From Okibacterium sp. HSC-33S16 (lineage in GTDB: Bacteria; Actinomycetota; Actinomycetes; Actinomycetales; Microbacteriaceae), in the NCBI RefSeq assembly GCF_024171565.1, contig NZ_JALJZZ010000003.1, positions 124,001 through 188,000 of the forward strand: a DNA stretch of 64,000 bases, read 5' to 3'. Under the pieces are notes generated by a model. It worked only from the letters and a program-made list of their open reading frames with translations, was not told the DNA's origin and did no database searches. Made by a program: the position numbers and the translations under genes. Shown in pieces: positions 1-64,000 of the stretch (position 1 is the first letter of the stretch; the number at the start of each line of letters is the position of its first letter).

Positions 1-439
1 GCAGAACGCGCAGAACCTCGGGCTCAACGCCGCTGTGCTGTTCAGCTTCGGAGAGGGCGACACCTTCTTCCTCTACATTGCGCCTCACGGCATGCTCGAG
101 CTCACGGCGATTTTCGTGGCCGCGGCCGGCGGGTTGCGCATCTTCTGGGCGTGGGTGGCGCCGGGCAAGCGCACCCGTGGGCAGGCACTCGCCGAGGACG
201 GGCGGGCACTTTTCACCGTGGCGATCGGGCTGGTATTTGTCCTCCTCGTATCGGGCATTCTCGAGGGCTTTGTCACTCCGCAGCCCTGGCCATGGCCCGT
301 GAAGATCGGGCTCGGTGCTGCGGCGCTCGGCGTTTTCCTCTTCTACATGCTGTTTGTTGGACGCCGTGCGTACCGAGCCGGGGAAACCGGCGATCTGGCA
401 GCCTTCGAAGCGGGCGCGCGCCGCATCTACGCGCAGTAA
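1..439 (+). CDS. SpoIIM-family (stage II sporulation protein M) membrane protein, C-terminal part
   Basis: The reading frame is open from base 2 and runs in from the left edge, so only about the last 145 residues are visible. It shows three hydrophobic segments separated by short charged loops, and a phenylalanine-rich FSFGEGDTFFLYIAPHGMLEL stretch (first 20 residues of it are typical) that precedes a transmembrane helix in SpoIIM/DUF95 proteins. In non-sporulating actinobacteria this integral membrane protein of unknown role sits next to RDD-family, MoxR and DUF58 genes, as it does here with the minus-strand DUF58/MoxR operon beginning at 4035. The family call rests on recall of the motif and on neighbourhood. 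Confidence 0.72.
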   Translation, partial: QNAQNLGLNAAVLFSFGEGDTFFLYIAPHGMLELTAIFVAAAGGLRIFWAWVAPGKRTRGQALAEDGRALFTVAIGLVFVLLVSGILEGFVTPQPWPWPVKIGLGAAALGVFLFYMLFVGRRAYRAGETGDLAAFEAGARRIYAQ

Positions 440-645
440 GGCGCGTCGATGCGTGCGTGGGGGCATCCGCTCGCTCAAAGCTGACGTTCGTGTGCCTTCG
501 CGAAGGCATGCTGGCGCGATGACCGGTGTTCGCCGGCCACGCCGATGCAGCAGAGGGTACATCCGATCAGGGCGTGGTCAGCGGTTCGTGAAGGAGAAGG
601 CATCCGGCTGCCGCCGGGAGATGGCCGAACGTGTACTCGCCTCAG

Positions 646-662
646 TTTTGAATGAATCAAAA
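646..662. promoter_or_regulatory. Perfect inverted repeat TTTTGA-N5-TCAAAA, candidate Fur-family operator
   Basis: TTTTGA (646-651) and TCAAAA (657-662) are exact reverse complements separated by ATGAA. The repeat ends 7 bp before the putative -10 of the fur gene, a position suited to autorepression. AT-rich inverted repeats of this kind are typical targets of FurA/CatR-like peroxide sensors; the assignment is inferred. Confidence 0.6.
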
Positions 663-669
663 TAAGCGC

Positions 670-675
670 TAGGCT
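670..675 (+). promoter_or_regulatory. -10 hexamer TAGGCT for a leaderless fur transcript
   Basis: TAGGCT lies exactly 6 nt before the ATG at 682. A GGAG stands only 2 nt from the ATG, too close to be a normal ribosome binding site. Confidence 0.5.
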
Positions 676-681
676 GGAGTT

Positions 682-1119
682 ATGCCACACACCGAGACCA
701 GCCCTGAGCGCGATCTACTGCGCTCTGCGGGTCTCCGTGCGACGGACCCGCGGATCGAGACGCTGCGCGCTCTCGAGACGCACCCGCACGCGGATGCCCA
801 GGAAGTGTTCGACGCGGTGTCGTCCGTGCTGCCGGACACCTCGCTTCAGGCGATCTATGGCGTGCTGAGTGCGTTAACCGATACCGGCTTGGTGCGTCGC
901 ATCGAACCGGCCGGCTCTCCCGCGCGGTATGAATTGCGGGTCGGTGATAACCACCACCACATCGTCTGCTCGAAGTGCGGAGCGATTGGTGACGTGGATT
1001 GTGCGGTTGGTCACGCTCCGTGCCTGACGCCATCGACAACATCCGGATTCACACTCACAACGGCCGAAGTGACCTACTGGGGGTTGTGCCCGGACTGCGC
1101 CGCAGCCCCGCTCACCTAG
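682..1119 (+). CDS. furA: Fur-family regulator, probably a FurA/PerR-like peroxide sensor
   Basis: A 145-residue protein with an N-terminal winged helix (about residues 8-75, including the SLQAIYGVLSALTDTGLV recognition region) and a C-terminal metal-binding dimerisation domain. The histidine cluster DNHHHIVCSKCG and the second CPDC pair give the two CXXC motifs of a structural zinc site. The gene lies 78 bp before katA in the same orientation, the classic furA-katA arrangement in which the regulator represses both genes until oxidised. A perfect inverted repeat directly before the promoter supports autoregulation. It could instead respond to iron or zinc, but the catalase neighbour favours peroxide sensing. 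Confidence 0.88.
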   Translation: MPHTETSPERDLLRSAGLRATDPRIETLRALETHPHADAQEVFDAVSSVLPDTSLQAIYGVLSALTDTGLVRRIEPAGSPARYELRVGDNHHHIVCSKCGAIGDVDCAVGHAPCLTPSTTSGFTLTTAEVTYWGLCPDCAAAPLT

Positions 1120-1141
1120 CCCTCCATTCTTTCGCTTGCGA

Positions 1142-1153
1142 CCACACGTGTGG
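1142..1153. repeat. 12-bp perfect palindrome CCACACGTGTGG between furA and katA
   Basis: It lies in the furA-katA spacer, 45 bp before the katA start. Role unknown; it could be an operator half-site pair or chance. Confidence 0.3.
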
Positions 1154-1197
1154 CCGCCAGCTGCCCCCTGCCCCGCTCGGAAACACCAAGGAGATAC

Positions 1198-2664
1198 ATG
1201 TCCGACACCTCGTACACCACCACAAACACCGGCACACCGGTCGCAGCTGACTCCCAGTCGCTCACCGTCGGTGCCGATGGCGCCATTCCCCTGATCGACA
1301 GTTACCTCACCGAAAAGCTTGCTCACTTCAACCGTGAGCGTGTGCCGGAGCGGGTTGTCCACGCCAAGGGCGGTGGAGCATTTGGTGTCTTCGAGACCAC
1401 CGAGGACGTGTCGCAGTACACCCGTGCCGCTCTCTTCCAGCAGGGCACGACCACCGAGATGCTCGCTCGCTTCTCGACGGTTGCCGGTGAGCAGGGTTCT
1501 CCAGACACCTGGCGCGACCCCCGCGGTTTCGCGCTGAAGTTCTACACGTCAGAGGGCAACTACGACCTCGTCGGAAACAACACCCCGGTTTTCTTCATCC
1601 GTGACGGGATCAAGTTCCCCGACTTTATCCACTCGCAAAAGCGCCTTCCGGGCTCGAACCTGCGCAACAACGACATGCAGTGGGACTTCTGGAGCCAGTC
1701 TCCGGAGAGCGCACACCAGGTCACCTGGCTGATGGGCGACCGCGGACTTCCGGCGTCGTGGCGTCACATGGACGGCTTCGGTTCACACACCTACCAGTGG
1801 ATCAACGCTGCTGGTGAGCGCTTCTGGGTCAAGTACCACTTCAAGACCAACCAGGGCATCGCCGTGCTGAGCGCAGACCAGGCCACTGAGATCGCCGGCC
1901 AGGATGCTGACTACCACCAGCACGACCTGTACACGAACATCGCCGAAGGCAACTTCCCCACCTGGACCCTGTCGGTCCAGGTCATGCCGTACGAGGACGC
2001 CAAGACCTACCGGTTCAACCCGTTCGACGTCACCAAGGTCTGGCCGCACGCCGACTACCCGCTGATCAAGGTCGGCACCATGACGCTCAACAAGAACGCC
2101 GAGAACTACTTTGCCCAGATCGAGCAGGCCACGTTCTCGCCGGCGAACTTCGTTCCCGGAATCGCGGCAAGCCCCGACCGCATGCTTCAGGCTCGGATTT
2201 TCTCCTACGCAGACGCCCAGCGTTACCGCGTCGGTGTGAACCACGCCCAGCTGCCGGTCAACGCCGCGAAGACCCAGGTCAACACCTACTCGAAGGACGG
2301 CGCTGCGCGCTTCGACTTCCGGCCGGCTGACCGCCCGGTGTACGCCCCGAACTCCTTCGGTGGACCGCACGCTGACCCGGCACGCGCTGCTGAGTCGACC
2401 GGTTGGCAGAACGACGGTGAGCTGCTGCACACCTCAGCCACCCTGCACCCCGAGGATGACGACTTTGGTCAGGCCGGCACGCTCTACCGCGACGTCATGG
2501 ACGACGCGGCCAAGGCACGCCTGCTCGCGCAGATCACCGGGCACGTTGGTGCTGTGCAGAACGCTGAGATCCGGGCGCGGGCTATCGCGTACTGGTCCAA
2601 CGTCGACATCGAGCTCGGCTCGAAGCTCGGCGCCGCACTCGCTGCAACCGCTGTCGCGGTCTAA
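1198..2664 (+). CDS. katA: Monofunctional heme catalase
   Basis: About 488 residues, the usual length of a small-subunit (clade 3) catalase. It disproportionates hydrogen peroxide in the cytoplasm. Visible landmarks are the distal His in [12 protein letters not shown], the distal Asn in the [18 protein letters not shown] region, and the proximal heme-ligand Tyr in [14 protein letters not shown]. The start at 1198 is set by a strong AAGGAGA at 1188-1194; an in-frame start at 1150 lacks a binding site and adds residues foreign to the family. Probably co-transcribed with furA upstream. Followed by a hairpin shared with the convergent DUF58 gene. Confidence 0.95.
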
Positions 2665-2681
2665 CCACCGCTGACAGTCCC

Positions 2682-2713
2682 AGGCCCGGTTCCGCACTCG
2701 CGGGGCCGGGCCT
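2682..2713. terminator. Hairpin between convergent katA and DUF58 genes
   Basis: AGGCCCGG (2682-2689) and CCGGGCCT (2706-2713) pair over a 16-nt loop. There is no strong T-run. Likely bidirectional. Confidence 0.6.
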
Positions 2714-2727
2714 GTCTCGTGTGCGGG

Positions 2728-4035
2728 TTACAACCGCCCGGCCGCCTTGAGGGCGATGTAGCTGTCGGCCAGTGCGGGCGGCAGCTCTTCGGGAGACCCG
2801 GTGACCACCTCGGCGCCGAGCTGTCGCACGGCTGCTGACACCCGGGCCTGGTCGAGCAGCGCGCGTTCCGCGGCGGCCGCCAGGTAGACCTCCTCGCGGT
2901 TGCCGCGTGTGCGACTGGCCTCAAGCGCGAATGGATCGGTGACGGATGCCACGACTACCGTGTGGCGGGACGTCAATTGCGGCAGGACAGACAGCAGGCC
3001 GGTGGACGCTCCCGGTGCGTCGATCGAGGTGAGCAGCACAACCAGCGAGTGCTGGGTGGTGATGTTACGCACCTGGCCGGGCACAGCGGCCCAGTCCATT
3101 TCAATCAGCTCCGGATCAATGCCAGCCATCGAATCGACGAGCTTCGCCAGCAGATCGGCACCGGTCGCACCCTGCACACGGCCGCGGACCCGCCGGTCGT
3201 ATGCGACAAAGTCGACCCGGTCGCCAGCGCGGGTGGCCAGGGCGGCGAGCAGAAGCGACGCCTCAAACGCTGTGTCGATGCGCGGCTCGTCGGCGACGCG
3301 AGCGGCCGAGGTGCGGCCCGTGTCGAGAACGATGACCACCCGGCGGTCGCGTTCCGGCCGCCAGGTGCGCACAACGACGTCGCGACGGCGTGCGGTGGCA
3401 CGCCAGTCAATCGAGCGCACGTCATCACCGCGCACGTATTCGCGTAGCGAGTCGAACTCCGTTCCCTGCCCGCGCACCATGACGCTCGTTGCGCCGTCGA
3501 GCTCACGCAACCGGGCAAGGCGCGACGGCAAGTGCTTGCGGGCGTGAAACGGCGGAAGCACGCGGAGCTGGCCGGGGGAGCGCAGGGTGGCCTGGCGTGA
3601 GCAGAGCCCGAGCGGCCCGCTCGAGCGGACGGTGACGTGCTCGACCCGTCGTTCGCCGCGGCGGAACGGCGTGAGCTCAACGGGGACGACGCGCCGTTCG
3701 CGGGCGGGAATGGTGACCCTGCTGCGGTTCGTAGCTGGTCCTGCTGACGGCTGCCAGGCATCCCGAACCACACCTCGAAGGGTGCGCGATCCGCGGTTCG
3801 TCAGGTACAACTCGCTCGTGACGGTCTCGCCGAGACGGGTACGGGCAGGGATCGAGCGCGCGGTGCCGAGTTGCCGGGGTGATGCCGCGAGGGAGAGGTC
3901 GAGCACCCCGAGGAGCACGCAAAAGACCAGCCACAGGCCCAGCACAACGCCCGGTTCGCCGGTGATCGAGCCGAGCACGATGACCGGGACGACACCGAAG
4001 GCGACGAGCGCGACGAATCTCCCCGAGACGGTCAT
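2728..4035 (-). CDS. DUF58 / VWA-like protein of the MoxR module
   Basis: 435 residues. Two hydrophobic segments at residues 8-26 and 30-50 anchor it, followed by an immunoglobulin-like region and then the DUF58 signature around residues 200-235 (EFDSLREYVRGDDVRSIDWRATAR, quoted in part: EFDSLREYV, GDDVRSIDW). A von Willebrand-A-like strand VIVLDTGRTSA follows. DUF58 proteins are thought to act with MoxR AAA+ ATPases in protein maturation at the membrane. Its ATG follows the TAG stop of moxR with no gap, so the two are translationally linked. Function beyond this partnership is not known. Confidence 0.85.
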   Translation of the reverse strand: MTVSGRFVALVAFGVVPVIVLGSITGEPGVVLGLWLVFCVLLGVLDLSLAASPRQLGTARSIPARTRLGETVTSELYLTNRGSRTLRGVVRDAWQPSAGPATNRSRVTIPARERRVVPVELTPFRRGERRVEHVTVRSSGPLGLCSRQATLRSPGQLRVLPPFHARKHLPSRLARLRELDGATSVMVRGQGTEFDSLREYVRGDDVRSIDWRATARRRDVVVRTWRPERDRRVVIVLDTGRTSAARVADEPRIDTAFEASLLLAALATRAGDRVDFVAYDRRVRGRVQGATGADLLAKLVDSMAGIDPELIEMDWAAVPGQVRNITTQHSLVVLLTSIDAPGASTGLLSVLPQLTSRHTVVVASVTDPFALEASRTRGNREEVYLAAAAERALLDQARVSAAVRQLGAEVVTGSPEELPPALADSYIALKAAGRL

Positions 4036-5187
4036 CTAGATCGGCACCTGCACCGAGCTGAGAATAGACCGGAGGATGGCGTCGGAGGCGATGCCCTCGA
4101 GCTCGGCCTCCGGACGCAGCTGCAGCCGGTGCCGCCAGACCGGGAGAACCATGGCCTGAACGTGGTCGGGGGTGACGGAGGGATAACCGCTGAGCCAGGC
4201 CCAGGCCTTTGCTGCGGCGAGAAGTGCGGTGGTTCCGCGGGGGCTCACGCCCATCCGGACGCTCGGGCTGTGCCGGGTCGCGCGGGCCAGGTCGACGATG
4301 TAGCTGAGCACATCGGTGGAGACGCCCGTCGTTGCGGCCGCGCGCTGGGCATCGGCGAGGTCGTCGGCGCCGAGCACAGCGGTAACGCCGGCTCCGGCGA
4401 GGTCACGCGGATTGAACCCGGCGGCGTGGCGGCGAAGCACCTCCACCTCGAGTTCGCGTTCGGGAACGTCGAGAACGAGCTTGAGCAGGAACCGGTCCAG
4501 TTGAGCCTCGGGCAGCGTGTATGTGCCCTCGTATTCGATCGGGTTCATGGTTGCGGCGACCATGAACGGCGTCGGCAGGGGCTGGGTGACGCCATCGACG
4601 CTGACCTGTCGTTCTTCCATCGACTCGAGCAGCGACGACTGCGTCTTCGGTGGGGTGCGGTTGATCTCGTCGGCCAGGAGGATGTTGGTGAACACCGGCC
4701 CACGGCGGAACTCGAACTCGCCGGACTTCGCGTCGTAGATCAGCGAACCCGTCACGTCACCGGGCATGAGGTCCGGTGTGAACTGCACGCGCTTGGTATC
4801 GAGGTCGAGCGCCGAGCTCAGGGTGCGGACGAGGAGGGTCTTGGCCACTCCGGGAACACCCTCAAGCAGCACGTGGCCCTTCGCAAGCAGGGCAATGATG
4901 AGCCCAGTGACCGCCGGCTCCTGCCCGACAACACTCTTCGCCACCTCGCGGCGCACCTGCGACAGCTTCTCCCGGAGCTCCTGGACCCGGGCCGACTCGG
5001 TCGGCTGAGCTTGGTGCTGGGGAGCCTGCTGATGTTGCTGCTGGGCCTGGGCCTGCTGGGCCGGCCGTGCGCGACGCATCGGCTCCTGCTGCGGCGCGTC
5101 GCCGACGAGAGCATACGGGTTCGGCGGCACCGGGCTCTGCTGCGGAGCCTCGCGGTGTCCGTCGGACGGCTGCTGCGGTGATGTCAT
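4036..5187 (-). CDS. moxR: MoxR-family AAA+ ATPase
   Basis: 383 residues. The first ~65 residues are Pro/Gln-rich (QQHQQAPQHQAQP) and look disordered, an extension absent from short MoxR proteins. The AAA+ core shows Walker A GVPGVAKT near residue 115, Walker B LLADEINRTPPKTQ, then the ESMEERQV region and an arginine-finger/sensor segment DRFLLKL. MoxR ATPases act as chaperones that insert cofactors or activate complexes and are coupled to VWA-containing partners, here the adjoining DUF58 protein. It is the fourth gene of the minus-strand operon that starts at 8539. Confidence 0.9.
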   Translation of the reverse strand: MTSPQQPSDGHREAPQQSPVPPNPYALVGDAPQQEPMRRARPAQQAQAQQQHQQAPQHQAQPTESARVQELREKLSQVRREVAKSVVGQEPAVTGLIIALLAKGHVLLEGVPGVAKTLLVRTLSSALDLDTKRVQFTPDLMPGDVTGSLIYDAKSGEFEFRRGPVFTNILLADEINRTPPKTQSSLLESMEERQVSVDGVTQPLPTPFMVAATMNPIEYEGTYTLPEAQLDRFLLKLVLDVPERELEVEVLRRHAAGFNPRDLAGAGVTAVLGADDLADAQRAAATTGVSTDVLSYIVDLARATRHSPSVRMGVSPRGTTALLAAAKAWAWLSGYPSVTPDHVQAMVLPVWRHRLQLRPEAELEGIASDAILRSILSSVQVPI

Positions 5188-5244
5188 CGGGTTCTGCTTC
5201 CGGTTCGGTGGGCGGGATGGGTCGGCGCGACTATCGATTCCACG

Positions 5245-6489
5245 TTACGACGGCCGGCTCGGCGGGCGCGGGTCAACGGCAGCCGCCGTGTCGCGTTCGA
5301 GTTCGGCCAGGGCGTCGGAGAGCGATACGACGTCGCGTTCTGACTCGGGAATGGTGTCGACCAGGATGCCGCGAATGTCTTCCCGCGGACGTCCAAGGGC
5401 GGCTGCGCAGGCATCCGTCACCTCATAGACCGTCGCGGTTCTCGGGAGTCCCAGCGTGCGGCCCAACCGGCCGAGCGCGCCGATGCGCAGGGCGTCGACG
5501 GCACGTGTACGTGCGGAGATGCGCTGGTAGAGCCGGGCGCGACCCTCGAGGGTCTCACCGGCGGGCACGGTGACCGGCAGGTCTTCGGCGACGAGCGGAC
5601 CGAAGCGACGACCGCGCCAGAACATCGCGACGAGCACGGTGATCCCGAGCAGCGACGTCGTGGGCACGAGCCAGATCGGGGTGAGCTGGGCAATATCGGG
5701 CGGGCCCGTCGACTCCACGTCGGCGAGGGTCGGCAGGTACCAGAGGAGGCGATCGGTCTCACCGAGCACGCCCAGCGCGAACGCCGCGTTTCCGTGCCGG
5801 ATGACCGAGTCATTGCTCACCACGTCGGCGGGCCCAACCAGGGTCAGGTCGCCGTCGCCGGTTGACAGCTGAACGACGGCAAAACGATCGGAGTCCGCGG
5901 GAAAGCAGCCCGTGGCATCCGTTGTGGGATCGAATCGGAACGTCGGACCGGGGCTCAGTGTTTCTGCACGTTCGGCGGCAGGAAGATCACACTCGGCCGA
6001 GAGGGCGTCGTCGTTGTCGGACGCTCCGGCCGCGAACACTCCGCTCGCGACGGACTGCAGCTGGCCGAAGGTCGGACCGAAGAGCACCGTCGATCCGGCC
6101 GCGTCGACGAGCTCGGTGAGCCTTTCATCGGTGAGATACCCGGCCGGGTCGTAGAGCGCGAGCGTTGTGCCAGACCGGCGCGCCTCGGCCAGCGCGTCGT
6201 CATAGCCGTCGGGCAGAATGACGTCGACGCCCTGCGCGCGTAACACCTCGGCCGTCGCCTTCGCGCCGGTCGGTGCCGGGTTGGCGGGGTCAAGCTCAGC
6301 GCCGTCGGTCGATCCGCCGCGCGTGAGCAGCAGCGTGGCCACAACGACGATCACCGCCACGACGGCGACTCCCAGCCAGAACACCGCCCGACGCGCAACG
6401 GTTCGCGCACGCGGCGTTGTGACGTCATTCTCGCCAGCGTTCACGAAAGCGTATGCGTCGGCGCGCGTCGGCAGCTTCGTCGCGGTCAT
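5245..6489 (-). CDS. DUF4350 domain membrane protein
   Basis: 414 residues. One transmembrane helix near residues 34-55, a long extracytoplasmic domain (DUF4350; roughly residues 60-255, related to glutamine-amidotransferase-like folds), a second helix near 270-290 and a cytoplasmic tail. It overlaps the upstream DUF4129 gene by 4 bp (ATGA). DUF4350 genes regularly accompany MoxR, DUF58 and DUF4129 in actinobacteria, and the conserved order suggests one membrane-associated machine. The biochemical role is unknown. Confidence 0.78.
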   Translation of the reverse strand: MTATKLPTRADAYAFVNAGENDVTTPRARTVARRAVFWLGVAVVAVIVVVATLLLTRGGSTDGAELDPANPAPTGAKATAEVLRAQGVDVILPDGYDDALAEARRSGTTLALYDPAGYLTDERLTELVDAAGSTVLFGPTFGQLQSVASGVFAAGASDNDDALSAECDLPAAERAETLSPGPTFRFDPTTDATGCFPADSDRFAVVQLSTGDGDLTLVGPADVVSNDSVIRHGNAAFALGVLGETDRLLWYLPTLADVESTGPPDIAQLTPIWLVPTTSLLGITVLVAMFWRGRRFGPLVAEDLPVTVPAGETLEGRARLYQRISARTRAVDALRIGALGRLGRTLGLPRTATVYEVTDACAAALGRPREDIRGILVDTIPESERDVVSLSDALAELERDTAAAVDPRPPSRPS

Positions 6490-7178
6490 GACACCGGTTC
6501 CGTTTCGACCGGCTCGAATTGCGCGGGTGTGCGGCCCGAGAGATCGGCATCCACGGCGCGCAGTGCCTCGTAGTCGGCAGCGGTGCCGTCGGCGCCGAGG
6601 TAGCGCAGCTCGTCAAACGTGCGAGCGGCTGCGCTGAGCCGGTCACGGAACTCGGGGAACGCGTCTGCCGCGCGGCCGGCGAAGTCGTGTGCCGTTGTGC
6701 CGGGGGAGACGAAGACGATGGTGCGTTCGGTCAGGGTGCGGGCAATCGCGCGGAACCGGTCGAGGGTTGCGTTCGTCCAGTCACCGTTCGCGGCGAACCG
6801 TTCGGACGCGCGACGCAGTTCATCGGCGGTGCGAGTGTCCGTCTCGCCGAACAGGCCGGTCGCCGCGCGGCTGCGGCGGTTGAGCCGTGGCACGCCCCAG
6901 ACCACGAGCGCCACGACGAGCGCGAGCACGATCGCGAGAACAATCGCAATCGGAACCCAGTCGGTTGGCACCGACTCGCCGGGCTGGAACAGTCGCCCGA
7001 GCCAGTCGAAGAAGGCCTGGCTGAGCCGGTCGAAGAGGCTCGGCTGAGCGGCCGCATACTCGGGTTTCGACAGCTCGTCGATCAGCCAGTCGCGGGCGTC
7101 GGGCGCCGTCGGGTCCACCGGCACATCGAACGACGCTCCGCCATCCAGCAGCGAAACTCCTCTTCCGGCTAGGCCCAC
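6486..7178 (-). CDS. DUF4129 domain membrane protein
   Basis: 230 residues from a GTG start that overlaps the upstream gene by 10 bp. A single transmembrane helix (about residues 75-97) precedes a cytoplasmic DUF4129 helical domain with the ELRRASERFAANGDW and RTLTERTIV segments. DUF4129 is also found at the C terminus of transglutaminase-like MoxR partners. A GGAAGAGGAG purine tract lies inside the 5' end of the frame, so translation may really begin at a GTG downstream; the exact start is uncertain. Confidence 0.75.
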   Translation of the reverse strand: MGLAGRGVSLLDGGASFDVPVDPTAPDARDWLIDELSKPEYAAAQPSLFDRLSQAFFDWLGRLFQPGESVPTDWVPIAIVLAIVLALVVALVVWGVPRLNRRSRAATGLFGETDTRTADELRRASERFAANGDWTNATLDRFRAIARTLTERTIVFVSPGTTAHDFAGRAADAFPEFRDRLSAAARTFDELRYLGADGTAADYEALRAVDADLSGRTPAQFEPVETEPVS

Positions 7179-8539
7179 GGCGAACCGGAACCCGGCTGCA
7201 CACCGGGCACTGTCGGTGCGGCGGACCGAGACGCCGCCGGAATGAGGTAGGGATCTTCGACCGACGGGCTGCCCGATTGCCTGGCCTCGACGAACCGAAT
7301 GAGCTCGAGGTCAAGCCCTTCCTTGCGCATGCGCAAGTCGACGTAGATCAGGGCGATGGCGGCGGACGACACGACGGACGTGATCGAGCCGACGAGGAGT
7401 GACAGGACGATCATGACCACGTAGAGCACGATCGGTCCCACCCAGCTCTCCGCGGTCGTGCCGGTCGGGTCGATGGCGGAGACGGCCATGGCGTAGAAGA
7501 TGCTGATCGGGGTGAGCACGATTTGCGACACCGTTCCGACGATGAAGGCGATGAGGTACTGCACACCGAGCGTGCGCCAGAAGTAGCCATCGGTGAGTCG
7601 CCACGAGCGCCGAATCGCGACGCCCATCGACGCACGTTCCAGAACGATGATGCTCGGAACGATCGACAGCTTGATGCTCAGCCAGACCCCGACAACCACG
7701 AGGGCGATCGCGGCCACGATGGCGAGAATGATCCCGGCCGCGACGAACCCGCCGCCGAGTACAACGAGCAGCCAGACGATGCCGACAACGGCGCCGAGCA
7801 CGATGAGGAAGGCGAGCGACGCGACGAGCACCCAGAGCAGCAGCTGGCCGAGCCGCGGCCAGGTGACTTTCCAGACCGTCTTCAGTGTCAGCTTCTCGCC
7901 GAGCGTTGCCCGGGCGACCTCGGTGACAATGACACCCTGTAGGAAGACCGTGCCGACGAGAGTAATGAGGACCGGGACGAGTGCGCCGATGAGAATGCCC
8001 GCGATTCCGCCGGCTTCGATCGCTTCCTGGTCTTCGGGTGAGGCCGCATCGATTCGGGCCACGAAGAAGAAGGTGATGGCTCCGATGATCAGCAGGCTGA
8101 TCACCACGGTGATTGCCTGAACGAGGAGAGCGCTGCCGAAGGTCGCCTTCGGATTGCGCTTCAGGGCGAGGAAAGGCGCACCGAGCAGCGTGCCGAATCC
8201 CAGCGGGCGAAGGGGGACGAGCCCCGGTTTGGGGGGAGGCGTCCATCCGGGCTGGCTGAACTGTGGCGCACCGTAGGGCTGCTGGCCCCACGGGTTCTGA
8301 CCGTACGGTGCCTGTTGGCCGGGAACCTGGCCATACGGATTCTGGCCGTACGGATTCTGGCCGTACGGGTTGCCGGTCGGCGCGGGGGCACCCTGGGCAT
8401 ATTGGGGCGGCTGGGAGGCAGGCGGTTGCTGGCCATACGGCGGTTGTGTGGGCGGCGTTGGCGGGGGTGACACGCGCTCGCCATAGCGGGGTGGCTCCTC
8501 AGCCTGCCCCGGTGCCTGCCAGTTCTGGTCGTGAGTCAC
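7169..8539 (-). CDS. Polytopic membrane protein, GPDPase membrane-domain-like, with a Pro/Gln/Tyr-rich N terminus
   Basis: 456 residues. The first ~110 are low complexity, with tandem NPYGQ units and many Pro and Gln; such tails often mediate protein contacts in actinobacterial envelope proteins. Six or more hydrophobic helices follow (residues ~125-400), matching the domain annotated as the glycerophosphoryl diester phosphodiesterase membrane region. No phosphodiesterase catalytic domain is present, so an enzymatic role should not be assumed. First gene of the minus-strand module; start is GTG with GAGGGGG upstream. Confidence 0.68.
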   Translation of the reverse strand: MTHDQNWQAPGQAEEPPRYGERVSPPPTPPTQPPYGQQPPASQPPQYAQGAPAPTGNPYGQNPYGQNPYGQVPGQQAPYGQNPWGQQPYGAPQFSQPGWTPPPKPGLVPLRPLGFGTLLGAPFLALKRNPKATFGSALLVQAITVVISLLIIGAITFFFVARIDAASPEDQEAIEAGGIAGILIGALVPVLITLVGTVFLQGVIVTEVARATLGEKLTLKTVWKVTWPRLGQLLLWVLVASLAFLIVLGAVVGIVWLLVVLGGGFVAAGIILAIVAAIALVVVGVWLSIKLSIVPSIIVLERASMGVAIRRSWRLTDGYFWRTLGVQYLIAFIVGTVSQIVLTPISIFYAMAVSAIDPTGTTAESWVGPIVLYVVMIVLSLLVGSITSVVSSAAIALIYVDLRMRKEGLDLELIRFVEARQSGSPSVEDPYLIPAASRSAAPTVPGVQPGSGSPWA

Positions 8540-8733
8540 TCAACGGCCCCCTCGTAGCGAAAATGTGCCTCCGATCATCGTGGCATATCTAGCTCGCGCG
8601 CACCTCAGATCGGGCGCAACGGGTGTGGAAAAGGGGCGCCAATCAGAAAGTCCCCGGCTGGAGCCAGTAATCTGTTCGAGAGTACCGAGCGACCGGACAT
8701 TACCCACTGGTCGAAGAAACGAGAACGAGGCGT

Positions 8734-9420
8734 ATGAACGCACGGATCCTGGTGGTCGACGACGACACAGCACTGGCCGAAATGATCGGCATCGTGTTGC
8801 GAACCGAAGGCTTCGAGCCGCACTTCTGCGCCGACGGGTCCGGGGCCGTCGACGCGTTCCACGAGGTCAAACCCGACCTCGTCCTGCTTGACCTCATGCT
8901 TCCCGGTATCGACGGCATCGAGGTGTGCACCCGCATTCGCTCAGAGTCGGGCGTTCCTATCATCATGCTGACCGCGAAGACCGACACCGCCGACGTTGTC
9001 AAGGGTCTCGAGTCCGGCGCCGACGACTACATGGTCAAGCCGTTCAACCCCAAGGAACTCGTCGCACGGATCCGCACCCGGCTGCGACCGGCGCCGCAGC
9101 AGGCCCAGGACGTCCTGCAGATCGGTGACCTCGTTCTCGATGTCGCCGGCCACGAGGTGCGGCGTGGCGACACTCCGATCAACCTCACGCCGCTTGAGTT
9201 TGACCTTCTGCTCACCCTGGCCTCGAAGCCGGCCCAGGTGTTCACCCGCGAAATGCTGCTTGAGCAGGTGTGGGGTTATCACTACAAGGCAGACACCCGC
9301 CTCGTGAACGTGCACGTCCAGCGGCTCCGTGCCAAGGTTGAGTTCGATCCAGACAACCCGCGCATTGTCATGACGGTTCGCGGTGTCGGCTATCGCGCCG
9401 GCACCGGCGTCGCCGCCTAG
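8734..9420 (+). CDS. mtrA: Response regulator MtrA
   Basis: 228 residues, OmpR/PhoB type. The receiver domain has the acidic pair VVDDD at residues 7-11, the phospho-acceptor Asp53 in LLDLMLPG and the conserved Lys in MVKPF. The C-terminal winged helix ends with RGVGYRAG. MtrA is an essential actinobacterial regulator of cell-wall hydrolases, division and osmotic response. It is followed 9 bp later by mtrB and then lpqB, the canonical order. Confidence 0.95.
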   Translation: MNARILVVDDDTALAEMIGIVLRTEGFEPHFCADGSGAVDAFHEVKPDLVLLDLMLPGIDGIEVCTRIRSESGVPIIMLTAKTDTADVVKGLESGADDYMVKPFNPKELVARIRTRLRPAPQQAQDVLQIGDLVLDVAGHEVRRGDTPINLTPLEFDLLLTLASKPAQVFTREMLLEQVWGYHYKADTRLVNVHVQRLRAKVEFDPDNPRIVMTVRGVGYRAGTGVAA

Positions 9421-9429
9421 AAGTACGTC

Positions 9430-11130
9430 ATGGTGTTCAGCCGGGAGTCGAACGCGTCGAGCCCGAGCGGCTCCGGCGCCAGCGCGGGAATCTCCGGTGC
9501 CCGTCTCGCCAACTGGCGGACCTGGCCGGCCCGCGCTGCACGGTCCTGGCGGAGGTCGCTCCAGTTCCGTACGGTCACCGTGACGCTCGGGTTGTCGCTC
9601 GCCGCCGTGTTGATTTCGAGCGTATACATGGCGCTCTCGATCGGTAACGACCTCTTCACGTCCCGTGTGGAACAGGTGCAGCAGGACTCGTTCCGCGCCA
9701 CCTCGTCAGCGCAGAACATCCTCGACTCGTCGAGCGACCAGGACCGCGCCGGTATCCAGGAACTGATGAGCGCCGCGCGTACCGAGATCGCCCGCGCCTC
9801 CAGCTCCACGCTCATCGCCGGCTACCGGTCGCCCGGTCAGCAGCCCAGCGCCGTTGCTCCCCAGGACTTTGAGAGCCCGCTGCTCAACGGGGTCATCAGT
9901 GATGGTCTGCGCGCCAGTGTGCAGAAGAACCCCGACGAGCAGTGGTGGCAGTCTGTTGCGCTGCCCGCATCCAACGGCGGAACGAACCCCGGCATCATCG
10001 TCGGCACGGAGATCACCCTGCCGGAAGGCAGTCGCTACGAAATTTACATCGGCTACAACCTGAGCGACACCGAAGAAACGCTGCTCTTCGTTCAGCGCAC
10101 GCTCGTAATTGGCGGATTGACGCTGCTGATTTTGCTGGCGAGTGTCGCGTGGGTGGTTGTGCGACTCGTCGCCAACCCGATTCGCGTGGCCGCTGAAACC
10201 AGCCAGCGGCTGGCATCCGGCGACCTTGAAGTTCGAATTCCTGAAAAAGGAGAAGACGAACTGGCCACGCTCGCGCAATCGTTCAACGGTATGGCCGACA
10301 GCATGCAGAAGCAGATCAAGGAACTGGCCGACCTGTCGCAGGTGCAGCAGCGCTTTGTGTCTGACGTCTCGCACGAGCTGCGCACCCCGCTGACCACGAT
10401 CCGGCTGGCCGGCGACGTGCTCTATGACCAGCGCGACAGCTACCCACCGGCCATGGCGCGCACCACCGAGCTGCTGCACACGCAGACCCAGCGGTTCGAA
10501 ATACTGCTCGCCGACCTGCTCGAAATCTCGCGTTACGACGCGGGGTCGGTGCAGCTCGAGATCGAACCGACGAGCCTGGTGCACCTGGCCGAAGACTCGA
10601 TCGAGGGGGTAGCGGCGCTCGCCGAGCAGAAGGGCTCCGAAATTCGGCTGGTCGCCCCTGGCGGATACTCGCCGGTCGAGGTCGACCCCCGACGGATTCG
10701 ACGGGTGGTGCGCAACCTTCTCGGGAACGCCATCGAGCACGGCGAGGGTCGGCCCATTGTCGTCACTGTCGACAGCAACGAGCGCGCCGTCGCCCTGACC
10801 GTTCGCGACTACGGGCTCGGCATGACCGAGGCTGACTCCGAGCGGGTGTTCGACAGGTTCTGGCGCGCAGACCCGTCGCGCAAGCGCACGATCGGCGGCA
10901 CCGGGCTCGGGCTTGCCATTGCCCTCGAAGACGCGCAGCTGCACGGAGGAACGCTCGACCTGTGGACCCGCGTCGGCGGCGGCACCTGCTTCCGGCTGAC
11001 CCTGCCCCGCACGCTGGGCGGAGAATTCTCGGTGTCGCCGATTGACCTGCCGCCCGCAGACGCCGATGGCGCGCATCCGGCGATTGAGCGAACGGATGCC
11101 GTCCCGCCAGTGAGGAAGGAACACTCATGA
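9430..11130 (+). CDS. mtrB: Sensor histidine kinase MtrB
   Basis: 566 residues. Transmembrane helix near residues 45-65, an extracytoplasmic sensor of ~150 residues, a second helix near 220-240, HAMP domain, then the HisKA box SDVSHELRTPLTT with the phospho-acceptor His near residue 315, and an HATPase domain with N-box NLLGNAIEHG, G1 DYGLGM and G2 GGTGLGLAIA. It phosphorylates MtrA encoded just upstream. Its stop overlaps the lpqB start (ATGA). Confidence 0.95.
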   Translation: MVFSRESNASSPSGSGASAGISGARLANWRTWPARAARSWRRSLQFRTVTVTLGLSLAAVLISSVYMALSIGNDLFTSRVEQVQQDSFRATSSAQNILDSSSDQDRAGIQELMSAARTEIARASSSTLIAGYRSPGQQPSAVAPQDFESPLLNGVISDGLRASVQKNPDEQWWQSVALPASNGGTNPGIIVGTEITLPEGSRYEIYIGYNLSDTEETLLFVQRTLVIGGLTLLILLASVAWVVVRLVANPIRVAAETSQRLASGDLEVRIPEKGEDELATLAQSFNGMADSMQKQIKELADLSQVQQRFVSDVSHELRTPLTTIRLAGDVLYDQRDSYPPAMARTTELLHTQTQRFEILLADLLEISRYDAGSVQLEIEPTSLVHLAEDSIEGVAALAEQKGSEIRLVAPGGYSPVEVDPRRIRRVVRNLLGNAIEHGEGRPIVVTVDSNERAVALTVRDYGLGMTEADSERVFDRFWRADPSRKRTIGGTGLGLAIALEDAQLHGGTLDLWTRVGGGTCFRLTLPRTLGGEFSVSPIDLPPADADGAHPAIERTDAVPPVRKEHS

Positions 11131-12821
11131 CCCGTAGGCGGTATCGTCGCGCTCTCGGCGCTGGCCTCGCTCTCGCCGTTGCTGCCCTGGTCACCGGGTG
11201 CGCGGGGATCCCGCAATCGGGTGCCCCGCAGATCGGGCAGGTCGTTCCGGCTGACGAGGATCCTGAAATCGAGTTCCTGGCCCAGGGGCCCGAGAAGGAC
11301 GCCACCCAGGAGCAGATTCTCCGCGGGTTCATCGATGCAGCGTCCAGCCCGCGGGACGACTACGCGACGGCGCGGGAGTACCTCTCACCGGCGATCCGGT
11401 CGAGCTGGGAACCCGACGCGAGCGCACTCATCGACCAGGCCAACCAGCGCACGGTCACGGCCGTCGACGCCCTGACCATGCAGGTCAGCCTGGTGCCGGT
11501 GGCGTCGGTCGACGGGTCGGGGGAGTACTCCGAGTTCACCGACCTGCAAGCGACCACCCGCGGGTTTTCGCTCGTGCAGGTCGATGGGCAGTGGCGCATC
11601 AGCGCGGCCCCCGACGGCGTTGTGCTCGACGAGCAGAAGTTCAGTGAGGTCTTCAACCCGTACGCGTTGACGTTTTTCGACCCGTCGTGGACCCACCTGG
11701 TTCCTGATCTGCGCTGGTTCCCGTCGCGCGCGTCGACCGGCACCCAGATTGTCACCGCGCTGCTCAATGGGCCCAGCGAGTGGCTCGTCGGCGCCGTCAC
11801 GTCCGCATTCCCCGAGGGGACCCAGCTCAGCCGCAATGCGGTGCCCGTTGTCAGCGACGTCGCGCAGGTCGACCTCAACAGTGAGGCGTTCGAAGCAGAC
11901 GATGTCACCCTGCAACGGATGCAGGCCCAACTGTCGGCGAGCCTCACCGGGGTCTCGACGATCAACTCGGTGAGCATCGCTGTGAGCGGCAACGTGCAGG
12001 ACATCCCGGCGCTATCGGTGCCGGGGACCCGGGTCGACCCGCGCCCGCTTGCGCTCACCGACGACGGGTTCGGATTCCTCAGTGGCGGCTCGGTCGAGAA
12101 GCTGCCTGGGCTGAGCCCGCAGATTGAGGCGCTGGCGGCTTCCTCGGCCGTCGTCAACTCGAGCCACTCGCTGGCAGCTGTGCTCACGGCAGACGGGGTG
12201 TATGCCGTGCGCCAGTCGCAGACCTCCGGGCTACGGGTCGACGCGCGCGTGGGGCTCATCGCTCCGTCGCTCGACCGGTTCGGTTTCATCTGGAGCGTTC
12301 CCGAGAACGAACCCGGCTCCCTCCTGGCGCTGCGCGCCGACGGTTCCCAGTCCCCGATCACGTCGAGCTGGCCCGACGCGTCGAGCATCCAGTCCATTCA
12401 GGTCTCCCGGGACGGCACCCGGCTGCTGGCCCTCGTCCGCACGGCCGGCGAGCCTCGGCTCCTCGTCGCCGGCATCACGCGCAGCGGCGACAACAACGCC
12501 CCGGTGAGCCTCGGCGACCCGCTCGTGCTCGCGGTCGGTGACGGCGCCGGACTCTCCGCCACCTGGATTGACGAGATCACCGTCGCTTCGCTGACCGGAG
12601 CCTCGGACGGCAGGGGCGAGGTCGTCACCCAGGTGATCGGTGGCGAGTCCGACCGGCTGGCCACCCTCGACGACGCGGTGCAGATCGTGGGCGGCAACAC
12701 CGTCAAGCAACTGCGCGCCCTGGCCTCCGACGGCAGCGTCCGCGTCCTGCGCACCTCGGTCTGGCAGACCACAGCCACGAACGTGTCCTTCCTGGCCACC
12801 CAACTCGGCAGCCCGGGATAA
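11127..12821 (+). CDS. lpqB: Lipoprotein LpqB
   Basis: 564 residues. Arg-rich N terminus, hydrophobic signal segment and lipobox LVTGC with the lipidated Cys25, so it is anchored on the outer face of the membrane. A GerMN-like domain (residues ~200-310) is followed by a beta-propeller-like C-terminal region. LpqB binds the MtrB sensor domain and modulates MtrAB signalling. The 4-bp overlap with mtrB implies translational coupling. Confidence 0.93.
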   Translation: MTRRRYRRALGAGLALAVAALVTGCAGIPQSGAPQIGQVVPADEDPEIEFLAQGPEKDATQEQILRGFIDAASSPRDDYATAREYLSPAIRSSWEPDASALIDQANQRTVTAVDALTMQVSLVPVASVDGSGEYSEFTDLQATTRGFSLVQVDGQWRISAAPDGVVLDEQKFSEVFNPYALTFFDPSWTHLVPDLRWFPSRASTGTQIVTALLNGPSEWLVGAVTSAFPEGTQLSRNAVPVVSDVAQVDLNSEAFEADDVTLQRMQAQLSASLTGVSTINSVSIAVSGNVQDIPALSVPGTRVDPRPLALTDDGFGFLSGGSVEKLPGLSPQIEALAASSAVVNSSHSLAAVLTADGVYAVRQSQTSGLRVDARVGLIAPSLDRFGFIWSVPENEPGSLLALRADGSQSPITSSWPDASSIQSIQVSRDGTRLLALVRTAGEPRLLVAGITRSGDNNAPVSLGDPLVLAVGDGAGLSATWIDEITVASLTGASDGRGEVVTQVIGGESDRLATLDDAVQIVGGNTVKQLRALASDGSVRVLRTSVWQTTATNVSFLATQLGSPG

Positions 12822-12907
12822 TCCTCCACAGCAAGGCCTGACCGACCGACCTTCCCTGGTTCCGACTCAGGGACGCGCTGGCAGGCCGGTTCGGGCACGC
12901 TCGCCTC

Positions 12908-13606
12908 ATGGCGCTTTCCGACAGCAGATCGACCTTTCCGCAGGCCGTCAGCCGTGCCATCCGTGAGGCGATCGGCGTGCTGCTTCCGGTGGACTGCGTG
13001 GGGTGCGGAGAAACGGATGCTTCGCTCTGTGAGGACTGCAGCGCGAGCGTTCCTGACGCTCCCGCTGTTCGTACCCTCGGCAATGGGTTCCCGGTCTGGG
13101 CCGGCTCGAGCTACGACGGGGTCGTTCGCCGTGCTCTGCTGGCGCTGAAGAACGAGCAGCGGACCGATGTGGCTCCGGCGCTCGCACCGCTACTCCACGC
13201 GGCGTTCGAGCGGGCGCTCGCCGACCTGCCGATGCGAAGCGGAACGATCGCCGATTTGCAGCTTGCCACCATCCCGTCGAGCCGATCGGCGTACCGACGG
13301 CGCGGATACCGCCCCGTCGATCGAGTGGTGGTGAAAGCGGGGCTGAAAGCGCAGCATCCGCTCGCCTTAATTCGACAACCTGATGACCAGATCGGGTTGG
13401 GACTCACCGCTCGGCAGGGCAATCTCGTCGGCTCACTTCGCGCGCGGAACTGGGCCAGAGGCCGTACATTCCTCCTGGTTGACGATGTTGTGACCACCGG
13501 CGCGACCCTGCTCGAAGCCCGACGCGCACTCGCGGAAGGAGGGGCCGAGGTGGTCGGAGCGGTTGTGATAGCCGCCACGCCACGGCGCATCATAGCGAGC
13601 ACGTAA
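12908..13606 (+). CDS. comF: ComF-family phosphoribosyltransferase-like protein
   Basis: 232 residues. An N-terminal four-cysteine zinc ribbon (VDCVGCGETDASLCEDC) precedes a type I phosphoribosyltransferase fold with PRPP loop FLLVDDVVTTGATL. ComF proteins act in DNA uptake in competent bacteria, but in actinobacteria the conserved lpqB-comF-hpf-secA linkage is kept without competence genes, so the role here is open. No -10 or strong ribosome binding site stands right before the ATG. Confidence 0.85.
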   Translation: MALSDSRSTFPQAVSRAIREAIGVLLPVDCVGCGETDASLCEDCSASVPDAPAVRTLGNGFPVWAGSSYDGVVRRALLALKNEQRTDVAPALAPLLHAAFERALADLPMRSGTIADLQLATIPSSRSAYRRRGYRPVDRVVVKAGLKAQHPLALIRQPDDQIGLGLTARQGNLVGSLRARNWARGRTFLLVDDVVTTGATLLEARRALAEGGAEVVGAVVIAATPRRIIAST

Positions 13607-13645
13607 CCACAGAGTTTGCTGAGTGACTTATCTTCCGGGGCGGAC

Positions 13646-13651
13646 TAGCGT
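13646..13651 (+). promoter_or_regulatory. Candidate -10 TAGCGT upstream of hpf
   Basis: It would give a transcript starting near 13658 with about 60 nt of 5' leader that holds the short ORF at 13680-13703. Confidence 0.35.
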
Positions 13652-13679
13652 TGGGGCTAAAGGCGCGAAAGGACCGCCC

Positions 13680-13703
13680 ATGATCATGAGGCGGCCCGCC
13701 TGA
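13680..13703 (+). CDS. Possible 7-residue leader peptide (MIMRRPA) before hpf
   Basis: ATG at 13680 has a well-placed AAAGGA (13668-13673, 6-nt spacer). The ORF reads Met-Ile-Met-Arg-Arg-Pro-Ala, uses the rare Arg codon AGG, and stops 14 nt before the hpf GTG. Its codons lie within a GATCA/TGATC, AGGC/GCCT imperfect hairpin. It could be a translational attenuator; equally it may be chance. Confidence 0.3.
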   Translation: MIMRRPA

Positions 13704-13717
13704 TCTGGGAGGTTGAC

Positions 13718-14383
13718 GTGGAAATTAACATTGTCGGACAAGGCCTGGGACTCACCGATCGCTTTCGCGATTACGTCGAGGAAAAATCAGAAAAAGTAGC
13801 CCACCTATCGGATCGTGCCCTCGCATTTGAGGTCAAGGTCAGCCGCCACCATGACAAGAGCGGTCGAGCGGGAGACGACCGGGTCGAGCTGATGCTCGTC
13901 GGTCCCGGCCCGCTGGTTCGAGCGGAAGCGGCAGGGTCAGACAAGTACGTTGCCTTTGATTCGGCAATTGGAAAGCTGCTCGAGCAGGTGCGTCGAGCGA
14001 AGGATCGCAGAAAGGTCCTGAGGGGTAAGCGTCGAACGTCGTTGTCGACGGCCTCCGCTGATGGTTTCAGCGGCATTGATGTGCAGCCGGCCGACCGTGA
14101 AACCATTGAGCGCGTGGCGACCGGTGCCCTGGCAACGATTGACGAGAACGACGAGGAGAAGGAAGACGAGTACTCTCCCGTCGTTATCCGAGAGAAGGTA
14201 TTCCCGGCCGAATTCATGACGGTCGATGAAGCGGTCGACCGGATGGAACTCGTCGGGCACCCGTTCTTCCTGTTCGTGGATGCCAAGAACGATCGTCCCA
14301 GCGTGGTGTACCGCCGGAAGGGTTGGGACTACGGAGTCATCGGCCTTGACGAAGACGCGGCGGAGTCGAAGAAGCGGGCATAG
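13718..14383 (+). CDS. hpf: Ribosome hibernation promoting factor, long form
   Basis: 221 residues from GTG with GGGAGG 6 nt upstream. The N-terminal domain (residues 1-100) is the YfiA/HPF ribosome-binding fold; the C-terminal domain (about 160-215; FMTVDEAVDRMELVGHPFFLFVDA) is the dimerisation module that joins 70S ribosomes into 100S dimers in long HPFs. It protects idle ribosomes in stationary phase. A large perfect palindrome follows before secA. Confidence 0.93.
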   Translation: MEINIVGQGLGLTDRFRDYVEEKSEKVAHLSDRALAFEVKVSRHHDKSGRAGDDRVELMLVGPGPLVRAEAAGSDKYVAFDSAIGKLLEQVRRAKDRRKVLRGKRRTSLSTASADGFSGIDVQPADRETIERVATGALATIDENDEEKEDEYSPVVIREKVFPAEFMTVDEAVDRMELVGHPFFLFVDAKNDRPSVVYRRKGWDYGVIGLDEDAAESKKRA

Positions 14384-14411
14384 CACCCGCGCCACACGTC
14401 CGTTCGTAAAG

Positions 14412-14449
14412 TTCACGCGGGTGCCGGAAATTTCCGGCACCCGCGTGAA
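14412..14449. terminator. 38-bp perfect palindromic terminator between hpf and secA
   Basis: TTCACGCGGGTGCCGGAAA is followed immediately by its exact reverse complement, centred on AAATTT, then TCGTTTTGG. In RNA it forms a stem of about 17 bp with a 4-nt loop. Confidence 0.85.
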
Positions 14450-14607
14450 TCGTTTTGGGGGTCTTTGTGGTGGGCTATCAGGGCGCTCTCACCGGACTGG
14501 ACGCTAACATGGATAGCGTTATCGACTGATCGAAAGATCATCACCCGCGCACACGGCGCGGCGGCGCGAAACTCGCGTGCCCTAGAGACAAAAGTGGAGT
14601 GCAATTC

Positions 14608-17415
14608 GTGGCCTCAGTACTAGAGAGGGTTCTTCGCGTTGGCGAGGGCCGGATCCTCAAGAAGCTCGAGAACCTGACAAAAGCCGTCAACTCGCTCGAG
14701 CCGAACTTCGCAGAACTCACCGACGAGGAATTGCGCGACGAGACGGCGGAACTCCGGGCTCGATTCGAGAAGGGCGAAACCCTCGACGAACTGCTTCCCG
14801 AAGCTTTTGCTGCCGTTCGTGAAGCCTCCAAGCGCACCATCGGTTTGCGTCACTTCGACGTACAGATCATGGGCGGCGCGGCCCTGCACCTCGGGAACAT
14901 TGCCGAGATGAAGACCGGTGAGGGTAAGACCCTTGTCGCCACGCTTCCCGCATACCTCAATGCCATCGCCGGCAAGGGTGTGCACATTGTCACGGTTAAC
15001 GACTACCTGGCGAGCTACCAGTCCGAGCTCATGGGTCGCGTTTTCCGTGCGCTCGGCATGACCACCGGGGTGATCATTGCGGGACAGACTCCCGAGCAGC
15101 GACGCGAGCAGTACAACTGCGATATCACCTACGGCACGAACAACGAGTTCGGATTCGACTACCTGCGCGACAACATGGCCTGGCAGTCGAAGGACCTCGT
15201 GCAGCGCGGACACTTCTTCGCGATCGTTGACGAGGTCGACTCCATCCTCATCGACGAAGCGCGGACCCCGCTCATCATTTCCGGTCCGTCGTCAGGAGAA
15301 GCGAACCGCTGGTTCAACGAATTTGCGCGACTGGCCAAGATCCTCGTCGAAGGTGAGGACTACGAGGTTGACGAGAAGAAGCGCACCGTCGGTGTGCTCG
15401 AACCAGGTATCGAAAAGGTCGAGGACTACCTCGGTATCGACAACCTGTACGAATCAGCCAACACGCCGCTGATCTCGTTTTTGAACAACTCGCTCAAGGC
15501 GAACGCTCTGTTCAAGAAGGACAAGGACTACGTCGTCATGAACGGTGAGGTCATGATCGTCGACGAGCACACCGGTCGTATCCTCATGGGCCGCCGCTAC
15601 AACGAGGGCATTCACCAGGCGATCGAAGCGAAGGAAGGCGTTCAGGTCAAGGCCGAGAACCAGACCCTCGCCACGGTGACCCTGCAGAACTACTTCCGCC
15701 TGTACTCGAAGCTGTCCGGCATGACCGGTACGGCCGAAACCGAGGCCGCTGAGTTCGTGTCGACCTACAAGCTGGGTGTTGTGCCGATCCCACCGAACAA
15801 GCCAATGCGCCGCATCGACCAGTCCGACCTCGTGTACAAGAACGAGGAGACGAAATTCGCGCAGGTCGTGGAGGACATCGCTGAGCGTCACGAGAAGGGC
15901 CAGCCGGTCCTCGTCGGAACGACGAGCGTCGAGAAGAGCGAATACCTCTCACGCCTCCTGGCGAAGAAGGGCGTTCGGCACGAAGTCCTGAACGCGAAGA
16001 ACCACGCTCGCGAAGCTGCGATTGTTGCGCAGGCCGGTCGCTTGGGCTCCGTCACCGTTGCCACAAACATGGCCGGCCGTGGAACGGACATCATGCTCGG
16101 CGGGAACGCCGAGTTCCTCGCCGTGCAGGAGATGAGCGCCAAGGGTCTGAACCCCAGTGAGACGCCCGAGGAATACGAGACCGCGTGGGACGACGTCTTC
16201 GCTGCCGTGAAGGAAAAGGTCCAGGAGGAAGCCGACAAGGTTATCGACGCGGGCGGGCTCTACGTCCTTGGCACCGAACGCCACGAATCCCGTCGCATCG
16301 ACAATCAGCTGCGTGGACGCTCCGGACGCCAGGGCGACCCGGGCGAGAGCCGCTTCTACTTGTCGCTGACGGACGACCTCATGCGCCTCTTCAACTCCGG
16401 AGCCGCTGAAGCTTTGATGGGCCGCGGCGGAGTACCGGACGACATGGCTATCGAATCGAAGGTCGTCAGCCGTGCAATCCGCAGCGCTCAGTCGCAGGTA
16501 GAGTCGCGAAACGCGGAGATTCGCAAGAACGTGCTCAAGTATGACGACGTGCTCAACCGTCAGCGTGAGGCGATCTATGCCGACCGCCGCCACATTCTTG
16601 AGGGCGACGACTTGCACGAGCGTACGCAGAAATTCCTGGAAGACGTTATCGACGAGGTGCTCGACGTGCACGTCGGCGAAGGTAACGGTGACGACTGGGA
16701 CTTCGACGCGCTCTGGGTCGACCTGAAGACGCTCTACCCGATCAGCTTGACGATTGATGAGGTCGTTGCTGAAGCCGGTCAGAAGGGCAAAATAAACCGG
16801 GACTTTATGCGTCGCGAAATCCTCTCCGATGCCAAGCTCGCCTATGCGCGTCGTGAAGAGCAGCTCGGTTCACCTGCCATGCGTGAACTCGAACGCCGGG
16901 TTGTGCTGCAGGTTATCGACCGCCGCTGGCGTGACCACCTCTACGAGATGGACTACCTCAAGGACGGCATTGGTCTCCGCGCGATGGCGCAGCGTGACCC
17001 GCTCGTCGAGTACCAGCGCGAGGGCTACAGCATGTTCCAGCAGATGATGGGGCAGATCCGCGAGGAGTCCGTCGGCTACCTGTTCAACCTTGAGGTCGAG
17101 GTGAAGAAGGGCGCGAGCGAGGAAGTTACTTCCGTTGAAGCGAAGGGACTCACCCGGCCCGATGGCGAAGAGGAGAAGCTCAGCTACTCCGCAGCGACCG
17201 AATCTGGCGATGTCGAGGTTCGCAACCAAAAGGGGCAGATCGAGAAGGCCGCAACTGCCCGCGCCAAGCAGGCCTCAGCAGCTCGCAATGCTCCGTCCGC
17301 ACCCGAGGCTCCCGATGCTCCAGCCGAGCGTGGGGCATTCGGACAGAAGGGTGCAACGGTCCCGCCCGTCGGAGGCAACCGCGCCGACCGCCGTGCACAG
17401 ACCAAGAAGAAGTAG
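14608..17415 (+). CDS. secA: Preprotein translocase ATPase SecA
   Basis: About 935 residues. It powers post-translational export through SecYEG. Visible motifs: Walker [10 protein letters not shown] near residue 100, DEAD-type Walker [16 protein letters not shown] near 210, helicase motif [16 protein letters not shown] near 490, and the [11 protein letters not shown] arginine-finger region. The C terminus is Ala/Pro-rich and ends [12 protein letters not shown], lacking the SecB-binding zinc motif, as usual in actinobacterial SecA1. GTG at 14608 is preferred over GTG at 14599 because GGAG at 14596-14599 is 8 nt before it and the protein then starts [12 protein letters not shown] as in relatives. 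Confidence 0.97.
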
Positions 17416-17426
17416 AACCAGTTGAC

Positions 17427-17461
17427 GAACAGCCTCGGACCCCCTCGGTTCGGGGCTGTTC
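17427..17461. terminator. Terminator after secA
   Basis: GAACAGCC (17427-17434) pairs with GGCTGTTC (17454-17461), with an inner CCCC/GGGG possibility, followed by TCGTT. It lies 3 bp from the convergent gene's stop and may serve both. Confidence 0.75.
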
Positions 17462-17464
17462 TCG

Positions 17465-17977
17465 TTAGAGCACACCGATGGACGTGGCACGCCAGCGACG
17501 GTCGACTCCTTCCAGTCGGATGGCAACAGCACGGGCTCGCGGCTTCTCGTAGACCATCACGACAGCTTCGATCACGCCGTCCCTGGGTGAGCTCGTCGTG
17601 ATCCGGCCGATCACTAACACGGGACGGGTCGCAGGAATGCCCTTAATCTGTCGGGCCCTGGCGGAGATGAGCTGGCGTTTCAACAGGTGTTTGTAAACGT
17701 CCTCGCTGATCCATCGGCCCAGCTGGTCGATGTCCCGGGCTCCACGGAGCACCTCCATGACGCAGCGGGTCAAATTCTCCAACAACGGCTCCGGCGGCGG
17801 AAGCATTTCGGTTGGCGTCGATTGTCGACCGAAGAACCCGTCGGCATCGAAGGGTCCCTCGCCCGCCCGGTGTGGCTCTCCTGCCGCTGGCGCTGGGTGT
17901 TGCGCGGGATCGGGAGGACTGGGGACTGCTGGTTTCCGTGGCGTCGTAGCTGGCTCGCCCGAGAACGGAATACTCAT
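17465..17977 (-). CDS. Rv3235-family protein
   Basis: 170 residues from the ATG at 17977, which has GGAG 7 nt upstream; longer in-frame starts lack such a site. The N-terminal half is Pro-rich and probably disordered. The C-terminal ~95 residues (LENLTRCVMEVLRGARDIDQLGRW onward, ending WRATSIGVL) match the conserved domain named after M. tuberculosis Rv3235, found near secA in many actinobacteria. Function unknown; the fold suggests a small regulatory or binding domain. Confidence 0.72.
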   Translation of the reverse strand: MSIPFSGEPATTPRKPAVPSPPDPAQHPAPAAGEPHRAGEGPFDADGFFGRQSTPTEMLPPPEPLLENLTRCVMEVLRGARDIDQLGRWISEDVYKHLLKRQLISARARQIKGIPATRPVLVIGRITTSSPRDGVIEAVVMVYEKPRARAVAIRLEGVDRRWRATSIGVL

Positions 17978-18211
17978 GCGGTGGCTCCGTTGGATTGAAC
18001 TGTCTGTGCACTGTTGACCAGGCACGAATACCGGTGGTTGCCGGTGAGTGGCGCCCACGGGGCAAGAACGCCAGCGGTGACAGGACGTGTGTTTCGGGTT
18101 CACGCGAGATCTGTGTCAGCGGATTCCCGTCAGAGGGAATCGATAAAAATGAAGTTGTGAGTCGTTACTCTCGCAGTGGTCGAATGGGCTGTAAACCCTC
18201 GATTCGAAATC

Positions 18212-18220
18212 TGTGGATAA
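18212..18220 (-). promoter_or_regulatory. Perfect DnaA box TTATCCACA
   Basis: Reads TGTGGATAA on the plus strand, inside CTGTGGATAACT. It ends 26 bp before the -10 of the gene at 18259. The same 12-mer recurs at 19197-19208. Confidence 0.6.
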
Positions 18221-18246
18221 CTCATCTTTAGCTGTGTAGAACTGTG

Positions 18247-18252
18247 TACCAT
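18247..18252 (+). promoter_or_regulatory. -10 hexamer TACCAT for the gene at 18259
   Basis: It is 6 nt before the ATG, so the longer in-frame start at 18244 would lie upstream of the transcript. Confidence 0.55.
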
Positions 18253-18258
18253 TCGAGG

Positions 18259-18867
18259 ATGCGCTGGGACAGCCTCTTCGACGACCTCGAAAGTCAGCTT
18301 GAGCATGAGCTGCATTCCGATGAAAACGACCTGCGCGCCGAAGAGTACCGGCACCGCCTCGGTCGGTTGAGTCTGCGGGAGCGCATCGCGACTTTTAGCA
18401 GCCAGGAACGCAACAAGCGGGAGCGGGTCGCCCTCGAACTCGTCACGGGTGAAACCATTGTGGTCGTCCCGCAAACCTTCGGGCGTGACTGGTTGTCAGC
18501 TGATCTCGTGACAGCGGGAGAGCAAGCCGGCGCCGTGCTGGTGCTCATGGACGCCGTCGCGGCGGTCCTCGTTCCCAAGCCCATGGTCACCCGCAGTCTC
18601 GAGGTGCCCGAGGTGGCAGACAATGAACCCCGGCTGACCGATCGAATCGGAATCGCCTTTGCTCTCCGCGACCTGTGCCGCCGGCGCGCATTTGTCTCCG
18701 TTCATTGTGTTTCCGCGGTATCTGCCGTGCATTCCGGCACTATCGACCGCGTGGGGCGCGACCATTTCGATCTCGCCGTGCATGAAGCGGGGGTCGCCCG
18801 CCGCGAGCGCAACGTGGCGCACGAGCGGCTGGTGCCGTTCAGCCAACTGGCGTATCTCCGGCTCTGA
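18259..18867 (+). CDS. Conserved actinobacterial protein of unknown function
   Basis: 202 residues, not recognised. It begins with an acidic helix-forming segment (SLFDDLESQLEHELHSDENDLRAEEYRHRL), followed by an Arg-rich stretch SLRERIATF and a predicted beta-rich domain with VALELVTGETIVVVPQTFGRDWLSADL and HCVSAVSAVHSGTIDRVGRDHFDLAVHEA, the latter with the rhythm of an Sm-like or PRC-barrel fold (quoted in part: GTIDRVGRDHFDLAV). No signal peptide or membrane segment. Tail-to-tail with the HTH gene (3 bp gap). A DnaA box sits in its promoter. Confidence 0.7.
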   Translation: MRWDSLFDDLESQLEHELHSDENDLRAEEYRHRLGRLSLRERIATFSSQERNKRERVALELVTGETIVVVPQTFGRDWLSADLVTAGEQAGAVLVLMDAVAAVLVPKPMVTRSLEVPEVADNEPRLTDRIGIAFALRDLCRRRAFVSVHCVSAVSAVHSGTIDRVGRDHFDLAVHEAGVARRERNVAHERLVPFSQLAYLRL

Positions 18868-18870
18868 GCA

Positions 18871-19158
18871 TCAATCCCGCTGCGGTCGAATGATCGTCCC
18901 GCGCGCGATCTCGGGAAGACTGGCGATGTCAGACTCCTGCCACAGGCTCATTCGTCGCGCCTCTTCGTACTTCCCGGCAATGTACGCCTCGAGCTGGGCG
19001 CGTTCGATGCGCCACCGACCGGGAGCTCCGACACTAATCGCGGGAAGCTCTGCAGTGCGGATCAACTCGGTCACCTCTACAGGCGAGATGTTGAGGATGT
19101 CCGCGGCGTCGGCGACGGTCAGGAATCGTCCGACGGAGTCTGAAGAGACCGTGTCCAT
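18871..19158 (-). CDS. Excisionase-type (MerR-like) helix-turn-helix protein
   Basis: 95 residues. The core FLTVADAADILNISPVEVTELIRTAELPAISVG... is the winged HTH of the excisionase/BldC-like family, ending with GRWRIERAQLEAYIAG (residues ~12-62). No integrase or phage gene is nearby, so it is more likely a chromosomal DNA-binding regulator or nucleoid protein than a true Xis. The ATG at 19158 is chosen because CATAAT lies exactly 6 nt before it; a start 141 bp further upstream would read through the DnaA-box promoter region. Confidence 0.8.
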   Translation of the reverse strand: MDTVSSDSVGRFLTVADAADILNISPVEVTELIRTAELPAISVGAPGRWRIERAQLEAYIAGKYEEARRMSLWQESDIASLPEIARGTIIRPQRD

Positions 19159-19164
19159 ACGTCG

Positions 19165-19170
19165 ATTATG
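19165..19170 (-). promoter_or_regulatory. -10 hexamer CATAAT for the HTH gene
   Basis: Six nt before the ATG at 19158; one mismatch to TATAAT. Confidence 0.4.
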
Positions 19171-19197
19171 AGGGTCTGTTCCGGGAACAAACGATCC

Positions 19198-19206
19198 TGT
19201 GGATAA
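19198..19206 (-). promoter_or_regulatory. Second perfect DnaA box TTATCCACA
   Basis: Lies between the divergent HTH and SAF genes. It is followed at 19209-19228 by the inverted repeat TTTTCG-N8-CGAAAA, so the 128-bp intergenic region looks like a control region. Confidence 0.6.
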
Positions 19207-19208
19207 CT

Positions 19209-19228
19209 TTTTCGTGTCGTCGCGAAAA
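19209..19228. repeat. Inverted repeat TTTTCG-N8-CGAAAA beside the DnaA box
   Basis: Perfect 6-bp arms, 2 bp downstream of the DnaA box. Possible operator for the neighbouring HTH protein; no direct evidence. Confidence 0.35.
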
Positions 19229-19286
19229 TTGGCACGATGGGATCCGACGCGAACCCCGCGTCTTTGTCTGCTCGTCCGGAGGAGCC

Positions 19287-19913
19287 ATGGACCCGTCACC
19301 CGCTTCAGCCGGCCCGCGAGTGCGACCGCGGTTCGATCCGCGCTTCGCCGTGGGCGTCGCCCTCATACTCGTGTCCATCGTGGGCGTGTGGCTCGTCGTC
19401 CAGGCCGCCGACCGATCGACACCGGTCTACCTTGCCCGCACGACCCTCAGTGTTGGCGACGTCGTGCGAGGCGGCGACCTCACGCTTGCTCACGTTCGAC
19501 TCGGCGAAGTCGACACGCGGTACGTCACCGACGGCGGCATTCCCGACGACGGGCTCGTGGTCACCCGCACGGTATTGAAGGGCGAACTCGTGCCCCAGTC
19601 GGCTGTCGCGACGGATGCCACGGTCAATGTGAGTCCCTTAGTGCTGGGTTCGACCTCAACCCTGCCCGAATCGGTTGAGGCCGGTTCCCTCATTGATGTC
19701 TGGTCGGCACAGGTCCAGGAGGACGGCACCTTCGCTCCACCCGTTGTTCTCGTCGCGGGTGCCTCGGTCGTGAGAGTCATCGAGCAGCAGGGTCTCGTCG
19801 CCGCAGGGGGACAGGACGTCGAGGTGCTCGTGCCGAAAGGGAAAGTCGCGTCGGTGCTCGCTGCGCTGGCCGCCGGTGACGCCATCTCGGTTGTCCCCGC
19901 GTCGGGTCGGTGA
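19287..19913 (+). CDS. SAF-domain membrane-anchored protein (CpaB-like)
   Basis: 208 residues with GGAGGA just before the ATG. A short cytoplasmic N terminus is followed by one transmembrane helix (residues ~22-43) and a SAF domain (YLARTTLSVGDVVRGGDL...; residues ~50-110), then a beta-rich tail ending SVVPASGR. CpaB proteins of Tad/Flp pilus systems have this layout, but no other pilus gene is present. It overlaps the following ATPase gene by 4 bp, so the two proteins probably work together. Confidence 0.75.
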   Translation: MDPSPASAGPRVRPRFDPRFAVGVALILVSIVGVWLVVQAADRSTPVYLARTTLSVGDVVRGGDLTLAHVRLGEVDTRYVTDGGIPDDGLVVTRTVLKGELVPQSAVATDATVNVSPLVLGSTSTLPESVEAGSLIDVWSAQVQEDGTFAPPVVLVAGASVVRVIEQQGLVAAGGQDVEVLVPKGKVASVLAALAAGDAISVVPASGR

Positions 19914-21154
19914 GCGGGATGGTCGCACTCGCTCTGGCCATCGACGGGAACACCGAAGACCGGGTGCTCCCGGCGCTCATCGAGCGTGGGCACACTGTTG
20001 CCGTCCGCATCGGCGACCACGCCGACCCGATTGCCGTTCTCACGGACGCCGCAGCCACCGCCCTTCTGGTCTCGGCCGAACCCGATCGGCTCACGCACGC
20101 GCTCTTGTCCTGGTGCGACGATCACGGCATTCGGGTGGTTGCGTTCGCTGCAACCGAAGCGGCCGTCCGGAACGGGCAGGCGCTGCACCTGCGCGAAGTG
20201 CTCCCTGACGACGCTTCGATTGATGACATCGAGTCTCTCCTTCGCGGCGGCCTGCCGGAGCCGGATCCGGTGCGCTCCGGTCCCGGGCGCATCATCTCGG
20301 TGTGGGGTCCGGCGGGCGCTCCAGGGCGCACAACGCTGGCCATCACCCTCGCTACCGAATTGGCCGCGTCGGGCCGGGTGGTTGCGCTCCTCGACGCCGA
20401 CACCTACGCGGCATCGATCGCTCCAGCGCTGGGCATGCTCGACGAGTCACCCGGGTTCGCTGCGGCCTGCCGACTCGCAGGGCAGGACGGCCTCAGCACG
20501 GCGGAGCTGGAGCGAGTGAGCCAGCCGTACCCGGTACGCGGGGGCGCGCTCCACGTCCTCACCGGCATCTCCCGGTCCTATCGCTGGCCCGAGCTGAGCG
20601 GAGAACGGGTTCGACGTACCCTCGACGCCTGCCGCGTTTGGGCCGATTACGTCGTCGTCGACACCGGCTTCAGTCTCGAGAATGACGAGGAAATTTCCAG
20701 CGATCTGTTCGCACCCCGGCGCAACGCCGCGACATTAGCCTGCCTCGACGCGGCAGACGAGATCTTCGCGGTCGGCGCCGCCGATCCCATCAGTCTCGCG
20801 CGGTACCTGCGGGCGCATGCCGATCTCCTCGAGCGCGCTGGCGGTGTGCCGGTCACCACGGTCATCAACAAGGTGCGCCCCGGAGCAATCGGGCTCAATC
20901 CGTCGGGGCAGGTCAAGGCAACACTGCAGCGGTTCGGCGGCATCGGCGAGCCCGTCCTTCTTCCGTACGATGAGAAGGGAACGGATGCCGCGCTGCTCGC
21001 GGGCAAATCCATCCGAGACGTCAGCCCGAAATCGCCGCTGCTCATCGCGGTGCATCGGTTGGCGCGTGACCACATCCTGCCGCCGCCTGAGCGACCGGCC
21101 TCTCGCCGGTCGCGGCGGCGGGCCACGGCACTCGCCCGCGCCACCGCGGTGTGA
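19910..21154 (+). CDS. CpaE/MinD-like P-loop protein with a degenerate P-loop
   Basis: 414 residues. An N-terminal receiver-like region (residues 1-110) precedes a ParA/MinD fold. The deviant Walker A, normally KGGVGKTT, reads AGAPGRTT near residue 137: the signature lysine is Ala and the Walker lysine is Arg. Other ParA elements remain (VALLDADTYAASIAPALG; DYVVVDTG). CpaE proteins guide Tad-pilus assembly; here the pair with the SAF protein stands alone. The tail is Arg/Ala-rich (SRRSRRRATALARA). It may bind nucleotide weakly or act as a positional scaffold. Confidence 0.75.
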   Translation: MSGMVALALAIDGNTEDRVLPALIERGHTVAVRIGDHADPIAVLTDAAATALLVSAEPDRLTHALLSWCDDHGIRVVAFAATEAAVRNGQALHLREVLPDDASIDDIESLLRGGLPEPDPVRSGPGRIISVWGPAGAPGRTTLAITLATELAASGRVVALLDADTYAASIAPALGMLDESPGFAAACRLAGQDGLSTAELERVSQPYPVRGGALHVLTGISRSYRWPELSGERVRRTLDACRVWADYVVVDTGFSLENDEEISSDLFAPRRNAATLACLDAADEIFAVGAADPISLARYLRAHADLLERAGGVPVTTVINKVRPGAIGLNPSGQVKATLQRFGGIGEPVLLPYDEKGTDAALLAGKSIRDVSPKSPLLIAVHRLARDHILPPPERPASRRSRRRATALARATAV

Positions 21155-21218
21155 GACAGGGAATCCGGGTCCCTTATACACGATCGTCACACCGGCGGGA
21201 GCGCCTCAGCGGCCCGCT

Positions 21219-21224
21219 TAGACT
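21219..21224 (+). promoter_or_regulatory. -10 hexamer TAGACT for pdtaS
   Basis: Six nt before the ATG at 21231. Confidence 0.5.
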
Positions 21225-21230
21225 GGACAA

Positions 21231-22724
21231 ATGTCAACGCTCAGTGACCTCGTTCTCGCCCAGGGGCGCTCCAGTGAAGCCGATGTCGACTGGCTGCACA
21301 TGCTCGTCGGCGACGCCCAGCTGCTCGCCGACCTCGCTTTTGCCGACATCGTGCTGTGGGTTCCGGCGAAGGACGGCGGATTCATTTCGGTGTCACACCA
21401 CCGCCCCTCGAGCGCGGCAACACTGTTTTACCGCGACTTCGTCGGCCAGCCGATCAAGGCCCAGTGGCGAGCACAGGTGAGCGACGCCTTCGAGAACGCG
21501 CGCATCGCCGATTCCACCGCACCGGACTGGTACGAAGAGACCCCGACCCGGGTGCGTGCGGTTCCGGTGCTGCGCCGCCTGGGCTCCACCTCACCCGAGA
21601 ACACGCCGATGCCCATCGCCGTCCTCACCCGGCACACGAACCTTGGCGAGGCCCGCACGCCGAGCCGCCAGGAACTCACCTTCAACGAGTGCGCAGATGA
21701 CCTCTTCGAGATGGTCGCGACCGGTGACTTCCCTGACGTTTCCGCTCCCACCGGCCCGCGCCGCGGCGCACCCCGCGCCTCCGACGGGCTCATCCGGCTC
21801 GACGTCGACGGCGTCACGACGTTCGCGAGCCCAAACGCCCTCTCCGCGTTCAACCGCATGGGATTTGCCGACGAGCTCGAGGGTGAGATGCTCGCCGAGG
21901 TCACCACCCAGATCCTCCCCGGCAAGCAGGTCATTGACGAGTCGCTTCCACTCGTCGTTACCGGCCGCGCGCCGTGGCGCACCGACATCGAGGCCCGCGG
22001 GGTCACCGTGTCGCTTCGCGCCATTCCGCTGCGCCACCGCGGGGAACGCGCCGGAGCGATTGTGCTCTGTCGCGACGTGTCGGAACTGCGTCACCAGGAG
22101 CGCGAGCTCATCACCAAGGACGCGACCATCCGGGAGATTCACCACCGGGTGAAGAACAACCTGCAGACGGTGGCGTCGCTCTTGCGCATCCAGGCTCGCC
22201 GTGCGCACAACGACGAAGCTCGCGAGGCACTCTCCCAGGCCATGCGCCGTGTCGCGGCGATCGCGGTCGTGCACGACACGCTCTCGGAGGGGCTCACCCA
22301 GGACGTCAACTTCGACGAGGTCTTCGAGCGTGTGCTCATGCTCATCGCGGAGGTGGCGTCGAGCCACAACACCACGGTTCACCCGCACAAGACCGGCGAG
22401 TTCGGCGTCCTGCCGAGTGCATACGCCACTCCGCTCGCGCTCGCGCTCACCGAGCTGGTCACCAACGCGGTCGAGCACGGACTGGCCGGGCGCGACGGCG
22501 AAGTCGAGATCGTGGCCGATCGCTCCGGCGACCAGCTCACTGTTCTCGTCCGAGACAACGGCGTCGGGCTGCAGGAGGGCAAGGTCGGTGCCGGGCTCGG
22601 CACCCAGATCGTCCGCACGCTCATCCAGGGCGAGTTGAGCGGCACGATCGACTGGCACACCGTGGTTGGGTCGGGAACGGAAGTGACAATCGAGGTGCCG
22701 CTTCGTTGGATTTCGCGGACATAG
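21231..22724 (+). CDS. pdtaS: Cytosolic sensor histidine kinase PdtaS
   Basis: 497 residues, no membrane segment. A GAF-like N-terminal domain (about residues 1-150), a PAS domain (180-285), then a HisKA_2 box EIHHRVKNNLQTVASLLRI with the acceptor His at 304/305, and an HATPase domain (LTELVTNAVEHG, DNGVGL). This is the architecture of PdtaS (Rv3220c), which phosphorylates an ANTAR-type antiterminator PdtaR; no pdtaR is in the window. As in M. tuberculosis it faces whiB1, with a strong shared terminator between. Confidence 0.92.
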   Translation: MSTLSDLVLAQGRSSEADVDWLHMLVGDAQLLADLAFADIVLWVPAKDGGFISVSHHRPSSAATLFYRDFVGQPIKAQWRAQVSDAFENARIADSTAPDWYEETPTRVRAVPVLRRLGSTSPENTPMPIAVLTRHTNLGEARTPSRQELTFNECADDLFEMVATGDFPDVSAPTGPRRGAPRASDGLIRLDVDGVTTFASPNALSAFNRMGFADELEGEMLAEVTTQILPGKQVIDESLPLVVTGRAPWRTDIEARGVTVSLRAIPLRHRGERAGAIVLCRDVSELRHQERELITKDATIREIHHRVKNNLQTVASLLRIQARRAHNDEAREALSQAMRRVAAIAVVHDTLSEGLTQDVNFDEVFERVLMLIAEVASSHNTTVHPHKTGEFGVLPSAYATPLALALTELVTNAVEHGLAGRDGEVEIVADRSGDQLTVLVRDNGVGLQEGKVGAGLGTQIVRTLIQGELSGTIDWHTVVGSGTEVTIEVPLRWISRT

Positions 22725-22790
22725 CATCCGCTCGCCTGATGAGTTCAGGGAGAGATTCTGGGCTCGTCAGGGCCAACCGGGCACACAAAA

Positions 22791-22828
22791 GATCGTTGCC
22801 CGCCTCCACGGGAGGGCGGGCAACGATC
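22791..22828. terminator. Bidirectional terminator between pdtaS and whiB1
   Basis: A 14-bp perfect stem GATCGTTGCCCGCC / GGCGGGCAACGATC with a 10-nt loop between convergent genes. Confidence 0.85.
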
Positions 22829-22845
22829 GGGTGCTGTGTCTCGGG

Positions 22846-23094
22846 TTAGGACGCGCGACGCGCACGAGCAGCGCGACGCTTGAGGGCGCGGCGCTCGTCT
22901 TCGGAAAGTCCACCCCAGACGCCCGAATCCTGGCCGGTCTCGAGGGCGTACTGCAAGCAGATCTCAGTGACGGTGCACCGACCGCACACGGCTTTCGCCT
23001 TGTCGATCTGGTCGACGGCCGGCCCCGTGTTTCCTACCGGAAAGAAAAGTTCCGGGTCTGCAGTGAGGCAAGCGGCTTTGTCGCGCCAGTCCAT
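22846..23094 (-). CDS. whiB1: WhiB1-type iron-sulfur transcription factor
   Basis: 82 residues. Cys9, Cys37, Cys40 and Cys46 (ACL, VCGRC, EIC) ligate a [4Fe-4S] cluster, followed by the GVWGGLSEDERR turn and a basic KRRAARARRAS tail for DNA binding. Cysteine positions match M. tuberculosis WhiB1, an essential nitric-oxide-responsive regulator that partners SigA. AAGGAG lies 7 nt before the ATG. The 167-bp region up to the divergent gene suggests a sizeable leader. Confidence 0.95.
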   Translation of the reverse strand: MDWRDKAACLTADPELFFPVGNTGPAVDQIDKAKAVCGRCTVTEICLQYALETGQDSGVWGGLSEDERRALKRRAARARRAS

Positions 23095-23223
23095 GGGGAT
23101 GCTCCTTAGAATTGCGGGTAAGCGACCGATATGGTCGAAAATGGGAAACGGGCCCGAGAACTGAGAGGGAGATCTCGCGATGGGATCTGCTCACCTCTTT
23201 GTGAACCGCAGCTTGAGCCTTCA

Positions 23224-23237
23224 TTATGTTCGCATAA
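23224..23237. repeat. Inverted repeat TTATG-TTCG-CATAA between whiB1 and a membrane-protein gene
   Basis: Perfect 5-bp arms around a TTCG core in the divergent region; a candidate operator or part of a promoter. No regulator assigned. Confidence 0.3.
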
Positions 23238-23261
23238 CGGTCGAGCCAAATCAATAGATTT

Positions 23262-23732
23262 GTGGCCGATCTACCTGTGAATAACCTTCCCGACATCAAT
23301 CCGACACACGAGGGGTCTACAATTTCTTCTTTTTCGTCCGATACCCGAGGATCCCTCGCGATTCTCCTGCTCACCGGGATTTTATTCCTGGAGGCCCTCG
23401 CGCTGGTTGCTGTCGTTCTCGTTCTGGTTTTCGACATCGTCACTCAACCGGCGGCGTCGATTGCCAGCGCCATCGCGCTGACGGTGCTCGTGCTGATCGC
23501 CGCGATTTTTGTTTCAGCGGTCGCCGTTGGCATGGCGCGACACTCGCCGTGGACTCGCGGAGCTGCCGTGGTGTGGCAGCTGGTGCAGCTAGCCATCGCG
23601 GTCGGTGCGTTTTCGGGCGCGACAGCTCAACCGGGGTGGGGCTGGGCGATCCTGCTGCCGACGTTGGTGGCGCTGATCCTGCTTTTCACGAAGAGCGTGA
23701 TGGCGACGCTTCGACGCCCTGACATGGAGTAG
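23262..23732 (+). CDS. Small integral membrane protein of unknown function
   Basis: 156 residues (151 if the GTG at 23277 is used). Four transmembrane helices (residues ~30-58, 65-90, 103-123, 126-144) and short polar termini; not recognised beyond being a conserved actinobacterial membrane protein. TAGATT at 23255-23260 could be a -10, which would put the first GTG upstream of the transcript and favour GTG 23277. A TTATTCACA DnaA-box variant (23276-23284, minus strand) overlaps that second start. Confidence 0.65.
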   Translation: MADLPVNNLPDINPTHEGSTISSFSSDTRGSLAILLLTGILFLEALALVAVVLVLVFDIVTQPAASIASAIALTVLVLIAAIFVSAVAVGMARHSPWTRGAAVVWQLVQLAIAVGAFSGATAQPGWGWAILLPTLVALILLFTKSVMATLRRPDME

Positions 23733-23747
23733 AACTTGTTCGTGCCG

Positions 23748-23818
23748 CCGACTGCGCCAGGTTTGTCGGAGTGCGGCAAGAACTTCTGGCGCCTCGGTCA
23801 CACAGCTGACGCAGTCGG
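23748..23818. repeat. Nested inverted repeats in a convergent intergenic gap
   Basis: Outer arms CCGACTGCG (23748-23756) and CGCAGTCGG (23810-23818) are perfect. GCGCCAG (23754-23760) also complements CTGGCGC (starting at 23786) and shares three bases with the outer left arm, so the two helices compete or stack. Possible bidirectional terminator or small structured RNA in the 138-bp gap before bcp. Confidence 0.4.
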
Positions 23819-23870
23819 TGCCCGCACCAGCCCATGAGCGGATGCCACCGGCTCGGTCTTCGAGGACGCC

Positions 23871-24380
23871 TTACGCGATCTTGAGCTTCTTCCGCAGCGA
23901 CGCCACGTGCCCGGTCGCCTTGACGTTGTACAACGCGAGTTCGATGGTGCCGTTCTCGTCGATCACGAAGGTTGAGCGGAGCACACCCGTGATCATCCGT
24001 CCGTAGGAGTTCTTCTCGCCGTATGCCCCATAGGCCTGATGCACGGCGAGGTTCTCGTCACTCAGCAGCGGGAAGGTCAGGGCGTCGCGCTCAGCGAACT
24101 CCCGAAGCTTCGAGGGGGAGTCCTTCGAGATGCCAAGCACCGTGTATCCGGCGCCCTGCAGTGAGCCAAGGCTGTCACGGAAGTCGCACGCCTGCGTGGT
24201 GCAGCCGGGCGTCATGGCGGCGGGGTAGAAGTAGATGATGACCTTCGACCCGGCGAAGTCGGCAAGCGACACCGAGGCGCCCTCGGAGTCGGTGAGCGTG
24301 AACGCCGGAGCGGAGTCGCCGGGAGAGAGCCGAACCGGGGCGTCGGCGGCAGGAGCGTCAGGAGAGGATGAGTTCGTCAT
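23871..24380 (-). CDS. bcp: Thioredoxin-dependent thiol peroxidase Bcp/PrxQ
   Basis: 169 residues. Thioredoxin-fold peroxiredoxin with the peroxidatic Cys in MTPGCTTQACDF (near residue 60) and the second Cys five residues on, the PrxQ resolving position. It reduces hydrogen and organic peroxides using thioredoxin. The -10 TAGGCT 6 nt before the ATG begins with the stop codon of rsgA, so bcp has its own leaderless promoter though it is only 9 bp from rsgA. Confidence 0.93.
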   Translation of the reverse strand: MTNSSSPDAPAADAPVRLSPGDSAPAFTLTDSEGASVSLADFAGSKVIIYFYPAAMTPGCTTQACDFRDSLGSLQGAGYTVLGISKDSPSKLREFAERDALTFPLLSDENLAVHQAYGAYGEKNSYGRMITGVLRSTFVIDENGTIELALYNVKATGHVASLRKKLKIA

Positions 24381-24386
24381 GATCCC

Positions 24387-24392
24387 AGCCTA
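24387..24392 (-). promoter_or_regulatory. -10 hexamer TAGGCT for bcp
   Basis: Six nt before the bcp ATG; its TAG is the rsgA stop codon. Confidence 0.5.
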
Positions 24393-25451
24393 GGCATCTC
24401 TTGTGGCCGCGCGGGTCGCAAAGGTGGTCAGCAGCCGTTGCAAGGAGTCGAGTCGCGCCGGCCCAGTCTCGCCGAGTTCTCCGGCCTCAACGGCCTCCGT
24501 GATGGCGCAATCGGGTGCGTCGGGCAGGTGGGTGCACCCGCGCGGGCACCGCTCGGCGGCCTCGGCGAGGTCGGTGAAGGCCCGGAGGATATTGGCCGGG
24601 TCGATGTGACCGAGCCCGAACGACCGCACCCCAGGAGTGTCGATGACCCAGCCCCTGCCGTTCTCGTTCTCGATGCGGTACGACACCGTCGACGATGAGG
24701 TGTGGCGGCCTCGGCCCGTGACGACGTTGACGTGACCGGTGGCCCGCTGCGCGCTCGGAACCAGGGCGTTGACGAGAGTCGATTTGCCGACACCCGAGTG
24801 ACCGACGAAAACGGTGTCGTGACCGACGAGGGCGTCCGTGATTTCGGCCAGGGGCATCCGGTCGCTTGCACTGGTGAACACCAGCAGATCGAGACCCGCG
24901 AAATTGCGGAGAAAATCGGAGGGATCGGCGAGGTCCGTTTTCGTGATGCACAGAATCGGGCGGATGCCTGCGTCAAGTGCCGCGATCAGGTAACGATCGA
25001 CGAGGCGCTCGCGCGGCTCCGGATCCGCGGCAGCCACAACGACGAGCATCTGGTCGGCGTTGGCAACGATGACGCGCTCAACCTCGTCGGAGTCGTCGGC
25101 ACTGCGGCGAAGAAGAGTGGTGCGCGGGACGATGCGGACGATGCGGGCCAGCGTGCCGGCGTCGCCGGACAGGTCGCCCACGACGTCGACGCGATCACCG
25201 TTGACCACCGCGTGTTTGCGCAGCTCGGAGGCGCGGGACGCCGTGATGCGGTGCTCCTTCTTCGTGCCCTCGTCGAGGAGCACGGTGTACCGGCCCCGGT
25301 CGACCGCGAGGACTCGTGCGGTCTGGGCATCATTGTGCTCGGGCCGGGTTTTGGTCCTCGGCCGGTTGCCCTTGCGGTTGGGGCGGACACGGACACTCGA
25401 CTCGTCGTACTGCGGTTCGTCGTCATCGTCTCCGGTGTCCCACCAGCTCAT
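24390..25451 (-). CDS. rsgA: Ribosome small-subunit-dependent GTPase A
   Basis: 353 residues. An N-terminal OB fold, then a circularly permuted GTPase domain with G4 ITKTDL, G1 GHSGVGKSTLVN and G3 DTPGVRSFG, and a C-terminal zinc knuckle CPRGCTHLPDAPDC. It checks 30S subunit maturation. The start overlaps the aroA stop by 4 bp, so aroA-rsgA is an operon, a conserved actinobacterial pairing. Confidence 0.95.
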   Translation of the reverse strand: MSWWDTGDDDDEPQYDESSVRVRPNRKGNRPRTKTRPEHNDAQTARVLAVDRGRYTVLLDEGTKKEHRITASRASELRKHAVVNGDRVDVVGDLSGDAGTLARIVRIVPRTTLLRRSADDSDEVERVIVANADQMLVVVAAADPEPRERLVDRYLIAALDAGIRPILCITKTDLADPSDFLRNFAGLDLLVFTSASDRMPLAEITDALVGHDTVFVGHSGVGKSTLVNALVPSAQRATGHVNVVTGRGRHTSSSTVSYRIENENGRGWVIDTPGVRSFGLGHIDPANILRAFTDLAEAAERCPRGCTHLPDAPDCAITEAVEAGELGETGPARLDSLQRLLTTFATRAATRDA

Positions 25452-26809
25452 CGGAGGGTCGCTCCGGCCAGCATGGTCGTCCAGAGTTCCGGAAACTCAG
25501 GGAGCGTCTTCGCGGTGGTCGCGATGTTCTCGATCGCGACGCCTTCCGTGACGAGCCCGATGATCGCGCCGGCCGTTGCCATGCGGTGGTCGTGGTAGCT
25601 CGACCAGACGCCGCCGGTCAGCGGCTTCGGAACGACGCGAAGGCCGTCCTCGAGTTCGGTAACGTCGCCGCCCAGCTTGTTAATCTCGGTGGCCAGCGCG
25701 GCGAGCCGGTCGGTCTCGTGGTGGCGAATGTGCCCGATTCCGGTGATGGTGGATGGGGAATCGGCGAGGGCGGCGAGGGCGACGAGCGGCGGGGCCAGCT
25801 CGCCTGCCGTTGTGAGGTCGAGCTCCACGCCGGAGATACGCCCGGTGCCCGAGACGGTGACCCGGTCGCCGTTGACCGAGACGGTCGCACCGAACTGGGG
25901 GAGGAGATCGAGTAGCTCGGCTCCGACCTGGGTGGTTTCGGCGGGCCAGCGCGGGATGGTGACGCTTCCGCCGGTGACGACCGCGGCCACGAGGAACGGC
26001 GCTGCGTTGGAGAGGTCGGGTTCGATGTCGATATCGAGTCCGGCAATGGGACCCGGTTCGACGCGCCAGGTGCCAACGGCGGGGGAGCTGACCGTGACAC
26101 CGCGGGCCGCGAGGGCTGCGATGGTCATCTCGATGTGTGGCAGGCTCGGCAACCGCTCACCGGCGTGGGTAAGGGTGAGCCCGTTTTCGAACCGAGCGGC
26201 CGCGAGCAGCAGCGCAGAGACGAACTGGCTCGAGCTGGAGGCGTCGATGGTGAGCGCGCCTCCGGCGACCCGGCCGGTGCCGTGCACCGTGAATGGGAGC
26301 GATCCGCGACCGTCGTCGTTGATGTCAACGCCGAGGTCACGGAGTGAGGAGATGAGCGTTTTCATCGGTCGTCCGCGTGCAGAGTCGTCAGCGTCGAAGG
26401 TGGTCGGGCCCAGGGCCAGGGCCGCGACGGGCGGAACGAAACGCATCACGGTGCCAGCGAGGCCGCAGTCAACCGTGGTCGATCCGGTCAGTTCTCCGGG
26501 GGAGACGAGGACGTCCGCACCGAATTCGCCCGTGGCATCCGCATCGGTGATGGTTGTTCCGAGTGCCCGCAACGCCTCGACCATGTTCTGGCTGTCGCGC
26601 GAGTGCAATGGGGCGCGAAGAAGGGAGGGGGAGTCGGCAAGCGCAGCGAGGACCAGTTCGCGGTTGGTCAGCGATTTCGAGCCCGGAAGTGACACGACAG
26701 CCGCAATCGGGCCTGGCGCCAGGGGCGCTGGCCACGGCTCATTTCCGGCGGGCTGGTGACGGTCGCCGTAAATGTCGAACTCCGGTGCGGAATATTGAGA
26801 CTCAAGCAT
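25448..26809 (-). CDS. aroA: 3-phosphoshikimate 1-carboxyvinyltransferase (EPSP synthase)
   Basis: 453 residues from ATG at 26809 (a start 54 bp further upstream adds an unrelated tail and would overlap the sigH leader). Sixth step of the shikimate pathway. The LPGSKSLTNRELVLAALA motif (phosphoenolpyruvate site), GLAGTVMRF, and C-terminal DHRMATAGAIIGL are visible. Divergent from sigH; its first codons overlap a SigH-type promoter on the other strand. Confidence 0.95.
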   Translation of the reverse strand: MLESQYSAPEFDIYGDRHQPAGNEPWPAPLAPGPIAAVVSLPGSKSLTNRELVLAALADSPSLLRAPLHSRDSQNMVEALRALGTTITDADATGEFGADVLVSPGELTGSTTVDCGLAGTVMRFVPPVAALALGPTTFDADDSARGRPMKTLISSLRDLGVDINDDGRGSLPFTVHGTGRVAGGALTIDASSSSQFVSALLLAAARFENGLTLTHAGERLPSLPHIEMTIAALAARGVTVSSPAVGTWRVEPGPIAGLDIDIEPDLSNAAPFLVAAVVTGGSVTIPRWPAETTQVGAELLDLLPQFGATVSVNGDRVTVSGTGRISGVELDLTTAGELAPPLVALAALADSPSTITGIGHIRHHETDRLAALATEINKLGGDVTELEDGLRVVPKPLTGGVWSSYHDHRMATAGAIIGLVTEGVAIENIATTAKTLPEFPELWTTMLAGATLR

Positions 26810-26813
26810 TGTT
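26789..26813 (+). promoter_or_regulatory. Candidate SigH/SigR-type promoter GGAATA-N16-GTT
   Basis: GGAATA at 26789-26794 and GTT at 26811-26813 fit the SigH/SigR consensus (GGAAY, about 16-18 nt, GTT). It points toward sigH, whose long form starts at 26857, and overlaps the 5' end of aroA. Confidence 0.5.
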
Positions 26814-26856
26814 TCTCTAATGTATCGGCCATTTGTGTGCAGGGAGCATTTCGATA

Positions 26857-27576
26857 ATGACAAGTTACGTGCTTGAGAGACCCGTCGACGTTCCGGCTAC
26901 CGGGAATGTTCTTCGAGACCTCGAGCGCCGTCTGGCGAAGCCAGCCGTAGACTTGCCTGTGATGACCACCGTGGACGATACCCCAACCCCTGAACCGGTC
27001 GAAGACCCGCGTGCGCTGTTCGAAGAACAGGCGCTGCCCTTCATCGACCAGTTGTATGGCGCGGCCATGCGCATGACGAAGAACCCGTCTGACGCGCAGG
27101 ACCTCGTGCAGGAGACGTTTGTGAAGGCGTACGCGGCCTTCGGGCAGTTCACGCAGGGAACGAATCTCAAGGCGTGGTTGTACCGCATCCTCACCAACAC
27201 GTACATCAACATTTATCGCAAGAAGCAGCGCGAGCCGTATCAGGGCACGATCGACGACCTCGAAGACTGGCAGATGGGTGGTGCGGAGTCGACAACGGCT
27301 TCGTCGTCACGCTCCGCCGAGGCCGAAGCGATTGACCACATGCCCGACAGCGCTGTGAAGGACGCCCTCCAGGCAATCCCGGAGGACTTCCGACTCGCGG
27401 TGTACCTGGCAGACGTCGAAGGCTTTGCCTACCAGGAAATCGCCGACATCATGAAAACCCCGATTGGAACCGTCATGAGTCGCCTGCACCGTGGCAGGCG
27501 AATGCTGAGGGACCTGTTGGCTGACTATGCAACCGAGCGTGGAATCGACACCCGCCCGGCAGGAGCACGAAAATGA
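26857..27576 (+). CDS. sigH: ECF sigma factor SigH/SigR (possible long and short forms)
   Basis: 239 residues from ATG 26857 (GGGAG 10 nt upstream), or 204 from ATG 26962, close to the usual length. Region 2 ([27 protein letters not shown]) and region 4 ([21 protein letters not shown]) are intact. It directs the thiol-oxidative stress response and is held by the zinc anti-sigma encoded next (4-bp overlap). The 35-residue N-terminal extension resembles the unstable sigma-R-prime isoform of Streptomyces: a SigH-type promoter lies before the long start and a TAGACT -10 before the short one. Confidence 0.93.
26948..26953 (+). promoter_or_regulatory. Internal -10 TAGACT before the short sigH start
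   Basis: Eight nt before ATG 26962 (5 nt before GTG 26959). It could drive a leaderless transcript for the short isoform. Confidence 0.4.
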
Positions 27577-27815
27577 CCGATTGTGGATGTGACCAAGCAA
27601 AGCGCGACCTCGAGGAGTACCTCCGCAATGAGGTCTGTTCGACAAACGCTTCGGATATTCGGGAGCACCTGGAGCACTGCACCTCGTGCCAGGAAGAAGC
27701 GCTCCTCGCTCGAACGCTGACGGATGCCGTGCAGCGCGCGTGCAAGGAAACGGCTCCAGAGGACCTGAAGCTGCAGGTTCTGGCGAAGCTCCGGGCGGTC
27801 CAGGCGGCACACTAG
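27573..27815 (+). CDS. rshA: Zinc-containing anti-sigma factor RshA/RsrA
   Basis: 80 residues. The ZAS motif His32-x3-Cys36-x2-Cys39 (HLEHCTSC) plus N-terminal Cys4, Cys6 and Cys22 form the redox switch: oxidation to a disulfide expels zinc and releases the sigma factor. It overlaps sigH by 4 bp. Expression with sigH gives the standard homeostatic loop. Confidence 0.92.
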
Positions 27816-27863
27816 CCGTCGGTTTCCAACTTTCGGACGACGCGCGACCGACTCGCAGCCACG

Positions 27864-27869
27864 TAGCGT
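27864..27869 (+). promoter_or_regulatory. -10 hexamer TAGCGT for the MMPL gene
   Basis: Six nt before the GTG at 27876. Confidence 0.5.
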
Positions 27870-27875
27870 GGCTGT

Positions 27876-30119
27876 GTGATCAAGACTCCTGCCTCCGCTC
27901 AAGGGTCGCGTGTGCCCCTCTGGCTGCGCGTTCTCATTCCCGCTGCACTCATCCTCGTTTGGTTCGGTCTCTTCGGAGCGGGTGGAGCAAGTTTCGGTCA
28001 GATCAGTGCCGTCAGCACCAACGACCAGTCCCAGCAGTTGCCCGCCAGTGCTGAGGCCACCCAGGTGCAGGAGCTGCAGGCCGAGTTCCGTGACGACGAT
28101 GTGATTCCGGCGATCGTGGTGTTTGAGCGCGACGGTGGTCTCACCGACGGCGACCTGACGGCGATCGACGAGATTGTTGCTGAGTTTGGCGACGTTGACG
28201 GTGTCCTGCCGGACGAAAGCTCGCCGGCGATCCCATCCGAAGACGGTGACGCCGTCCAGGTCGTCATGGTGCTCGACACCGACATCAAGACCGCTGACAC
28301 CGTTGAGGCGCTTCGGGGAGTCCTCGACGACAACTCCATCGACGGAGTCACCGCGGCCATCACCGGCCCGGGCGGACTCGCCGCCGACCTCACCAACGCG
28401 TTCGCCGGCATCGACGGGCTGCTGCTCCTCGTTGCGCTCGGCGCGGTCTTCATCATCCTCGTGGTCGTGTACCGCTCACCGCTGCTTCCGGTGCTCGTGC
28501 TCTTCTCGAGCCTTTCGGCGCTGTGCGCGGCCATCCTCGTCGTGGTGCAGCTCGCCCGCGCCGACATCCTCCTGCTGAGCGGTCAAACCCAGGGCATACT
28601 CTTCATTCTCGTGATCGGCGCTGCGACCGACTACTCGCTGCTGTACATCGCCCGGTTCCGCGAGGCGCTGGCCAGCCAGCCGACGAAGTGGACGGCCACC
28701 TGGACGGCGCTCAAGGGAGCGTGGGAACCCATCCTGGCCTCAGGCGGAACGGTCATCGCCGCGCTCCTGCTGCTGCTGTTCTCTGACCTCAACTCGAACA
28801 AGTCGCTCGGCCCGGTGGCGTCCATCGGCATCGTGTTCGCCCTGCTGTCATCGCTCACGCTGCTGCCCGCGCTGCTCTACTGGGCAGGGAGGGTCGCCTT
28901 CTGGCCGATCAAGCCCAAGCTCGAGGAAGCCGAAGCCAACCCGATCGCCGACGACAAGAAGGGGCTCTGGCCGGGCCTCGCGCGACTCATTGCCAGGCGT
29001 CCCCGGGTGATCTGGATCTCCAGCGTCGTGCTGCTCGGCGTGCTTTCGCTTGGCGTGCTGCAGCTCAAGGCGGACGGAGTCGCACAGAGCGAGTTCGTGC
29101 TCGGTGAGTCACAGGCGCGCGACGGCCAGGCGGTACTCGCCGACCACTTCCCGGCCGGCTCGGGGTCACCGACCGTCATCATTGCCCCGGAAGACGAGCT
29201 GGATGCGGTCTCCGAGGTCGTGCTCGGCACCGACGGTGTCGATTCGCTTACCGTCCTCGCGGAGGACTCACCCTCCGGATCGCTCCCCGTCACCGATGAG
29301 GGTGTCCAGCCGCTCGGCCCTCCCGGGACCCCGGTGCCCGATGTGACGGTTGTCGACGGCAACGTCCTGCTCTCGGCGACGCTCACCGACGCGGGCGACT
29401 CTATTGACGCCGAGAACGTCGTTGTTGACCTTCGTGAGCAACTCGCCGACATCTCGACCGAATCGGCCCCGGTGCTCGTCGGTGGAACGACCGCCATCGC
29501 CCTCGACTCCAACACCACCGCGATTCACGACAGGAACCTGCTGATTCCGCTGATCCTCGCGGCGATCACCTTGATCCTCATGCTCCTGCTGCGCTCGATC
29601 GTCGCGCCGCTCCTGCTCATCGCGAGTGTTGTGCTCTCGTTCGCGGCAGCGCTCGGCGTCTCGGCGTGGGTGTTCAACGGCATCTTCGACTTCCCGGGCG
29701 CTGACCCCTCGGTTCCGCTGTTCGGCTTCGTCTTCCTGGTCGCACTCGGGGTGGATTACAACATCTTCCTCATGACGAGGGTGCGCGAGGAGTCGGGCAA
29801 ACACGGCACCAAACAGGGCATCCTCCGCGGACTCGCCGTGACCGGTGGTGTGATCACCTCCGCGGGCCTGGTGCTCGCCGCCACATTCGCGGCGCTCAGC
29901 GTCATCCCGATCCTGTTCCTGCTGCAGATCGCGTTCATCGTGGCCTTCGGCGTGCTGCTCGACACTTTCCTTGTGCGCACACTTTTGGTGCCGGCGCTGA
30001 GCTACGACATCGGTCGGGCCATCTGGTGGCCCAGCACGCTGTCTCGCGGCATTCACTCGAGCGATCGACCCGCTCCTGTGCGGAGCGACGATCTGGTGGG
30101 CGCGAGCCGCGAGGGCTAG
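27876..30119 (+). CDS. MMPL/RND-family membrane transporter
   Basis: 747 residues from a leaderless GTG. Two repeats, each a transmembrane helix, a large extracytoplasmic loop (residues ~45-175 and ~400-545) and a five-helix bundle. The proton-relay region is visible as IGAATDYSLLYIARFRE in repeat 1 and VALGVDYNIFLMTRVREE in repeat 2 (Asp-Tyr pairs). MMPL proteins export lipids or drugs in actinobacteria; the substrate here is unknown. No cognate regulator is adjacent. Confidence 0.88.
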   Translation: MIKTPASAQGSRVPLWLRVLIPAALILVWFGLFGAGGASFGQISAVSTNDQSQQLPASAEATQVQELQAEFRDDDVIPAIVVFERDGGLTDGDLTAIDEIVAEFGDVDGVLPDESSPAIPSEDGDAVQVVMVLDTDIKTADTVEALRGVLDDNSIDGVTAAITGPGGLAADLTNAFAGIDGLLLLVALGAVFIILVVVYRSPLLPVLVLFSSLSALCAAILVVVQLARADILLLSGQTQGILFILVIGAATDYSLLYIARFREALASQPTKWTATWTALKGAWEPILASGGTVIAALLLLLFSDLNSNKSLGPVASIGIVFALLSSLTLLPALLYWAGRVAFWPIKPKLEEAEANPIADDKKGLWPGLARLIARRPRVIWISSVVLLGVLSLGVLQLKADGVAQSEFVLGESQARDGQAVLADHFPAGSGSPTVIIAPEDELDAVSEVVLGTDGVDSLTVLAEDSPSGSLPVTDEGVQPLGPPGTPVPDVTVVDGNVLLSATLTDAGDSIDAENVVVDLREQLADISTESAPVLVGGTTAIALDSNTTAIHDRNLLIPLILAAITLILMLLLRSIVAPLLLIASVVLSFAAALGVSAWVFNGIFDFPGADPSVPLFGFVFLVALGVDYNIFLMTRVREESGKHGTKQGILRGLAVTGGVITSAGLVLAATFAALSVIPILFLLQIAFIVAFGVLLDTFLVRTLLVPALSYDIGRAIWWPSTLSRGIHSSDRPAPVRSDDLVGASREG

Positions 30120-30138
30120 GTTCGAGGAAACACCAGAA

Positions 30139-30179
30139 AAAGCGGTGAACGGATGCGTGAAGCATCCGTTCACCGCTTT
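30139..30179. terminator. Strong bidirectional terminator
   Basis: An 18-bp perfect stem (AAAGCGGTGAACGGATGC and its complement) with loop GTGAA, flanked by A- and T-rich ends. Its arms contain the ACGGATGC octamer. Confidence 0.9.
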
Positions 30180-30233
30180 ATTCCGTTGTGAGAATGAACC
30201 GTTCGTCAGCCGACCTGCCGCACGAGGCAGCGG

Positions 30234-31955
30234 CTAGTGCCGATCGGTCGGGCCGTTCAACTGAGCGAGACGCGACTCTTCGAGGTCGAGGATGTTTTGG
30301 GCCCGTTCCATGACGCGGGAACTGTAGGAGCCGGTCGCGCGCGCGTCGAGAAGTGCGGCGCGCTCGGCCTCCAGCACGCGGAGGCGCAGGGTGCGGTGCT
30401 GCTGGTGTGGTCCGGGTTCACCGGTGCGAAGTTCGGCCACAGATTCGCTGCGCATGATGCTGTCGGCCCTGGCCCGGTCGATGACCTCCGGGTCGAATCC
30501 GCCGCCGTTCTCGGCGAGGAGATCGGGGTTGTCGAGGGCGGCGAGCCCCACCCGGCTGATCTCGCGGATGAGGCCGGCGAGTTCCTTCCGGTCGGCGACG
30601 GGGTCCGTGCCGCGAATGCCCAGTTTGCGAATCAGCAGGGGCAGGGTGCCGCCGTTACCGAGCAGGGTCACCACGGCGACCGTGAACGCGATGAGGATGA
30701 GCTGCGGCCGGTAGGGGATGTCGGTGGGCAGCGACTGGGCAGCGGCGAGTGTCACCACACCGCGCATGCCCGACCAGGCGAGGACGGCGCCACCCCTCCA
30801 ACCGAGCCCCTCCTGGGTGAGGAAGGTCACGTCTGCCCGTTTGCGGGTGAGGAAGGTGCGCACCCGCTTCGCCTTCTCCGGGGTGGGCAGGTGCTCCGAA
30901 TCCGAAGAGTCGAGTCGCCGAAGCGCTGAGTCAAGGTACCGGCGCTGCTTGCGCGCGCGGCGCTGGTCGTGTCGGAGGATGGCGATGAGCGGAATCACGA
31001 AGAGCGTGCGGATGAGCACGAGCATGATGCTCGCCAGGATGCCGAGGCCGATCGCGGCCGGCACGCTGAGGTCATCGGCCTCGACCTGCTCAACGAGGGT
31101 GCGCAGTTCGATTCCCATGAGCAGGAACACTCCGTTCTCGAGGACGAACTGCGCCGTGCGCCAGTTGAGCCGCTCCGCGATGCGGTCGTGCGAACTGAAG
31201 TAGCGGGCGCTGTTGTGGCCGGTGATGAGGCCCGCGACCACGACAGCCAGCACACCAGATGCGTTGAGTTCCTCGGCCGGGATGAACGCGAGGAAAGGCA
31301 CCGTGAATGACAGTGTGGTGTTGAGCACCGGGTCGTCGAGCTTCGACCGCACCCAGACCAGCGCGTAGCCCACCGCGATTCCGATGACGATCGCGGCCGC
31401 GACCGCGTAGGCGAAGTCGCCGGCCACCTCGCCGAGCGACACGGCTCCGGCGGAGGCGGCGATGGCGGTGCGCAGCAAGACAAGCGCGGTCGCGTCGTTC
31501 ACCAGCCCCTCGCCCTCCAGAACGGTCACGAGCCGCGGGGGAAGACCGAGACGCTTGCCGATCGAGGTCGCAGCGACAGCATCCGGCGGGCTGATCACCG
31601 CACCGAGGGCAATTGCCGCCGGGAGGCTCAGGTCGGGCAGGATGAGGTAGAGCCCGAAGCCTGTGATCAGCGCGGAGACGATCACGAGGAGCACGGAGAG
31701 GCCGGTGATGGCCTTGAGGTTGCGACGGAAGTCGAGAAGCGGCACGTTGACGGCTGCCGAGTACAGGATGGGCGGCAGCACCACCGAGAGGATCAGCTCG
31801 GGCGGCACCACGATGTCGGGAACCCCGGGGATGTAGCTCGTGGCGATGCCAACGACGACGAGGAGAAGCGGGCTCGCCACTCCCAATCGGGGAGCGAACC
31901 GCGCGACCAGGACGATGGCGAGGACACCGAAGAGTCCCAGAAGGGCATATTCCAT
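30234..31955 (-). CDS. Monovalent cation/proton antiporter, CPA1 (NhaP-type)
   Basis: 573 residues from ATG 31955, which follows TACTCT by 6 nt. About 12 transmembrane helices; the CPA1 ion-binding ND motif appears as EGLVNDATALVLLRTA near residue 160, and the helix before it has ALGAVISPPDAVAATS. A ~150-residue cytoplasmic tail ends the protein. It would exchange Na+ or K+ for protons in pH and salt homeostasis. 44 bp downstream of the esterase gene in the same orientation. Confidence 0.9.
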   Translation of the reverse strand: MEYALLGLFGVLAIVLVARFAPRLGVASPLLLVVVGIATSYIPGVPDIVVPPELILSVVLPPILYSAAVNVPLLDFRRNLKAITGLSVLLVIVSALITGFGLYLILPDLSLPAAIALGAVISPPDAVAATSIGKRLGLPPRLVTVLEGEGLVNDATALVLLRTAIAASAGAVSLGEVAGDFAYAVAAAIVIGIAVGYALVWVRSKLDDPVLNTTLSFTVPFLAFIPAEELNASGVLAVVVAGLITGHNSARYFSSHDRIAERLNWRTAQFVLENGVFLLMGIELRTLVEQVEADDLSVPAAIGLGILASIMLVLIRTLFVIPLIAILRHDQRRARKQRRYLDSALRRLDSSDSEHLPTPEKAKRVRTFLTRKRADVTFLTQEGLGWRGGAVLAWSGMRGVVTLAAAQSLPTDIPYRPQLILIAFTVAVVTLLGNGGTLPLLIRKLGIRGTDPVADRKELAGLIREISRVGLAALDNPDLLAENGGGFDPEVIDRARADSIMRSESVAELRTGEPGPHQQHRTLRLRVLEAERAALLDARATGSYSSRVMERAQNILDLEESRLAQLNGPTDRH

Positions 31956-31961
31956 TCCTCC

Positions 31962-31967
31962 AGAGTA
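31962..31967 (-). promoter_or_regulatory. -10 hexamer TACTCT for the antiporter
   Basis: Six nt before ATG 31955; the intervening GGAGGA is too close to act as a normal ribosome binding site. Confidence 0.5.
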
Positions 31968-31998
31968 GAGCGCCGGAGGCGGCATCCTCGGGGAACGG

Positions 31999-33033
31999 TC
32001 AGCCGGTCAGCCGGTCGAGAAACTCCAGCGTGCGATCGAGCGCGGTGTGCGCTTCATCCAGGTCGAGGTGGAACTGGTACTCGTGCGGGAGCGCGGGTTC
32101 GTGGGATGCCGGCCAAAACAGTTCGGTCACCTCGACGCCCTGGTTTCTGAGAGCGATGCTCATCGGTATCGACTGGATCGAGGTCAGGGCGTCGCCGTTG
32201 CCGCCGCTGAGAAAGGTGGGCGGGAAGTCGGGCGTGACAAATTCGAGCGTCGACATGGTGGCGCCAGCTGAGCTGGACGCCCAGTCCTTAGTGCCCGTGT
32301 ATGCCCACAACGCGGTCTTGAATCCCCACGCCGTGATGCCCGAGAGGCCAGCCATCGCGTCGAGGTCGTAGACGCCGCAGTGCAAGATGGTTGCACTCAG
32401 TTGCTCGGGAGCGAGCGAAGGGGTGAGGCCGAGCAGGTTCGCGTACGCCGGGTTGGTTGTGAGGGCGGCGAGCTGGCTGGCGAGTTGTGCACCGGCAGAG
32501 TCGCCGGCCAAAACGATGCGGGTGGCGTCGACCCCGAGTTCGTCGGCGTTCGCGATGATGTGGGCGATGGTGTCGTTGAGGTCGCGCACGGCCGCCGGAT
32601 AGGTCTTCTCCGGGGCGACGGGGTAGTTCACGCCGATGGCGGTGTATCCGTGTGAGGCCAGAATGCGGAGGTAGGGGGCCACATTGGCCTTGCGCCCGGA
32701 GATCCACGCGCCGCCGTGCACCCAGACGACTGTGGGTCGTTGAGAGGGGGTGGCGGTGGGCGTGAAGACATCGTAAGTGCTTCGACCGCTCGCCACCGTC
32801 ACCGGAAGGTCGAGCCGGTTGGAGACGGCCGAGGCGGGGACGTAGGGCAGCATCTCCTTGATGGTGGCGCGGGCCCCGGCTTCAAACGTCGCGCGGATGA
32901 GCAAAGCCGACGGCCATGGTGTGGCCGAGACGACGGCGGAGACGAGAAACGCTGCAGCCGCAGAGCCGACAAGCACCGGTCCGGTGCGAGAGGACACCAA
33001 CGAACGGGACGTGCGGAACGGGCTCGAAGACAT
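31999..33033 (-). CDS. Alpha/beta hydrolase, hormone-sensitive-lipase-type esterase
   Basis: 344 residues. An N-terminal signal-anchor (residues ~20-45) suggests membrane association. The HGGAW oxyanion motif near residue 125 and the nucleophile elbow GDSAG near 195 define the family; an acidic residue and the catalytic His (SHEPALPHEYQF) lie near the C terminus. Similar actinobacterial enzymes hydrolyse short acyl or carboxylic esters. Substrate unknown. AAGGGGG precedes the start. Confidence 0.85.
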   Translation of the reverse strand: MSSSPFRTSRSLVSSRTGPVLVGSAAAAFLVSAVVSATPWPSALLIRATFEAGARATIKEMLPYVPASAVSNRLDLPVTVASGRSTYDVFTPTATPSQRPTVVWVHGGAWISGRKANVAPYLRILASHGYTAIGVNYPVAPEKTYPAAVRDLNDTIAHIIANADELGVDATRIVLAGDSAGAQLASQLAALTTNPAYANLLGLTPSLAPEQLSATILHCGVYDLDAMAGLSGITAWGFKTALWAYTGTKDWASSSAGATMSTLEFVTPDFPPTFLSGGNGDALTSIQSIPMSIALRNQGVEVTELFWPASHEPALPHEYQFHLDLDEAHTALDRTLEFLDRLTG

Positions 33034-33099
33034 AGGCCCCCTTGGTTGCCTCCAAGTGTGGCAGAACGCCGGTGGTCGAGGGGGATTCTTCCGGAACGA

Positions 33100-33131
33100 G
33101 AAAAGGCGCCGGCAGGAGCCGACGCCTTCTC
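33100..33131. terminator. Hairpin after kgd
   Basis: AAGGCG and CGCCTT arms with an inner CGGC/GCCG helix and AGGA loop, 15 bp beyond the kgd stop on the minus strand. Confidence 0.6.
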
Positions 33132-33146
33132 GATCGTGAGTGCGCG

Positions 33147-36100
33147 TTAGAGCGTGAGCGCCCGTGACAGGAGGTCGGCCTGCTCGGCGGCGTGCCGCTT
33201 CGCGGAGCCGGTGGCCGGTGAGGCCGAGGCGGCGCGGGAGACGACGCGGAGAGTCCGGTCCTTCACGTGCTTCGCGGCTTCGAGGGCCATGAACGGCCAG
33301 GCGCCCTGGTTCTCCGGCTCGTCCTGAACCCAGACTAGTTCAGCGTCAGGGTACTGGGCGATGACGGCTTCGAGTTCGGCCTGGGGCAGCGGGTAGTACT
33401 GCTCAACCCGGACCAGGGCGATCTCATCGTTGGGCTGCTTGGCGAGCTCTGAGACGAGGTCCCAGTGGATCTTGCCCGAGTGCAGCAGCACGCGCTTGAC
33501 CGCTGCCTTGTCGGTGATCCGTGCGTCGTCGATGACCGGTTCGAACTTGCCGCTCGTGAAGTCTTCGACACTCGAGGATGCTCCGCGCAGGCGAAGCATG
33601 GCCTTCGGCGTGAATACGACGAGCGGGCGACGGGGCCGTGCGTAGGCCTGCCGGCGAAGCAGGTGGAAGTACGACGCCGGGGTCGACGGGCGAGCAACGG
33701 TCATGTTGTTCTCACCGCAGAGCTGAAGGTAACGCTCGATCCTCGCGGACGAGTGGTCGGGGCCCTGGCCTTCGTAACCGTGGGGGAGAAGCATAACCAC
33801 GCTCGACCGCTGGCCCCACTTCTGCTCGGCACTGGAGATGAACTCGTCGATGATGGTCTGGCCACCATTGGCGAAGTCACCGAACTGTGCTTCCCAGAGG
33901 ACGAGGGCGTCGGGGCGCTCGACCGAGTAGCCGTACTCGAAACCGAGGACAGCGTACTCCGAAAGCAGCGAGTCGTAGATCCAGAACCGGGCCTGGTTGT
34001 CCGCGAGGTTCGCGAGTGGCAGCCACTCCTGACCGTTGACCCGGTCGTGGAGTACGGCGTGACGCTGCACGAAGGTGCCGCGGCGCGAGTCCTGACCGCT
34101 CATCCGCACCGGGGTGCCCTCCACCAGGAGAGATCCGAGGGCGAGGAGCTCGCCGAAGGCCCAGTCGATGTTGCCGTTTCGGCTCATGTCGAGGCGCTTT
34201 TGCAGCAGCTGCTGCAGTTTCGGGTGCACCGTGAAGCCGGCGGGCTTGTTGTTGAAGGCGTCACCGATGAGGTGAACGACGGCCTCAGGAACACCCGTGG
34301 TCTCCGGCTCACCCGAGTAGCCATCGTCGTCCGTGTCATCGAGGATGATGGGCGTCGACGCAGTCTGGGCGGCGTGTGTTTCCATGAAGGCGCGCTCGAG
34401 GCGGTCCTGGAAGTCACGGTGCGATGCCTCGTACTCGTCTTCGGTAATGTCGCCACGACCGACGAGAGCTTCGGTGTAGAGCTTGCGCACGCTGCGCTTC
34501 TGCTCGATGAGGTTGTACATCAGCGGCTGCGTCATCGACGGGTCGTCGCCCTCATTGTGTCCGCGACGTCGGTAGCAGATGAGGTCGATGACGACGTCCT
34601 TCTTGAACTGCTGACGGTAGTCCAGCGCAAGCTGGGCCACCCGAACAACGCTCTCGGGGTCATCGCCGTTCACGTGCCAGATGGGGGCCTGGATCGTCTT
34701 GGCCACGTCTGTGGAATAAACCGACGAGCGGCCCTCGCCAGGAGGAGTCGTGAAGCCGACCTGGTTGTTGACCACAACGTGGATGGTTCCGCCGGTGCGG
34801 TATCCACGGAGCTGTGAGAGCTGCATGGTCTCAAGCACGACGCCCTGGCCGGCCATCGCCGCGTCACCGTGGACGAGGATCGGCAGGGTGGTGAACGATC
34901 CGATCGGCTGGCGGTCCTGCTTCGCGCGGACGATGCCCTCGAGCACGCCGTTGACGGCTTCAAGGTGCGACGGGTTCGCGGCCAGGTAGACCGGGAGCTC
35001 CGTACCGTCAGCGGCGCGGAAGGTGCCTTCTGTGCCGAGGTGGTACTTAACGTCACCGGAACCGGAGGCCTTTTTGGTGGTTCCCTCGAACTCCTGGAAC
35101 ACCTGGCCGTAGGTCTTGCCCGCGATGTTGGTGAGAACGTTCAGGCGACCGCGGTGGGCCATGCCGATTGCGGCTCCGTCGAGGCCGGCTTCCGCCGCGC
35201 CCTGAAGAATGGCGTCGAGCAAGGCGATGGTGGATTCGCCACCCTCGAGGCTAAAGCGCTTCTGGCCGACGTACTTCGTCTGCAGGAAGGTTTCGAACGC
35301 CTCGGCCTCGTTGAGCTTGCCGAGGATGCGCATCTGCTCATCGTGGGTCGGCTTGGCGTACGGACGCTCGACCTTCTCCTGAATCCACTTACGCTGCGCC
35401 GGGTCCTGAATGTGCATGTACTCGAGGCCGATGGTGCGGCAGTAGGAGTCACGCAACAGGCCGAGAATGTCGCGAAGCTTGGCTTGGCGCTTGTCGCCGA
35501 AGCCGCCCGTGACGAACTCACGGTCGAGGTCCCAGAAGGTGAGGCCGTGGTTGAGGATGTCGAGGTCGGGGTGCGACCGCTGCACGTACTCAAGCGGGTC
35601 GACGTCGGCCATGAGGTGACCGCGAACCCGGAACGAGTTGATGAGCTCCTGCACGCGCGCCGTCTTGCTGACCGTGTCGCTGAGGTCAACGGAGATGTCC
35701 GGTGCCCAGTGCACGGGGTCGTACGGGATGCGGAGGGCCGCGAAGATGTCGTGGTAGAAGGACTTCTGCCCGGTGAGCAGCTCGTGGACCTTCTTCAAGA
35801 ACTCGCCCGAACCGGCACCCTGGATGACGCGGTGGTCATAGGTGGAGGTCAGGGTGATGGTCTTGCCGATGGCCAGCTCGACGAGCGTGTGCTCGCTTGC
35901 ACCCTGGAACTCGGCCGGGTAATCGAGGGCGCCGGCACCGATGATGCAGCCCTGCCCCTTCATCAGGCGAGGAACCGAGTGCTCGGTTCCAATACCACCC
36001 GGGTTGGTCAATGAGACCGATGCACCCTTGAAGTCGTCAGCGGTCAGCTTGTTCTTGCGGGCACGGGAGACGAGGTCTTCGTAGGCGGCGAGGTACTCGC

Positions 36101-36833
36101 TGAAGGTGAGGGTGTCGGCCTTCTTGATCGCGGGGACGAGCAGCGCACGGCTGCCGTCTGGCTTCGGGATGTCGATGGCGATGCCGAGTCCGACGTGCGC
36201 CGGAGCGACAACGCTCGGCTTACCGTCGACGATGTCGTAGTAGACGTTCTGGCTCGGGAAGTCCTTGAGCGCCTGAATGAGTGCCCACCCGATGAGGTGG
36301 GTGAAGCTCACCTTGCCGCCGCGGGCACGCTTGAGGTGGTTGTTGATGACGATGCGGTTGTCGATCATCAGCTTGGCCGGGATCGTGCGAACGCTCGTGG
36401 CCGTCGGGACCGTGAGGCTCACGTCCATGTTGGTCGCGAGCGACTTCGCCATGCCGCGCAGGGGCTGAACCGTGTCTTGCGGTTCGTTCGCGACAGCATC
36501 CGTTGCTTCAGAATCTTTCGGCTTGGCCGACGCCGTGCGTGGAGCATCGGCGGGAATCGGGGCGGCCTTGGGCTGCACCGACGTTGTTCGTGCGGCCGGC
36601 TGCGAGCCGATTACCGGAATCGGCGCCGTTACGGGGTGCGCCGGGGGAGCGGGACTCGTCGCCGCGTCACCCTTCACCGGCGAGTAGTTCTCGAGAATCG
36701 GCCACCAGGACTGATCGACAGAATTCTTATCGGCGATGTACTGCTCATACATTTCGTCGACGAGCCACTCGTTCGCTCCGAATTCACCCGACGAACCGTC
36801 GTCAGTTCCCACACCGGTCAACTGGCTTGACAC
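33147..36833 (-). CDS. kgd: Multifunctional 2-oxoglutarate decarboxylase/dehydrogenase Kgd
   Basis: 1228 residues, the usual length of actinobacterial KGD (SucA fused to an E2 acyltransferase domain). Order: disordered Pro/Ala linker (30-110), E2-like catalytic domain (~115-360, with YDHRVIQGAGSGEFL), then the thiamine-diphosphate E1 region (~370-1228) with GMAHRGRLNVL, GDDPSMTQPLMYNLIEQK and LPHGYEGQGPDHSSAR. It feeds the TCA cycle and is inhibited by the FHA protein GarA in relatives. GTG start. Confidence 0.96.
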   Translation of the reverse strand: MSSQLTGVGTDDGSSGEFGANEWLVDEMYEQYIADKNSVDQSWWPILENYSPVKGDAATSPAPPAHPVTAPIPVIGSQPAARTTSVQPKAAPIPADAPRTASAKPKDSEATDAVANEPQDTVQPLRGMAKSLATNMDVSLTVPTATSVRTIPAKLMIDNRIVINNHLKRARGGKVSFTHLIGWALIQALKDFPSQNVYYDIVDGKPSVVAPAHVGLGIAIDIPKPDGSRALLVPAIKKADTLTFSEYLAAYEDLVSRARKNKLTADDFKGASVSLTNPGGIGTEHSVPRLMKGQGCIIGAGALDYPAEFQGASEHTLVELAIGKTITLTSTYDHRVIQGAGSGEFLKKVHELLTGQKSFYHDIFAALRIPYDPVHWAPDISVDLSDTVSKTARVQELINSFRVRGHLMADVDPLEYVQRSHPDLDILNHGLTFWDLDREFVTGGFGDKRQAKLRDILGLLRDSYCRTIGLEYMHIQDPAQRKWIQEKVERPYAKPTHDEQMRILGKLNEAEAFETFLQTKYVGQKRFSLEGGESTIALLDAILQGAAEAGLDGAAIGMAHRGRLNVLTNIAGKTYGQVFQEFEGTTKKASGSGDVKYHLGTEGTFRAADGTELPVYLAANPSHLEAVNGVLEGIVRAKQDRQPIGSFTTLPILVHGDAAMAGQGVVLETMQLSQLRGYRTGGTIHVVVNNQVGFTTPPGEGRSSVYSTDVAKTIQAPIWHVNGDDPESVVRVAQLALDYRQQFKKDVVIDLICYRRRGHNEGDDPSMTQPLMYNLIEQKRSVRKLYTEALVGRGDITEDEYEASHRDFQDRLERAFMETHAAQTASTPIILDDTDDDGYSGEPETTGVPEAVVHLIGDAFNNKPAGFTVHPKLQQLLQKRLDMSRNGNIDWAFGELLALGSLLVEGTPVRMSGQDSRRGTFVQRHAVLHDRVNGQEWLPLANLADNQARFWIYDSLLSEYAVLGFEYGYSVERPDALVLWEAQFGDFANGGQTIIDEFISSAEQKWGQRSSVVMLLPHGYEGQGPDHSSARIERYLQLCGENNMTVARPSTPASYFHLLRRQAYARPRRPLVVFTPKAMLRLRGASSSVEDFTSGKFEPVIDDARITDKAAVKRVLLHSGKIHWDLVSELAKQPNDEIALVRVEQYYPLPQAELEAVIAQYPDAELVWVQDEPENQGAWPFMALEAAKHVKDRTLRVVSRAASASPATGSAKRHAAEQADLLSRALTL

Positions 36834-36954
36834 CGCCAGACCACCACTCTCTCCGTTGATATGAGCAGCAGCGACATCCGTGGGAAGCGCTGCCAGATCC
36901 AGTTATCAAGCCTAACTCCTTTAGCGGAAGGCTGCGGCCCGCTGATCGGATGAG

Positions 36955-36960
36955 TAGCGT
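36955..36960 (+). promoter_or_regulatory. -10 hexamer TAGCGT for guaB1
   Basis: Seven nt before ATG 36968. An earlier in-frame ATG at 36950 lies upstream of it. Confidence 0.5.
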
Positions 36961-36967
36961 GTTCACT

Positions 36968-38407
36968 ATGGAGTTCTACGGTCAGGAACCAGTTTTCGAT
37001 CTCACCTACTCGGACGTCTTCCTCGTGCCGTCACGTTCGGACGTGGCGTCACGGCTCGACGTGTCGCTCGCGCCCAATGACGGCACCGCCGCCCAGATCC
37101 CAATCGTGTCGGCGAATATGAACTCGGTGACCGGTCCACGCCTGGCCGCAACACTGGCCAGGCGCGGCGGACTCGGCGTGCTGCCGCAGGACATGCCGCT
37201 GCAGGAACTTGATGCTGCCATTCGCTGGGTCAAGTCACAGCCGGTCGAATACGACACCCCGATCGAGCTGGCTCCCGACGCAACGGTCGCTGATGCGCTG
37301 CTCGTGACGCCGGCTCTCGCCGGGCACGGCATCGTCGTGAAGTCGACGGCGGGGGAGTACCTCGGTTGCGTGCCGGCAGCGCTGCTCGGTGACAGCGCGC
37401 CAGACACGAAACTCGGTGAGCTGCTTTCCGGCCGGCTCACCTCGATCGACGCCGAAGACGTCACCGACCCGCGCAGCGCGTTCGACCTGCTCGTTGCCGC
37501 CGACCTCGACTTCGCTCCTGTGCTTCGGCACGGGGCGCTCGTCGGGACCCTCTCGCGTACAAGCGCCCTGCGCGCGACGCTCTATCGGCCGGCGCTTGAC
37601 GCTTCGGGTCGGCTCATTGTGGCGGCGGCCATCGGCATCAACGGTGACGTCGCCGCGAAGGCGCGGGCACTCGCCGCGGCCGGAGTGGACGTGCTCGTCC
37701 TTGACACGGCGCACGGTCACCAGGAGGGCATGCTCTCAGCCCTTGCCACCGTGAAGAGCCTGCGGCTCGGTATCCCGCTCGTCGCCGGAAACATCGTCAC
37801 CCCGGTCGGCGCGTCCGACCTCGTCTCTGCCGGTGCCGACATCCTCAAGGTCGGCGTCGGCCCCGGTGCCATGTGCACCACCCGCATGATGACGGCTGTC
37901 GGTCGTCCCCAGTTCTCCGCAGTGCTCGAAACGGCGGAGTCCGCCCGCGACCTGGGCGTGCACGTCTGGGCTGACGGCGGCGTCCGGTATCCCCGTGACG
38001 TCGCGTTAGCCCTCGCTGCCGGAGCATCGAGCGTGATGATCGGTTCCTGGTTCGCCGGCACCATCGAAGCTCCAGGATCGTTGCACACGGATGCCACGGG
38101 GCGGCTTTTCAAGGAAAGCTGGGGCATGGCATCCACCAAAGCGGTTCAGGAGCGGTTCGGCCGCCTTGACCCGTATGAGCTGGCACGCAAAACGCTGTTT
38201 GCCGAGGGCATTTCGTCGTCGAAGATCTACCTCGACCCAGGCCGGCCGAGCGTGGAGGACCTGCTCGACATGATCACATCAGGCGTGCGTTCATCGTTCA
38301 CCTACGCCGGAGCATCCACTCTTCCCGAATTTTGGGAACGCGCTCGGGTGGGACTGCAGTCCGCCGCGGGCTACGACGAAGGCAAAGCGCTGCCGGTGTC
38401 CTGGTAG
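36968..38407 (+). CDS. guaB1: GuaB1-family IMP dehydrogenase-related protein (GMP reductase type)
   Basis: 479 residues starting MEFYGQEPVFDLTYSDVFLV, as in the family. An (alpha/beta)8 barrel with a CBS pair inserted (residues ~85-215). The active-site loop GVGPGAMCTTRMMTAVGRPQ carries the catalytic Cys; DTAHGHQ and ADGGVRYPRDVALALAAGASSVMIG bind substrate and phosphate. Mycobacterial GuaB1 is reported as a GMP reductase in purine salvage rather than an IMP dehydrogenase, and the same is inferred here. Confidence 0.9.
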   Translation: MEFYGQEPVFDLTYSDVFLVPSRSDVASRLDVSLAPNDGTAAQIPIVSANMNSVTGPRLAATLARRGGLGVLPQDMPLQELDAAIRWVKSQPVEYDTPIELAPDATVADALLVTPALAGHGIVVKSTAGEYLGCVPAALLGDSAPDTKLGELLSGRLTSIDAEDVTDPRSAFDLLVAADLDFAPVLRHGALVGTLSRTSALRATLYRPALDASGRLIVAAAIGINGDVAAKARALAAAGVDVLVLDTAHGHQEGMLSALATVKSLRLGIPLVAGNIVTPVGASDLVSAGADILKVGVGPGAMCTTRMMTAVGRPQFSAVLETAESARDLGVHVWADGGVRYPRDVALALAAGASSVMIGSWFAGTIEAPGSLHTDATGRLFKESWGMASTKAVQERFGRLDPYELARKTLFAEGISSSKIYLDPGRPSVEDLLDMITSGVRSSFTYAGASTLPEFWERARVGLQSAAGYDEGKALPVSW

Positions 38408-38447
38408 CGAGCACACCGCGTCAAGCGGAAATTCAGGCTCGGCTGCG

Positions 38448-38453
38448 TATACT
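38448..38453 (+). promoter_or_regulatory. -10 hexamer TATACT
   Basis: The best -10 in this 126-bp gap. It places transcription start near 38460, within a few nt of the leader ORF ATG at 38464. Confidence 0.5.
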
Positions 38454-38463
38454 GGCTTGCACA

Positions 38464-38544
38464 ATGGACGACCCCCCTCCTGCCGATTCGCCCGACGCTC
38501 ATCAACCTGTCCTCCCCGCCCGGGAGGTGACTCGTGCTGTTTGA
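38464..38544 (+). CDS. Possible 26-residue Asp/Pro-rich leader peptide overlapping the CNNM gene
   Basis: MDDPPPADSPDAHQPVLPAR and six more residues. The first ten codons give three Asp and four Pro, including a Pro-Pro-Pro run. The ORF spans the GGGAGGTGA binding site of the next gene and stops (TGA 38542-38544) 8 nt after that gene's GTG, so translation of the two must interact. Acidic/proline-rich leaders destabilise ribosomes at low Mg2+ in the E. coli mgtL system, and the downstream genes are CNNM-type ion transporters. Not recognised as an annotated gene. Confidence 0.4.
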   Translation: MDDPPPADSPDAHQPVLPAREVTRAV

Positions 38545-39853
38545 GTGGATCATGCTCGGCGTCGGACTTCTGCTGACCGTGGGCACCGGCCTCTTCGTGG
38601 CGAGTGAGTTCTCGCTCGTCAACCTCGACCGCTCAGAGCTCGAGGCACGCCAGGCTCGGGGTGAGACCCGGCTCGGCATGACCATCGCCGCGTTGAGGAT
38701 CACATCGACGCACCTCTCGAGTGCCCAGCTCGGCATCACGCTCACCACCCTGCTCACCGGTTACACCATGGAGCCGGCGATCACGAGCCTGCTCTCGCAG
38801 CCGATGCTCGCGATCGGTTTCCCCGAGGTAACCGTTGAGCCCGTGGCCACGGTGACCGCCATCATCATTGCGACCCTGCTGTCGATGATCATCGGCGAGC
38901 TCGTGCCCAAGAACTTTGCGCTGGCGCTGCCCATTGCAACCGCGAAACTCGTCGTGCCGTTCCAGACGCTGTTCACCACCGTGTTCAAGCCGGCCGTCGT
39001 TGTGCTCAACGGCAGCGCCAACGGCATCCTCCGCTCGATCGGTATTGAGCCCAAGGAAGAACTGTCCGGAGCCCGGACGGCCGAGGAGCTGTCGAGCCTC
39101 GTTCGCCGCAGCGCCGGCGCCGGCACGCTCGAGAGCGACACCGCGACCCTGCTCAACCGCACACTGCTTTTCTCGGGTCACACGGCGGCCGACGTCATGA
39201 CCCCGCGCCCGCGGGTTGAAGCGGTGCGCCGCGGCGACTCGGCACAGCTTGTGGTCGAACTGGCCCGAAGCACCGGATACTCCCGCTTCCCGGTGATCGA
39301 CGAGGACGCCGATGACGTCGTTGGCCTCGTGCACATCAAGCAGGCCATCGCGGTCCCACGCGCCAAGCGAGCTGATGTTCCGGTGTCTGCCCTGCAGTCG
39401 GAGATTGTGCGGGTGCCGGAGACCATGCGCCTCGACGCCCTGCTTTCCGAGCTCCGCGGTCGCGGCTTCCAGATGGCCGTCGTCGTCGATGAGTACGGTG
39501 GAACGGCCGGCATCGCGACCCTCGAGGACCTCGTCGAAGAACTCGTCGGTGAAGTCGCCGACGAGCACGACCGCACCCGCGCCGGAGTGGTTCGCACCCT
39601 CGACTCGATCGCCTTCCCCGGTGACCTTCGTCCAGACGAGCTGCTCGAACGCACCGCCATTTCGGTTCCCGAAGACGGTCCGTACGAAACCGTCGCTGGT
39701 TTCGTGATGAGCGAACTGGGACGGCTGCCCCTGATCGGTGACACCGTCGAGATCGACTCGGGGACGTTGCGCGTCGAACGCCTCGACGGCCGCCGGATTG
39801 ATCGCATCCGTTACACCCCCAACCCCGTGAAGGAAGAAGCCGAAAATGAGTGA
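38534..39853 (+). CDS. CNNM/CBS-domain (CorC/HlyC-type) membrane protein, first copy
   Basis: 439 residues from GTG with GGGAGGTGA 3-11 nt upstream. DUF21/CNNM transmembrane domain (three or four helices, residues 1-170; VASEFSLVNLDRSELEARQARGE), a CBS pair (~205-335; MTPRPRVEAVRRGDS, DEYGGTAGIATLEDLVEELVGEV) and a CorC/HlyC transporter-associated domain (~350-425). Family members handle Mg2+ or Co2+ efflux. Overlaps the second copy by 8 bp. Confidence 0.9.
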   Translation: MLFEWIMLGVGLLLTVGTGLFVASEFSLVNLDRSELEARQARGETRLGMTIAALRITSTHLSSAQLGITLTTLLTGYTMEPAITSLLSQPMLAIGFPEVTVEPVATVTAIIIATLLSMIIGELVPKNFALALPIATAKLVVPFQTLFTTVFKPAVVVLNGSANGILRSIGIEPKEELSGARTAEELSSLVRRSAGAGTLESDTATLLNRTLLFSGHTAADVMTPRPRVEAVRRGDSAQLVVELARSTGYSRFPVIDEDADDVVGLVHIKQAIAVPRAKRADVPVSALQSEIVRVPETMRLDALLSELRGRGFQMAVVVDEYGGTAGIATLEDLVEELVGEVADEHDRTRAGVVRTLDSIAFPGDLRPDELLERTAISVPEDGPYETVAGFVMSELGRLPLIGDTVEIDSGTLRVERLDGRRIDRIRYTPNPVKEEAENE

Positions 39854-40895
39854 CTGGGCCGGAATCGCCTGGCTTGTCGTCCTGCTCCTCGGCAACGCCT
39901 TCTTCGTTGGAGCCGAGTTCGCGGTCATTTCGGCCAAGCGCTCACAAATTGAACCGCTCGCCGAGCAGGGCAAACGCAGCGCCATCACGGCGCTGTGGGC
40001 CATGGAGCACGCGACGCTCATGCTCGCGACCAGCCAGCTCGGCATCACCGTGTGTTCGCTGCTCATCCTCAACGTGTCTGAGCCGGCCATCCACCACCTG
40101 CTCGAGGTGCCCCTCGGCCTGACCGGTTTGCCCGAGGAAGCTGTCGGAACCGTCGGCTTCGTGGTGACGCTGCTGCTCGTCTCGTACCTGCACGTGGTGT
40201 TCGGCGAGATGGTGCCGAAGAACCTCTCCTTCTCGGTGCCCGATCGAGCCGTTCTGCTGCTCGCGCCTCCGCTCGTTTTCGTGGGTCGCGTGTTCAAGCC
40301 GGTGATCTGGGGTCTCAACGCGGCGGCGAACGCCGTACTCCGGTTGTTCCGGGTCGAACCGAAGAACGAGGCAGCATCCACCTTCACACTCGACGAGGTC
40401 GCGAATATCGTCGACCAGTCGACGCGTGAGGGCTTGCTGCTCGACTCCACCGGTGCGTTGCTGGCCGCGTTCGAATTCACCAACAAAAAAGTCATCGACG
40501 TCGCGCTTCCGCTGGAGACCCTCGTCACCCTGCCGGAGAACACCACTCCGGCCGACGTGGAGCGCTCGGTCGCCAAGTACGGCTTCTCCCGTTATGTGAT
40601 CGTCGATGCGAACGGGTTGCCGTCGGGGTACCTGCACCTCAAGGACGTGCTTCGGCTGGATTCGGGTGTCGACGACGGCGATTCCGACCGGCCGGTGCCC
40701 GCCAAGCGCATCCGCCAGCTGGTGTCGATCTTCGAGGACACCGACCTCGAAGACGCCCTGGCCATCATGCGGCGCTCCGGCGCCCACCTCGCCCGTGCCT
40801 TCAACAGGGAGGGCGACACCACCGGTGTGCTCTTCCTCGAAGACATCATCGAGGAGCTGGTCGGTGAGGTTCAGGATGCCACGCAGCGGCGTTAG
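39846..40895 (+). CDS. CNNM/CBS-domain membrane protein, second copy
   Basis: 349 residues. Same CNNM transmembrane domain (FFVGAEFAVISAKRSQIEPLAEQGKR) and CBS pair (~220-345; LFLEDIIEELVGEV) as the upstream protein, but it lacks the C-terminal CorC/HlyC domain. The tandem arrangement suggests a heteromeric ion transporter. It ends 4 bp inside the convergent oxidoreductase gene. Confidence 0.9.
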   Translation: MSDWAGIAWLVVLLLGNAFFVGAEFAVISAKRSQIEPLAEQGKRSAITALWAMEHATLMLATSQLGITVCSLLILNVSEPAIHHLLEVPLGLTGLPEEAVGTVGFVVTLLLVSYLHVVFGEMVPKNLSFSVPDRAVLLLAPPLVFVGRVFKPVIWGLNAAANAVLRLFRVEPKNEAASTFTLDEVANIVDQSTREGLLLDSTGALLAAFEFTNKKVIDVALPLETLVTLPENTTPADVERSVAKYGFSRYVIVDANGLPSGYLHLKDVLRLDSGVDDGDSDRPVPAKRIRQLVSIFEDTDLEDALAIMRRSGAHLARAFNREGDTTGVLFLEDIIEELVGEVQDATQRR

Positions 40896-41992
40896 CGTGT
40901 AACTCCCGCTGGCTGGGAGTACGGAGCACGCTCGTACTGGCCGGGCAGGTAGTCAATGCTCGCGCCAAGCTCGGCGGCGGCGCGCACCGCAAAGTGCGGG
41001 TCGCGGAGGGCTTCGCGACCGACGAGGACGGCATCGGCTGAGCCGGACGCCACGATTTCTTCGGCGTGCTGCGGGTCGGTGATGAGCCCCACGGCCGCAA
41101 CGCCGACGCCCGCTGCAGTTTTCACCGATCGGGCGAACGGCACCTGGTAGCCCGGTTCGAGCGGAATCTCGACACCGGGGATCGCTCCACCCGTCGAGAT
41201 GTCGAAGAAGTCGGCGCCAGCATCGGCGGCCCAGCGGGCGACGGTCGCGGTCTGTTGCTCGTCCCACCCTCCCGACGCCCAGTCGGTGGCCGAGAACCGC
41301 ACGAACACCACCGTGTCGCCGGCGTTCTGGCGCACCGCCTCGACGACGCGCAACAGCAGGCGCGCCCGGTTCTCCAGTGACCCGCCGTAGGAGTCCGTGC
41401 GGGTGTTCACGAGCGGGCTGAGGAACTGGTGCAGCAGGTAGCCGTGAGCCGCGTGGATCTCGAGGACCGAGAAGCCGGCAGCAACGGCGCGACGGGCGGC
41501 TGAGGCGAAGTCGGCGACGACCCGGTCGATGCCCGCCTCGTCGAGTGCCCGTGGCGCGGCGTAACCGTCGAATGGCTGAGCGGTCGGTCCGACGGTTTCC
41601 CACCCGCCCTCGACGGCCGGAATGGTTCCGCGGCGCCCTGCGCTGCCCCACGGTGCGAACGTGGAGGCTTTACGACCGGCGTGGTTGAGTTGGATTCCCG
41701 CTGCAGCACCCTGTGACCTGACGAAGCGAACAATGCGCGCCCAGGCATCCGCTTGATTGTCGGTCCAGATGCCGGTGTCCCGATCGCTGATCCGGCCTTC
41801 AGGGCTGATCGCTGTGGACTCGGCGATGACGAGTCCGGCGCCGCCGATCGCGAACTGGCCGAGGTGTACGAGGTGCCAGTCGGTGGGGACGCCGTCGCGT
41901 TGATCGACCGAGTATTGGCACATCGGCGCGATCCAGATGCGGTTGCGCAGCGTCAGGCCGCGGACGGTGAGCGGTTCGAACAGGGCAGGCAT
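40892..41992 (-). CDS. NADH:flavin oxidoreductase, old yellow enzyme family (YqjM-like)
   Basis: 366 residues from ATG 41992, which has AAGGAG 5 nt upstream; the longer start adds an unrelated tail. FMN-binding TIM barrel with RNRIWIAPMCQYS (FMN-contact Cys of the YqjM class), LNHAGRKAS, and HAAHGYLLHQFLSPLVNTRTD (cut: HAAHGYLLHQFLSP). It reduces activated C=C bonds with NAD(P)H; the physiological substrate is unknown, with detoxification of electrophiles likely. Confidence 0.9.
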   Translation of the reverse strand: MPALFEPLTVRGLTLRNRIWIAPMCQYSVDQRDGVPTDWHLVHLGQFAIGGAGLVIAESTAISPEGRISDRDTGIWTDNQADAWARIVRFVRSQGAAAGIQLNHAGRKASTFAPWGSAGRRGTIPAVEGGWETVGPTAQPFDGYAAPRALDEAGIDRVVADFASAARRAVAAGFSVLEIHAAHGYLLHQFLSPLVNTRTDSYGGSLENRARLLLRVVEAVRQNAGDTVVFVRFSATDWASGGWDEQQTATVARWAADAGADFFDISTGGAIPGVEIPLEPGYQVPFARSVKTAAGVGVAAVGLITDPQHAEEIVASGSADAVLVGREALRDPHFAVRAAAELGASIDYLPGQYERAPYSQPAGVTR

Positions 41993-42054
41993 TGTTCTCC
42001 TTACACTGGCACGGGTTGCACATGCCACGACTGTTCAAGATATCCCACCGGCCT

Positions 42055-42060
42055 TATCGT
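42055..42060 (+). promoter_or_regulatory. -10 hexamer TATCGT for nnrD
   Basis: Seven nt before ATG 42068. Confidence 0.45.
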
Positions 42061-42067
42061 GAAGTGC

Positions 42068-42907
42068 ATGGGACGTGAATGGATGCCGTGGGGCGAGCGG
42101 GAAGCAGCAGCGTACGTCGCCGTTCCCACCGATACAGATGACAAGTACAGTCGTGGCGTGCTCGGCATCGTGACGGGCTCCGCCGAATATCCGGGCGCCG
42201 GGGTGCTCGGAGTGGAGGGTGCCGCGCGCACCGGGCTCGGGATGATCCGTTACCTCGGCGATGCGACCGACCTGGTGCTCGCACGTCGGCCGGAGGTTGT
42301 GACGCTGCCGGGCCGCGTGCAGGCGTGGCTGATCGGCTCGGGCACCGACTCGAGCGATCTTGGACTGCTCGGCACGCTGTTCTCCGACGCGCTCGCCTCG
42401 GACGAGCCGGTAGTTGCCGACGGCGGAGCTCTCGAGATGGTTGCAGACGCCCCGCGCGCCGGAGTGCTCGTGACACCGCACTACCGCGAACTGGCCCGGA
42501 TGCTTGGCCACGCCGGTGAGGCGGTGTCGGCCGAGACCATCGCCACAGCACCCTCGGTCTGGGCGGGCCGGGCCGCCGACCTGCTGCGGGTGACCGTGCT
42601 GCTCAAGGGAAGTACGACGTTCATCGCCGAGCCGCTCGGTGTTCGACTGGCCGTGACCGGAGCGCCACCGTGGACCGCGACGGCGGGGTCGGGCGACGTT
42701 CTCGGCGGAGTCCTCGGGGCGCTCGTCGCCACCCACGCCGACGAGGTGTTCGAGCACGGGGTGCTTGCCCGACTCGCGGCGTCGGCCTCGGTGCTGCATG
42801 GCGTTGCGGCCAGCCTGGCTTCACGCGGCGGGCCTCTTGTGGCGCTCGACATCGCCGAAGCGCTGCCCGATGCGGTGCGTCGGTTGCTCTCACTGCCCTC
42901 CCGCTGA
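42068..42907 (+). CDS. nnrD: ADP-dependent NAD(P)H-hydrate dehydratase
   Basis: 279 residues, a stand-alone dehydratase of the ribokinase-like fold without the NnrE epimerase domain often fused to it. It repairs hydrated NAD(P)H. The VLGIVTGSAEYPGAGVL phosphate-binding region and the signature WTATAGSGDVLGGVLGAL are present. Start chosen by the -10 spacing; the open frame extends further left but only antisense to the oxidoreductase gene. Confidence 0.9.
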   Translation: MGREWMPWGEREAAAYVAVPTDTDDKYSRGVLGIVTGSAEYPGAGVLGVEGAARTGLGMIRYLGDATDLVLARRPEVVTLPGRVQAWLIGSGTDSSDLGLLGTLFSDALASDEPVVADGGALEMVADAPRAGVLVTPHYRELARMLGHAGEAVSAETIATAPSVWAGRAADLLRVTVLLKGSTTFIAEPLGVRLAVTGAPPWTATAGSGDVLGGVLGALVATHADEVFEHGVLARLAASASVLHGVAASLASRGGPLVALDIAEALPDAVRRLLSLPSR

Positions 42908-42967
42908 GCGCGCGAGTTCACAGGCAGGTCCCAGCCGGTCGATAGCCGGAGGTGAGGTCGAGCGCGC

Positions 42968-42973
42968 TAGGTT
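42968..42973 (+). promoter_or_regulatory. -10 hexamer TAGGTT for the flavinylation operon
   Basis: It lies about 42 nt before the ATG at 43016, giving a short leader with GGGAG 8 nt before the start. Confidence 0.4.
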
Positions 42974-43015
42974 TGGTTTCAGCTTCAACCAATCGCGATC
43001 GACGGGAGCCCCGCC

Positions 43016-43456
43016 ATGCAGATTCGTCAGAGACAGAACACCGCGGCCGCACTGGCCGGACTGGCCGTGATCGGCGCTCTCGCCGGCTGCTCAGCGCCGG
43101 CCGATGAGCCCTCACCGCCCGCCACTGCTGACACCGGCGGGGCCGCACCTGATTCGACCGTCAGCTACACCGACGGTGAGTACACGGCGACCGGTGACTA
43201 CCAGTCCCCGGGAGGAGCCGAGTCGGTCACCGTGACGCTCACCCTCGCCGACAATGTGGTGACGGCGCTCAACGTCACCGGCAGCGGTGGCTCGCCGAAC
43301 GCGAAGAAGTTTCAGGGCGAGTTCATCGAGAACATCTCGGCCGTGGTGGTTGGCAAGCCGCTCGACTCACTGAGCGTGTCCAAGGTGGCCGGGTCCTCGC
43401 TCACCAGTGGCGGGTTCAACGCGGCCATCGATCAGATTCGGGCCGATGCCGACTGA
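43016..43456 (+). CDS. FMN-binding-domain lipoprotein, probable covalent flavoprotein
   Basis: 146 residues. Signal peptide with lipobox LAGC (lipidated Cys25), a low-complexity Pro/Ala linker (26-50), and an FMN_bind domain (~52-142; YTDGEYTATGDYQSPGG, VTALNVTGSGGSPNAKKFQ). The flavinylation motif, normally SGA[ST], appears as AGSS with Ser128 as the predicted attachment residue, followed by LTSGGFNAAI. ApbE encoded next would transfer FMN. The protein would sit on the outer membrane face as an electron carrier, comparable to PplA of Listeria. Confidence 0.83.
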   Translation: MQIRQRQNTAAALAGLAVIGALAGCSAPADEPSPPATADTGGAAPDSTVSYTDGEYTATGDYQSPGGAESVTVTLTLADNVVTALNVTGSGGSPNAKKFQGEFIENISAVVVGKPLDSLSVSKVAGSSLTSGGFNAAIDQIRADAD

Positions 43457-44351
43457 GCCCGGCACCGGTACAGCCGCCCTGACAGCTGACGCCCGCACCG
43501 CCACCTGGAGCTTCGAGGCGATCGGCACGGCCTGGCAGATCGACACCGCTGAACCGGTAGCGGCGCTCACCAGGGCGGCGATCGATGAGCTCATCGAGGT
43601 ATTCGAGGGTACCTGGTCCCGGTTTCGCAGCGACTCTGTCGTCACGGCGGCGGCCCGCAGCGCCGGTCGATTCGATTGTGGGGCGGATGCTCCCGCGCTG
43701 TTTTCGCTGTATCGTCGCCTCGGCGACGTCACCGGTGGTGCGGTGTCGCCGTTCGTCGGTGATGCCCTCGACGCGCTCGGCTACGACGCCGACTACTCCT
43801 TCCGGCCGCACGGCACCGCGGGGCCTGCGCCGCGGGAGGACGAGGTCGGTCGACTCGATGGCACCATACTGACCACCGTTCGCCAGGTAACCATCGACGT
43901 GGGTGCCGCAGGCAAGGGCTACCTCGTCGACCGGGTGGCTGGGCTGCTGCGCGCCGCCGGACACGCGTCATTTACCGTGGACGCCTCGGGTGACCTGCTG
44001 CACGCCGGTGACCCGATCCGGGTGGCGCTCGAGCATCCGTTCGACCCGACCCTCGCCATTGGCGTGACGACGCTCAGGTCCGGCGCGCTGTGTGCATCGG
44101 CGAGTAACCGCCGGGCCTGGGGGAGCGGACTGCACCACGTGATCGACGGTCGAACCGGCCGGCCCACCTCCACCGTGGTGGCGACGTGGGCCACGGCGCC
44201 CGACGCTGCGCTCGCCGACGGTGCCGCGACGGCCCTGTTCTTTACCTCGCCCGCCGAATTGAGCTCGACGCTCGGTATCGACGGGCTGCGCATGTTCTCC
44301 GACGGCACCGCGGAGCGCTCGGTCGGTTTCGACGCGGAGCTCTTTCGATGA
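43446..44351 (+). CDS. apbE: FAD:protein FMN transferase ApbE
   Basis: 301 residues from ATG 43446, overlapping the lipoprotein gene by 11 bp. ApbE motifs: GGAVSPFVGDALDALGY, TIDVGAAGKGYLVDRV (the Lys-Gly-Tyr FAD-binding signature), DASGDLLHAG and the metal-binding DAALADGAATALFF. It transfers FMN from FAD to Thr/Ser of partner proteins. No obvious signal peptide, so it may act in the cytoplasm before export or on the fused partner. Overlaps the next gene by 4 bp. Confidence 0.9.
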   Translation: MPTEPGTGTAALTADARTATWSFEAIGTAWQIDTAEPVAALTRAAIDELIEVFEGTWSRFRSDSVVTAAARSAGRFDCGADAPALFSLYRRLGDVTGGAVSPFVGDALDALGYDADYSFRPHGTAGPAPREDEVGRLDGTILTTVRQVTIDVGAAGKGYLVDRVAGLLRAAGHASFTVDASGDLLHAGDPIRVALEHPFDPTLAIGVTTLRSGALCASASNRRAWGSGLHHVIDGRTGRPTSTVVATWATAPDAALADGAATALFFTSPAELSSTLGIDGLRMFSDGTAERSVGFDAELFR

Positions 44352-45838
44352 AGCGAGCATTCGACACCACCCTCGGCCGCATCACGATGTACCGGCAGGT
44401 CATCGTGCTGCTCGTGCTCCTCGCCGCGGTGAGCATGCTCCTGAGTGCGTTCGGGCTGCTCTTCTTCACGCCGCTCGAGCTGCTGGCCACCCTCGTGGTC
44501 GCGGTGGGCGTGAGCGTTTCCTCCAACGTCGGGGTGGCCCGGCTGTTCCGGGTGGTGCCGCACGGGGAGTCCGCACTGATCACCGGGCTCCTGCTCTTTT
44601 TCATTTTCCGCCCGAGCCTCGAACTCGCTGAACTCGGAGCGACCGCGCTCGCGGCACTGGTCGCCACACTCTCGAAGTACCTCATCGCCATTCGTGGTCG
44701 GCACGTCTTCAACCCTGCCGCGTTCGGTGCCGTCGTGGTCGGGCTGACCGGACTCGGCGTCTCCTGGTGGTGGGTTGGCAGCCAGTACCTGCTGCCGTTC
44801 GTGCTCGTCACCGCGTTCCTCGTGCTCTACCGCACCCGTCGCCTCGCGATGGGTGGAGTCTTCGTTGCCGTGAGCCCCGGGGTGGTCGTGGTCACCCTGG
44901 CGAGCGGCGGCATGTCACTCGGCGCCGCCCTGGCCACCCCGTTCACCTCGTACCCGATCTTGTTCCTGGCCGGCTTCATGCTCAGCGAACCGCTGACCCT
45001 TCCGCCGCGCCGGTGGCAGCAGCTCGCCGAAGCCGCGATCGTCGGTGTGCTGGTTGCGGTGCCGTACGCGATCGGCCCGGTCTACTCGACGCCCGAACTG
45101 GCACTGATCGTCGGCAACCTGCTCGCGTTTCTCGTCAGCCAGCGCCGTGGCATCCGTCTTGAGCTGCTGTCCCGGCGACAGGTCGCACCGTCGATTGTCG
45201 AAATTTCCTTCCGGCCGGCCGCTCCCGTTCGATTCACGCCAGGGCAGTACCTCGAGCTGCAGGTGCCACACCCTAAGCCCGACGCACGGGGTCAGCGCCG
45301 CCTGTTCAGCATCGCCTCGGCACCCACCTCCGACGTCGTTACCGTGGCCTACCGGTCGAGCGACAGCAGCTTCAAGTCGGCGCTGACAACACTCGAGCCC
45401 GGAGCACGACTGTCGGCAACTGGCGTGTGGGGCGAGTTCGTGCTTCCGGCAGACCCCGCGCGTCCTCTGCTCCTCGTGGCTGCCGGCATCGGCGTCACGC
45501 CGTTCCTCAGCCAGCTCGCCGCCGAGGGGCCCCGCCGGGATGTTGTCCTCGTTCTCGCGCTGGCAGACACCGCCGAGCTGGCGCTCCTCGACGGCGTGAA
45601 CCTCGCGGGAGTCGCGCTTCACGTCCTCGCCCCCGATCGGCCACCGTCGCTGCCGCCCGGTGCGCGATATGCCGGCCCCGGTCGGCTCGACCGGAACCGA
45701 CTGGCAGAGCTCGTGCCGGACGCGCGCTCGCGATTGGCCTGGCTGTCCGGGCCGCCGGCGTTCGTCGACGACCTGAAGCCGGCCCTCCGTGCGCTCGGCG
45801 TGCGTCGCGTGCACACCGATTATTTCTCCGGATACTGA
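44348..45838 (+). CDS. NqrB/RnfD-like membrane domain fused to a ferredoxin-NAD(P) reductase domain
   Basis: 496 residues. Residues ~15-265 form eight or nine transmembrane helices with the NqrB/RnfD motif RGRHVFNPAAFGAVVVG and a conserved FMLSEPLTLPP loop. Residues ~275-496 are a flavin reductase: FAD-binding RLFSIAS, and nucleotide-binding AAGIGVTPFLSQL. The fusion could pass electrons from cytoplasmic NAD(P)H through the membrane to the flavinylated lipoprotein encoded two genes upstream. Last gene of a tightly overlapping three-gene operon, followed by a terminator. Confidence 0.87.
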   Translation: MKRAFDTTLGRITMYRQVIVLLVLLAAVSMLLSAFGLLFFTPLELLATLVVAVGVSVSSNVGVARLFRVVPHGESALITGLLLFFIFRPSLELAELGATALAALVATLSKYLIAIRGRHVFNPAAFGAVVVGLTGLGVSWWWVGSQYLLPFVLVTAFLVLYRTRRLAMGGVFVAVSPGVVVVTLASGGMSLGAALATPFTSYPILFLAGFMLSEPLTLPPRRWQQLAEAAIVGVLVAVPYAIGPVYSTPELALIVGNLLAFLVSQRRGIRLELLSRRQVAPSIVEISFRPAAPVRFTPGQYLELQVPHPKPDARGQRRLFSIASAPTSDVVTVAYRSSDSSFKSALTTLEPGARLSATGVWGEFVLPADPARPLLLVAAGIGVTPFLSQLAAEGPRRDVVLVLALADTAELALLDGVNLAGVALHVLAPDRPPSLPPGARYAGPGRLDRNRLAELVPDARSRLAWLSGPPAFVDDLKPALRALGVRRVHTDYFSGY

Positions 45839-45846
45839 GAGAGTGA

Positions 45847-45888
45847 GAACGGATGCCGCGCGGTCGTCGCGAGCGACGGCATCCGTTC
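45847..45888 (+). terminator. Terminator of the flavinylation operon
   Basis: A 12-bp stem GAACGGATGCCG / CGGCATCCGTTC begins 8 bp after the stop. Its arms contain the ACGGATGC octamer. Confidence 0.8.
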
Positions 45889-45924
45889 CCCGTCTTCCAC
45901 GCTGGATCCGAACAAGCGCACCCC

Positions 45925-45930
45925 TAGGAT
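45925..45930 (+). promoter_or_regulatory. -10 hexamer TAGGAT
   Basis: Seven nt before GTG 45938. The nearby ATG at 45929 falls inside the hexamer and cannot be the start of this transcript. Confidence 0.5.
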
Positions 45931-45937
45931 GAGTGCG

Positions 45938-47224
45938 GTGAACAGGACGATGCGGGTGTGGGTCGGGTTTCTTGCCGTGCACGCGTTGCTCGGCTGGATT
46001 TGCCTGGGCATGCCGGGCACCGGAATCGGCGAGTACGCTCTCGGTCTGCCGCTCGGTGATGTGACCCTCGTCTACCGGCCGTGGGTGCTGCAGGCGCTCG
46101 GCGGGAGTGGTGTGCCTGGCATCGACGAGCCGTGGGTGTACCCGATCGCCGCGCTCCTGCCGATGATTGCCGCGCTGTCTGCCGGGCCCGAGAACTACGG
46201 CCTCAGCTGGCTTCTGCTGGTCACGGCACTCAACGCCGGTGCGCTCGCCCTGCTGCTCGGTCGAGGAACCTCCCGGCGCCGACGGGCGGCCGCGTGGTGG
46301 TGGATTGCGTTCACCGCGGCCCTCGGGCCGATCGCCCTGGCCCGCATCGATGCCGTGACCGTGCCGCTGGCTGTGATCGCCCTGCTGCTGGTGGCGCAGC
46401 ATCCGCGCATCGGGGGAACTCTCCTGGCCCTGGCAACCTGGATCAAGGTCTGGCCCGCGGCACTCATCGGCGCCCTGTTGCTCGCGTCGACCCGACGCTG
46501 GACGGTACTGGCGGCTGGTGCTGTAACGAGTGCGATCCTCGCCGGGATCGTGATCGGCGCAGGCGGGGGAGCGCACCTGCTGGGCTTTGTGGTCGAACAG
46601 ACCGGGCGGGGGCTTCAGATTGAGGCCCCCGTGGCGGCACCGTACCTGTGGCTGGCGGTTGCCGGTGTCGGATCGAGTGCGATCGTCTACAGCACCGACA
46701 TCCTGACATTCCAGGTGGCCGGTCCGCACACCGAGGTCGTCGCGGCGCTGATGACCCCGCTGCTGGCGTGTGCGGGAGCCGCGGTTGCCCTGCTCGGGCT
46801 CCGAGCCGTGCGGAGCGGCGCTCCGCTGGTGCGGCTTTTTCCGCCGCTCGCCCTTGCGTTCGTCGTCACCTTCCAACTCGTGAATAAGGTGGGCTCTCCG
46901 CAATTTCTGACCTGGCTCGTCGCGCCGATCGTGCTCGGCATCGTCTGGCGGGGGCGGGGCTACGCGGTTCCGGCCAGCATCGCGCTCGTGCTCGCGGCGC
47001 TGACCCAGTTCGTCTACCCCTACCTGTACGTTCGGCTGCTGGCCGCTGATCCCCTTCTCGTCGCCGTGCTCACCGTGCGCAACATCGGTTACGTCGTGCT
47101 GTGGGGCTGGGCGGTGCACGCCGTCGTCACCGCGTCACGGCCCCGCCGGCGTGCCCTCTCTCAACGCACGGTCGCGTCGAGGGTTACGATGGCGCCAGAG
47201 AGCTCGACCTCACCCAGGGAGTAA
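45938..47224 (+). CDS. DUF2029/GT87-family polyprenol-linked mannosyltransferase-like membrane protein
   Basis: 428 residues, 9-11 transmembrane helices. The first periplasmic loop has DVTLVYRPWVLQ, where GT-C enzymes carry their catalytic acidic residue, and later KVGSPQFLTWLVAPIV is characteristic of DUF2029 proteins. Members transfer mannose from polyprenyl phosphate to lipomannan or related glycolipids outside the membrane; the acceptor here is unknown. Arg/Ser-rich C-terminal tail. Confidence 0.8.
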   Translation: MNRTMRVWVGFLAVHALLGWICLGMPGTGIGEYALGLPLGDVTLVYRPWVLQALGGSGVPGIDEPWVYPIAALLPMIAALSAGPENYGLSWLLLVTALNAGALALLLGRGTSRRRRAAAWWWIAFTAALGPIALARIDAVTVPLAVIALLLVAQHPRIGGTLLALATWIKVWPAALIGALLLASTRRWTVLAAGAVTSAILAGIVIGAGGGAHLLGFVVEQTGRGLQIEAPVAAPYLWLAVAGVGSSAIVYSTDILTFQVAGPHTEVVAALMTPLLACAGAAVALLGLRAVRSGAPLVRLFPPLALAFVVTFQLVNKVGSPQFLTWLVAPIVLGIVWRGRGYAVPASIALVLAALTQFVYPYLYVRLLAADPLLVAVLTVRNIGYVVLWGWAVHAVVTASRPRRRALSQRTVASRVTMAPESSTSPRE

Positions 47225-47227
47225 ATC

Positions 47228-47545
47228 ATGCTTGTAGCCTTCAGCGTTGCGCCGTCAGGGGGAGCACACCCCGACGCGTCCGTGCACGACGCGGTCGCGG
47301 CCGCCGTGACCATCGTGCGGGACTCCGGCCTGCCGAACTCGACCGACTCGATGTTCACAACGATCGAAGGCGAATGGGACGAAGTTTTCGACGTCATCAA
47401 GCGGGCGACGGATGCTGTCGGCGCGTTCGGCCCGCGCGTATCACTCGTTTTGAAGGCCGACATCCGGCCCGGCCACACCGGGGAACTGACCGGCAAGGTG
47501 GAGCGTTTGGAGAAGGCGATCTCGGAGTCATCCGCCGACGCGTAG
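47228..47545 (+). CDS. Thiamine-binding protein (MTH1187/YkoF-type)
   Basis: 105 residues with AGGGAG 7 nt before the ATG, 3 bp after the GT87 gene. A ferredoxin-like fold with SVAPSG, TIVRDSGLPNSTDSMFTTIEGEWDEVFDVIKRA (first part quoted: TIVRDSGLPNSTDSM) that binds hydroxymethylpyrimidine/thiamine in family members. It is a small cytosolic carrier or sensor; no thiamine pathway gene is next to it. Confidence 0.82.
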   Translation: MLVAFSVAPSGGAHPDASVHDAVAAAVTIVRDSGLPNSTDSMFTTIEGEWDEVFDVIKRATDAVGAFGPRVSLVLKADIRPGHTGELTGKVERLEKAISESSADA

Positions 47546-47580
47546 GCCGCATCGATTCACGGTTGGCCAGAGTCGGCACG

Positions 47581-47586
47581 TAAACT
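47581..47586 (+). promoter_or_regulatory. -10 hexamer TAAACT for the MFS gene
   Basis: Seven nt before ATG 47594. Confidence 0.45.
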
Positions 47587-47593
47587 TCACAAA

Positions 47594-48895
47594 ATGCCCT
47601 CCTCTGTTGACGGGTCGACGCCGCTGTCGCCGACCCGTATTCGTCTTGCCCTGCTCGCGCTTTCCATCGGCGCCTTCAGTATCGGCACGACGGAGTTCGT
47701 GGCCATGGGCCTGTTGCCTCACATCGCGAGCGACCTGTTGCCCGAGCTCTTCGCGTTCTCACCCGAAGCGGCCAACGCGCGGGCCGGGTGGCTGATCACC
47801 GCATACGCGCTCGGTGTCGTCGTCGGCGCACCCACCATCGCGGGCATGGTCGCTCGATTCGACCGCCGCACGGTCCTGGCCTGGCTGGGAACGGCCTTCA
47901 CCGTGGCGACCCTGGCCACCGCGATCCTGCCCAGCTTTGAACTGGTGTTGCTCTCCCGGTTCGTCGCGGCCATTCCGCACGGTGCGTACTTCGGCATCGC
48001 GGCCCTCGTCGGCGCCAGGCTCTTAGGCCCAGGCAAACGGGCGCGGGGAGTGGCACTCGTGATGACGGGGCTGACCGTCGCCAATGTGGTCGGGGTGCCG
48101 TTCGCCACCTGGGTCGGGCAGGGGTTCGGCTGGCGGGCCGCCTACCTGATCGTTGCTGTGCTGTTCGCCCTCTCGACGGTCGCGATACTCCTCGCTGTTC
48201 CCGAGCAGCGGGGGGACGCCAGCCAGACCCTGCGCCGGGAGTTGCGCGTGTTCCGCGCACCGCAGGTCTGGTTCGCCCTGGCCATCGGTTCGATCGGCTT
48301 TGGTGGATTCTTCGCCGTCTACAGCTACATTGCACCGATCGTGACGGACGTGAGTGGCGGAACCGACCAGGTGGTCCCGTGGGTACTCGTGACCATCGGT
48401 GTCGGCATGACCGTCGGAAACCTGGTGGCCGGGCACCTCGCGGACCTCAGCGTGAAGCGCACGCTGCTGATGTTCTTTGTCCTAATGCTCGTGCTGCTGG
48501 TGTGCCTCGCGGTCAGTGCGCGATCGCTTCCGCTCCTGTTCGTCTTCGTTTTCGCCGTCGGCTTCGCAGCTCAGGGCATCGGGCCGACGATCCAGACGAG
48601 GCTCATGGACGTGGCGGGAGACAGCCAGTCGATCGCGGCGGCGCTCAACCATTCGGCGCTCAACATCGGAAACGCGCTCGGCGCAGCGCTCGGCGGTGCG
48701 GTCATCGCGACCGGTGCCGGTTACCTCGCGCCGATCTGGATTGGGGTAGGACTCACCGCGGCAGGAATTGCCATCGCCTCAGTGAGCTTCGCCCTCGAGC
48801 GGAAGCACGCCACGCGAAACGGGTCAGTCGAGGATGATGCCGTCGAGGATCGCGCGCTTGCGGAGAGCAACCTTGGTTCCGACGTCAAAGCCTGA
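47594..48895 (+). CDS. Major facilitator superfamily efflux transporter (DHA1/AraJ-like)
   Basis: 433 residues, 12 transmembrane helices. Begins with FSIGTTEFVAMGLLPHIA, the DHA1 helix-1 motif, and shows motif A as GHLADLSVKRTLL. Likely a proton-driven exporter of sugars, nucleosides or drugs. Its last 24 codons (including VEDDAVEDRALAESNLGSDVKA) overlap the 3' end of the convergent response-regulator gene, so the polar tail is probably a read-on from an ancestral stop rather than a conserved part. Confidence 0.88.
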   Translation: MPSSVDGSTPLSPTRIRLALLALSIGAFSIGTTEFVAMGLLPHIASDLLPELFAFSPEAANARAGWLITAYALGVVVGAPTIAGMVARFDRRTVLAWLGTAFTVATLATAILPSFELVLLSRFVAAIPHGAYFGIAALVGARLLGPGKRARGVALVMTGLTVANVVGVPFATWVGQGFGWRAAYLIVAVLFALSTVAILLAVPEQRGDASQTLRRELRVFRAPQVWFALAIGSIGFGGFFAVYSYIAPIVTDVSGGTDQVVPWVLVTIGVGMTVGNLVAGHLADLSVKRTLLMFFVLMLVLLVCLAVSARSLPLLFVFVFAVGFAAQGIGPTIQTRLMDVAGDSQSIAAALNHSALNIGNALGAALGGAVIATGAGYLAPIWIGVGLTAAGIAIASVSFALERKHATRNGSVEDDAVEDRALAESNLGSDVKA

Positions 48896-49471
48896 CGCGC
48901 GGTACTTCTCGCGAATCCGCTTGAGGTAGCTCTTCGCGGTTTCCTCGGAGATCCCGAGTTCGTAAGCAACACTCTTGACCGGTTCACCTGCGGCGTAGAG
49001 CGCCATCACACGACGTTCCTGAGCGCTGAGCTTCGGCGATCCGCTCTGGTTCGCGTTGAGCGCGATGTCGAGTTCGTGCGAAATGAACGACTCGCCGATC
49101 ATGGCCGAGCGGATGGCCTCGACGATCATCGACGGGTCTTCCGTCTTCACGAGGTATCCCAGTGCGCCGGAGGCCAGGGCCTCACGAACGACCGCAGGGT
49201 CGGAGTATGTGCTCATGAGCACCGTCTTCACCCCGGTCGTCTTCAGCGTCGACAACTTGAGCGAGACCGGAATGTTGTCCTTGAGGTCGAGGTCGAGTAA
49301 AACGACGTCGACGGGGAACTCGCTGTGGGTGAGAAGTTCAGGCCAGGTGGCGACCGCTGCGACCATGGTGATGTCGTCGGCGGCTCCACGGATCCACTCG
49401 GTGAGTGCCCCGAGGAGCATCTTGTGATCATCAACGATCGCAAGCCGAATGGGCGACTCTGGACTGCTCAT
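48824..49471 (-). CDS. LuxR-family (NarL-type) response regulator
   Basis: 215 residues from ATG 49471 with GGGGGAAG upstream. Receiver domain with DD pair AIVDDHKM and phospho-acceptor in VVLLDLDLKDN; LuxR HTH (LSAQERRVMALYAAGEPVKSVAYELGISEETAKSYLKRI, cut: GISEETAKSYLKRI). It is the output of the kinase encoded two genes upstream. The 3' end overlaps the convergent MFS gene by 72 bp. Confidence 0.9.
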   Translation of the reverse strand: MSSPESPIRLAIVDDHKMLLGALTEWIRGAADDITMVAAVATWPELLTHSEFPVDVVLLDLDLKDNIPVSLKLSTLKTTGVKTVLMSTYSDPAVVREALASGALGYLVKTEDPSMIVEAIRSAMIGESFISHELDIALNANQSGSPKLSAQERRVMALYAAGEPVKSVAYELGISEETAKSYLKRIREKYRASGFDVGTKVALRKRAILDGIILD

Positions 49472-49500
49472 GTACTTCCCCCTTTTGGCGTCCGTCGGCC

Positions 49501-50676
49501 TCAACGGTCGATCGGGTTATCCACCGTGCACTCGATGACAACCATCAGGGCACGTGGCGTTGTGCTATCAACATACCGTCCCGCACGGCTCAGGTGCTGC
49601 CATGTTGCCGGTTCCACGTCAACCCGTCGCATCCCCTGAGCCTCGATCTGAATCGGGAACCGAATTCCACCGCGGTGAGCGGATGTCTCCTGCACGGCAG
49701 GACCGAGGGTCACGATCGCCTCCCTGCTCGTGCGCGTTTCCCCATACATCAGCAACCAGAGCGCAGACAGCAGCCCGTCGCGCTGGCGCTGGTTCAACAG
49801 GCCGGCGAGCGAGTCCGGGTCACGCAAATCGACCGATACGGAGAGGAAATCTGACTCGCTGATGGCGTGGTGCAACCAGGTGTGGCTGCGCCCGGCAATG
49901 AGGTGCCTGCGCAGTTCGGTGGCGAGCGCGCCGGCGCGTTCGGCGCGTTCATCGCCGAGGGGCAAGGGCTCACGGCCGCTGGAGATGTCGGCGAAGAGCC
50001 GCTCGATCTCGAGGTCGATCGCCGCGAGCTCTGCCGACTCCAGCATGCTTACACCATAGGCAGGCGCGTCAACGGTGGACTGGATGAGCACCCGGTCGAG
50101 CGCCATCATCACCATGCGGCGGTAGGAGCCGACGATCGCCGCTCCGATGAGTGGGGGCACGATGGCGAGGACGCAGAGCAGGATATCGGAGGCGACCGCG
50201 AGGTTATTGGGGCTCGCGTTGAGAATGAAGCTGGTGATGAGGATCATCGCCAAAACGACGGTGATGGCTATGACGTCGCGCACCGGGCGGAGGCTCACGA
50301 TGGCGAGCAGCACGCCGCCGACACCGATGGCCGCAGTCGGGTAGAGGCCGACGGAGCTGAGCCCCCACACCGATACCAGGTCGATGGCGACAACGAGGGC
50401 GAGGAGGGTGGTGAGCCCGGTGAACGCAATGTCACCGAGGATGAAGCCGTTCCAGCGCACCAGGATGATCGTGGCGACCGACACGCCGATCAACAGCAGC
50501 CACGCGGCGATGTTCATCTGCAGGTGCGGGTATTCGAGCACGTGCAGTGAGAAGCGCCAGAGGCAACTGAGCATGATCATCGCGCCCGCGACCGCCAGCC
50601 CGGTGCCGAGCTGGCTGGTGCCGAGTGAGGACCGGGCTGTTTCGGTGCGACTGGGTCGCTGCGCGGTTCGTGTCAT
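49501..50676 (-). CDS. Membrane protein between kinase and regulator, unknown function
   Basis: 391 residues. Six transmembrane helices in residues ~25-185, then a ~200-residue cytoplasmic domain. The topology mirrors the neighbouring kinase, but no His box, N-box or glycine loops are visible, so it cannot be an active histidine kinase. The tail shows EIERLFADISSG, LATELRRHLIAGRSHTWLHHAI and RDGLLSALWLLMYGETRT. A degenerate kinase or accessory sensor is the best guess. It overlaps the kinase gene by 4 bp and is 29 bp from the regulator. Confidence 0.7.
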   Translation of the reverse strand: MTRTAQRPSRTETARSSLGTSQLGTGLAVAGAMIMLSCLWRFSLHVLEYPHLQMNIAAWLLLIGVSVATIILVRWNGFILGDIAFTGLTTLLALVVAIDLVSVWGLSSVGLYPTAAIGVGGVLLAIVSLRPVRDVIAITVVLAMILITSFILNASPNNLAVASDILLCVLAIVPPLIGAAIVGSYRRMVMMALDRVLIQSTVDAPAYGVSMLESAELAAIDLEIERLFADISSGREPLPLGDERAERAGALATELRRHLIAGRSHTWLHHAISESDFLSVSVDLRDPDSLAGLLNQRQRDGLLSALWLLMYGETRTSREAIVTLGPAVQETSAHRGGIRFPIQIEAQGMRRVDVEPATWQHLSRAGRYVDSTTPRALMVVIECTVDNPIDR

Positions 50677-51890
50677 TTGGGAATCTCCAGAACCACAGTT
50701 GTGCCGGCGCCCGGCGCGCTGAAGACGCGAACGCTCCCGCCTGCGTCCTGCACCCGCGCGACAACGGATTCACCGAAGCCGAGCCGACCGCCGGCAATGG
50801 CCTGGGGGTCAAAGCCGGCACCGGCATCCGTCACAACGCCTCGAACGATCGCGCCGTCATCGCTGAGAGTCACGTGGGCCACCTTTTGGCCGGAGTGCCG
50901 TCGCACGTTCTCGAGGCATTCGCTGATCGCGAGCACGAAGGCTTCGAGCTTGGTGCTCGGCAAGCCGAGCTGGCCTGAACCGTGCCAGTTGATGTCGAGC
51001 CCCATCGAGCTGAACCGCTTCTTGAGTGCCTCGAGTGTGCCACCGAGCGCGAGTTCAGCCGTGTTGGTCAGGGTGTACTCGCCGCTCGCCTTGGGCTTGG
51101 GCGTTTCGCCGAGCCGCAGCCGGGTGAGCAGTGCACCGTCGGATTCGGCTTGCGACCGCAGTGCCTCCGGCGCGACGCCAACACCGGAGTGGGCGAGCAG
51201 GGTGAGGGTGGCGAGCACCGTGTCATGCAGCAGTCGTGCGTCACGGTGCCGCTGGGTTTCGGTTTCGGTTGCCCGGCGTTCGACATTGTGGGCCCGGCCG
51301 ATGCTCGCGACGCGGCCCATGACGCGCGGAAAGCTCGAGCGCAGCCACAGGCCGAACATCGTCGAAACGCCCCACCCGACAATGACGAACACCAGGAGTG
51401 GCATCGTGCGCGGGTTCACCCCGGTGCTGAGTGCCAGGATTGTCCCCACCGTTCCGAAGAAACCGAGCGCAAGTACGAAAAGCTGGCCCCGGGTGGAGAC
51501 GAGGATGGTGGCGAGCGACCCGATGCCCCACGCGCCGACCGCGGAGATGGCGCTTCCCGTCGCGACGTTGAGCTGGCCGTTCGCGGGAATGTAGATCGCG
51601 CAGATGGTGCAGAGCCCGATGCAGTAACTGAGGATCATCCACAACGGATGCGGTCGGTGGGTTGCGAGGATGAGAGTCGCGGCCAGGGCAACGAGCAGGC
51701 CGACACACGCGATGTACGCGGGAAGGTCGGTGGCGCCCGGAAGTGACAGGCAGACAATCGCTGTCACAACGCCGGTGAGGCCAAAAAGTCGGGTGGTGCG
51801 GTAGAGCAGTCGGGCGAGTTGCCAGCTGAAGCGGTCGCGCTCTTCAGGACTCAGCCGTTTAGGGCTCACGAGGCGCCCGGCGTCGAGCAC
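50673..51890 (-). CDS. Sensor histidine kinase (HisKA_3 type)
   Basis: 405 residues from GTG 51890, the first start after an in-frame stop. Five or six transmembrane helices (residues ~30-180), HisKA_3 dimerisation box RDARLLHDTVLATLTLLAH with the acceptor His, and an HATPase domain with AISECLENVRRHSG and TDAGAGFDP. It starts the kinase-membrane protein-LuxR regulator operon. A leaderless 23-codon ORF overlaps its start, and no Shine-Dalgarno sequence precedes the GTG. Confidence 0.88.
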   Translation of the reverse strand: MLDAGRLVSPKRLSPEERDRFSWQLARLLYRTTRLFGLTGVVTAIVCLSLPGATDLPAYIACVGLLVALAATLILATHRPHPLWMILSYCIGLCTICAIYIPANGQLNVATGSAISAVGAWGIGSLATILVSTRGQLFVLALGFFGTVGTILALSTGVNPRTMPLLVFVIVGWGVSTMFGLWLRSSFPRVMGRVASIGRAHNVERRATETETQRHRDARLLHDTVLATLTLLAHSGVGVAPEALRSQAESDGALLTRLRLGETPKPKASGEYTLTNTAELALGGTLEALKKRFSSMGLDINWHGSGQLGLPSTKLEAFVLAISECLENVRRHSGQKVAHVTLSDDGAIVRGVVTDAGAGFDPQAIAGGRLGFGESVVARVQDAGGSVRVFSAPGAGTTVVLEIPK

Positions 51891-51937
51891 GGTCGTCGGC
51901 TGACGCGTGTGTGTGCTTCCTCGATGGTGCCGGCCAT
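51866..51937 (-). CDS. Possible leaderless 23-residue upstream ORF overlapping the kinase start
   Basis: ATG 51937 lies 7 nt after TAGACT and reads MAGTIEEAHTRVSRRPCSTP plus three residues before TGA. It overlaps the kinase by 25 bp in another frame. The kinase GTG has no binding site of its own, so coupled re-initiation is plausible. Weak evidence. Confidence 0.3.
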   Translation of the reverse strand: MAGTIEEAHTRVSRRPCSTPGAS

Positions 51938-51944
51938 GAAGGGA

Positions 51945-51950
51945 AGTCTA
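51945..51950 (-). promoter_or_regulatory. -10 hexamer TAGACT upstream of the kinase operon
   Basis: It would start transcription at about 51938, at the small ORF's ATG. Confidence 0.4.
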
Positions 51951-52003
51951 TTGCCCGTGCCGCTCGCTGAGGATATGACGCGGCGGCGTGAGGTCGCCGG
52001 TTT

Positions 52004-53218
52004 TTAGGCCGCCGGGGCATCCAACAGCCGCCGCAGGTGGGCGCTCACAGCATCGTGCTCGATGAGGAAACCGTCGTGACCGAACGGCGAATGCAGCACA
52101 GCGGGTTCCCTTCCATCAATTCCGGTTCGGATGCCTGCAGCGATCCGCTGTTGCCCCTCAACGGGAAACAGCCGGTCAGAGTCGATTCCGAGCACGAGTG
52201 CCTGAGCGGTGACCCGGGCAAGAGCAGCATCGACTCCACCCCGATCGCGGCCGATGTCGTGGGAGTTCATCGCCTCGACGAGGGTGATGTAACTGTTGGC
52301 GTCGAACCGGCGGGTGAACTTGTTGCCGTGGAAGTCAATGTACGACTCGACGGCGAAGCGGCCGCCGGCGCCGAGCGGGCTGATGGAGGACTGCCAGCTG
52401 CGTTCGAACCGTTCGTTGAGCTCGGTGGGGCTGCGGTAGTTGAGCAGCGCCATCCGTCGGGCGAGGGCAAGACCGCGGTGCGGCCCGTCACCGTCACGGG
52501 CGTCGTAGTACGCCCCGCCGGCAAACAACGGGTCCATTCGGATCGCTTCGAGCTGCACTGAGTTGAGCGCAATCTGGTCGGCGGTTGTCAGCGGGGGAGC
52601 GGCGAGAACGGCGAGTCGCCCCACACGGTCCGGGAAGCCGACCGCCCACTCGAGGGCGTGCATGCCGCCCATTGAGCCACCGATGACCCCGGCCCAGCGC
52701 TCGATGCCGAGCGCATCGGCGAGGAGCACCTGCGCGCGAACCTGGTCGCGAACCGTGGTGAACGGGAACCGGGCCCCCCATTCCACACCGTCGGGCGCGA
52801 ACGACGCCGGCCCGGTGGAGCCCTGGCAGCCACCGAGCATGTTGGGAACAACGATGAACCACCGGTCGGTGTCGAGAGCCAGTCCGGGGCCGACGATTTC
52901 CTGCCACCAGCCGGCCGTGGGCTGGCCGGGTCCCGCGTCGCCGATGATGTGGCTGTCGCCCGTGAGTGCGTGGGCGACGAGGATGGCATTGGACCGGTCG
53001 GCGGCCAGGGTGCCGTGGGTTTCGTAGGCCAGTCGCACGTGCGGAACTGAGCCGCCGCGCTCGAACTCGAACGGGCCGAGCTCAGCAAACAGGCGGGCGC
53101 CGCGAGGGTCGCCGTCGCGCCAGGCTCCGGTAGCCGGTGGTTTGCCCAACACGTGCCTGGTGTCGGCCTCGGTGACAAAACGCGACGGGACTGTGTCTTC
53201 GGGTGTCTGCCAGTCCAT
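52004..53218 (-). CDS. metX: Homoserine O-acetyltransferase
   Basis: 404 residues from ATG 53218; the open frame upstream is unrelated. Alpha/beta hydrolase fold with the nucleophile in GGSMGGMHALEW near residue 155, catalytic Asp in GIDSDRLFP and His in SPFGHDGFLIEHD. It acetylates homoserine with acetyl-CoA, the first committed step to methionine by sulfhydrylation. metY, which uses the product, is 1 kb upstream in the same orientation, with a DUF2236 gene between. Confidence 0.94.
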   Translation of the reverse strand: MDWQTPEDTVPSRFVTEADTRHVLGKPPATGAWRDGDPRGARLFAELGPFEFERGGSVPHVRLAYETHGTLAADRSNAILVAHALTGDSHIIGDAGPGQPTAGWWQEIVGPGLALDTDRWFIVVPNMLGGCQGSTGPASFAPDGVEWGARFPFTTVRDQVRAQVLLADALGIERWAGVIGGSMGGMHALEWAVGFPDRVGRLAVLAAPPLTTADQIALNSVQLEAIRMDPLFAGGAYYDARDGDGPHRGLALARRMALLNYRSPTELNERFERSWQSSISPLGAGGRFAVESYIDFHGNKFTRRFDANSYITLVEAMNSHDIGRDRGGVDAALARVTAQALVLGIDSDRLFPVEGQQRIAAGIRTGIDGREPAVLHSPFGHDGFLIEHDAVSAHLRRLLDAPAA

Positions 53219-53247
53219 GAGTCCATTGTGCCGAACCGAATTGTCGG

Positions 53248-53269
53248 GGGCGCTCGTGTTACGACGCCC
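53248..53269 (-). terminator. Short hairpin between DUF2236 gene and metX
   Basis: GGGCG(c)TCGT and ACGACGCCC pair over loop GTT, 12 bp after the DUF2236 stop. It would separate that gene from metX. Confidence 0.45.
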
Positions 53270-53280
53270 ACCGGCTTCGG

Positions 53281-54177
53281 CTACACGGAGGCCCGGATCC
53301 GTGCGATTCGTCGGAGCGCTGCTTCTTCGGATGTCGACGATCGGCCCAGAATGCGTCGAACGAGACCCAGGACGATGCGAGTGGTGGTGACCGCCGGGAA
53401 CAGTGGCCGACGGAGTCCGAGAAGCTCCCGGTACTCGCGGGGAATCGAGGCGACGGCGCCAGCGAACAGGAGCCGGTACGCCGGCATGACGGCAGGAGAG
53501 AGTGGCGGGGTGCGGATGAAGCTGACGATTTCGCGGACCCGGTCGTCGCTCTTCAGCGTGCCGGCGGCGAGCACCGCGTGCAGTTGTGCGCGCAGTTCTG
53601 CGGCCGAGCGCGGAGGGGCTCCCACCCCGATGAGCGTCCCGGCCCGAGTCCACTCGTGAACGTAGGTGTCGGCACCACCGGGGATGCGCGAGCCCCAGAG
53701 TTCCTGGCAGCTGAGGAAGGAGTCGGTGAAGACGTTGTGTACCCAGGACAGCAGTTCGGGATCACCGGCGGAGTACTCCCGTGTGCGGCCGGCAGCGTCG
53801 ACGTAGGTTCCAGTCACCCGGGTGTGGAAGCGACGGACCCGCTCCGATTCCCGTTCCGCCGTGGCGGTGTCCGCGAACGTCACCGTCATCAGCCACTGGA
53901 TGGTGCCGGTCAGCCGGCCCAGCGGATCATCGCGGTAACGGGACCAGTCGTGGACGCCGGCCAGGGCTCCGGGGTGGAGAGCCTGCATCAGCAGGGAACG
54001 GATACCGGCCACCAGGGTCGGCAGTTCACCGTGAACGATCCACGACGCAGAGCCGGGTCCGAAGAACCCGGCGTCAGTGCCCTCCTCGAGCCGGTCGACC
54101 CAGGCCGGACGACCCTCGCTGTTTCCCGAGAGCGTGCTCAACAGGTGCGATCGCCATACGTCGGTTAGCCTCGTCAT
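53281..54177 (-). CDS. DUF2236 oxygenase-like protein (MpaB/latex-clearing family)
   Basis: 298 residues. ER/MpaB-type domain throughout, with GSASWIVHGELPTLVAGIRSLLMQALHPGALAGVHDWSRY at the start (cut: LLMQALHPGALAGV), and LSWVHNVFTDSFL carrying the conserved His. Fungal MpaB and Lcp oxygenases of this family bind heme b. The substrate in actinobacteria is unknown. It has its own leaderless promoter (TAGTCT, 6 nt) and hairpins on both sides, so it is an independent unit inside the met pair. Confidence 0.8.
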   Translation of the reverse strand: MTRLTDVWRSHLLSTLSGNSEGRPAWVDRLEEGTDAGFFGPGSASWIVHGELPTLVAGIRSLLMQALHPGALAGVHDWSRYRDDPLGRLTGTIQWLMTVTFADTATAERESERVRRFHTRVTGTYVDAAGRTREYSAGDPELLSWVHNVFTDSFLSCQELWGSRIPGGADTYVHEWTRAGTLIGVGAPPRSAAELRAQLHAVLAAGTLKSDDRVREIVSFIRTPPLSPAVMPAYRLLFAGAVASIPREYRELLGLRRPLFPAVTTTRIVLGLVRRILGRSSTSEEAALRRIARIRASV

Positions 54178-54183
54178 CGGGCG

Positions 54184-54189
54184 AGACTA
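54184..54189 (-). promoter_or_regulatory. -10 hexamer TAGTCT for the DUF2236 gene
   Basis: Six nt before ATG 54177. Confidence 0.5.
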
Positions 54190-54219
54190 ACCCGTGCTGC
54201 TGGGAGCGCGCCGCCTGCC

Positions 54220-54264
54220 AACGACACAGCGCCCGAGCCGGAGGGGCCGGGGCGCTGTGTCGTT
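54220..54264 (-). terminator. Terminator after metY
   Basis: A 15-bp perfect stem AACGACACAGCGCCC / GGGCGCTGTGTCGTT, 18 bp after the metY stop. Confidence 0.85.
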
Positions 54265-54282
54265 GTTCGGCGGATCGCAGTG

Positions 54283-55605
54283 TCAGGCGCGAGCGGCGTC
54301 GACGACCTTGCGCGCGGCTGCAAGCCCGTTTTCGAGGTCGGCCTTGAGGTCGGCCACGTTCTCGAGCCCGACCGACAGCCGCACAAGTCCCGGGGTCACT
54401 CCGGTGGTGAGCTGCTGCTCGGGGGTGAGCTGGGAGTGCGTGGTTGACGCGGGGTGGATCACCAGCGAGCGCACGTCACCGATGTTGGCGAGGTGGGAGA
54501 ACAGGCTCAGCGTGTTGACAAGTTCACGGCCGGCGTCGACGCCACCCTTGAGCTCAAAGCTGAGCACCGCACCGACACCCTTGGGCGCGTACTTGTTGGC
54601 TGCGGCGTACCACGGACTCGACGGCAGGCCCGAGTAGTTGACGCTCGCGATGTCGGGGTGGCCATCGAGCCACTCGGCGATCTCCTGGGCGTTCTGCACG
54701 TGGCGCTCGATGCGGAGCGACAGTGTTTCGATGCCCTGGATGAGCTGCCAGGCGCTCGCCGGGGCGATAGCCGCTCCGAGGTCGCGGAGCAACTGGACCC
54801 GTGCCTTGATGATGTAGGCGAGGCCGTCGCCAACCGCCGTGGTGTAGCTCGCGCCGTGGTACGACGGGTCGGGTTCGGTGAGTCCCGGGAACTTCTCCAC
54901 GTTCTTCGACCACTCGAAGGTTCCGCCGTCGACGATGGCACCACCGATGACGGTGCCGTGACCGCCGAGGAACTTCGTGGCGGAGTGCACGATAATGTCT
55001 GCGCCGTGCTCGAACGGGCGGATCAGGTACGGCGTTGCGATCGTATTGTCGACGATGAGCGGGATGCCTGCCTCGTGCGCGATGCTCGAGACCAGCGAAA
55101 TGTCGAGGATGTTGATCCTCGGGTTGCCAATGGTCTCCGCGAAGAATGCCTTGGTGTTCGGGCGGATCGCCCGGTGCCACTCGTCTGCGTCATCCTGGTC
55201 CTCGACGAAGGTCGTCTCGATGCCGAGCTTGGCCAGCGTGTACTTGAACAGGTTGTATGTTCCGCCGTAAATCGACGACGACGACACAATGTGGTCGCCC
55301 GCTTGGGCGATGTTGAGGATGGACGCGGTGGACGCGGCCTGGCCGGAGGCGAGGAGAAGGGCGCCGGTGCCCCCCTCGAGCGCGGCGAGGCGCTCTTCAA
55401 CAACAGCCTGGGTCGGGTTCTGGATGCGGGTGTAGATGTTGCCGAACTCGGCGAGCGCGAAGAGGTTCTTCGCGTGGTCGGCGCTGTCGAACACGTAACT
55501 TGTGGTCTGGTAGATCGGTGTTGCGCGCGCCTTCGTCGTGGGGTCCGGCGCTGCACCGGAGTGAATCTGCTTGGTTTCAAACTGCCAAGAAGCGGAATCG
55601 GCCAT
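54283..55605 (-). CDS. metY: O-acetylhomoserine sulfhydrylase
   Basis: 440 residues from ATG 55605. PLP-dependent Cys/Met metabolism family; the Schiff-base Lys lies in [11 protein letters not shown] near residue 215, with [14 protein letters not shown] at the substrate entrance and [22 protein letters not shown] (first part typical). It makes homocysteine from O-acetylhomoserine and sulfide. The frame stays open for 178 further codons upstream, but that part is antisense to the SDR gene. Confidence 0.95.
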
Positions 55606-55716
55606 GAGAAGCTCATTTCGGGTAGGGGAACGGGTGCGGATGCCGTCGTTCTTCGAGACTAGGCACCGCGTCATCTCGACACAATGTCCGTGAAATATGG
55701 CGTAACCATTGCGCTC

Positions 55717-55722
55717 TAGGCT
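55717..55722 (+). promoter_or_regulatory. -10 hexamer TAGGCT for the SDR gene
   Basis: Seven nt before ATG 55730. Confidence 0.5.
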
Positions 55723-55729
55723 GGATTTC

Positions 55730-56509
55730 ATGACGACACAACGCGCAGTGGTGACCGGGGCAAGTTCAGGGATCGGAGAGGCCACCGTTCGGCTGTTCCG
55801 GAGCCGAGGGTGGGACGTGGTCGGGGTTGCCCGTCGCGCCGATCGGTTGAACGCGCTCGCCGCTGAGACCGGTGCCCAGGTGGTGGTTGCTGACGTGACC
55901 GTGCAGGCAGATGTGGATCGTCTCCGCGACGAGGTGGCGGCATCCGGTGGGGCAGACGTTCTGATCTGCAATGCGGGTGGTGCGTTTGGGATGGACAGTG
56001 TTGAAGCGAGCTCGGCCGAGGACTGGGCGAAGATGTTCGACGTCAACGTGCTCGGGACGAAGCGGGTCATTTCGGCGCTGTTGCCGGTGCTGCGCTCGAG
56101 CGTGACGGCTCCGGATGCGGCGTCCATCGTCGGCGTCACATCGATCGCCGGTCACGTCGCCTACGAGGGAGGCGGGGGATACAACGCGGCCAAGTTTGCC
56201 GAACGCGCGCTGTTCTCGGTGCTTCGGCTGGAGCTCGCCGGCGAACCGATTCGGGTGATCGAGGTCGCCCCGGGAATGGTGCACACCGAAGAGTTCTCGC
56301 TCGTGCGTTTCGGCGGCGACCAGGAACGGGCCGACGCGGTGTACGACAACGTTCCCGACCCGCTCGTGGCCGAGGATATCGCCGAGGCGATCGTGCACGC
56401 CGTTGAGCTGCCGGCGCGCGTGAACATCGACTCGATCACCGTCAAGCCGGTTGCCCAGGCTGCGCCGCACAAGGTGATCAAGGGTGAACTCCGGATGAAA
56501 CAGGCCTGA
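55730..56509 (+). CDS. Short-chain dehydrogenase/reductase (YdfG-like)
   Basis: 259 residues. NADP-binding GASSGIG with Arg residues after it (RSRG, RRADR), the CNAGG loop, catalytic Ser in VTSIAGH and YNAAK. Classical SDR, closest in pattern to the serine/3-hydroxy-acid dehydrogenases of the YdfG type. Substrate not deducible. Stand-alone transcript. Confidence 0.9.
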   Translation: MTTQRAVVTGASSGIGEATVRLFRSRGWDVVGVARRADRLNALAAETGAQVVVADVTVQADVDRLRDEVAASGGADVLICNAGGAFGMDSVEASSAEDWAKMFDVNVLGTKRVISALLPVLRSSVTAPDAASIVGVTSIAGHVAYEGGGGYNAAKFAERALFSVLRLELAGEPIRVIEVAPGMVHTEEFSLVRFGGDQERADAVYDNVPDPLVAEDIAEAIVHAVELPARVNIDSITVKPVAQAAPHKVIKGELRMKQA

Positions 56510-56522
56510 GCCGGGCACCTGC

Positions 56523-56528
56523 TAGCGT
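56523..56528 (+). promoter_or_regulatory. -10 hexamer TAGCGT for the phosphotransferase gene
   Basis: Six nt before ATG 56535. Confidence 0.5.
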
Positions 56529-56534
56529 TCCGGC

Positions 56535-57278
56535 ATGGCGACCAGCGGAATCGAGCTTGACGGCGGCAACATGAACCGGGTGGTGCGCATCGGTGACACG
56601 GTGCAGCGAGTCGCGGGGCCGTGGACGCCCACCGTGCACCGCTACCTGCGCTATCTCGAGCGGAACGGGATCGACTGGGCGCCCCGGCCGATCCGGGCCG
56701 ACGATGACGTCGAGGTGCTGAGCTTCATTGACGGGAACGTTCCGTTGTACCCGCTGCCCAGTTGGATCTGGGACGACGACGTGCTCATCGATGGAGCGAA
56801 GCGGTTGCGCCAGTTGCACGACGCGTCGATCGGTTTCGGCCTCGACGGCGCGTTGTGGCAGTCACCGACGAAGGTGCCGTCCGAAGTGATCTGCCACAAC
56901 GACTTTGCCCCACACAACCTCGCCTTTGCGCCGGACGGGTCCATCATGGGCGCCATCGACTTTGACATGTGCTCGCCGGGTCCGCGGTTGTGGGACCTCG
57001 CCTACTTCGCCACCCGCGCGTGTCCGCTCACGCAGGACCCGCCGGAGGGCGCCCCGGGGATGGACGACGCCCAGCGTCGCGTCGAACTGATGTTGAAGTC
57101 TTATGGAACGGATGCCACGTGGCGCGACATCCTGCGGGTCGCCGCCACGCGGCTGTGGGACCTCGCCGAGATGTCCCTCGACAAAGCGGAAGAACTGTTC
57201 AGGCCCCAGTTGCGCGCCGAGGCCGTCGTCTACGAGCGGGACGCAGAGTTTTTGTCGTCCCTGCTCAAAAGTGAGTGA
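56535..57278 (+). CDS. APH-family phosphotransferase
   Basis: 247 residues. Kinase-like fold with the catalytic loop ICHNDFAPHNLAF (H-x-D-x4-N) and the metal-binding GAIDFDMCSPGPRLWDLAY. The N-terminal ATP-binding lobe is short. Family members phosphorylate aminoglycosides, choline or other small alcohols; no resistance phenotype can be inferred. The last 14 bp overlap the convergent Eis-like gene. Confidence 0.85.
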   Translation: MATSGIELDGGNMNRVVRIGDTVQRVAGPWTPTVHRYLRYLERNGIDWAPRPIRADDDVEVLSFIDGNVPLYPLPSWIWDDDVLIDGAKRLRQLHDASIGFGLDGALWQSPTKVPSEVICHNDFAPHNLAFAPDGSIMGAIDFDMCSPGPRLWDLAYFATRACPLTQDPPEGAPGMDDAQRRVELMLKSYGTDATWRDILRVAATRLWDLAEMSLDKAEELFRPQLRAEAVVYERDAEFLSSLLKSE

Positions 57279-58554
57279 TGCCGTAGACCGGTCCGTCTGA
57301 GGCGAGCAGCGTGCGAAGCCGGCCGGCCGCACCCGGGCGGTGTTCGACCAGCTGACCCGCGGCCCGGAGGACAACGGGATCGGCGCCACCGAGGTAGAGC
57401 GAACCCAGCACCCAGGCGTCGCACTCAAGGTCGGGATTCGCGCCGTCTGCTCGCTCGACGTGCGCCGCGGCATCCGCAATGGAAATTCTGAACGTGCCAG
57501 CGGCGAATCCGAGTTCGTCGATGACGCGCAGCACAATCTCGCCGTCGCTGAGGTACGGTCGCGCCTGAAGGGCGGCGATCGGGTCGAGGATGCGCAGCCA
57601 CACCCAGTCTTCGGCACCGGTCACCGTCACGAGTCGAGGGTCGGCGAGAGCCCACGCCAGTGGATTGTCGATCCGGCCGGCGCGCCAGCTGACCGTGTCG
57701 ATGAGGTCGATTGAGGCGAGGTACTGCCACAGGCCCAGGTAGGCGTTGTCGTCGACTGCGACCAGGTCGACGACCTCGATGGAGCGGTTCTGTCCCTCCC
57801 AGTTGGTCTTATAGGAGACGAAGCCGTCGATGTCGCCTGCGGTGTCGAAGTGCACTGCCGCCCGAATGGCGGGGTCTTCGGCGCCGGTGTAGTCGGTGAG
57901 CCCCGAGATGCGCTCCCAGATGCCAACGTGGCGTTCGACCGAGCCGGTTTGGCGGGCGTGGAACGCCGCAAAGATGGCGGGGCCGAGTGTGACCAGCTCG
58001 CGTGCGTCAATCCACTCGGCGGATCCGGTTGGGGTGGTCAAAAGACGGAAACGCGCGTCGGTTGCCACCGTGATGCCGTGGGCCCAGGTCGCCGGTCCGA
58101 ATCCGAACCGACGATAGATCGTGGCCTCGGATGCCGTCAGTGCGGCAATCGGAAGGCCCGCCTGATGGGCGCGCGTAAGGCTGTCGGTCATCATCGTCCG
58201 GAGGAGCCCCTTGCGGCGATGAGTCGGCCGGACCGTGACTGAGGAGATGAGGTGGGATGGCACGAGGCGGCCAGCACCGACGTTGATCGTCTTCTCGAAT
58301 GAGGCGAAGGTGGCGACCGGATATTCGGCGGGCAGCGACGGCTCGCGGCGGACGGGAGGATAGGCGCCGGTGAGGAGCTGGTCGTCCGTTGCCAGGCGCG
58401 TTGCCATGCGATTGGCGAAATCGTCGGTCAGTCGAGCCCCGTGAAAGCCCTGGGTCTCGGCCTGCACCCAGCCGGCGGTTTCGCCAGAGGCACCGTTGGC
58501 CGTCGATGTCGCGGGAAATGTGCGGATGTCGTAGTCGTCGTTGAGAGTGCTCAC
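57265..58554 (-). CDS. Eis-like GNAT N-acetyltransferase with C-terminal SCP2 domain
   Basis: 429 residues from GTG 58554, set by TACGGT 6 nt upstream. Two GNAT folds (residues ~15-290; acetyl-CoA loop SSVTVRPTHRRKGLLRTMM, then EATIYRRFGFGPAT) and a sterol-carrier-like C-terminal domain ending GPVYGITHF with the C-terminal carboxylate that acts as a general acid/base in Eis. Mycobacterial Eis acetylates several amines of aminoglycosides and host proteins; natural substrates of actinobacterial homologues are mostly unknown. Confidence 0.87.
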   Translation of the reverse strand: MSTLNDDYDIRTFPATSTANGASGETAGWVQAETQGFHGARLTDDFANRMATRLATDDQLLTGAYPPVRREPSLPAEYPVATFASFEKTINVGAGRLVPSHLISSVTVRPTHRRKGLLRTMMTDSLTRAHQAGLPIAALTASEATIYRRFGFGPATWAHGITVATDARFRLLTTPTGSAEWIDARELVTLGPAIFAAFHARQTGSVERHVGIWERISGLTDYTGAEDPAIRAAVHFDTAGDIDGFVSYKTNWEGQNRSIEVVDLVAVDDNAYLGLWQYLASIDLIDTVSWRAGRIDNPLAWALADPRLVTVTGAEDWVWLRILDPIAALQARPYLSDGEIVLRVIDELGFAAGTFRISIADAAAHVERADGANPDLECDAWVLGSLYLGGADPVVLRAAGQLVEHRPGAAGRLRTLLASDGPVYGITHF

Positions 58555-58560
58555 TCATCC

Positions 58561-58566
58561 ACCGTA
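58561..58566 (-). promoter_or_regulatory. -10 hexamer TACGGT for the Eis-like gene
   Basis: Six nt before GTG 58554; divergent with the next promoter. Confidence 0.45.
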
Positions 58567-58619
58567 GCGAAGGGTCCTGACCGGCGGCCGGGCCGGAGCG
58601 ACGGGCGAGAGGAGTCAGG

Positions 58620-58625
58620 TACCGT
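58620..58625 (+). promoter_or_regulatory. -10 hexamer TACCGT for the phosphoribosyltransferase gene
   Basis: Six nt before ATG 58632. Confidence 0.45.
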
Positions 58626-58631
58626 AATTTC

Positions 58632-59147
58632 ATGACACCTCCGGTTCAGACCGACATCCCAGTACCCGTTCCCGATCGCGAGGTCCTGAGCTGGGGCGAC
58701 TTCGGCACCGCCTCACGGGAGCTGGCGCACACCGTTCTCGCCTCCGGCTTCGACGCCGACATTGTGGTGGCAATTGCCCGGGGCGGACTCCTGCTCGCCG
58801 GCTCCATTTCCTACGCGCTCGGCACGAAGAACTGCGGCAGCATCAACGTCGAGTTCTACACCGGCGTGGATGAACGGCTCCCTGAACCCGTCTTACTGGC
58901 GCCACTGCTCGACGCTCCCGCCCTCGGCGGTAGAAACGTGCTGCTCGTCGACGACGTGTCTGACTCGGGGCGCACGCTCGCCCTCGTGGTTGGCCTGCTC
59001 GAGGAACACGGTGCAACGGTTCGCACCGTCACCCTGTACTCAAAGCCGCGGACGGTGCTCGAACCCGACTACGTCTGGCGTCGAACCGACAAGTGGATCA
59101 CCTTCCCGTGGTCGGCGCTGCCGCCCGTCACCGTCGACGCGCCGTAG
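58632..59147 (+). CDS. Type I phosphoribosyltransferase
   Basis: 171 residues. PRPP-binding loop VLLVDDVSDSGRTL near residue 97 and the preceding VVAIARGGLLLAG strand place it in the purine/xanthine phosphoribosyltransferase group. It may salvage a nucleobase; which one is unclear. Its TAG stop forms the first half of the -10 TAGGCT of the next gene. Confidence 0.85.
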   Translation: MTPPVQTDIPVPVPDREVLSWGDFGTASRELAHTVLASGFDADIVVAIARGGLLLAGSISYALGTKNCGSINVEFYTGVDERLPEPVLLAPLLDAPALGGRNVLLVDDVSDSGRTLALVVGLLEEHGATVRTVTLYSKPRTVLEPDYVWRRTDKWITFPWSALPPVTVDAP

Positions 59148-59150
59148 GCT
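59145..59150 (+). promoter_or_regulatory. -10 hexamer TAGGCT for the S51 peptidase gene
   Basis: Six nt before ATG 59157; its TAG is the stop codon of the upstream gene. Confidence 0.5.
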
Positions 59151-59156
59151 CGACGT

Positions 59157-59882
59157 ATGAGTGTGCACCTGGTTGGCGGCGGTTGGTCCGAGTCCCTGAA
59201 CCCCGCCGTTTACGAACTGTTCATTGCCGAGGCGGCCGCCCGCGCTGCAGCCGAGTCGTTTGAGGGGGAGCCCCGCATCGCCGTGATCGTCGTGCGCGAC
59301 GGCGACGCCGCAGACCACGCCGCGAAGCTGATCGAGGCGGCGTCGGGCGCCGGCGCATTCGAACCGGTCATCACCGGCCTGACCCACGGAGACGTTGCGA
59401 CGACGGCAGCGCTCGCCGAAGTGCACGGCATCCTCATCGGTGGGGGCCTGACGCCGGCATACCTCGAAAGTCTTTCGCCCGTGTTCGGTGAGATCCGGCG
59501 GCTCGTTGCCTCCGGGACGCCGTACCTCGGCTTCTCGGCAGGGTCCTCGATCGCCGCAGAACGCGCCATCGTCGGCGGTTGGCGCATCGGGGGCGTCGAG
59601 GTCAGCCCGAAGGCCGGATCGGAGGACCTCGACGAGGTCACCGTGAAGAACGGCATTGGCCTCCTCGACATCTCGGTCGACGTGCACGCCGTCCAGTGGG
59701 GCAGCCTCTCCCGGCTGATCGCTGCGACCGAAGCGGGCCTTGTCGACGGCGGCGTCGCCATCGACGAGAACACCGCTTTCGTGGTGGGTGAAGGCGCGCT
59801 TCGCGTTGTCGGTGCCGGAAGCGTGTGGCAGGTGCTGTCCACCGACGGTGGCGTTCGCGTTTCGTCACTCGCGGCCGGATGA
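59157..59882 (+). CDS. Peptidase S51-like (dipeptidase E/cyanophycinase-type) protein
   Basis: 241 residues. The nucleophile elbow GFSAGSSIA near residue 125, [12 protein letters not shown] and the later DVHAVQWGS with a candidate His match the S51 fold, which relates to class I glutamine amidotransferases. Members cleave aspartyl dipeptides. The 4-bp overlap with ung looks like operon packing rather than functional linkage. Confidence 0.83.
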
Positions 59883-60583
59883 CCTTCGACCTCAGCGACC
59901 TGACGGCCCGCGGCGAGATTGACCCGGGGTGGGCCGATGCGCTCGCCCCGGTTCAACCCGAGCTGTTCGCTCTGGCCGAGTTCCTCGACGCCGAAACCGA
60001 CAACGGGCGGGGGTTCCTTCCCGCCGCCGAGAATGTGTTGCGGGCATTCCGGACGCCGCTCGACAGCGTGCGCGTCCTGATCCTCGGGCAGGATCCGTAC
60101 CCGACACCGGGACACCCAATCGGACTGTCATTCGCCGCCGATCCGCATGTGCGGCCGCTTCCGCGGAGTCTCGTCAACATCTACCGCGAGCTCAACGACG
60201 ACCTCGGTATTCCGCCCGCCGAGTCCGGTGACCTCAGCCCCTGGACCCAGCGGGGTGTCCTTTTGCTCAACCGGGTGCTCACCGTCGCGCCCGGAGCGGC
60301 CGGATCCCACCGACGAAAGGGCTGGGAGACCGTGACGGACTGCGCCATCACGGCGCTCGCCGAACGGGAGGCGCCACTCGTGTCGATCCTCTGGGGTCGT
60401 GACGCGCAGATGCTCGCGCCGCTGCTCGGGCCGACCCCGCGGATCGAGAGCGTGCACCCGAGCCCGCTGTCTGCGTCGCGCGGTTTCTTCGGTTCACGGC
60501 CATTTTCCCGTGCAAACGAACTGCTCGAGGAGCAGGGTGCAGAACCGATCGATTGGCGACTGGAGTCACCAACGCTCTGGTGA
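59879..60583 (+). CDS. ung: Uracil-DNA glycosylase, family 1
   Basis: 234 residues from ATG 59879 (ATGA overlap with the upstream gene). The water-activating Asp is in [17 protein letters not shown], and the minor-groove loop [14 protein letters not shown] carries the catalytic His. It removes uracil from DNA at the first step of base-excision repair. The common GQDPYH is here GQDPYP, as in other actinobacterial enzymes. Confidence 0.95.
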
Positions 60584-60645
60584 TCGAGGCGATGCATCCG
60601 GGGCCGCGAGCGCGACAACGAAACATGATCGCCACATCCGTCACT

Positions 60646-60651
60646 TACTCT
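60646..60651 (+). promoter_or_regulatory. -10 hexamer TACTCT for the GNAT gene
   Basis: Six nt before GTG 60658. Confidence 0.5.
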
Positions 60652-60657
60652 TGATTC

Positions 60658-61236
60658 GTGCTTGAAGAGGAATACCAGCCCCGCCGTCAATTGCCACCGC
60701 ACCTGCGGAAGAAGCCCGAGCCTGAGGCGCCGTTTAGCTACACGATTCGTGAAGCGCGGCCCGAGGATCTGCCGTACGTGCGGGAGATCTACAACTACTA
60801 CGTGGTGAACAGCGTGGTGACGTTCGATGAAGACAAGATGTCGCTCGCGAAGTGGAAGGCCAAGTTTGCGCATTTGACCAAGCTGAAACTTCCGTTCATC
60901 GTCGCGGAGTCGCCGAACGGTGACATTCTCGGTTACGCGCTGGTGTCGCCCTGGAAGGACAAGCGGGCGTACCGCTACACCGTCGAGAACTCGATCTACC
61001 TGGGCCCGGCCTCAACCGGCAAGGGGCTGGGGCGGGTGCTCCTCGGCGAACTGATCGATCGGTCGAAGCAGGCAGGTCTCAAGGAGATCCTCGCGGTGAT
61101 CAGCGACAAAGGCGCCGAAGGGTCGATCGTGCTGCACGAGTCGTATGGATTCGTGGAGATCGGGCGGATGGGACGGGTCGGCTTCAAGTTCGAGCGTTGG
61201 CTCGGCACTGTTCTCCTGCAGAAATCGCTCAAGTAA
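60658..61236 (+). CDS. GNAT acetyltransferase (phosphinothricin-acetyltransferase-like)
   Basis: 192 residues from a leaderless GTG. A basic, Pro-rich N-terminal tail of 25 residues precedes the GNAT domain (IREARPEDLPYVREIYNYYV; YLGPASTGKGLGRVLLGELI acetyl-CoA loop; HESYGFVEIG). Resembles Pat/bar-type amine acetyltransferases acting on methionine sulfoximine-like compounds. The substrate is inferred only by resemblance. The following gene begins directly after its stop. Confidence 0.85.
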   Translation: MLEEEYQPRRQLPPHLRKKPEPEAPFSYTIREARPEDLPYVREIYNYYVVNSVVTFDEDKMSLAKWKAKFAHLTKLKLPFIVAESPNGDILGYALVSPWKDKRAYRYTVENSIYLGPASTGKGLGRVLLGELIDRSKQAGLKEILAVISDKGAEGSIVLHESYGFVEIGRMGRVGFKFERWLGTVLLQKSLK

Positions 61237-61614
61237 GTGACCGGGATGGCGGGATCTGTCTCGATCGAGCGGCCGGCTCGGAGCACCGCTCTTCGCGCAT
61301 ACGCCGGGGAGATTCGCGCTGAACCACAGCTCGTGTTTGCGGCTCTGGAGTCGGCTGTGCGCGCGGCATCGGCGGACGCAGGCATTGCTGTGGATCCGTC
61401 CGATCGGTTCCTGGTGGTGCAGGGAAACTGGTGGTATCGCGCGGAGTACCGAGTGCTGCCCGCCGACACAGGCTCCCGAATTGAGCATGAGGTGCTCAAT
61501 GTCGGTGCGAAGGCCCACTGGGCTGCGCCTCTCGCGGCTCGGCGAGTGCTCGCCGATTCGCCCGTTGCCTTTGGCCGGCTGCTGACCGCGCTGGCTCACG
61601 ACCTCGAACACTGA
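61237..61614 (+). CDS. Hypothetical protein, possibly SRPBCC-like
   Basis: 125 residues from GTG 61237 immediately after the TAA of the GNAT gene (ATG 61246 is an alternative). No motif recognised with certainty; FLVVQGNWWYRAEYRVLP and SRIEHEVLNVGAKAHW have the alternating strands of START/SRPBCC ligand-binding proteins. No membrane segment. Co-transcribed with the acetyltransferase and followed by a terminator. Confidence 0.6.
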   Translation: MTGMAGSVSIERPARSTALRAYAGEIRAEPQLVFAALESAVRAASADAGIAVDPSDRFLVVQGNWWYRAEYRVLPADTGSRIEHEVLNVGAKAHWAAPLAARRVLADSPVAFGRLLTALAHDLEH

Positions 61615-61615
61615 A

Positions 61616-61651
61616 CACGGGCCGGTGAAGCTCATGCTCCACCGGCCCGTG
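61616..61651. terminator. Bidirectional terminator
   Basis: A 12-bp perfect stem CACGGGCCGGTG / CACCGGCCCGTG with a 12-nt loop, between convergent genes and 2 bp after the stop at 61614. Confidence 0.85.
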
Positions 61652-61667
61652 CGCCGTGCGTGTGACC

Positions 61668-62468
61668 TTAACCCCGGGGCGTCGCCCTGCTGAGGATGAA
61701 ATAGCCCGCGAAGCCGGAGAGGACCGTGGGAAGCAGGGTCCAGGCGATCACTCCCTGTGGGCCCGATGTGACGAACCACTCGCCGACGAGCCCCCAGCTC
61801 TGCGTCATGGTGATGAGCGCGACGGCGCCGACGATGAGCAGGGTGGTGAGTGCAGCCGCAATGAGCAGGCCGTTCGTCCGCCACCTCATGAAGATGGTTC
61901 CGCTCAACGCACCGATGAAGGCGAAGAAGAGCATGGCCGCGCCGAAGATGAAGAGGCGCTGCCAGGCCGGGCCCGACCCGAAGTACACCGAGGTGAACAT
62001 GTGTCCGCCGAGGCCCCAGCCGTTCGTCCATTCCTCGAGGTAGGACAGGGCGGTGAGGATCACTCCATAGGAGAACGCGAGCAGTACGAAGGCGATCGAC
62101 GAGCCGAGGTAGAACTCACGTCGCGTCAGGCTGAGTCCGAGCGCGTAAGCGAACGTCATATTCATGGACTGCACGGCGATGACGAGCATGTACACAAAGA
62201 TGTAGAACGATGCTCCGCTCCACTGGGTGCCGTCCATCGCGTCGGTGCGGTCTGCGCCGCCCACGCTGGCGTTGATGATCCACCAGATGGCGAGGTTCAC
62301 CAGCCAGATGAAACCCAAGATCATCAGCGGGATCCAGTAGACGGTCCAGCGGTTCACGAGGTTGAGCCTCGCGGCGTTCCAGATTCGATTCATGGGGTGC
62401 GCGTTCCCTGCCTGCGGCGGTCGGATATCGGACGAGACGGTTGCGGACGTCGGCGTTGCTGTCGTCAT
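61668..62468 (-). CDS. ABC transporter permease (ABC-2 type)
   Basis: 266 residues. Six transmembrane helices (near residues 45-65, 95-120, 125-150, 175-200, 207-228, 235-260). It overlaps the ATPase gene by 4 bp (ATGA) and completes the GntR-ATPase-permease operon. YtrA-type operons of this layout respond to cell-wall-active compounds in firmicutes; the substrate here is unknown. Confidence 0.85.
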   Translation of the reverse strand: MTTATPTSATVSSDIRPPQAGNAHPMNRIWNAARLNLVNRWTVYWIPLMILGFIWLVNLAIWWIINASVGGADRTDAMDGTQWSGASFYIFVYMLVIAVQSMNMTFAYALGLSLTRREFYLGSSIAFVLLAFSYGVILTALSYLEEWTNGWGLGGHMFTSVYFGSGPAWQRLFIFGAAMLFFAFIGALSGTIFMRWRTNGLLIAAALTTLLIVGAVALITMTQSWGLVGEWFVTSGPQGVIAWTLLPTVLSGFAGYFILSRATPRG

Positions 62469-63379
62469 GACTGATTCTCGAATTCCTTCTCGGTGACGTG
62501 AGTACGTCGAACGATGAGTTGCTGGAGAGAGACCGGGGAGAGCTCGAGACCCGCCCGGGCTGCCTGGGCCCGATCGTCAGCGCTGAGCGCACCGACCGTA
62601 ACCGAGGCGAGGCCACCGATCCCTTCGCGGGACAGGATGCTCCGCCCCGCGACGAATGACTCGACCGCGGATCGCATTCCGACCACGGTGGTCGCCGACC
62701 CGCGTAGCGTTTCGGCTTCCTCGTCGATGATGATCTTGCCGTCGTCAATGACCAGGACGTGTTCGAGGAGTTGCGAGACCTCGTCGATGAGGTGGGTGGA
62801 GAGAACGATGGTACGAGGGTGTTCGGCGTAGTCCTCGAGGAGGCGGTCGTAGAACAACTGCCGCGAGACGGCGTCGAGGCCGAGGTACGGTTCATCGAAG
62901 AAGGTGAGCGGAGCACGTGATGCCAGTCCAACGATGACGCCGACAGCCGAGAGCTGGCCACGAGAGAGCTTCTTAATCCGTCGGTTCACCGGGAGCCGGA
63001 ACTCGCTGACAAGTCGAGCGGCGAAGTCCGAGTCCCAGTTCTCGAAGAACCATGGTGCGCTCTCGAAAACGTGTTTGGGCTGAAAGTCATCCGGGTAGCG
63101 CTGGCTCTCCTTGATGAAGGAGATCTGGCTCAGCACCCGAGCGTTCTCCGCGGGGCTCTCACCGAAGACCTGCGCGTCTCCGGAGGTGGCGAACTCTTGC
63201 CCGGTGAGCACCTGCATGACGGTGGTTTTGCCTGCTCCGTTGCGCCCGAGGAGACCGGTGATGGTGTTCGCTCGAATGTCGAAGGTCACGCCGTCGACGG
63301 CCGTGACCTTACCGAAACGCTTGGTGAGATCCCGAACACGGACGACCGCGTCGGGGTGGTGTGCTGGGTTGTAAGTCAT
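62465..63379 (-). CDS. ABC transporter ATP-binding protein
   Basis: 304 residues. Walker A LLGRNGAGKTT near residue 45, signature LSRGQLSAVGV (LSGGQ with the first Gly replaced by Arg) near 138, Walker B LTFFDEPYLGLD, and switch His in VLSTHLIDE. Energises the permease encoded next. Overlaps the regulator gene by 4 bp. Confidence 0.92.
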   Translation of the reverse strand: MTYNPAHHPDAVVRVRDLTKRFGKVTAVDGVTFDIRANTITGLLGRNGAGKTTVMQVLTGQEFATSGDAQVFGESPAENARVLSQISFIKESQRYPDDFQPKHVFESAPWFFENWDSDFAARLVSEFRLPVNRRIKKLSRGQLSAVGVIVGLASRAPLTFFDEPYLGLDAVSRQLFYDRLLEDYAEHPRTIVLSTHLIDEVSQLLEHVLVIDDGKIIIDEEAETLRGSATTVVGMRSAVESFVAGRSILSREGIGGLASVTVGALSADDRAQAARAGLELSPVSLQQLIVRRTHVTEKEFENQS

Positions 63380-63738
63380 GCTGTGACGCCTTCCGTTGAG
63401 ATCATGTCGCTGAGCTGGTCGGGGTCGATCCCGAGTTTTGCGGCTTCCGCGATGAGCGGTCGAACGAACTCATCGCGAAAACGGTCTTTGCGTGCCTGAA
63501 TGAGTCGGGCGCGGGCGCCCTCGGCGACAAACATGCCGATGCCTCTCTTCTTGTAGAGGATTCCGTCGTCCACGAGGCGGTTGACGCCCTTGCCGGCGGT
63601 TGCGGGGTTGATGCGATAGAACGCGGCGAATTCGTTGGTCGACGGCACCTGGCTCTCCTCGGCGAGGGAGCCGGCGATGATGTCGTCCTCGATCTGTTCC
63701 GCGATCTGGACGAAAATGGGTCTGGCTTCGTCGATCAC
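63376..63738 (-). CDS. GntR-family (YtrA subfamily) transcriptional repressor
   Basis: 120 residues from GTG 63738 with GGAGG 6 nt upstream; the longer frame would cover the operator. Winged HTH in residues ~5-75 (FVQIAEQIEDDIIAGSLAEESQVPSTNEFAAFYRINPATA, cut: VPSTNEFAAFYRINPATA), then a short helical dimerisation tail typical of YtrA rather than the large effector domains of FadR/HutC types. It leads the ABC operon and has a perfect inverted repeat at its promoter. Confidence 0.9.
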   Translation of the reverse strand: MIDEARPIFVQIAEQIEDDIIAGSLAEESQVPSTNEFAAFYRINPATAGKGVNRLVDDGILYKKRGIGMFVAEGARARLIQARKDRFRDEFVRPLIAEAAKLGIDPDQLSDMISTEGVTA

Positions 63739-63755
63739 GGCGCCTCCGGTTGCTC

Positions 63756-63779
63756 GGTTAGTTACTTCAGTAACTAACC
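63756..63779. promoter_or_regulatory. YtrA-type operator GGTTAGTTACT-N2-AGTAACTAACC
   Basis: Perfect 11-bp arms with a TC centre, lying where the -10 of the operon promoter should be. A TTGACA -35 (63799-63804, minus strand) is 19 bp upstream, so repressor binding would block polymerase. Confidence 0.75.
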
Positions 63780-63798
63780 AACATCCTTTGCGGGTATT

Positions 63799-63804
63799 TG
63801 TCAA
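63799..63804 (-). promoter_or_regulatory. -35 hexamer TTGACA of the GntR-ABC operon
   Basis: Perfect match to the housekeeping consensus, 19 bp before the operator. Confidence 0.55.
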
Positions 63805-63830
63805 GCAAAAGTTTGCGAGGGAGATCGGTT

Positions 63831-63836
63831 TAGGCT
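63831..63836 (+). promoter_or_regulatory. -10 hexamer TAGGCT for the amidase gene
   Basis: Six nt before GTG 63843. Confidence 0.5.
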
Positions 63837-63842
63837 CGAGGA

Positions 63843-64000
63843 GTGACCGAACTTCACGAAATGAGCGCTCTTGACCAATGGTTGGCCCTTCAGCGCGGAG
63901 AGTTCTCGCCGCTTGAGCTCACCGGGCACTATCTCCAGCGCATCGAACGGCTAAACCCTGAGCTCGGTGCTTTCGTCACCGTGACAGCGGATGCCGCGAG
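63843..64000 (+). CDS. Amidase (GatA/AS family), N-terminal part
   Basis: The first 52 residues before the window ends. VTELHEMSALDQWLALQRGE followed by FSPLELTGHYLQRIERLNPELGAF is the typical N-terminal helix of amidase-signature enzymes, where SxxELTxxxLxRIExxNPxLNAF is common. The catalytic Ser-Ser-Lys region lies outside the window, so substrate and activity cannot be judged. Confidence 0.75.
   Translation, partial: MTELHEMSALDQWLALQRGEFSPLELTGHYLQRIERLNPELGAFVTVTADAA

Follow-up and report, generated by a model that had tools for sequence, protein, structure and literature searches.

The question raised by this locus is what a reading frame of 26 codons, which begins with acidic residues and prolines, does at the start of a gene for a CNNM-type ion transporter, whose Shine-Dalgarno (SD) sequence it covers and whose first codons it overlaps. 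The original prediction considered this frame to be a candidate Mg2+-sensing leader, from which ribosomes would drop off at low Mg2+, reducing re-initiation on the CNNM gene, and which would favour that gene when fully translated at high Mg2+. The locus lies within the window, by which is meant the whole stretch of 64,000 nucleotides from Okibacterium sp. HSC-33S16 that was analysed. As described below, the layout of the leader resembles a built-in translation switch, which could sense the stability of the ribosome.

Read again directly in the sequence, the upstream open reading frame (uORF) of 26 codons, the TATACT element 10 nt before its ATG and the first residues MDDPPP are all present as predicted. 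The same applies to the covering of the SD, which lies inside the uORF, to the TGA placed 8 nt beyond the GTG of the CNNM gene (38534-38536), and to the identity of the downstream gene, as its product carries the Pfam domains CNNM, CBS and CorC_HlyC. The features are collected in the table.

Features of the leader and its surroundings, in positions of the window
Feature	Positions	Strand	Basis
GuaB1-family GMP reductase gene, upstream neighbour, outside the switch	36950..38407	+	NCBIfam NF052358 GMPRedGuaB1
-10 element TATACT, 10 nt 5' of the uORF ATG	38448..38453	+	sequence; spacing kept in relatives
Leader uORF, 26 codons and TGA, MDDPPPADSPDAHQPVLPAREVTRAV	38464..38544	+	sequence, conservation
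Conserved leader start M-D-D-P-P, proposed early-elongation gate	38464..38478	+	MDDPP in 78 of 86 loci
SD of CNNM gene 1, GGGAGGTGA, within the uORF	38522..38530	+	sequence
Overlap between the 3' end of the uORF (TGA 38542-38544) and the first four CNNM codons, start codon included	38534..38544	+	aligned end point
CNNM gene 1 (CNNM, CBS, CorC_HlyC), proposed target	38534..39853	+	Pfam
CNNM gene 2 (CNNM, CBS), 8-nt overlap with gene 1	39846..40895	+	Pfam

Considering the spacing of the -10 element, the transcript start is predicted at about 38461-38464, which would make the uORF leaderless or near-leaderless. A consensus scan of 38200-38700 found no match to the full -35/-10 sigma-70 consensus; thus, the promoter call is based on the -10 element and its kept spacing. 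In addition, the frame of the uORF is also open 5' of its ATG, being part of a 70-codon ORF from a TTG at 38332, so that openness alone is no proof of coding, and the proof comes from conservation. Regarding the upstream neighbour, it scores 752.6 bits against NF052358 GMPRedGuaB1 (cut-off 675), and a guaB1-like ORF ends at most 400 nt 5' of the uORF in 66 of the 86 loci compared below.

Conservation was followed in 86 CNNM loci of Microbacteriaceae, comprising 83 best matches and three from the second CNNM locus in Mycetocola. The relatives are the best 80 of 406, so the set is tilted to close ones, and its loci share kinship, which means that counts of sequences are not counts of independent events. 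The closest named relative among those best 80 is M. zhadangensis, whose CNNM is 94% identical; second copies (L027-L029, of L006, L008 and L010) were left out of the counts. The search motif, looked for in the 260 nt upstream of each CNNM start, was ATG-Asp-(Asp/Glu/His)-Pro or ATG-Glu-Pro. It is the widened form of a narrower one that missed L033, L063, L065, L071 and L090, and it catches their MDEPP and MEPP starts. One site was found in each of the 86 loci, against 0.26 loci expected by chance from shuffles of the same regions, and the motif combined with a -10 element occurs in 0 of 8600 shuffles. The element TAnnnT is placed 9 nt (31 loci) or 10 nt (55 loci) before the ATG, which accounts for all 86. 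As to whether the leader would hold in close relatives, the condition on which the original prediction could have been refuted, it does: within the family the Asp/Pro start is kept, and so are the spacing of the promoter and the overlap with the start of CNNM.

The leaders begin with MDDPP (78 loci), MDEPP (four), MDHPP (two), MDDPL (one) or MEPPS (one). Residue 2 is Asp in 85 and Glu in one, residue 3 is Asp in 79, Glu in four, His in two and Pro in one, and residue 4 is Pro in all 86, frequencies that depend on how the ORF was found, since Asp2, Asp/Glu/His3 and Pro4 are built into the motif; residue 5, which was free in the search, is Pro in 84. Among residues 2-6, two are acidic in 83 loci and at least one in every locus, and two or three are prolines in 85, both being partly a condition of the search. 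The first five codons are written as 21 different 15-mers but encode only five peptides, which shows selection at the peptide level. Likewise, the uORF frame has two stops in 2235 codons, compared to 78 in 2234 and 95 in 2158 in the other two frames. Beyond the first residues the sequence is poorly conserved, the uORF being 15 to 63 codons long and its ATG lying 37 to 181 nt from the aligned CNNM start. In the middle of the leader (38500-38530), many relatives carry CATAGA, CATAAA or CATAGT and GTGAC, giving stops in the two other frames, at a place where the window itself has CATCAA. It was also observed that the nearest stop in the CNNM frame precedes the aligned start by exactly 18 nt in 37 of the 86 loci.

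The end of the uORF is as constant as its beginning. In 75 of the 86 loci it stops at a single aligned point inside the CNNM start, the others comprising six ends of GTGA type, two at +4, one at +16 and two upstream with no overlap (L074 and L090). The TGA is formed by the wobble base of the codon preceding a conserved Glu of CNNM, and this position is T in 76 of 86 loci. When the 68 loci having an M-x-E start were compared with the codon usage of the same genes, the 18 loci that lack it being left out, this codon ended in T in 61, against 4.8 expected; each of the next eleven CNNM codons is T-ended in at most eight of 86. Judged by these codons, the stop/start overlap is kept against codon usage and is under selection, which is the signature of coupling. 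One of the exceptions, L074 of Clavibacter, has a leader that shares the common frame for its first codons only and is then cut short by an early stop, while its sister L072 overlaps fully.

A second CNNM gene follows in all 86 loci, overlapping the first one by 4 nt in 48, 8 nt in 36 and 1 nt in two. With overlaps of 4 or 8 nt in 84 loci, the operon forms a continuous series of overlaps, along which the coupling could be passed on from CNNM gene 1 to gene 2; in the window, the start of gene 2 is found within the end of gene 1 at 39846-39853 (ATGAGTGA). On the comparative evidence, therefore, the ORF is coding, and its DDPP start, promoter spacing, stop/start overlap and tandem overlap are established features of the locus. 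The SD of the CNNM gene is below -8 kcal/mol in 67 of 85 loci, and these strong SDs of their own make independent initiation possible as well. L090, in which a CNNM start codon is absent near the expected place, was left out of this and of the structure counts, which have 85 rows.

As for the protein encoded by CNNM gene 1, PF01595, PF00571 and PF03471 are above their cut-offs. Its best NCBIfam matches stay below the cut-offs (GldE 158.2 of 376 bits, PaeA 148.8 of 500 and CorC 123.5 of 379), so the product falls under the curated scores of the Mg2+/Co2+ (CorC) and polyamine (PaeA) exporter equivalogs. The relatives with a solved structure are CorC 4hg0 and 7m1t/7m1u, the latter deposited as 'Hemolysin, contains CBS domains'. 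The CNNM gene product is a probable, still putative, ion exporter of magnesium type.

Within the family, the leader motif appears to be specific to CNNM genes. The sequence ATGGAYGAYCCNCC has nine occurrences in six Mycetocola genomes, all nine just 5' of CNNM, and the reversed control has none. Searching 149 family genomes, TAnnnT-N10-ATG-D-D-P gave 64 hits (reversed control, four), 59 of them at a listed CNNM gene, and TAnnnT-N9-ATG-(D/E)(D/E)-P gave 44 (reversed control, five), 39 of them at a listed CNNM gene; together, 98 of 108 hits are at CNNM, compared to nine hits for the reversed controls. A 99th hit adjoins a CNNM gene found by tblastn (L285). Reading 30 loci from the N10 search resulted in 28 leaders before CNNM, one fusion (L258) and one hit inside another reading frame (L237), and 30 loci from the N9 search comprised 28 leaders and two that are not (L269 and L293). 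The second-codon preference of leaderless genes, tried as a control in the own genome, was uninformative (six hits against eight reversed).

Counted per genome, the strict motif is present, with the fusion included, in 93 of the 136 family genomes that have a CNNM place among the matches listed, and absent from 43. The other 13 of the 149 genomes stay outside this tally, 12 having a match beyond those listed and one having none; among the second-locus CNNM genes in the matches listed, it is found in five of 14. Forty of the 43 genomes with no strict motif were read, leaving out G384, G376 and G318. By eye, 34 of the 40 have another uORF from ATG or GTG that carries Asp or Glu at residue 2 or 3 and whose end either falls on the CNNM start or immediately precedes it, examples being MDDHSPCP, MTDDHSHSPEPEP and MGEPPSESADP. 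Of the remaining six, L309 has an acidic uORF from a TTG start only (by eye), L329 only a doubtful six-codon ORF, and in L306, L326, L332 and L333 the -10 element immediately precedes CNNM, with no uORF between them.

A different outcome was observed in one genome, G309, in which a TAGAAT element lies 10 nt before ATGGACGACCCTCCGTCTGCC and the frame continues into CNNM (MDDPPSAELLLLIAGLLLTVGTGLFVASEF). MDDPPSA is then the N-terminus of CNNM itself, behind its own -10 element. In this fusion, a single case, ribosome loss at DDPP could only lower CNNM, which favours the direction of the original prediction, namely that more drop-off means fewer complete passages and less CNNM.

The uORF layout is more widespread than its DDPP form. 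Under a strict layout rule, requiring a uORF from ATG, a -10 element 9-10 nt before it and a stop between -5 and +14 of the CNNM start, it was found in 36 of 67 loci of the order outside Microbacteriaceae, against 0.14 expected from shuffles, and in one of 33 loci sampled from the class outside this order, against 0.04 expected. In the order, the uORF peptides vary by family and many are non-acidic (MKRKYRD, MSSSSRC, MSRPRP), and Asp or Glu at residue 2-3 occurs in 14 of the 36, compared to about 7% in shuffles. The labels f4, f17, f18, f23, f25 and f43 are working labels of families. In f4, eight of nine loci (L120-L122, L202, L203, L215, L221 and L224) have a leaderless CNNM and no uORF, with a -10 spacing of 8-10 nt; together with the four of 40 family genomes mentioned above, this indicates that the gate is dispensable.

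The loose motif ATG-GAN-GAN-CCN-CC is unspecific across the order, with 125 hits against 131 for the reversed control in 59 genomes. Among 20 such hits picked by eye, L157, L160 and L164 are leader-like, all of them before genes of the CNNM family; among the rest were segments lying in frame within long ORFs, as well as short ORFs with no CNNM next to them. In L160 (f43), the MDDPPHRP frame has its end at the start of a gene that is CNNM-like but, judged from sequence, of a different type. In other orders, uORFs that are alike within a family were seen by eye before CNNM, with the -10 element at 9-10 nt absent: MDGSSCSTCAAP (f18), MDGSQS- or MDESQS-like (f23) and MNDSGDTGCS-like (f17), and MDGSSCSTC was seen too (loci L151, L153, L126, L127, L131, L135, L138, L123-L125, L132 and L139). 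PDDPPSR and PDEPPSR stretches were also noticed by eye in upstream ORFs before CNNM in L137 and L141 (f25).

At the RNA level, no conserved fold was found in the 85 leader-CNNM segments (mean z +0.11, with 3.5% below -2), and no SD masking, the openness of the SD being 0.31 in the native sequences and 0.30 with shuffled upstream sequence. The GGGAGG of the SD is, in the window, complementary to CCTCCC at 38511-38516, so that the two can pair; no SD-masking fold is kept in the relatives. Pairing of CCTCC with the SD was rejected as a general explanation, as the duplex with the own SD is stronger than with the SD of other species in only 43 of 85 loci. A riboswitch was likewise rejected, there being no match at the gathering score to any Rfam family in the window, including M-box and yybP-ykoY. 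A third candidate, programmed frameshifting or fusion into CNNM at the Pro codons, was discarded because the CNNM frame is closed between the uORF ATG and the CNNM start in 78 of 86 loci and open in eight.

The codons of the leader start have their own pattern. CCT and CCC codons are read by the tRNA with a GGG anticodon, and Pro4 and Pro5 are encoded by CCT 99, CCC 52, CCG 18 and CCA one time of 170, compared to CCT 42 times of 1764 in CNNM bodies. Ser6 is TCT in 52 of 57, against 32 of 2180 in CNNM bodies. In the window the codons of Pro4, Pro5 and Ser6 are 38473-38481, positions that favour U and shun A at the wobble base. Compared to synonymous recodings, the leader codons give a 5' end with less structure in 78 of 86 loci, and this structure avoidance explains the low GC of codons 4-6, but not the choice of U over A.

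Taken together, the original interpretation is supported in part, and a mode of action can be proposed, to which about an even chance is given: a near-leaderless leader would carry a drop-off gate at DDPP, and its overlapping stop would feed two overlapping CNNM genes. Transcription would begin 0-4 nt before the uORF, as the -10 spacing implies, and ribosomes would initiate on the nearly leaderless frame, meeting Asp-Asp-Pro-Pro as the first four residues after Met. At that moment the exit tunnel would be empty and the ribosome held least firmly, so that part of the ribosomes would drop off, and more of them when free Mg2+, or Mg2+ and polyamine, is low. That Mg2+, alone or with polyamines, would set the drop-off is suggested by analogy with MgtL and MgtQ. 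The surviving ribosomes would open the SD en route, reach the overlapping stop and undergo termination-reinitiation on CNNM gene 1, with gene 2 coupled likewise; plentiful cations would then mean more exporter. The Asp and Pro residues are fixed at the N-terminus, with CNNM at 37-181 nt, an arrangement that suits a drop-off gate more than a stall at a set position. To open or close a structure, a stalled ribosome must be at a constant distance from it, which is not required of a gate that sets ribosome throughput. A wider claim, held tentatively and at somewhat below an even chance, is that this distance-independent gate evolved in Actinobacteria independently of MgtL. In that case, the fragility of ribosomes at DDPP would serve as a cation meter, coupled to a two-gene CNNM exporter operon whose output would increase with Mg2+ and need no riboswitch, regulator protein or conserved RNA fold; in one lineage the meter would have become part of the transporter.

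Other explanations have to be weighed against this gate. The leader might be a standing translational feeder, giving a constant level of CNNM with no sensing, in which DDPP is kept for start efficiency or peptide turnover. The spread of the layout through much of the order, with peptides that differ between families and sometimes lack acidic residues, is as expected for a feeder, and so is the weakly structured 5' end, which a leaderless start needs; this reading nevertheless seems unlikely, because four near-invariant residues with free synonymous sites, the exchange of Asp for Glu and the retention of MDDPPSA in the fusion point to a role of the peptide. The prolines could themselves be the sensor, if polyproline slowing with EF-P, charged tRNA-Pro or m1G37-dependent reading of CCC/CCT set the passage of ribosomes. 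Nearly all codons at Pro4 and Pro5 belong to the GGG-anticodon tRNA, and models based on EF-P and proline codons have been published for mgtL/mgtA, as far as the accessible parts of those sources tell. Since Ser6 has the same bias for U, however, the bias extends beyond proline and may reflect avoidance of 5' structure, and several variants within the family keep the acids with no Pro at positions 4-5 (MDDHHH, MDDTSS, MDDAHS), which makes proline decoding quite unlikely.

The sign of the response could also be the opposite, with ribosomes on the uORF masking the CNNM SD and early drop-off freeing it, so that CNNM would go up at low Mg2+. The strength of this SD and its position within the uORF in the window would suit such masking, but the overlap kept against codon usage is a signature of coupling, drop-off can only lower the fused CNNM of G309, and the overlapping leader YoaL promotes mgpA in the accessible part of PMC12421838; the reversed sign is therefore improbable. 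A regulator based on RNA structure, of riboswitch type, would use the complementarity of the CCTCC of codons 4-5 to GGAGG, for which the pairing segment in the window gives an example. It is very improbable in view of the fold and openness values and the Rfam result given above, and since the leader-SD duplex, which surpasses that with foreign SDs in only half of the loci, surpasses synonymous recodings in only 15 of 85. As for a micropeptide with its own function in trans, the conserved first five residues could belong to one; a remainder of such variable length and poor conservation, and the position of nearly all strict hits in cis to CNNM, make it the least probable of these readings.

Compared to known systems, the proposed drop-off gate has partial counterparts in enterobacteria. 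In the accessible part of PMC11282234, the EPDP motif of MgtL causes ribosome loss at low Mg2+, and this leader acts via Rho-dependent termination, raising an importer at low Mg2+. MgtL, the mgtA leader of E. coli and Salmonella, is similar in being short and having acidic residues and Pro right after Met, a likeness of described features and not of aligned sequences; it differs in its Rho termination and importer target, compared to the stop overlap, near-leaderless uORF, CNNM target and reverse direction proposed here. According to the available text of PMC8092293, Asp2 and Glu5 of MgtQ impede its own translation and set the translation of a Mg2+ transporter. MgtQ, which precedes a Mg2+ transporter gene in the mgtC-mgtB intergenic region of Salmonella, is also a tiny uORF with early acidic residues, although it has eight codons and alternative stem-loops at the mgtB ribosome-binding site, whereas no conserved fold was found here and the target is overlapped. 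By this analogy, the leader would work like E. coli MgtL and Salmonella MgtQ, with an apparently opposite output.

The nearest parallel for the target was found in PMC12421838. In its accessible part, high Mg2+ is described as inducing corC in Salmonella and also, provided that the pH is neutral or alkaline, mgpA; the YoaL leader overlaps mgpA and promotes it, loss of the YoaL start codon lowering the protein, with the signal left open. YoaL is thus, like the leader described here, an overlapping leader of a cation protein with a CorC domain (mgpA/yoaE); it differs in being enterobacterial and in that MgpA has a TerC membrane domain, the comparison being one of descriptions and not of sequences. 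YoaL and YoaE are not mentioned in PMC7815308. A destabilising N-terminus has also been suggested to make CorC rise with Mg2+ (PMC12421838, accessible part), and this N-terminus of CorC/YbeX resembles the fused MDDPPSA-CNNM of G309. Among actinobacteria, the mycobacterial M-box uORF (Rv1805A, pe20 operon) is a small uORF too, and one related to Mg2+ homeostasis, but it is riboswitch-controlled and mycobacteria-specific and has no acidic gate in the described parts of PMC12810186, a paper in which the term CNNM is absent.

Consequently, the idea that a CorC-type protein increases with Mg2+ through destabilisation has already been published as an enterobacterial hypothesis (PMC12421838, accessible part), and what is new here is a conserved actinobacterial leader of that design, specific to CNNM within its family. 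No earlier description of a uORF before CNNM was found in searches of the open-licence PMC literature, outside which most subscription papers lie. If the proposed gate is true, ribosome destabilisation by the nascent chain would be a cation sensor far beyond enterobacteria, in which coupling replaces termination and the sign of the output suits an exporter. The family also offers a natural test system, with dozens of leaders varying in length and composition, losses and one fusion, which bears on how general nascent-chain sensing is. In a broader sense, the finding indicates that CNNM genes are preceded by a uORF across a large part of an actinobacterial order.
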